Positions 1-38,148 of a DNA stretch of 38,148 bases are shown in pieces; within the stretch, counting starts at the first letter, position 1; every line of letters starts with the position of its first letter. Made by a program: the position numbers and the translations under genes. The stretch lies in assembly GCF_000003605.2 (NCBI RefSeq), contig NW_003113464.1, positions 57,109 to 95,256 of the forward strand. The letters run 5' to 3'. The DNA is from Saccoglossus kowalevskii. Lineage: Eukaryota; Hemichordata; Enteropneusta; Harrimaniidae. The notes below the pieces were generated by a model. It saw only the letters and a list, made by a program, of their open reading frames with translations. It was not told the origin of the DNA and ran no database searches.

Positions 1-406
1 ACCTATGTATGCAATATCAAAGCAATTGGACTTGCGATTTTTAACAAGAAGTTGAAAATATCACTTTTTACCAAAAATGACAAAAATATTCACCAAAATT
101 AGAGAATTTAAGATATCATCACAAAATGAACAAATCTGAAAGAGGTCCACTTGTGGTACCCATGTATGTAATATCAAAGCAATTGGACTTGTGGTTTTTA
201 ACAAGAAGAGAATTGAAGATATCATCATGAAATGAACAAATCTAAGAGAGGTCTACCCAAGGTACATATACAACAAGTATCAAAGCATTCAGGCTTGTAG
301 TTTTCAAGAAGAAGTCGAAAAAGTAAAACATTGACACGGACGACAGACGACGACGGACAATAACTCATATGATAAGCTTCGCTCAACAAAGTCGACAGCG
401 GAGCTA
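1..406 (-). mobile_element. Hairpin-headed dispersed repeat, copy 1 (partial, runs off left edge)
   Basis: Read on the minus strand, the element starts near 406 with a hairpin at 374-405 whose outer arms are AGCT and inner arms GCT/AGC. CTTAT and a GTCCGTCGTCGTCTGTCGTCC-like stretch follow. The body is built of monomers: the phrase CAAAGCAATTGGACTTG (plus strand) occurs near 18 and 173, and a diverged form near 283. The same family lies in the opposite orientation at 17941-18545. There is no coding capacity, and the transposition mechanism is unknown. The copy lies within intron 2 of the neighbouring TPM gene if that gene continues leftward. Confidence 0.75.
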
Positions 407-1310
407 AAAATAGGAATTCAAGTTCAAAATCAAATGATTTTATTTTTGCGTCAAATGTTTGGTCAACGCCTTAATTTTTTGCATTACATGAGATCTTTTG
501 GTATTATAGAATTACAATTTACTAAAATATCAAACAGGTATTAATATTTACAATAAAATATGCTTTTATTATTTGTTATTGCGCTACATACCAAATACAC
601 TTGTTATGCATTATACGTAAGATCAATTCCTAATCTTATCTTTTAGAAATGCATCGAATAATTAACGACAGCCCTCACTCTCGCTTCATCGAATTTAAAA
701 AAATACAAGGAATAAATTACCATACTTTTAACTATGTTTTAGGTATATTTCTTTTAAATTTGTTTCCAATGCATACTTTATTTTCTTACTGGTATTCCAA
801 AAATGAATTTTGTAATAATGATAGTCAAAATATATTAAAATTACCTACATGTATTTAGGATTATAACGCAGTTGTACTATAAATACTAATGGGATTAATG
901 GTATTAAGAATGGTTGCTTGGAAAGTTTAATTATTTACAATATGACGTGATCGGGAAGGTGGTTAGCTGTGTACTAAACATCGCTTCAGTTGAAATAATT
1001 TCAGTACAGAGTTGGTTAATTCACAAACTCGTCGTTCTGGGAATATATTTTGCATTAGAGAATATACCATCAAAAGGCACCCAAGCACATTATCTTGATT
1101 CACCAAGTTCACTGAAATCAAAAAGTATTCTACTTCACTTGAATGTTTCCCCAATGAGTATGTAAATCTGATCACAGGTTTACCTTGCATATTGTAAAGT
1201 CATCAACATCATCACTCACTCACTCTAGTTTCATTGTTGGCATAAATTTCCCACCCAAAGCTACAGGGTAGTAAATCCAAAATATTGTAGACATCAAAAT
1301 CATCACTCAC
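407..1310. other. Presumed intron 2 of TPM gene A; no exon recognised
   Basis: AT-rich sequence between the hairpin-headed repeat and exon 2 of the TPM gene. I searched by eye for the expected next exon, which should encode a stretch like WADYLL and CGNDIVIFVSRED as in the paralogue. I did not find it on the minus strand, so it is probably left of the window. The only structure is a decayed duplicate of the exon 2 end at about 1205-1289. Short open frames here have no recognisable content. Confidence 0.5.
1205..1289 (-). pseudogene. Vestigial tandem copy of the 3' end of TPM gene A exon 2
   Basis: This stretch repeats the sequence at about 1290-1372, including the end of exon 2 and its splice donor. 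Shared phrases on the plus strand are TTCATTGTTGGCATAA, CCAAAGCTACA and TAGTAAATCCA. In the reading frame of exon 2 the duplicate carries a TAG stop where the true exon reads on, so it cannot be a functional alternative exon. A GTGAGTGA donor-like sequence survives. It is best explained as a short tandem duplication that has decayed inside the intron. Confidence 0.65.
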
Positions 1311-3255
1311 CCTGGCTTCATTGTTGGCATAATTTTTGCAACCAAAGCTACACCAATAGTAAATCCATAATATTCCTCGTCTCCCAGTATGATTTCATCT
1401 GAACTGCATGCCCGGCACGTACATGCTGTTAACCGACGTATTTCATCCAGGTCCATTTCTATGCTATCAGCTATGTGGAAAAAATACAAAAAAAACATTA
1501 GCACATCAAGGAAACAGAGATCTGAATGGAACATTAAATAAAGCATGCACTACTAATAGATTAAATAATTTGTTCATAGTTAAATTAATAAGTGGATTAT
1601 GGTATTTCTTGAATCCTGATTATCAAAAATTCAACAATCTGGAAGCCCAAACATTATTTTAATCAATCGCTTTGCAATACAAATCAATGTGTGATTATTT
1701 ATCTGGATTATCAGTTATCCAAATTAATCCAGCTCAGCTCAAGATTTATGATTAATGAGACAGAGAAATTACTCAAGTCTTTTTGAGTATCTGGCAATAA
1801 TATCTAACGGGGGAATGCTTTTTGCCTCAGTGACTATCGTACTGGGACTATGTTTCAGCCACAATTACACTATCATAGCAGAACTATGTTTCAGCCACAA
1901 TTACACTATTGTAGCAGGACTATGTTTCAGCCACAGTTACACTATCATAGCAGGACTATGTTTCAGCCACAATTACACTATTGTAGCAGGACTATGTTTC
2001 AGCCACAGTTACACTATCATAGCAGGACTATGTTTCAGCCACAGTTACACTATCATAGCAGGACTATGTTTCAGCCACAGTTACACTATCATAGCAGGAC
2101 TATGTTTCAGCCACAATTACACTATTGTAGCAGGACTATGTTTCAGCCACAGTTACACTATTGTAGCAGGACTATGTTTCAGCCACAATTAAACTATTTT
2201 TATCTTTCCTTTTTTCTGGGCACAGTGTCTAATGTGGTGGTACTATCAACACCACAAACCCATTCTCTTAAGTTTTATAAATATTTAAAACCACATATTG
2301 CTACAGGCAGTGTAACCAGTGTACTGTAAAACATGTTGAAAAAGCGGCATGCAATTTTAGCGAATTGTGGTAAAATGACGTAATAGCGAAATGGTGATTT
2401 AGCGAATCAACGTTTGGTGGCCATTTTGAATTGATAATAAAGTCATTAGCAACATCTTGAATTAGCGAATCAGTTCTCTCACTAAATTCGCGAAAAAGAC
2501 ATATTTTACAGTATATATCATGTTTAACAAATACATCATTGTCATATCAACATTATTTAGCATTTAACTCCAGTATTTATTCCATTCATCAGTCTATGAC
2601 GTCATCATTACGTACATGGATATCACACAAACTTTACATCTCAGTGGTACCATTTCTACCTCCATGGTGGTACCTAGCATTTCTACTATAAAACCATCGA
2701 ATGATTGGTTGACTTTAAAATGTTACAACTACTATGCATGTATACGGTGGCTGCTACGTTAAAATATTAATTTTATAATGTAGTGTGAATGTATTGTAAC
2801 ACCTTGACGTATTTACTGATTTGGAGATGAAACCCCCAAAACCCAGTGTAAAACACTAGTTTTATGGATTCTCTTCAGCTGTTACGTAGCATGCAGCTTG
2901 TTATGTCTATTATTAATAAGGGTCAATACTAAGACAATGCACATAAAATGTGTTTTAAATTATGACACTGACCTTGTTCTGCTGTTAAAATCCCATTCGG
3001 GTCGCATATCCAGGAGATATTTCCTCTGCGACCACATTCCATGGACCCATCGAACGTCTGTGGATTAGGGTACATTTGTTTGATCCACCACTCGCGGTGC
3101 AGTACGCTATTATCTTGTCCGACCAATGCATTGGACGCAGAATAGAACGGATTCTGTTCGGTGTCGTTCAGTCTGGAATACACACTTGCCGCGTAAACGA
3201 CAATAATAATAATACACGGCGACACTACAGACTGCATGAAACAGGTATACTTCAT
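1311..3255 (-). CDS. TPM-domain secreted or membrane protein, gene A (exons 1-2 of a partial gene)
   Basis: Two exons are joined: 3255-2973 (94 codons plus 1 base, donor G|GTCAGTG) and 1470-1311 (acceptor CACATAG|CTG, donor GG|GTGAGTG). Later exons should lie left of the window. Residues 1-27 form a signal peptide with a run of isoleucine and valine. The TPM start follows: YPNPQ at 62-66, CGRRG at 74-78, a sequon at N79, and SWICDPNGIL at 81-90. Exon 2 continues with a helix (DLDEIRRL) and a C-x-C-x2-C cluster at 111-116, then the hydrophobic strand GFTIGVALVAKIM. The paralogue at 7600-12160 has the same order, exon phases and cysteines. TPM proteins include worm MOLO-1, a membrane-anchored modulator of levamisole-type acetylcholine receptors, and plastid TLP18.3/Psb32. 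Family membership is well supported; receptor modulation is only a possibility. The chosen ATG has G at -3. Confidence 0.85.
1845..2195. repeat. 36-bp minisatellite, 10 copies
   Basis: TATGTTTCAGCCACA recurs exactly every 36 bp at 1849, 1885, 1921 and so on to 2173. Units differ at two linked places (AATTACACTATTGT versus AGTTACACTATCAT), giving two unit types in a mixed order. Because 36 is a multiple of 3, two forward frames stay open and give 12-residue repeats. Neither has a conserved flank. The array lies in intron 1 of TPM gene A, antisense to it. Confidence 0.95.
2322..2513. mobile_element. MITE with CTGTAAAAYATG terminal inverted repeats and TA ends
   Basis: The left end TACTGTAAAACATG (2322-2335) is the inverse of the right end CATATTTTACAGTA (2500-2513), with one mismatch in 14. 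The outermost TA at each side fits a TA target duplication, as made by Tc1/mariner-like transposases. The 190-bp interior has repeated TTAGCGAAT phrases and no reading frame. It sits in intron 1 of TPM gene A. A relative with the same end sequence is at 29872-30068. Confidence 0.7.
2593..2626. repeat. 34-bp CRE-containing repeat, copy 1
   Basis: TCTATGACGTCATCATTACG begins a 34-base stretch that recurs at 5622-5655 with one difference. It contains the palindrome TGACGTCA, the consensus binding site of CREB/ATF factors. Copy 1 is in intron 1 of TPM gene A and copy 2 lies 5' of that gene. The flanks are unrelated, so this is a short shared block rather than part of a longer visible duplication. 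Confidence 0.6.
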
Positions 3256-6200
3256 GGCTCCGCTTTCACCTCAATACGTTGCCACTTTACTCTACGTTGT
3301 TCTATCTAACGTCAGCGATTCCTGTCCGAACTGACCTGTGGTAATAGTCGCCGACCACGATCCATCAGTACACGCATAGAAACAATTCTCAGTATGACAT
3401 CCACGACTAAAACAGCGACGATGTGATGAGTGTTGTATAAAACCGGTTAGCACGTGACCACATAATCTACATAAAGCAGACGGCCCCACGCAGGGCGTTC
3501 TTGAATCGGAAAATGAACATACTAGTAAACGTCACTACAATAACTATAGGGATTCGTTAATTGATTGCCTGGTAACACCTGGTATAAAATTGTGATTTTA
3601 AACAAATCATATTATGGATAAAAATATATATTTAGATTACTGAGACTGAGAACTTGATACTTGATCGTACTGCTACTTAAACTTTCGGAGGTCACTGGAT
3701 TCACTGGATACATTTTAATGAAAATTTCAGTCTGAAACAGCTATTGGAATACAACTATTTGTTCTTCATATCTAGTATATTATCATCGGGACATTATCCT
3801 GTGACGTTGTCAAAGCGCGCAATTCATGCTCATTTGGTTGCCATGGAAACCACGCAACATGAAATAACCATATTAATAACAAAGCATTTGACCCTTTGGG
3901 AATATAATGCATTTTATCTTCATGCACGCATGGGATGTGTGTACTCTGAGGTAAACAGGTTGACATTGCTTGATAATTATAGAGTTGACCATTAGAAACT
4001 TTGGGACCGCAGGCAGACGGAATTGGAAGTAAAATGCATAGCAAAAATCATGGAAAACAAAACCCAGGGTTCAAAAGAGAAAAATATTCCACAGAGTGTT
4101 AACAAATACAGCAAATTAATCATGAAAACAACATAAATTAGCACAAAACTAAGTGAAGAGGGAAATGCGCAGTGTTTCTGCCATCGATCCGCTAAGAGTT
4201 TCTAATGGTCTTCTCCTTAATTTATTAAAGTAGTACCTGTACCGTGACATTTGAATATATCTGCACGTGAGTTCATTTTGAAAGATTTGGAAATAAAACT
4301 AAACGTGCTTCTCACAACGGATTGGTGAATGGGTTATATCCAAATATAGAACAAATATCACAATTAAAATATTCGTTGTTAATATGATGAGGGCGGTAGT
4401 CGTCCGATGAAACAGCATAAACGCTTCCGTACAGACACGTGCCATCCATCATATTTGACTTATTTAGCTATTTCTCCGCTAGTTTACCAATTTGACGAAG
4501 AGAACGACGAAGTTTGACCAACAATTATTTCAGTTTACATATTGCTTGAATATCTTTTACAACTGCATACCAAACATACTGAATTGTTAACATTCTGGGT
4601 AAATTGAAATGATATCCCGAAAGTGATTTAACCATTTCCCAGTCTCTATGGCATAAAAGCAGTTCCTATGTGGCATACTCAGAGTCCAGTCGATAATTAA
4701 TTATGCTCGTGTAAAGCAATATAACAAACACACATATAGTATTTACTTTAATTCTGTTTGTATGAACAAGCCAAACACATGATATATCTAGGCTATACTA
4801 ATCTTTAAGCTGTCAGGCACATTTCGCGTTTTAGTATGCTAAACGTGCGCGCACGACCACATTGTACCGTGACATTTCCATAGAGTGATTTATTTTTAAA
4901 ATATTGAGCAAAAGTCATGTTACGTGATAGTATTTTGCATATTTCGCATTATGACATGTTTGACTTTCGAATATATATTGATAATCTTTACCAAACCTTT
5001 CTCTGAAAATGTCTGTTTTTTCATTTTTTATGATTTTGACAGAATTAAAAACCCAATTTCTTATCGGACATACCCCATAGGCGCACTCAAACCTTCCATG
5101 GATACATTCTCAACCTCACTACTTACAACAAGACGTTACCCTGGATGTAAATGCCACATTTGGGATCACGCAACCATTAAATAATAATTTGATATTTCAT
5201 CGAGATAAAAACAATATAGGATGATTTATTGTAAAATAAAAACGTACTTTTGGCAGCAAACATGTCAGTATTCGTTCGATAATATAATTTATCATATATC
5301 TTGCATTACCCAGTCTCGTAATGCTATGAGAAACCTGCTGAGGAAGTCTTTTTAAAACATCGTTTATATTAGCCGTATAAACACTGAACAAGTAACATGG
5401 GACCCGCTTGTGAAATCAGCAAGACATATATTTGCTGTTACATTGATGATCACCGAGCTCATTTCCACTTGTTTGATGAATTTCAGTTAGTACAGCCAAC
5501 ATGACATAATTTGCACCCAGGAATTTGCATAATTACTAGTAAGTAAACAAATGACACAATTGTTTTAATTACATGATATTCGTTAGATGAAAGGTATGTA
5601 ATCTGAAATAAAATCACAGAATCTATGACGTCATCATTACGTACATTGATATCACTATATTCAGGCCCAACGTTTTAGAAATCAGAATACAGCTTGCACC
5701 TCAATGTAGAACTGAAAACAGATTTAAAATTGAGATATGTGCATATTATTATTAGCACAAATCACATGTGCATAATTATCATGTGTGTGGGTGCAATCAA
5801 TAATATTAGCACAATAGTGTATAAGCTTATGAAGGTAAATTATGACCCGTGTGCAATGCTTGTTAAAAGTTAGCAATATCGATAATGTTCGTTATCAAAT
5901 TCAGAACGAGAAAAAAAAACAATGTTGCCATTCTTCTGTGACCCCTCATGACCCTATGAAATCCAAGATGGCGTCCAAGATAGCCGTATAATCTATACAT
6001 TCCCATATATCTGCCAACCCCTTGATATAATATAGATTAAAGCATCAAATATGAGTTATTAAGATCAAAGATTATATAAATATACAATTCAGTTTGCATA
6101 ATGATATTTGGCATAAATACAAACTATATACTGTGTACAACTAACTACACAGTGTATGTATTTGCCCGTGAGCTACATCATGTAGCCACTCATTCGTAAA

Positions 6201-7599
6201 TCCCGGCAATCTAGTATTTTTTAGGTCTCATATGATGTACTCTAATTGGAAAATGTTATTGAAAATCTGGGAATAGCTCACACTCATTAATTTGGGTATT
6301 GAGGCAAATTAAACCAATAACGCAATTGTCAAATTGTGATCAATAATGAAAAATAATGATCAATGTTACGATTTTGTCCACACAATACTACTGTTCCTCA
6401 TTTCTTTGATTTTGGTATTTTCAGGTCCGCCATAATGTTTTCAAGGGAAGAAGTATGAAAAAATCAACAAGCCCACCACTAATTTGTACATTTACCCTAA
6501 AATGAGTAAGGGGTATTTTCGTAAGCTGTTTTTATTTTCATAATAATTCAAATGTCGTGAACAATTCCGACCAAAAATGAACAAGAACAATGAGGTCATT
6601 ATAATAACATTGTTTAATATTCAAGTTTCTCGAACAATATTTTATATCAGTAAAAATTCAAAAAAATGTTTCCTTCCAAAAAATCGCCCAAGTAATTTTC
6701 GCGTAATTATTTCGCGGATTTTCGTAATGCATTGGCTACTAAAATTGTGATCAATCGCAGAAAATTTGGATTTCCTACGTAAAGCAACGGCTTAACAATA
6801 ATTCAGAACAAACAGTGTTAGGGACAACATTACTCGCAAACCATATACGTAACTAAACATAATTAATAATTTCCACCAGCATTGCATAATATTCAGTCAT
6901 AACTATGGTTTGGTTAAAATTTCATCGCGAGTAAATTTGTTGACGGTGAAAATACTGACCAACTTTTTAACGTGAAGAGTATATGTAAATTACATTTCGG
7001 CGGGAAAAGTACTTGTCATTTCATTTCTTTATAAACATGATGGAATCTTGGCCTTAATAATAAACGAACTTAACTGATACAAGTAAATCAAAGAAAATAT
7101 ATAAAATGACACACACAGGGTAATAATGAGAGTAAAAATGAGCAAGAACAATGAGATCATCTGTAATAATATATAATCATATTCATGATATTTCTCAATT
7201 ATTACCACTGTTTAACTACAGGGTAAAAACAAAATATAAATAGTAAAGCAATATGTGACGTAGCACGCAGTAACTAGTAGTGTGATAACAACCATGTCTT
7301 AATTTTATTAAAATTATCGTGGCATGTAATGGCACGCAGTTTGTTGCGATCAAAAGTACTTCAGATTGCATGCATTTACACTTGTCAACGTTTGGTTTAT
7401 GCTTGGCTGTCGCAGCACGACCTTTATCATCAGTTCCACTGATCGAGAGCGCAGAAGATGAAATCACCTTGAAGCCTTTCACAGCCATGAAACCGACTGA
7501 CATCCGTCCTGTAAACTTCTTGCACGAGTTTATCATCACCTCCGTTATAACAACTGACAAACATCATAGTGATCATCACTTTAGTGTCAATTATTTTTA
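3256..7599. other. Intergenic region between the two TPM genes
   Basis: About 4.3 kb separates the start codon of gene A from the stop codon of gene B. It is AT-rich, with many short open frames that have no recognisable domain and no splice-flanked pattern. The only structure I can support is the second copy of the CRE-containing 34-bp block at 5622-5655. The proximal promoter of gene A should lie just above 3255, but I see no clear TATA box there. Confidence 0.6.
5622..5655. repeat. 34-bp CRE-containing repeat, copy 2
   Basis: Near-identical to 2593-2626 (one G/T difference), including the TGACGTCA palindrome and CATCATTACGTACAT. It lies about 2.4 kb upstream of the TPM gene A start codon and about 2 kb downstream of the TPM gene B stop. 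Confidence 0.6.
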
Positions 7600-10500
7600 T
7601 TATATTCTTTGTGATCCCGATTTAAAGCTGTGTATTTCCTCTTCGCTATCCTCCTCCCGTAGCTGGATCCGCCTCGGTTTAGATTTGGGGGAATAACACA
7701 TAACGACGACCAAGAGGAAGACCATAAACGGAATGAAGACAGAAAAGAACACAATAGCATAGAGTTGTAAATCAGTGAATGGCATATGATGCGCACCGTT
7801 CCCTGTTACTAACGTGCGATTATATGCCTCCAGTATGTACAGCAATCCATCGTAGTAATCCTCCGATTTGAAGTACTTCTCGGAAGATGACCTGATATGG
7901 AGTATATGTGATTCAAATAACACTTCTGACGTCTTTTTCCCAGTTGACGTAGAAATCTGCAAAGTTAATGAATATTAGTTGATTGACACCAATCTACGTA
8001 GGAGTTACTATCAATTTTCACAATGCTATAAAAACAAAAGCCCGCAAACCGATGATCATTGGCGGCGCACTTCTAACCAAACTTAGTTACTAGTACATGT
8101 ACATGTATTTCTTACCACAGCATCTTCTCGGGATACGAATATTACGATGTCATTCCCACAACTTCCTAATTTCCAACTTTCCAATAGATAGTCTGCCCAT
8201 TGTTCAGCTTCTTGCAATCTCTCCTTTTCTGTTGGACAGGATCTACAAATACCAATCATTTTTCACTTAGAGGTACGTGACAAAGTGGGAAGTGATAGTG
8301 AAGGGTGGTAGTCGTCGCGCCACGCATGCGCGAGGTGTATGTGTCTCATATAAACAAGGATGGCGACTTTGACTGTTGCGCAGATCAACGAGTACAAACT
8401 GGGACGTTACCAAGCTTTAATTGGGTATTTTTAGGTGATTGGAAAGTATCGAAGAAGTCACCGGCGGTATTCAGTGCAAGTCGCGCCCAGGACAAACCTC
8501 GTGATTTCAATTAGAAGAGCGCATTGGATTTCGGGAAAATTGGTGAAGCCAATAACTGTCACGGTATATTAACCTTAATAAAACTTAATCCCTCTCCAAG
8601 ATTGTATTAGAAATTCTTCAATGCTTTCCTTCCAAGTCTCTGCGTTCTGCATGCCATTTCCCGTGAATAGGACACAATTTTTCAGTTGCACTATGCCGGC
8701 CCTTGTACCGACGACTACAATAGTATCCTTAATTATCACGGATTTTGATTCGTTAGGTTTCTGTAAACAGTTTCTTTTTTCCTAAAATGTTAAAACCGTT
8801 CAATTTTTTTATTATTATTATTTTTAATTATGTATTTTATTATCTTACAGTTTTGTAGCTGTATTTTTGCTTGAAATTCGTGAACAAATCAAATCAAATA
8901 TGCATCCAACTGCCCCGGTGAGGTTTTGGTCGACGAACAGCGGTCGTGAAAGCCTCTCTTGAAAACAAACGCGCTATGAATGATGCGTATTCAATATGAT
9001 CTTTGTAACACAGTGCTTGGTTACAAGCACATTGACAGACATGTACTTGTAGTTATTCAAACAGGAACATTATAATGTCACTGACGATTCCATTCAATTA
9101 TATATTTTCATTATTCAAGTACAATGTAATTTGAAAAAAAACTGATCTCTGATGATTAGTGGACGTTTGCAGACGATTTATACAAGTAGAAACACGCAGT
9201 ATATGAGTGTGTCTTGTATGCGGCAGATTCAAATGAGAACGACAATTCTCTAACTCAAACCTGAATCACGGATTGTCCCTTGCCCGGGTTTAATAATTTT
9301 ACCAAATGTTCTAGGTATTCATAGTTTTGTTAACGAAAATGATATGAATGGAAATACAAAATGTATACGGAAAAAAACACGTCCATTCATTTCGATGATA
9401 TTTTGACCGCAACAGATAAATGTTACTGACTAGATTGGTCAGTTGCGCACTGGCATGTGAGTTCCCATGGTAATGTACTGAAGTCATACAGACAGCCAAT
9501 CAGTGACGATACATAATTATGTGCCGAATACATAGCGATTTACCAGGCCATTCTGGATTCCAGTGTTATTAATGTTTTTAGCGAGGTACTGTGACTGTGA
9601 CTGGGTATTCTTGGAAACTGCATTACAATGAAGTCAATATTAAGAAAGTCTGCTTCCCTGTGTGTATTGTGAAAAGTTCATACTTACTGATCTGTGTATT
9701 CTCCGTCCATTTTGTTAACGATTGCTATGGCAACTACGTATCCAGGCCGTGGCATTGTGTGATTGGTGTTACATTGAGGGCAGACACACGGTGTCAATTC
9801 ACGAATCGCATCGAGAAATTCATCAAGTGAATCAGCTGGATAGAAACATAAAAAATAAATTAGAAATCGATTTGAACAAAAACTTCTCAAATTGACAATT
9901 TGAACCATTTATTCACTAAATTATAAGAGGGCAACTATTTCTCTAGTACACATTTATTTCAAATATACACATGCTTCGATCCACGACTGATCTATGTGTC
10001 CCATGTTAGTGAACGTTCCTTGATGATAATATTTGAACGCTGATGCGACCCGGATACGACTGAACTGCTTCTCGCTCAATGGTATTCATCCATTTGACTG
10101 CTTCATGGTCTACGATAATTCGTTGTTTCCAGTCGAACAACCATTTTCAATTGACTTAGTTAGAATAGAAAGCAATAAGATGCAATAGCAACCAATTTCA
10201 TTTTGTTCCTCATTGAGTGTAGCTTGCACATAACGGCATACATGCACGACGTAATTTTATAAACATAAACTTTTCAGGTGGCCTATAAATGAAAATTTCT
10301 AATAATTCCCTCAAATATTTGAGATTAGCATTCAGCAAGGATCACGCACTTTCGTCCACAATTTGCCATATTCTCGTTACTTGCGGGCATATATACATAT
10401 AACATGGTCGTGTTTGATGAACATACTGTGGAAAAGCGTTATATAATAATTAACACTTTCACGAAAGGATGACTCAGCTGCCACTCTGGTTTTTCAAATC

Positions 10501-12160
10501 TTAAAATTCATAGAATCTTGTTACGCAATTATTTCAATGTTGATAATTACCCAATTAAACGAAGGTAAATGATACGATTTGTCTAGCAATGCTACATGTA
10601 CATGTAGTAGACAATAGTGGTCCATGGCGCTGATATTAACATGAGTTTCTAGCACCCGGACCGCGTATAATCTATCAACCTAATTTGTATGCATAAATAT
10701 ACAAGTGATTCATTTCAGAATTTTCGAGAAACCTGCAAATAATTTGCTAGTAATTGTATGTGAGTGCCACTCAATATGAATATTATTAAATTAGTATTTC
10801 CGGGACTTGTGTCGAGTCAAGTATGTAGCAAATTACGCGTTGTTAGTGTATGATACACGTCGTCGATTCAATAATAATCGCGACATCCAACTAGTGTGGT
10901 GTTTCCTGTGGCTTAGAACACATAATACGATACTTTCAAAATACATTATAATCCATGAATATTTTAGTCATGCAGACATTCATCCAATTTGAAAAGGAAT
11001 TAAAATAGTTTTAATTATAGTGAAGAGACAACTATGCGACCTCCACGACGAGTCACAAGGCTATTAAAATGACCTAGAAGCCCCGAAGGAATAATAATTA
11101 CGTACGATGATTAGTCTTGTCTTAGTACATCATAACATTTTACTGGCAGAATAGACCTACAGTGGTCGCATACATATAGAGACCTCGCCTCTAATTTATA
11201 ATATACCAACCGATATTTGAATATAAATTAAAACCTCAATGAAACAACACTCGGTTTCTTTGTTCAGATTAAAAAACAAATGTTTCAGTGCGCGTTACTG
11301 TATTTAGTGCTGGTGTGTAATGTTGATCTGGACTGTTTACTAAATCACGTGACACAGACGAAACGTTTCACTATATATTGCGGTATTTATGCTTTGTCTC
11401 TTTGAATCCTAGTTGTCGGGTCGTCGTACTGGCAAGTTGAATGCTATTTTTGTTAATAGTCACCTATATTTCCATATCGTGAAGGTGAACAATATCACAG
11501 CGTTTAACAGCGTTTAATTGTTGTTATAAGTATGATCATAATCACCGTCTATTCGTGCAATTGCCAAATTACTGTTGTCTACCGGGACGACCAAGTACAA
11601 TTGTTCTACGAATAATGTTATACGCCTTCCGAGATAGTTACCATTCAATCTGGAATTTACACACCATATGTGCTCTTGTATTGAAAATTGTAGAGGTCAA
11701 TTGTTGAGTCTCTAAATTAAAGAAGAGTGCGAAAGTCAAACAACCCACAGTCACTCTATCCTTCTATCTGATAAAGGGACTGTGAACAAACTTTGCCAGT
11801 CGCTGACTTGAGTGACTTTCCTTTAATAAGTATACACATACCAAACATTACAAAATATCCACGTCATGCTCAGACATTCTGACCCTATGCATGCATCAGA
11901 TATAAATATAAAAACAACTATATACCTTGTTGCTTATCTAAAACACCATTTGGGTCACAAATCAACGATGTATTGCGTGTTGTTGACAATCTTCCACATT
12001 GTAAGGATCCAATACGTGTCTGAGGGTTTGGATAATCTACTCGCAGCCAATCATGATTCTGTTGCATCGCATCTGTGTCGTCAACTACTAGTGTCATAGG
12101 GTTCGCCTTACTCACGAGTGATATTATTGATACCATTATCATCGCAGTGATGCTCGCCAT
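7600..12160 (-). CDS. TPM-domain type I membrane protein, gene B (complete, 4 exons, 288 residues)
   Basis: Exons are 12160-11926, 9835-9688, 8242-8116 and 7956-7600. All borders are GT-AG with intron phases 1, 2 and 0, and the total of 867 bases is an exact number of codons. Residues 1-20 resemble a signal peptide. The extracellular TPM domain spans about 35-220: YPNPQ (43-47), CGR, ICDPNGVL (67-74), a C-x-C-x2-C cluster (95-100), YVVAIAIVN, AEQWADYLLESWKLG, and CGNDIVIFVSRED. Sequons occur at N63 and N216. One membrane segment (about 233-257) is followed by a short basic then acidic, serine-bearing cytosolic tail. This is the layout of worm MOLO-1, an auxiliary protein of levamisole-sensitive acetylcholine receptors, but the actual partner here is unknown. 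The ATG at 12160 has A at -3 and G at +4; an in-frame ATG at 12226 is an alternative. The neighbouring gene A is its paralogue. Confidence 0.92.
8299..8545 (+). repeat. Dispersed 0.25-kb repeat with an ATG-led block, copy 1
   Basis: Matches 30985-31215 in direct orientation. The shared core GATGGCGACTTTGACTGTTG is followed by CAACGAGTACAAACTG, AATTGGGTATTTTT and GTGCAAGTcGcGCCCAG-like phrases. Read from the ATG, copy 1 gives MATLTVAQINEYKLGRYQAL and stops after 24 codons; copy 2 stops after 14. This could be a dispersed copy of another gene's first exon or a short interspersed element. It lies in intron 2 of TPM gene B, 57 bp upstream of exon 3 in gene orientation. Confidence 0.7.
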
Positions 12161-13106
12161 TTTGAACAGACCAGCAGGCTTCCAGGTACTGACGCAGCGG
12201 CGGCTGTTGTTATTTATCGTATACATACGGGCACAAGCACTATAAATCAAGTTTGCATACAGCCGGATTGATTGACAGCCATAATAGCTGGCGCCCTCGG
12301 TATTGTACTATTCCCCTATTATCACATTCATGATCGGATATCATTTGCATATTATTTAAAATAGTAATGTGATAACATTCATTTACGCAAAAATCGCGAT
12401 CTATTTACGCTGCGTGAAATTCAACAAACCAGAAGTGAAATCTAGCCACGTACTGTAATTTGCACACTAATATCATTATGTCACATTTCACGATATCATG
12501 CAGTGAGCAGTGTTGATGACACGTAAGTCAAAAAAACTTAATCCTTTGAAATATTGAAATGATTTCTATTAAACTATAGTAATAACAATGGTATATATAA
12601 TGATAAATCGATTTATTTATTTATTAACAAATGCATTGTTTGCTTAGCGAACGCATGTTATACGTAATTCTTGGAAAGGATTAAAAGTAAATACGCTTTA
12701 TTTTATCAATCTGCATATTTTTATCACGTGACACGTGAGTGTTTGTGACAAAACAACTGAAGGAAGCTGGGATTCGAGATTATTGATATGAATATAAATG
12801 GCAAACTCTCCTTGATAATAATTTCATCTACCAGTCGAAAATGTAATATTATTAGTTTATATTATATTTTCAACCATTACCTTTACTAAGGATTACCGAT
12901 CCGATATGAAACCGTTCGCGGTCCGATCTCAATCGACTTAGGAGTGTGACCAGTGTAGGATTGGTCTCAATACTTATAATATAGTAACCACGCGCATCAC
13001 TTACGTCACTAATAATAATTAATATATAATTTCAGTTTAGGGTAAATGGTTATATCACAAGAAAGAACATGTCTTTTGAGGTCTATGTCGTAACCAGGTC
13101 ATTGTG

Positions 13107-13221
13107 TTAGCCTCACATGGTCGCGTGAGTTGCGCCCTCCGCGATGCTCCAAACTCGACACAGTTGGGTGTGATGCCGTTCGGCCGGCCAAGTTGCCACT
13201 CACGCCTACATGTGAGGCTAA
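13107..13221. mobile_element. 115-bp MITE-like inverted repeat
   Basis: The left arm TTAGCCTCACATG..CGCGTGAGT is mirrored by the right arm ACTCACGCC..CATGTGAGGCTAA, with a GC-rich centre containing CGGCCGGCC. The element has no reading frame and is much more GC-rich than its surroundings. I cannot see a clear target duplication. It could instead be a structured RNA or a solo foldback element. Confidence 0.6.
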
Positions 13222-15500
13222 GTTTATGTGAAATGTGTGGAATTTCAAATGTATCGGTTTGTCGTCATGCTTAGTGCTTGTCACGTAACCAATTGTACAA
13301 TGCAGTGGTATTTTCGTAAATGTATTGGCAATGAGTTATGTTTTTTCCCCCACTTTACGAGTTGGCATTCCTAAAATGTGACAAACCATATCACCGTCAG
13401 ACATAGAGATAGAATGCTGCCACCAACGTCTCCTGCCATTGATACACACAATGTCACCGTGCTAGCGGACGATTACGCCACGCATGGTCATTTCACACGA
13501 ATTTGTGTGTATCATTATTATCATATATGTAAATCCACTGTTCAACTTAATCACGTGACAGTGACAGCATACAGCGTAGGCTTTTAACAATGCATAATTA
13601 TTTATTTGACCCCGAAGCAAAAAACAAAAACATCATATTCTCGAAAAACGTGTGAAATATTTAAATACACCGGTTCGCAAAATAGGACGATTTTTATAAA
13701 CTGCTAGTGCTTTGTGGTATTCGCAATATTTATTGTAACTGACTTATAGTACTAATATAAGCAATGAGGTGACATCAATGTTTATGAACTGAGGCACCAT
13801 ACCAAATTGTTACGCTCGTTTAATAAAAAAACAAACATTTTTTTCAACATCATCTTTCCCACGAGGAACGCCCCCTAGCGGTGAAGCGCTGCATTTAGTG
13901 AGCGAAATGTTATTTTTTTTGTAATACAAATAAATAACTAAAACATTCGTCCGTCTAATCGGCATTTTTACTACCTACTTAATAATATACTATTCTATAA
14001 ATGCCAATGACTTAAGTACTCATTACTCGTTTGGTTAACTACTCCAATCGTGCGAACATCGCACAAATATGGTTGTTGGCGACCATGCCTTCCTTGGTAT
14101 CTGTTTAGTTACTGCATTTAATTATTCGGACTTCACCGATTTCGTAAAAGGAGATTGTTACACAGATTTGAATTTTACTTCCCTATTTACTAGGTTAAAC
14201 CTCAGATTCATTTTCAACTGGTGAAGGCTCTGTAAGGTGTATACACATATAACCAAGTTTATTTGGTTCTGTGGGGGAAGTTTAATCTCTACTATAACTA
14301 ACTAGAAAGTAGTGTTCTCAGACGAGTATGGCAGATAAGTGTTATTTGTGATTAATATGGAAAGATTCTGCCTTTAAGTTAGGCCAATAAATTTCCCAGT
14401 ATCTTTACTGTTAAAGTTACCTATGGTAAACCCCCGATGCTTTCAAAAATCGTGATACATCAACACTGACAACTGTTAGTATCGGTCGCGGTTCCATTGA
14501 TATTTCCATTGATGGTTCATCCGCCAACCAATATCAAGAAAAAAAAATCGTCAGAAAGTATGATTTTGTGTGAGGGTAATCCTGATTTGCGATGATCTTC
14601 TAGGATGCGTAGGAGGAAAGTCTTATTCCATTTAATAACGCTGTCCAAGCTGTTTGTCTGGTGGCGGCTGGCACGTTTCTCACTGGCAAAGGTAAGCCGC
14701 AACTAATGACATTAATTCTGTGTTGATGACGGCAATCACAGAGTTACATAATAGCATCAATCTCAACCCCAAAGATAATATGAAATTTGTTCTATTTGCA
14801 TTTTCTCACTGTGGATTTCTTTCTTTATTACTAAAGTTTTATGTATTTATCTAATCAGTGCCAATAGTTGGTGTCTATCCATTGTTTTCGACATGTGAAT
14901 AAATTTGTCTTTGTTTTTAAATTGTTAAATGCACCATTCCGGGAAAATACGGCATATTATAGTGTCTGTCTTTCCTGTATTATAACATCAAGTTTACATT
15001 CTGTAGTAAAAAGTATCGCATCCTCAATGTGTTCGGTTTGAGTCGTAAGAACAAATAATTAACAATATTAAATGAACCATGTATTTATTATACTTTCAGC
15101 GCAACAAAGGCATTTTCTTTATAAATATTTATAAATTTCAATGGCATTGAATCCATGCCAGCTTACAAGCGCAGTGCGAAAAGGCATTCACTCATCGACC
15201 AATAGAAACCCTCGTTTCATGATTTTGGATAGTGAACTTCAATTTATAAAATAAAGAGAATGTCTTTGTTACGCATTATATAAACACAATTTTGAGAGAT
15301 TTATAAGACAAGGGCATGCAAGTTGCATGCGCACGTCAATAGAACATGTTCTGAGCACTTACATCACAGAACGCAATAGACGGATGCATCATGGGAAGAA
15401 TTCGCAATGTAAACAGAAATAAACAACGCATGTTTTAAATTGACATCTACAAAATGACTGTAAAGTAGGTTTAGTCAAATCAAAATGTTATGGTCACTCT

Positions 15501-15555
15501 ATGTCATTTCAATGCGAAGACAGTGATGTGTCATTTCAATGCGAAGACAGTCATG
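15501..15555 (+). repeat. 27-bp tandem repeat, two copies
   Basis: TGTCATTTCAATGCGAAGAC occurs at 15502 and again at 15529, followed by AGT in both. The 27-base period keeps the frame. It is a simple local duplication with no recognised role. Confidence 0.85.
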
Positions 15556-16528
15556 TATGTGTTAGCACTCACACCCAGTAGCGTTTGTGAACGTAGTAAA
15601 CAATGGAAGGGTAATTCAGATTATGTTTTTTATGCCGAACGAGTCACTGCAAACCGTGGGGTCAGGAAGCTACACTTTGAACCTGGGACAAAGAGACCTA
15701 GAGATGTAGAATATCTACTTATGATCACATGAACAATTTTTCAGGTTTTGTGCGAACAATGTTACCTTTGGGAAGTATGTTGCTTCGTGTCCAAGGCTTT
15801 TTTTTACCATACCGTAATTACGCTAATTCAAGATTTGTCTGTTTTTGTTTAAATAAAGCATATTCTCACAATGAAAGCTGTATATAATAATGGTTTAAAA
15901 TTTCAAAAAGTTGAATTTTGCTCAAATAAAAACGTTAACTTTGTTGTGGTCACTCTGTTTTGAATTTTTTAGAGGGTGGGTCATTGGATAATTTTTTTTT
16001 TTAAATCACAAAAGGGTCATCTAATTTTTGCAATGGAAAAAAATGATTTTCAGTGATCCTCCTCTGGCTGAAGTGAATAACTTTTTCCGAATTTACTAAT
16101 TATTCGTATTGCATTTATATCATCTAATTGTTCAAGTATGATTCTTGTTTAATTTCCTTTTTGATTCCTCTCTTATTCCACTTATCTTAACAGTAAAGTG
16201 TTTGTAGTTTTTATTAAATGTGCATTTTGAGAAGATCCTCACTTAATGGTTATCATTCCACATAACTAATTGTTCTTCAAAGAGTTGTGAAGCTCCATTG
16301 GACCTCACATGTCGAGCGAGTGATTGGCGTGAACACTAGGGTGAAACAAGCTGTGGCGTGAAAAAACATGATCAGTGTTAACCTTATCAGTGTTGGCAAA
16401 GTGTGAAAAAATGCAAAGCATGACGGGATAGCGTCATCGAGGTCAGGTCATTTTAGTCGAACAGCTGATCTACGCGACTGTACTATTAGAGACTCGACTC
16501 TGTCGGTCATTTCAGCGCCACTCGAAGC

Positions 16529-16536
16529 TATATAAG
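16529..16536 (+). promoter_or_regulatory. TATA box of a possible small-protein gene
   Basis: TATATAAG stands in a locally GC-richer stretch (GAAGC before it, AGCGCTGTGCACGCC after it). It is about 190 bp ahead of the ATG at 16720, so a start site near 16558 would give a 5' leader of about 160 bases. Upstream, TGACGGGATAGCGTCA-like and GAGGTCAGGTCA motifs could bind factors. This is a sequence match only. Confidence 0.45.
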
Positions 16537-16719
16537 AGCGCTGTGCACGCCAGCACGTACTATTGCCAATGAAAGGTGCATATGTCTAGAGAACGCGTTA
16601 CATTTAAACTGAGATCACGGCCAACCGACGATTGTTTTGTGGTATGAACTTGAAAGTGACTGAAGTATCGCTACCAGATCTTTACATTTTTTTCACTGTG
16701 CCGACGCAATCAAGAAACC

Positions 16720-16881
16720 ATGTCCAATTTCGACGCTGTTCTCGCTACAATCATCTGGAATGTCTCTCTCGTTTTAGGAACTTTGGCGATTATATGGAGA
16801 GGTTTTAAATATTTTTATCCTGATTTAACTCTGCATCCAAGGCAGCTGTTCTCTAGAAACCGGAAAAAGAAACTCCAGTGA
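16720..16881 (+). CDS. Possible 53-residue single-pass membrane microprotein
   Basis: An intronless frame of 53 codons runs from ATG at 16720 to TGA at 16881. Residues 1-8 are polar or acidic (MSNFDAVL). Residues about 8-32 form a hydrophobic segment with two tryptophans (IIWNVSLVLGTLAIIW). A tail with YFYPDLTLHP and a basic end (RNRKKKLQ) follows. This is the layout of known small membrane regulators, with the charge pattern of an N-out, C-in protein, but I do not recognise the sequence. Support comes from a TATA box 190 bp upstream and from ACC before the ATG. Against it, two short upstream ATG frames (16568, 16578) and a 54-codon overlapping frame start earlier in the same leader. Without homologues or expression data it may be chance. 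Confidence 0.35.
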   Translation: MSNFDAVLATIIWNVSLVLGTLAIIWRGFKYFYPDLTLHPRQLFSRNRKKKLQ

Positions 16882-17940
16882 CCAACAGTATTTGCGATGT
16901 GACCGACCATACATCACACCATGGAGTTATTGGTATTTATTGTATGAACCGATTACATGAGACTGGCTGTTTACATCGTGTTATACTATACAATGAAACG
17001 AAACGCGCCGTCACCAAAGTCACAATGTCGTCGATATTTTTAAAGGCACATTTGAAAAAAAACTAATACTTTTTAAATTATTTTTATTAATTTATTGTGT
17101 TTTATTAGCTGACTGATGATTTTATAAAACCGACCTTTACTAAATCATCACGTTTGCTTTAAAAATACACAAATAACATCATGTTTTTAATAAGGTGCTG
17201 GAAGATGAATGTCAAATCATGTATCTTTTTTAGCCTTGGGGAAGTGCGCCCTCAATGGATTATTCTCAATTTTACCCTATGTAACAGTGATCACGAGGCA
17301 GTGAGTTTTGCCTGGAGCAATGTACCGGTATATAATTAGGTTTAAATTGTTACCTTTCCGGTATCTTAGATGAAAGGAAAATGTCTGTGGTACGACTCTA
17401 GCGTAAACGTCTTTCTTGTAATTACAATACATTGTATGCTGACTGTGTATATAATTATACAACAGTTTGATGCATGGTAATTATATAATCATAATGTTGT
17501 TACATTGTACTTGAATTTATGCTGTGAACATTTTGCAGTATCATGAAGAAGTAAACAAAATGCAATACTTAAAACCAAATCTTCATGTCTTATATTGGTA
17601 AAAATATCCCATAAAATTGTCTTCTTTTGTAGTAACAACTAATTTTTATCTAATCATCTTCAAATCTTAATAATCATCCAAGAAGATATGGTGAATCTTT
17701 GACTAAATTAAACTTTTGTTCATAGAAGTAAGTACAGTGAATGGATACAAAATACCGGTAATGCTAATCATGAGAATAAGATTTTAGTAATATTCTTTTT
17801 CCAAGAACTTTTATGTAGATAGTGCTGTAACCCAATGTGTGATTTTCATTAATTAGGTCCCCACTATTAGGTAATTATTTGTCCTGCCCACAGTCCCTAT
17901 AGAGGGACTGTGTCCTGCCTAATTTTGGCCCTGTAATTTT
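16882..17940. other. Non-coding stretch
   Basis: AT-rich, with no gene or long repeat recognised. A short perfect hairpin (CAGTCCCT ATAG AGGGACTG) lies at 17891-17910, flanked on both sides by TGTCCTGCC. Confidence 0.6.
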
Positions 17941-18545
17941 AGCTCATATTACTGATTGTCCGTCGTCGGCGTCAACTTTACAATTTCAACTTCTTCTATG
18001 CAAGTCAGAATGTTTTCAAATTTGATATGCAAGTACCTTGGATGGTTCTTTCTCAGATTTGTTCATTTCATGTCAAAATCTCAAATTATCTATTTTTGGT
18101 GAATATTTTTGTCATTTTTGGTAAAAAGTGATATTTTCGACTTCTTGTAAAAAACCTCAAGTCCGATTACTTTGGTATTACATATATAGGTACTATATGT
18201 GGATCTCTCTCAGATTTGTTCATTTGGACGTTATCTTTAATTATCTAATTTTGGTGAATATTTTTGGCACTTTTGGTAAAAAGCGATATTTTCAATTTCT
18301 TGTTAAAAACTGCAAGTCCAATTGCTTTGATATAATACAAATATGTACTACATGTGGACCTCTCAGATTTGTTAATTCCGTGGTGATATCTTCAATTATC
18401 TAATTTTGATGATTTTTGGTGAAAAGTGATATTTTTGAATTCTTGTTGAAAACAGCAAGTCCGATTGCTTAGATACTATACATAGCAATGTGCATTGCTA
18501 ACAGCGGAGCTATCTCAGCCGATTGGCTGCTTGTTCTATATGAGA
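17941..18545 (+). mobile_element. Hairpin-headed dispersed repeat, copy 2 (head deleted)
   Basis: Same family as 1-406 but in plus orientation. It starts TTTTAGCTCATATTACTG and runs into TTGTCCGTCGTCGG. Compared with copy 1, the bases between the two AGCT arms of the head hairpin are missing. The body carries three to four monomers of about 155 bp: CTCAGATTTGTT recurs near 18052, 18209 and 18363, and CAAGTCCRATTRCTT near 18150, 18314 and 18460. Open frames in it follow the monomer period and have no recognisable domain. Confidence 0.75.
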
Positions 18546-19512
18546 CTTGAAGATTAATACAGTACATATAATATTCCAAAAGGATTAAATTAATTTTTGC
18601 CTTGCCTGTAATTATATAGAGGTTGGTTAATTTTTATCAAATCTGTCTCAGACTTTGTTATATTATAAATCAATGTATTACACTTGGTTTAGTTCAGTGA
18701 TAGTATGTCTGGCACATGTATGGCTATAGATAATCATTAATGTGAATTGGGTTAAAGTGACAATAGCTGTAGCTATCTTTTTTCTTTGATTTTTAGTATT
18801 TATAAAACATTTCTTGTATCATTATTGTCAATTTGTAACGGCCAATGCCAAAATGTGAACATTGAAAGCATAGCATATTATATACAGAGTTCATTAAATC
18901 ACTTACAAGTGAAAGAAGATTTGTCGAGCAGACCTCAGGAATTACAGTACAAGATGACTTACAGGTGACCTGATGATTTTTAAATATATATATGTATATA
19001 AATGTATGTATGATTTCCCATGTGTGTGGGTCGTTATACCATGTATCACATGACCAATTTCAACAAAATGGTGACTAGTCTGCACTCAGTTTTTACATCG
19101 CATTTTATGTTACATTAGTCTTCTGTACCCATGCAATTGTGTCTAAAACAATATTTTGGGAAGATTTGGTTTTCTTCATGTGGTTATATTTAAACGAAAA
19201 AATGTTTAAACTTTTTTTGCTTTGAGGTATAATCTTATTTTAGTTCAATGATAGTGCATCTTACACGTGTATTTCTGAAACTAATGCTGAAAATGTGTCT
19301 TCAAATATGCATTTGTTTTTTTGTGAAATTTCCCCAGTGAATTTGGACCATTTGAGAAATACCAACTCTAGTTTATGTTTGTTTGTTTTATTATTTTAAT
19401 TTGTAAACATGTTTAATAAATCATTGTTCCTGCCAAATTTGTTCAATATTACGGTATATGTTGGTATATCTCTCCTGTCAAAGTTGTTCAATATTACGGT
19501 ATTATAGTGAAC

Positions 19513-19591
19513 ATTTATAAGGTTAATGTTATATTCAACAAGAGATGTTGGTATTTATAAGGTTTATGTTATATTCAACAAGAGATGTTGG
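19513..19591 (+). repeat. 40-bp tandem duplication, two copies
   Basis: ATTTATAAGGTTAATGTTAT followed by ATTCAACAAGAGATGTTGG occurs twice in a row with one internal substitution. It is a local duplication without coding content. Confidence 0.85.
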
Positions 19592-20165
19592 CATTACCAC
19601 TGTTTATGCTAAAATTATTAAATTATTTTTATCAGATAACTTTTTTATTCTCAGAAGACCAGCATCCACATGTCATTACATAGTTCAGGGATTTTTAAAC
19701 CGGTCATATAATTTTACTTATTGAGGCACTGTGGAATTTTCTTATCTTTCTTGTCATTCTGTAAACACTGCAACATTTGTATGCAGTTGAATGGCCTCAC
19801 CTCAGTGAGTAGCAAACTCAAATGACTTATTAATCACTTATTAGAAAGAAACTGTTTACTTCATCTCCTACATTCTTGAAATTGTTTTCACTAGCATGTT
19901 CTTTTAGCGGATTTAACTAATCTGTAATTTAGCTGATTCAAGTTGTTGGTACTTTAGCTAATTTAATGTTAATTTAATGTTAATCAAATTCTCAAAAATT
20001 CTCCAAACTGATGTTGGAACTTATCAGTCACTTGTCTGTAAGTATGCAGTAAAGTGTCTGCTTAGCTAATATGAATTTGAATAGTGGCTTTAGTTTAACA
20101 ATTATAAATATATCATGACTATATATGATGACTTAATATTTTGGTTATATATCCTTTCCAACAAC

Positions 20166-20515
20166 ACAATTATAGTACAGTACTAGTTGCATGTCTCTAT
20201 CTGCAACAGTGCTTCGGATATTACAGTTATGCATATTACATGAGGTCACATGACCATATAGTTATCTGATACAATAGTCTTATCTCTGATGCCTTCATTA
20301 TAGCACTTGTTGCATGCTGTCATTGTCTGCAACAGGACTTAATATATTAGTTATGCATATTAATTGGGTCACATGACCATAGGTTCATGTGATGTTGTAG
20401 TTATTTCTCTTGTATGATGCCTTCAATATAGCACAGAATGCATATCCCTGACTTTAACAGTGCTTGGAATTAGTTATGCATAATAATGAGGTCACATATA
20501 TGGTCATATGTTGTT
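20166..20515 (+). repeat. 124-bp tandem repeat, three diverged copies
   Basis: GTTATGCAT recurs at 20226, 20350 and 20473, and the flanking TATAGCAC, CTGCAACAG and GGTCACATGACC-like phrases keep the same spacing. Copies 1 and 2 each hold RGGTCA-CA-TGACCA, an inverted pair of nuclear-receptor half-sites. Copy 3 has AGGTCA and TGGTCA instead in direct order. The array is diverged enough to be old. Confidence 0.75.
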
Positions 20516-21006
20516 GTGTGCATTAATTAGGTAATTAATATGCATGGATTTCAACTCTGAAGTAATCAGATTAGTGTATTATCCAAAAGCACTTATTTAC
20601 CAAGTGTCATTGAAATTTGATGAGTGGTACCCAAAATATTAAGCTGCCAAAAATGGCAATGTTATCTTAAGTTTATTATAGTAGCTACAGAGGGGGGGGG
20701 GGTTGCAATTAGGTTATTCTTCACTGGAACGCCATTTTCCGTTCACTGCAAAATCTTGTGTCATGTCTGTGATCGGACATAAAAAAACAGAACAAACAAA
20801 ATTCATGAAAGCACTTTTTGGGGCTTATTAATGTGCTGTACACATTTGATGAGGGCAATTTAGATGAAAAGATATGAAACATCAACATTTAACTATTAAA
20901 AAAAAAATTTAAGTTCAAAATCAATTTTTTTGTGGCAGATGTTTCAGACATTAAAAATTAAAATCTGATTTAGGTATAGGCTCCAATATTTTTTTATTAA
21001 GTTTTT

Positions 21007-21219
21007 AGTCCCTGTTCGGACAAAGTCCGAAAGCGAGGACTTATAATCCGATCTCTTTGCGTCCATCCATGCGTCCGGGGTGATATTTCAGAATCCTTCA
21101 GACCGATTCCATTCATTCTTTGCATGTGTCTAGTACTTTATGTGGGACATATGCACATGTGGTGGTTTAGCGATTCGATTCAAAATGGCCGACTGGCAGC
21201 CATCTTGTTTTTTGAAAAT
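21007..21219 (+). mobile_element. Hairpin-headed dispersed repeat, copy 3 (interrupted by the DIRS element)
   Basis: The head hairpin at 21007-21041 pairs AGTCC with GGACT outside and TTCGGAC with GTCCGAA inside around an AAA loop. CTTATA and a GCGTCCATCCATGCGTCCGG stretch follow. Further on, AAAATGGCC and GGCAGCCATCTT face each other as a small inverted repeat. The element stops where the DIRS end begins, so its 3' part may lie beyond 27422. No coding capacity is visible. Confidence 0.6.
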
Positions 21220-21262
21220 TAGGCGAGGGTTCTCCGAACCTGCCTATTCACATAGTTCATAC

Positions 21263-21447
21263 CCACCAAAGACTATGGTCTGTCAAAATGACTATTTTGA
21301 ACTGTAGGCATTAATCAGCGATTCTGTCGGTGACGGAGAGATAGAATCTAGGTCAGGGGAAGCCCCATGACCCCAAGATTCTTTTTCCCTTACGTCACGA
21401 ACCATGTGGCCGAGGCCATATGGCAGCGCCATAGACGGCTGTACAAT
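21263..21447 (+). repeat. DIRS left inverted terminal repeat
   Basis: Runs from ACCCACCAAAGACTATGG to about GTACAATCACT and is the inverse of 27207-27401. The outer extension AGGCGAGGGTTCTCCGAACC (from 21221) is not part of the inverted repeat, but its complement is found at about 22291-22340. A further direct copy of this repeat follows the N gap at 22044. Confidence 0.9.
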
Positions 21448-21513
21448 CACTGGTTCCTTTCTCTCTGCATCAAGGACCAACGCTACGGAAAGAGTGGGGT
21501 GGTTGGGGGGACC

Positions 21514-22043
21514 NNNNNNNNNNNNNNNNNNNNNNNNNNNNNNNNNNNNNNNNNNNNNNNNNNNNNNNNNNNNNNNNNNNNNNNNNNNNNNNNNNNNNNN
21601 NNNNNNNNNNNNNNNNNNNNNNNNNNNNNNNNNNNNNNNNNNNNNNNNNNNNNNNNNNNNNNNNNNNNNNNNNNNNNNNNNNNNNNNNNNNNNNNNNNNN
21701 NNNNNNNNNNNNNNNNNNNNNNNNNNNNNNNNNNNNNNNNNNNNNNNNNNNNNNNNNNNNNNNNNNNNNNNNNNNNNNNNNNNNNNNNNNNNNNNNNNNN
21801 NNNNNNNNNNNNNNNNNNNNNNNNNNNNNNNNNNNNNNNNNNNNNNNNNNNNNNNNNNNNNNNNNNNNNNNNNNNNNNNNNNNNNNNNNNNNNNNNNNNN
21901 NNNNNNNNNNNNNNNNNNNNNNNNNNNNNNNNNNNNNNNNNNNNNNNNNNNNNNNNNNNNNNNNNNNNNNNNNNNNNNNNNNNNNNNNNNNNNNNNNNNN
22001 NNNNNNNNNNNNNNNNNNNNNNNNNNNNNNNNNNNNNNNNNNN
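21514..22043. other. Assembly gap (530 N)
   Basis: An unbroken run of N. The sequence before it (21290-21510) and after it (22044-22275) is the same DIRS terminal repeat in the same orientation. The gap therefore lies between two copies of one repeat, a classic place for mis-assembly. Confidence 0.99.
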
Positions 22044-22380
22044 TGACTATTTTGAACTGTAGGCATTAATCATTAATTCTGCCGGTGAGGGAGAGATAGA
22101 ATCTAGGTCAGGGGAAGCCTCATGACCCCCAAGATTCTTTTACCCTTGCGTCACGAACCCACGTGACCGAGGCCACATGGCAGCGCCATAGACGGCCATA
22201 CAATCACTCTGGTACCTTTCTCTCTGCCTCGAGGACTTAGACCAACGCTATGTAAAGAGTGGGGTGGTTGGGGGGGGGGGGTCGGTCTATGATGGGTATG
22301 AACTATGTGAATAGGCGGGTTCGGAGAATTCTCCGCCTAAATTCACTACGGTCAATTACCCACCATAGACTCTGGTCAGT
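22044..22380 (+). repeat. Second left terminal repeat copy plus DIRS internal complementary region
   Basis: 22044-22280 repeats 21290-21510 in direct orientation. From about 22290 to 22340 the sequence is complementary to the left terminal extension (ATGAACTATGTGAATAGGCG, then TTCGGAGAA). It continues directly with AATTCACTACGGTCAATTAC, which is complementary to the right terminal extension (GTAATTGAACGTAGTGAATT). The two element ends are thus joined head to tail inside the element. This is the internal complementary region that templates circular DNA in DIRS elements. Confidence 0.85.
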
Positions 22381-22787
22381 CAAAATGACTATTTTGAACT
22401 GTAGGCAGAGTCAGACACCGATAGGTGGCAGGTTTTCCGAGCAAACAGAAAAATGATGAAAGGGTGGTGTCTTACCTTGTCTGTACTGTCCCCGAAGCAA
22501 AAGACCAAGTACTGCTATGGTGACAGGGTTCGGTGTGCTCGAGAAAGATAGACCCCAACTAGATTTCGAGGGTAATAAGCTTGAAGTAAGGACCGAAACA
22601 GTTCGCATAGGTCGAAACAAGCGAAACCTGGGAGCTTCCAGGAAGTGCTAGTGGTACAGATAATCTGTGCGCTAAAATGCCGAGACTGACTTATCGCCTA
22701 TGCGCATGGACCCCTTTGGTCATTCGGGCTGGGTCGGTAATCAAAGCCTGACCCGCTACGACTGGGCATAACCTGAAGAGACTCTGC

Positions 22788-23324
22788 TCAATAGATTGGG
22801 TGTTTCTTAGGTAGCAATCGTCTCTGCAAGGTCTGTGTTGAAGAGGATAATGTATTATAGACCTCCAGTACAGTCGCAGTAATACACCTGGAGATGGAAG
22901 TCAGGGAGGCCAGCTTATCCTGTTTACAAGGGCCGTAACACAAAAACATGTGTTTGGTTTCCCGTCTGGAAAACCTGGTATGGTTCTCATAACAACTCAA
23001 TGCTCGGACCGGGCAGAGAAGCAATTCCTCCTGATCCTCCGGACCGACAATATTTGACAGTTGGGGTATGACGATCGGTTGAGGATCGTGTCCTGGGATT
23101 TGGTTCTTGGTGAAAAACCCAATTTGTGTCTTTAGTACAACTTGATCGTCCATAAAGGCGACGCAACCTTTTGCGAAGGACAGTGCGTCTAGCTCTGACC
23201 GGCGCCTACCCGAGGTGAGGGCCAGTAGGAAGACTGTTTTCCAAGTCAAAAACTTGAGTGGTGCTGAAGAGAGGAGCTCGAAAGGTGGTCTGCCTAGGGC
23301 TGCTAAAACAACCGACAGATCCAA
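22788..23324 (-). pseudogene. DIRS tyrosine recombinase remnant
   Basis: A 178-codon open frame holds the N-terminal and middle part of the catalytic domain. LTWKTVFLLALTSGRRRSEL is the block with the first catalytic arginine. It is followed by FFTKNQIPGHDPQPIVIPQL, CPVRALSCYENHT and MFLCYGPCKQ, which are typical of DIRS recombinases. The frame ends at KKHPIY before a recognisable H-x-x-R and catalytic tyrosine block. Downstream sequence to about 22600 has stops in all frames, so the C-terminal catalytic part is lost or scrambled. The enzyme would have joined the circular DNA intermediate to the target. Confidence 0.85.
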
Positions 23325-23542
23325 ATTAGGCGGTTCTCTTGTACGGGTTCTCGGCCTCTGATTATGGAAAGCAGTTAAGTCTCTTAATAATAGGCCAATC
23401 GGCTAGACTTGACCCCAAAGAGTTCTCTACGGCGGGGGACAAGGCTGACCTGTAGCCAACGATCGCTGCGTAAGACAAACCTACTTCGTCAAACAAGTGG
23501 ACAAAGAAGTCTGCTACCTGGCCGATAGAGGGATGGCATGGA

Positions 23543-24842
23543 TCAATCTTCCACTACACCAATTAGTGTGTACTCGCCATTTCGAGTTGTAGGCAGCGTT
23601 GGTGGAATCCCTGTTCGCCCTGGCCAGGATGTTGACAGCCCGCTTAGATAGACTTTCGTCTGTGTGAGTTTACTGAGAGCCTCCATACGTGTAAGTGGTT
23701 CACTGCTGGGCTTGCTTGCTGGCAGACCACCACTGTGTTGTCTGTGTGGAGCAGGACTCTGTGGTCTCGAACTTCGGGTAGAAAGCGTACTAGTGCTAGG
23801 CGCACTGCTTTCAGCTTGAGCCAGCTGATATGGTGGTCTGAAACCCACTGCGGGGGCCATATTCCTTGGGCATGTCTGTCCAATAGATGCGCTCCCCACC
23901 CTTGGAGGGAGGCGTCTGTTACCAGAGTCATAGCTGTGACGAGTGGGTCCAAGGGGACCCCCTGCCCGAGGTTGGTCAGTGACAACCACCAGGACAGGGT
24001 TTCCTTCGCTTGGTCCGGGATCAATACTCGCCTGTCTAGTTCCCGTAGGTGAGCTTGGTGTTCCAATAACGAGCATTGGACTGGGCGGCTGCGTAGAGTG
24101 GCCTGGGGAACTACCCTTCGAACGGAGGTCATCATTAGGAGGTCGCATTAGTTCGCGGAGGAACACTGAGGGAACGGTGACTAGGCGTTCTGCTAGGTTG
24201 CTTAGCGCTAGGCAACGTGCTTGAGATGGGCGAACCAGGCCTACCTCAGTGTCAAACTCCATGCCCAGAAACACCAACTGTTGAGTCGAGTCGGGTCGGG
24301 TCGGGATGGGACTTTTTCTGATTTACTAGGAAGCCCAACTGGTAGAGTAAACCAGTAAACTGCGTTAGCCTTACTTGTCTGGCTAATAACCCTTGTCTGG
24401 GTTGTGTAACAACCAGTCATCTAGGTACGGATTGATGTGTACCGACATTTGGTGGAGCAGCAGTACTACCTGTTTTATCACTCTGGTGAACACGTAGGGC
24501 GCTGTTTAGTCTGCTTAGGTTCAGAACCGGACGCCAGCCGCCTGTAGCTTTGGGTACTACAAATACATTTGAGTAGAAGCCCAGACTTAGCGCCGGCTGA
24601 ACTATTCTGTGTATGGCACCTTTTCTTAGCAAACTGTCTACTTCCTGTCTGATTGCTTCCGCCTTGCGGGGCTCCCCTGGCAGTGCCCGAGGGGGGGGGG
24701 GTGCACTGACAGGGGCAGTGGAGATGTCAGTGGTATTCTGTAACCGAGTGTCACCACCTGGAGTGTCCAGGGATCGGTTACCCGCTGCCTCCAAGCCGGA
24801 ATTCACCGGCGCAATCTGCGTGCAACAGGCATCTGTGGCCAT
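23543..24842 (-). pseudogene. DIRS reverse transcriptase / RNase H remnant
   Basis: The RT start is recognisable in 24842-24520: RKGAIHRIV, then GFYSNVFVVPKATGGWRPVL and NLSRLNS. It joins directly, in another frame, to YVFTRVIKQVVLLLHQMS and HINPYLDDWLLHNPDKGY. The catalytic YLDD is at 24416-24427. The block between, which carries the first catalytic aspartate motif in relatives, is missing. GMEFDTEVGLVRPSQARCLAL follows. RNase H appears at 24135-23644: VTDASLQGWGAHL, HHISWLKLKAVRLAL and LLHTDNTVVV. The expected catalytic glutamate of the second block appears as lysine (WLKLKA). Several frameshifts and stops confirm a dead copy. Confidence 0.9.
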
Positions 24843-24930
24843 GCGTCAAACATGCTTCCCCCGCTGCCGGGGTTGACAACCGCCGGAGGAGGAGCCACCA
24901 CCTGGTTCTCTATTTCCCAGGGGCGTGCTG

Positions 24931-26973
24931 CTACCCTTCCCTCCCGCGTAAGGGTATGACCATTTGGTTTGTTACACCCCAAAGCTCAGCGGCTGCACCC
25001 GCTATCTTCCCATCAAAGAGGGTGGGCGATGTCCAGTCTGTGTAACTGAGGCGGCCGCGTACTCCCTGACTCAGTTCGCCGCCGAAAACACACATGTCTA
25101 AAACTGCATCCCGCTGCACAGTAGTAGCCCCGGCCAAGAGAGCCATATGACACTGGAGGATATCGCACATAGCCGTGCGGTGGCCTACCATTAACTGTGT
25201 CGCCTGGTCTAGGAGGCGAGTGTGTTCTGTGTCTCAGAGTCCTGGATGCGCACAAGAATGCACTCCAGTGTGGCAGCCACGAATTCTAGGGAATTGATGG
25301 GTCGCAACTCTGCCCTCAGGGCGTGTTGGATAGTCTCAGACTGGGTCGATAAGAATGACCATGGAACGCGGCTGTTCCCCTTTACCCGGTTAGCAAAACA
25401 GAAATTTGTGGTACTGGGGTCAGGGGAAGGAGCCTTGGGGTCCGGTCAGGGGCTTCTGGTTTCGTCCCATGAATTGGGGTCCGAATCCGAAATTGCCCCG
25501 ATAGGGTAGCGTTTGGTCCAGCGAAAGGGGTTATGCAAAAGATTACCCCAGCCTGGGGCTTTTGGAGTTACCTCCTCTGCGGCTGACCAACGGCCGCCCC
25601 TCAACATCGTCTGCGCGCTGTCCGCCATGCTCAGTGCTCGACTGGTCCAGGGAAGACGTGCAGGTGGGGTCGATCTGGATCCCGGTGTCTGCGATCCCAT
25701 CAGCGTAGAAGCGACCATGAGTGATTGCTTTAGGATCGAGGATGGGGGAATATACATCGTGTCACCTGAACTGATAATATTCCGCATCACCCCAACGGCG
25801 TGGCTTACCGAGTCATTACGCATTGTGGTCTCACTGTATCCGACGCGAACGAACTGCCACCTCTCAGCTTAAAAATGTGGGCGAGAGCGTGTTCGAGAGT
25901 GCATCTCATGACAGGGTTGGTTTTCTCTGGGAACGCCAGTGGGTCGGCAAGAAGGAAGTTGAAACCCACAGCGGAGCTCGGACTTGAAGGTAAATTCCGG
26001 TACTACACTGCAAACCTTGGCTGGTTGAATGCGGGGGGCAGGTATAATGTATGCACTGCCCCGACAGCCCTGCCCCGAAAACGGAGTCTTGGCTACCAGC
26101 ATCTCCATTGGTGTTTCGTGTCCGAGGTCACCGAGGAGACCTGGTGTCACTAGCCTGAGCCTCGGCCTCCCCCAAGTTAGCAGAGCGGTCACGGCTGGGA
26201 AGAGACATGTCTAGAATGCGAACAGTGCTTTCTATGTTTCTTCCTGCTTGCCGGCTGAGAGGCCGCAGTGGAGACAGCTTGCTCCGACTGCATTTGGCCT
26301 GCCAGGGACACAATCTGCCCCAACAGACGCCTTTATTTCAGCGGCAAAACCGGCGCCGTGTGAGGATGGTTCCACTACGGGACCCTGGGTGCCCCCCCCC
26401 CCCCATAGGAGGAAAAACCTCTAGGGGCACAGCCTCGCTGTTGCCAGTGAAGTCGGGTAACCCGCTGCCTGAAAAAACAGACCGTGCAGATGCACTCTGA
26501 TCAGCGGGGGAAGACCGAAATACGTTGGTTCCTCCACCATGGGGCCTTTTGCTTGGTATCCCAGTACGAGTATGGTTAGCCGAGCTTGAGGACTTCTCAC
26601 TCATGCCAACGCACAACTCACCCATACCTAAGCAAGTTCCACCTTTTCGTGAGCGAGCAATGCGGTCAGTCTCGGCAATTTTCACAAACTGCTGGAAAGA
26701 ATCCCAGGCTTCAGAACCCTAGTGATTGCAAATGTTCTCTGGGCAGACGCCTGAACCCTGTACGCAAGCAATACAACAGTAGCGTTTAGCATGTGGGTTC
26801 CAGTCCTGCAAGTTCTGTGTACAATGGTTGCAGACCCGCCTCAAAAACTCAGGGGATAATACCGGCGGCGAGCTTCTGGCGTTGCCAGTGCATCTATCCA
26901 TTTCTAAATATATTGTAAATAAAAGACGACATGCATGCGGGAAACGAAAAACAGTTCTAAAAGGTGCCGCCAT
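24931..26973 (-). pseudogene. DIRS gag-like ORF1 remnant
   Basis: The frame from 26973 starts with a cysteine/histidine cluster (CNHCTQNLQDWNPH, CCIAC) that suggests metal binding. It then hits an in-frame TAG and resumes in the same frame with GSEAWDSFQQFVKIAETDRI, continuing to about 26130 through another stop. Later fragments in other frames (25823-25446, 25191-24931) include VQRDAVLDMCVFGGEL, which resembles the C-terminal part of DIRS ORF1 proteins. ORF1 is the nucleic-acid-binding coat protein of these elements. Assignment rests on position and composition; the cysteine cluster is the firmest sign. Confidence 0.7.
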
Positions 26974-27206
26974 GAAACCAACAAGTGGTTACGTGGTGGT
27001 GCCGGGTTTTAATTTCTTTGTTGTGGAAAAGCATAACACACAAAGGGGAAAATGACACGATGGTAAAAAGAAAAGAAAAACTTGTCCTACCAGCTAGAAT
27101 GTTGGATGCCGCGGCTGCGGCAATGACCCACGCTAGAAACCCGGACAGGAAAAAGCAAACGAGCCAGGCAGAGCCGCTCAGAATCATTCCCGACGAGGCG
27201 GAGATG

Positions 27207-27401
27207 AAAGAAGAGTGATTGTACGGCCGTCTATGGCGCCGCCATGTGGCCTCGGTCACATGGGTTCGTGACGTAAGGGTAAAAGAATCTTGGGGTCATG
27301 GGGTTTCCCCTGACCTAGATTCTATCTCTTCATCACCGGCAGAATCGCTGATTAATGCCTACAGTTCAAAATCATCATTTTGACAGACCATAGTCTTTGG
27401 T
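27207..27401 (-). repeat. DIRS right inverted terminal repeat
   Basis: The inverse of 21263-21447, with about nine of ten bases matching by eye. The outer extension TAATTGAACGTAGTGAATT (27403-27422) is complementary to the second half of the internal complementary region at about 22340-22362. Confidence 0.9.
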
Positions 27402-27422
27402 GGGTAATTGAACGTAGTGAAT

Positions 27423-28798
27423 TAACATATTCTATTGAGTTAATTTGCATATACTGTATGCTATTTTTCTTGGGAGAACAATGATAGGTGGTCGTATTGA
27501 TCGGCTACCAAGATTTCTACATCACTACATGCAACTGTGGCAATATATACATTTTCAGAGTTATTCATGTAAAGGAGATTTAACAGTACGGTAAGTTGAA
27601 ATTTCTGTGAACTTCGTTAATAATCTTTGAAATCCAGTCTCAGAATTTATATGTAATTCTGGAGATACATGTATAGTACGTCATACTCAACTTCATGGTT
27701 GTCTGTAATCTTGGTCATCACTGGTAATTTAAAATCATATGCTTCATGTAAACGAGCAATGTATTTTACACACACAGAGTACACCACTACGAGTCCCAAA
27801 CAGGATGTGATGCAACAACCACCACTATTTAAAGCATTTTCTGCCTATACCATACCACATGATACATTCAGTTTATGCTCTAAATTTTTCACATTATTTC
27901 CCCAAACTAGCTAAAAAATACACGATCAATTTGAACTAAAAATCCCCCTTATGTATTATAAGTGACAAAATGTCAGACTCCATCTGAGAACTGCAAAAGT
28001 ATTATAAGAATTGTGTGGGTGTGGACGGCAATATGTCACACAGCAATTCCATCTTTCAAGAACCTAAAATTAAAGTTGGGCAAGACATATTAAACAGAAT
28101 ACACAATTACACAAATTGCTGATCCTAATCAATAGACTGCTTTAATTGAAAGCACCATACAAAATAACAATTGCATCAAATTTCAAGATGAAAAACAATT
28201 TCTCAATACATCAACTTTTTTCATTAACCCTTTTCACACACACCCCCCCCCCACCCCAAGAATGAAGCAACTTTTTAATTCATTGCCAGAAAGACAACAC
28301 TCAACCAATGGTGTTGGTATATTAGGACTACCCAAGTTATAACAAAAAATAGTGTTTCTGGTAACCCGACCTTGCCTAATTTTTTGTTATGGCTAAACTA
28401 TAAAGTGGTCACTGAAGGGTATGCACTTCCTCTTTCTAGCTGCATGTTAGGTAAATTATTCACTACAGGCACATCGTCATTATGAAAATTCATTTACAAA
28501 AATCCTCCTATATTGACCAACATGCCCAGCCGTATGCAAGAAACCTACATGTACCTCCCTTATTCTTTTTTTTTCAATATTACCAGAAATACTATTTTAC
28601 TTGGCTTTTCATACTCCAGAGTAAAAAGATTAAATTAATAAAAAGCTCTAACTTTACAATATAGATTTAAGTAATACTATAGACTTCATCATAGTATATC
28701 TTAACTGAATATTTCTAAATCGACCACACCCATGTGCATGTGCAGAAGACAAGCTGCCACAAGTGCAGACAAACCAGTCAGCAGCAAATACAGCATAA
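27423..28798. other. Non-coding stretch
   Basis: AT-rich, with no gene recognised on either strand. A C-rich run lies near 28240-28258. Open frames at 27669 and 28482 have no domain features. Confidence 0.6.
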
Positions 28799-29337
28799 GT
28801 AGCCAAGGTGAGCATAGCATGTGCAGGCTAACCAGGTTGAGACATGTGTAGCCGATGTGAGCATAGCATGTGCAGGCTAACCAGGTTGAGACATGTGTAG
28901 CCAAGGTGAGCATAGCATGTGCAGGCTAACCAGGTTGAGACATGTGTAGCCGATGTGAGCATAGCATGTGCAGGCTAACCAGGTTGAGACATGTGTAGCC
29001 AATGTGAGCATAGCATGTGCAGGCTAACCAGGTCGAGACATATGTAGCTGATGTGAGCATAGCATATGCAGGCTAACCAGGTTGAGACATGTGTAGCCGA
29101 TGTGAGCATAGCATGTGCAGGCTAACCAGGTTGAGACATGTGTAGCCAAGGTGAGCATAGCATGTGCAGGCTAACCAGGTTGAGACATGTGTAGCCGATG
29201 TGAGCATACCATGTGCAGGCTCACCAGGTTGAGACATGTGTAGCGAAGGTGAGCATAGCATGAGCAGACAAGCCAGGTTGAGACAAGTGTAGCCAATGTG
29301 AGCATAACTTGTGCAGCTAAGCTGAGCATGCTGCAGC
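28799..29337. repeat. 49-bp minisatellite, about 11 copies
   Basis: The unit GTAGCCRANGTGAGCATAGC followed by ATGTGCAGGCTAACCAGGTTGAGACATGT repeats every 49 bp from 28799. Units alternate between GCCAAGGTG and GCCGATGTG, which hints at a 98-bp higher order in the first half. The last units are diverged. A period of 49 shifts frame every copy, so a minus-strand open frame reads all three phases of the unit in turn; it is not a gene. Confidence 0.95.
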
Positions 29338-29871
29338 ATAACTTAGCCAAGTTGAGCATAGCATGTACAGACAAGCCAGACTGCAAAATATGTGCATGTG
29401 CAGACAGTCAGCTGCGACTATTGCTGTTGATGGTGATATTTTACCATGCTATAAAGTAAAACTAAGTAAATTTAAGCACCATTATTCAAAATAGTAGTAA
29501 AAAAACAACATGACATTTTTTTGCCATGGATTGAAGTTACATTTACATGAAAAAGCATATATACAATAGGTTATAAAGCAGCCATCTGGGGCTACTACTC
29601 AGGCTTCTCTGACTGAGATTTTGGCAGTGTAATATTTGTAAGTAAGTTGCCAGCATTACATTCACAATTGGCATGCAGTAAAAAGCAGTGCTACCGAAAA
29701 TACTGTGAACCATCACATTTTTGCTGCTGCAAATGCCTTTTTATATAATTTGAGTGCACTTATGCAAGGACATATTTGGACAAATTTGCGAAAATTGCTG
29801 TGACCCCACAACTAGTGATATCCTTGTAAATTTGTTCTCTTGTAAAATTGAAGTGGTTTACATACACAGAA
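29338..29871. other. Non-coding stretch
   Basis: No gene or clear repeat is recognised. The first 60 bases carry degenerate units related to the preceding minisatellite (GCATAGCATGTACAGACAAGCCAG). Confidence 0.55.
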
Positions 29872-30068
29872 TACTGTAAAAGGATTAATTATTCACTGGG
29901 TTTTAATTTTGCTTATTTTGCTGACTGGAAAATGCGTTAAATTAAAACCCAGTGAATATTTAAAATTTAGCATAGAACACATTATCTAAATGATAAAACC
30001 CACTGAATATGCCTGAAATGGTAAATCAGCAAAATTTAAACCCAGTAAAAATTAGTCATTTTACGGTA
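29872..30068. mobile_element. MITE with about 45-bp terminal inverted repeats and TA ends
   Basis: The left arm begins TACTGTAAAAGGATTAATTA and continues TTCACTGGGTTTTAATTTTGC. The inverse of the right arm reads TACCGTAAAATGACTAATTT and continues TTACTGGGTTTAAATTTTGC. Two internal AAACCCASTGAATAT phrases repeat the arm sequence. The outer TA pair fits a TA target site. It shares the CTGTAAAA end with 2322-2513. It lies about 0.4 kb beyond the ALKBH5 stop codon. Confidence 0.8.
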
Positions 30069-30340
30069 GTTATTAAGTTTGTTAGTTGAACCCTTCTCTC
30101 CATGCACAGTACTTTACATATCAAGTATTTGGATATAGTAGTCTGTACTGAGATAGTGAATGCATCATATAATACACATAAATGTCTCTGAATGCATGCA
30201 AAATCAACAGAATATGGCACTAATCTCCCAATGTGACTGTTACCCTGCTTTGACGTCAACATAAATTTGTTCTAAATACAGAGAAAAACAAAAAATAGAA
30301 ATACGTGTTTAGTATATATCTTTACAATGAAATTAACGTC

Positions 30341-30346
30341 TTTAAT
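30341..30346 (-). terminator. Possible ALKBH5 polyadenylation signal (ATTAAA)
   Basis: ATTAAA on the minus strand about 85 bases past the ALKBH5 stop codon. It is the commonest variant of the AATAAA signal. No transcript end is visible from sequence, so this is a weak call. Confidence 0.3.
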
Positions 30347-30430
30347 ATGCTTTATATACACATGTAACCGTATCGGCATGTATCACTTTATACAACACAC
30401 CATCATACTGTAAAGATGCGTGGCAGATAC

Positions 30431-35884
<5,454 letters not shown>

Positions 35885-36272
35885 ATGGATGGTCAAAATA
35901 TCGCCATGGAATGTGGGAAATCAAATCGATCTGATGCCGGTCTGGATGACAGTCGTCCTGTTAGCGCCACCACAACACAACCTCAATATTCTGAAATACC
36001 TGATTTTCGAGTAGATTTTAGCGGCTGGGAATGTGCATCTGAGCCACAAGCGGGGTTAAGCTACCTAAGTCTTGTGCCAATTGACTATTTTGGCGCAGGG
36101 TATGAATTTTCGACCACTACCGAAGATTATAGTGGAAAAATCAAGAAACCCCGGCGTTCGAGGTTATTTTCCAGACGGGGGGCAGTGGTCTTACAAAACA
36201 GCCCTCTTGGCAAAGGGTCGCACCTTGTGAAGAAATTACACATTGCAGTAAACTCATCAGATTATACTGCAG
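35885..36272 (+). CDS. First coding exon of an unidentified gene divergent from ALKBH5
   Basis: The exon runs from ATG at 35885 (G at -3 and +4) to a donor CTGCAG|GTAAATTG at 36272, giving 129 codons plus 1 base (phase 1). I do not recognise the family. The start is polar and probably disordered (MDGQNIAMECGKSNRSDAGL). A more ordered part follows, with YSEIPDFRVDFSGWEC, LSYLSLVPIDYFGAGYEFST, a basic stretch KKPRRSRLFSRRGAVVL and GSHLVKKLHIAVNSSDYTA. No signal peptide or membrane segment is seen. An earlier short frame begins at the YY1-like ATG (35744, 12 codons) and could act as an upstream frame. The head-to-head position with ALKBH5, the good start context and the good donor argue for a real gene. 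No second exon is recognised before the right edge. Confidence 0.7.
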
Positions 36273-36739
36273 GTAAATTGCAACATAGATTTAAAGTATC
36301 TGTTTACCTCCATCATAACAAATTATTAATATGGTGACAACAATCACGCACCTCTAATTAGAACTTAGTGCGCATAAACCTAAAAATACATTTATTGACA
36401 GTGATAGAGGGACTATGATTTATTGTATGTTAATAGAGCATTTAAATATGACTTATTTTGACAGGAGACATTTGGAGAGGTAGCAAAGTACATAAACCAT
36501 ATTTATATGTAAATGAGATAGGTGTGTCTCGGGGTCAGCCCTATATTCCTTGGTATCTAGGACATTTTCCTTGGTACTAAGTTCCCTCAAATTGTTTACT
36601 GTAAAATACTTTATTGAAGCTGGAATTAATTTTCGCTGAAAAAAAACATCTTAGGTGTTTTGTATGGAATTTATTTTTCCTGATTTTTTAGAAGTTGAAT
36701 GTAAAATATAGAAAAAAAGGTATATTCGCTGGATTTTTT
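36273..36739 (+). other. Presumed intron 1 of the divergent gene, first part
   Basis: AT-rich sequence after the splice donor. A TACTGTAAAATAC end motif at about 36599 resembles the terminal sequence of the two TA-flanked MITEs in this window, but no partner end is visible. Nothing else is recognised. Confidence 0.5.
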
Positions 36740-37140
36740 AGCCTTCGCAGACGAAGTCTGCCGAAGGCTTATAGATTGGGTTCTGTCCGTCCGTCTGTTC
36801 GTCTGTCTTTTACCTCTTATAACTTTGATATGCTCTGTCCAATTTTTTTCAAAGTTGGTGCAAATGTAATTCTCAATGCCATACATATGCACGCCAAGTA
36901 TTTTTTTTATTCGCCAAAGTTTCATTGTGTTTTTCTGTGATTTTCAACATTTTACTAGTACAAGTGTCGAAATTTGCCGGAAAAATCCGAGTTTTAACGA
37001 CATCTCGCAAGAGAACTGGCATACCGTATTGCGCATGCGCCAGTCTAACCGCTAAGGAAATCGCCGTCTATTTCGTCAGAGGATATTGTATTCCGGGACT
37101 GTATCTTTCTTTGCACAAGGCTTACATAGATTAAATTCTA
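36740..37140 (+). mobile_element. Hairpin-headed dispersed repeat, copy 4
   Basis: The head hairpin at 36740-36769 is nearly perfect: AGCCTTCG-CAGAC, loop GAA, then GTCTG-CCGAAGGCT. CTTATAGATTGGG and TCTGTCCGTCCGTCTGTTCG follow. The downstream body (CTCTTATAACTTTGATATGC and so on) has no recognisable protein; the open frames crossing it are not supported. The 3' boundary is a guess. Confidence 0.65.
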
Positions 37141-37339
37141 TCTCAAAGGTAAGAAACTGTGCTTATGGTATTTATTATGAACTTTGATTTATCCTTTTGT
37201 GTCCTGACTTTAATGAGAAACTTGCGATCGCACAGTGTCACACTTTGCCAGAAAAACAGTCCTGCTATTATGGGATAACCAGGCAAATATATATGGGATA
37301 ACCAGGCAAACCATCATTTTGAAACATCACAGCTATTAC

Positions 37340-38148
37340 ATAACAGTGATATTGAATATTATCTTAACAGATCCTATAGTGACAATGATACAGACAAGGC
37401 AATTATTGACTTTGAAAATTTAATCACCTCCAAGTCTAAAAAAATCCATCAGAAAAGAGCTGAGAAGCCTTTCAAATTTGCTGGAAAAATTTCCCCAAAA
37501 CCCAAATATACGTGGTCGTTTCTTCCAAACAAGAAAACTGTTCAAAAAAACCATCAAAGAGAAGAAAAAACAAGAAAAAGCTCTACTACTAAACCAACTT
37601 GAAACCTCAAAAGAAAACCCTTCTGAATTCTGAAAAACATTGCGTGAAATGAATAATGAAGAATCGCACAACGAGTGTAACAATATAAAACCAGTTGAAT
37701 GGCTTTCATATTTTAAAAAATTATTTAATGCAAACTCCACATTCCACAGTGATGATTTAACTACTGAATTAAAGAAAAAAGAAGAACACATGGCTCTTAA
37801 TTCTGACTTCAACGGTCCAATTCTAAAAGATGAAATTTTAAAAGGGATTAACCTATTGAAAAATAATAAAGCTTCAAGTCAAGATAAAATTTGCAATGAA
37901 ATGCTAAAACACAGCCCAAGCCAACTTACTGAAAGCCATACATAAGCTTTTTAATATAATTTTTAATTCAAACCACTTTCCAGATTCTTGGAACCTCAGT
38001 TTTTTGATACCAATCCACAAATCCGGCTCCAAATCCAACCCATCTAACTATAGAGGCATTGCCATTTCTAGTTGCCTTGGCAAATTATTTACAAGCATTC
38101 TAAACATTAGACTAACCACATTCTTAGAGAAAAGAATATACTTTCAAA
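37340..38148 (+). pseudogene. Non-LTR retrotransposon (LINE) fragment: linker and reverse transcriptase N-terminus
   Basis: The translation shows a basic helical linker (NLLEKFPQNPNIRGRFFQTR, KKTIKEKKKQEKALLLNQ, ENPSEF). It is followed by RT blocks: FNGPILKDEILKGINLLKNN, KASSQDKICNEMLK, then LIPIHKSGSKSNPSNYRGIA and SSCLGKLFTSILNIRL. Reading needs three corrections: a frameshift near 37448, an in-frame TGA at about 37630 (between F and K, where relatives have W), and a frameshift near 37920. The element runs off the right edge before the catalytic YxDD block. It would copy itself by target-primed reverse transcription; this copy is dead. The clade is not clear (jockey/I-like by general look). 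It is probably inside the intron of the divergent gene. Confidence 0.9.

Follow-up and report, generated by a model that had tools for sequence, protein, structure and literature searches.

Three hairpins in the 38,148-nucleotide stretch of Saccoglossus kowalevskii DNA analysed here (the window) stand at the head of dispersed repeats, and their arms differ from one hairpin to the next. This raises the question of what such heads are and what keeps their arms matched. A sequence-only reading had taken the differences as compensatory changes that mark selection on a folded strand, either RNA or single-stranded DNA, and had proposed a replication origin or a signal by which a class of non-autonomous mobile elements is recognised. 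By the anatomy of their ends, the three heads are very probably the 5' ends of HINEs, a kind of non-autonomous rolling-circle transposon of the Helentron (Helitron2) type, for which we distinguish families A, B, and C.

Hairpin heads in the window and in the genome

The heads were confirmed where they had been read, C and B on the plus strand and A on the minus strand (Table 1), and all three are followed by TAT and then by a run of the GTCC/GTCGTC type. The earlier description of the arms as always paired was too strong: the window B and A heads carry non-pairs. The outer arm of the window B head shows one non-pair and two G-T steps relative to the family form AGTCCCCGTT/AACGGGGACT, and the arms of the window A head contain one non-pair (AGCTCCGCT/AGCGAAGCT). 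Each head was folded as a single strand with DNA parameters and compared with 200 dinucleotide shuffles. None of the shuffles was as good as the C head (z -5.12, 0/200) or the B head (z -3.35, 0/200); for the A head, 35/200 were as good (z -0.84), and this head alone is not beyond chance. Judged from other genomic copies, it is a worn member of its family, as L056, L057, and L058 carry AGCTCCGCT...AGCGGAGCT with full pairing over nine positions.

The genome search covered a 572-Mb assembly of 4830 contigs. The pattern TTAGY..RCTTAT..GTCCGTC gave 933+1230 = 2163 matches, a figure that includes overlapping double matches (2 of the 25 heads given in letters were counted twice), against 19+18 = 37 for the reversed control. 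Patterns with AGA and AGG arms, whose fixed parts were slightly different, were not above the control (0 vs 3+2; 3+4 vs 4+1). Family B was represented by at least 84 matches (40 scored of 1938 first-look candidates) and family A by at least 74 (40 scored of 3348 candidates), with repeats about 157 bp apart, while 41 matches in the genome belonged to family C.

Table 1. Features of the probable HINE-type elements in the window
Feature	Positions	Strand	Remarks
Family C 5' head	36740..36769	+	subTIR AGCCTTCGC, inner stem CAGAC-GAA-GTCTG, IR CCGAAGGCT; preceded by TTTTTT; z -5.12
GTCC/GTCT microsatellite, family C	36785..36807	+	unit number varies among copies
Family C HINE, 5' part	36735..37268	+	no C-type 3' end in the window
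Family B 5' head, mutated copy	21007..21041	+	family form AGTCCCCGTT CGGAC GAA GTCCG AAAACGGGGACT; z -3.35
GTCC-type microsatellite, family B	21060..21077	+	
Family B HINE	21005..21219	+	similarity to other copies stops ~214 bp past head
Family A 5' head, decayed copy	375..405	-	family form AGCTCCGCTGT...AGCGGAGCT; z -0.84, not significant alone
GTCCGTCGTC microsatellite, family A	335..358	-	
Family A HINE	1..412	-	central repeats spaced ~157 bp; cut by window start
Second family A-type HINE	17941..18535	+	head hairpin missing: TTTTAGCT directly followed by CATATTACTG
3' subTIR, family A	18500..18511	+	AACAGCGGAGCT, includes reverse complement of 5' arm AGCTCCGCTGT
3' palindrome, family A	18516..18535	+	CAGCC-GATT-GGCTG, then terminal CTTGTT

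The second A-type HINE lacks, beside AGCT, the hairpin and the three bases after it in comparison with L058, and its 3' end is well kept. One further genomic match showed the precise loss of the A head (control 0). These losses fit a deletion across an extruded DNA hairpin, two cases being few; slippage was also considered, and deletion of the head hairpin is rare.

Other features of the window were observed beside these elements. Near the truncated B HINE, open reading frames occur at 22788-24842 on the minus strand, with a run of N at 21514-22043. We take these frames, by eye, to resemble a DIRS-like element; a Pfam scan of two of these ORFs gave no match. Additionally, host-gene-like exons were found on the minus strand at 34794-35525 (2OG-Fe(II) oxygenase, 31.3 bits, cut-off 31.2) and at 2929-3255 (a MOLO1 match below the cut-off, 25.7 against 27).

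Family edges and class of the elements

Alignment of the B copies revealed a sharply defined 5' edge, at TTWTT-AG. In 28/28 oriented copies the similarity sets in at the head: past the head 27/27 other copies align, and in the preceding 50 bp a mean of 0-2 of 27 do so. These 28 copies are those of 30 loci with the exact orientation motif; L026 and L032, which lack the motif, were excluded. The 5' flanks are T-rich: among 23 copies, T occupies position -5 in 22, position -4 in 20, and positions -2 and -1 in 23, and position -3 is A in 12, T in 10, and G in 1. These T-rich 5' borders agree with insertion into T-rich DNA, and the conserved 3' ends that the sequence-only reading had suggested looking for were found in all families as a subTIR, a palindrome, and TTGT.

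At the 3' side, the alignment edge of family B falls at ...GTGTCATTTTCAATGACTTGTT in 18/28 copies, the other 10/28 stopping elsewhere. This end often comes after ACGGGGACT, and in most cases a form of AACGGGGACT stands before it. A C-type 3' end was not found within the window; three were found elsewhere in the genome, as CTAGCGAAGGCTATGTCATTCATGACTTGTA in L054, CTAGCGAAGGCAGTGTCATTCATGACTTGTT in L051, and a similar one in L053, and in these three copies the end is a form of CTAGCGAAGGCTATGTCATTCATGACTTGT with T or A after it. The A ends are forms of AACAGCGGAGCTATCTCAGCC(4 nt)GGCTGCTTGTT. In L021, L047, and the window copy, AACAGCGGAGCTATCTCAGCC..GGCTG is followed by CTTGTT or a near form, and the end is more changed in L030, L057, and L058, the last two departing more in the 3' palindrome than other A copies. 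The final T of TTGTT is missing in some copies (L017 of family B, L053 and L054 of family C, and L047 of family A), so that the exact 3' border is uncertain.

Two observations accompany these edges. In L047, at about 136-201, an A-family 3' end directly abuts a C-family head (GGCTGCTTGTC then AGCCTTCG), as though the T-rich border of C had served as the insertion site of A. Furthermore, a pattern with GYT, which excludes family B, gave 7 genome matches (control 0) with a B-type palindrome and a subTIR ending in GCT; these places are possibly further families with the same 3' end.

The three families share one order, in which each carries its own arm as the 5' arm, the IR, and the 3' subTIR, followed by a palindrome and a near-common end. 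A, B, and C all contain a 5' subTIR with a complementary IR close by (arms of about 9-12 nt), a short microsatellite of the GTCC/GTCY type after the 5' IR, and, close to the 3' end, a 3' subTIR with a palindrome after it. The bodies are family-specific, with tandem repeats in A. Canonical Helitrons (Helitron1) are defined by 5'-TC, CTRR-3', and a hairpin 10-12 nt before the 3' end in the cited part of PMC5148889, and the elements described here instead have TTAG... and ...TTGT(T). From these termini and borders, we assign the families to HINE, a known class of which they are possibly new members. The elements are abundant and apparently gene-less. Matching head arms are a known hallmark of the Helentron/HINE class, and the finding is real and mostly ordinary. 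The proposal of a recognition signal belonging to a non-autonomous mobile element class was borne out, the heads being HINE 5' ends, and a replication-origin role is plausible.

Published descriptions of related elements, cited here in part, show the same anatomy, and Pearl is listed with DINE-1 and Cg_HINE among the non-autonomous Helentrons sharing it. The HINE anatomy described for Cg_HINE of the Pacific oyster includes GTCY/GTCC microsatellites, and the elements lie at oligo-T sites (Vojvoda Zeljko et al. 2020, PMC7492417). Like the families here, Cg_HINE has a 5' subTIR with a complementary IR, a 3' subTIR with a palindrome, T-rich sites, a GTCY/GTCC/GTCK microsatellite, and central satellite-like repeats; the likeness to the 11 Cg_HINE elements is one of described anatomy (PMC7492417). 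DINE-1/HINE likewise comprise subTIRs, an IR (in DINE-1), a microsatellite, and a 3' stem loop (Thomas et al. 2014, PMC4067079). Their insertion at TT and their families differing in subTIR (PMC4067079) have counterparts here in T-rich borders and in a subTIR that differs by family. In Fusarium, the Helitron2 elements FoHeli1 and FoHeli2 have the short 5' heads AGCC-GAA-GGCT and AGTCC-GAA-GGACT, respectively (PMC5148889). The C and B heads begin and end like these, with the GAA loop present in the C and B family forms, and FoHeli1/FoHeli2 also carry an inverted repeat near the 3' end. They differ in having shorter heads, in being autonomous, and in ending in ATATTTT, and the cited portion of that paper makes no mention of a GTCY tract (PMC5148889).

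Arm matching at three sites and rival explanations

Arm matching was assessed in 23 copies in which both ends are present (2 A, 18 B, and 3 C). These were picked by similarity to arm-containing templates, so the counts are conditioned on template choice, and only the B ends and the C copy L051 rest on motif-blind alignment edges. Headless entries were left out of the 23-copy counts, as were three C hits: L046 has a decayed end, and L008 and L045 represent one locus whose end is B-like. The IR of L053, which has an indel in the head, was left out of the arm-match and permutation counts. The 5' arm matched its own 3' subTIR at a mean of 8.04/9 positions, compared with 7.93/9 for the 3' subTIR of same-family copies (314 comparisons) and 4.35/9 for that of different families (190 comparisons). 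In 20/23 copies, the final 60 bp contained the reverse complement of the own arm with no more than one mismatch, and in 4/23 the match was exact. The same one-mismatch test on 20,000 random 60-bp segments of the analysed DNA, elements included, gave 29 hits for the A arm, 275 for B, and 91 for C.

Within families, compensation was not detected. Permutation of the 18 B copies gave p 0.475 for the 5' arm against its own 3' subTIR and p 1.0 for the 5' arm against its own IR, and the test on head arms gave p 1.0 for A (19 heads) and p 0.44 for B (6 heads). Within-family compensation in A and B was accordingly rejected (p 0.44 to 1.0). The sequence-only reading had named a lack of covariation in a family-wide alignment as evidence against itself, and inside the families covariation is indeed absent by this test. 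Its claim of compensatory change through selection on structure fails within the families and stands only as a difference between the three of them. The compensatory changes are differences between master families, and within families the arms decay independently. Three families do not suffice for a formal covariation test, and the differences between them agree with selection on the masters and just as well with one arm kept at three sites. Because the 3' end holds a third copy that the arms match as well, a binding site common to them accounts for the coupling no less well than a folded strand.

Other origins of the heads were weighed against the HINE assignment. The elements could be MITEs belonging to a cut-and-paste (DDE) transposon, with terminal inverted repeats that are palindromic by chance, and the arm is indeed present in inverted form at both ends. 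MITEs of this type have symmetric terminal inverted repeats with a target-site duplication, and the ends here are asymmetric, the 5' arm lying at the very edge and the 3' arm about 20 bp inside, followed by the palindrome and TTGT. DINE-1 was itself formerly called a MITE (PMC2374699, cited in part), but the GTCY tract and T-rich borders of A, B, and C are Helentron traits in the cited parts of PMC4067079 and PMC7492417, and we regard a MITE origin as very improbable.

RNA structures selected for their folding, for example the end of a retroposon or a regulatory RNA, would account for two of the three window heads folding better than all shuffles, a result obtained with DNA parameters. A search of the window against Rfam gave no match at the gathering threshold, compensation is absent within families, and the third arm copy at the far 3' end together with the fixed T-rich borders fits a DNA element; RNA as the selected structure, one of the two options of the sequence-only reading, is slightly less credible still than a MITE. 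That the heads are unrelated chance inverted repeats agrees with the window A head taken alone, which is no better than its shuffles (z -0.84). This explanation, which the earlier reading had itself set out, is refuted by the 2163 genome matches against 37 in the control and by an anatomy common to both ends of three families, and its probability is negligible.

Helentron machinery and a tentative joint-stem switch

A HINE assignment directs attention to autonomous Helentrons in the same genome. A partner search with PF14214 (Helitron_like_N) gave 8 genome matches. One locus, L055, encodes at 1198-6128 on the minus strand Helitron_like_N, PIF1, and Exo_endo_phos, in that order; its long open frames measure 961, 497, and 215 aa. 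By these predicted domains L055 is a Helentron, and its order of Rep, PIF1 helicase, and endonuclease is as described for Helentrons in the cited part of PMC4067079. Hairpin and inverted-repeat scans of the 9.5 kb of L055 yielded no convincing pair of ends. The motif scan of the same locus found no A or C arm and one lone B-like arm, AGTCCCTGTT, which lies upstream of Rep without TTAG before it and without a partner arm. The second Rep contig (C238; L059 and L060, 5.4 kb of 11.3 kb) showed no A/B/C-type ends. The sequence-only reading had called for a related autonomous element; the genome contains a Helentron-type gene set, but neither L055 nor L059/L060 yielded an autonomous element with A, B, or C termini. 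Additionally, the Rep, helicase, and endonuclease of L055 showed no similarity (E up to 0.01) to L001-L054 or the window. For DINE-1/HINE, unlike for the families here, autonomous partners were matched (PMC4067079, cited in part).

We propose that a Helentron Rep/helicase acting in trans would recognise the family-specific arm at both ends, nick at the T-rich borders, and stop at the 3' palindrome, the strand then being inserted at TT. A takeover by an autonomous master whose arm differs, alike at the 5' arm, the IR, and the 3' subTIR, would give rise to a new family, and every inserted copy may afterwards decay freely.

A more speculative and on balance unlikely addition is a structural switch, in which one arm serves two mutually exclusive stems. 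In the integrated copy, the 5' arm would pair with the IR to form the head hairpin. Once the ends are joined in a circle, it would pair with the 3' subTIR and enclose the 3' palindrome, and the TTGT|TT joint would stay single-stranded in the manner of a rolling-circle origin. When joints were modelled with the 5' arm alone, at least 6 pairs formed across the joint in 23/23 copies, compared with 74/192 joints of mismatched families, and at least 4 pairs formed inside the 3' end (its palindrome) in 21/23 copies. With the whole head included, the joint stem was kept in the lowest-energy fold in only 5/23 copies. Joined ends of FoHeli1 were detected by PCR, suggesting a circle (PMC5148889, cited in part). 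Among the literature matches listed for Helentron, Helitron2, or HINE hairpins, subTIRs, circles, and junctions, the text returned held no statement of such a switch, and a search by sequence strings gave nothing relevant among the matches listed. If the switch were true, a change of master would have to alter three sites at once, and the coupling between families would thereby be explained.

Roughly two thousand pattern matches in the genome are accounted for by one known class, and the apparent covariation is a between-family signature common to the 5' arm, the IR, and the 3' subTIR. In the cited part of their paper, the oyster authors report failing to pair HINE families with an autonomous Helentron (PMC7492417). 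The three-site signature offers a handle for matching HINE families to such an element.
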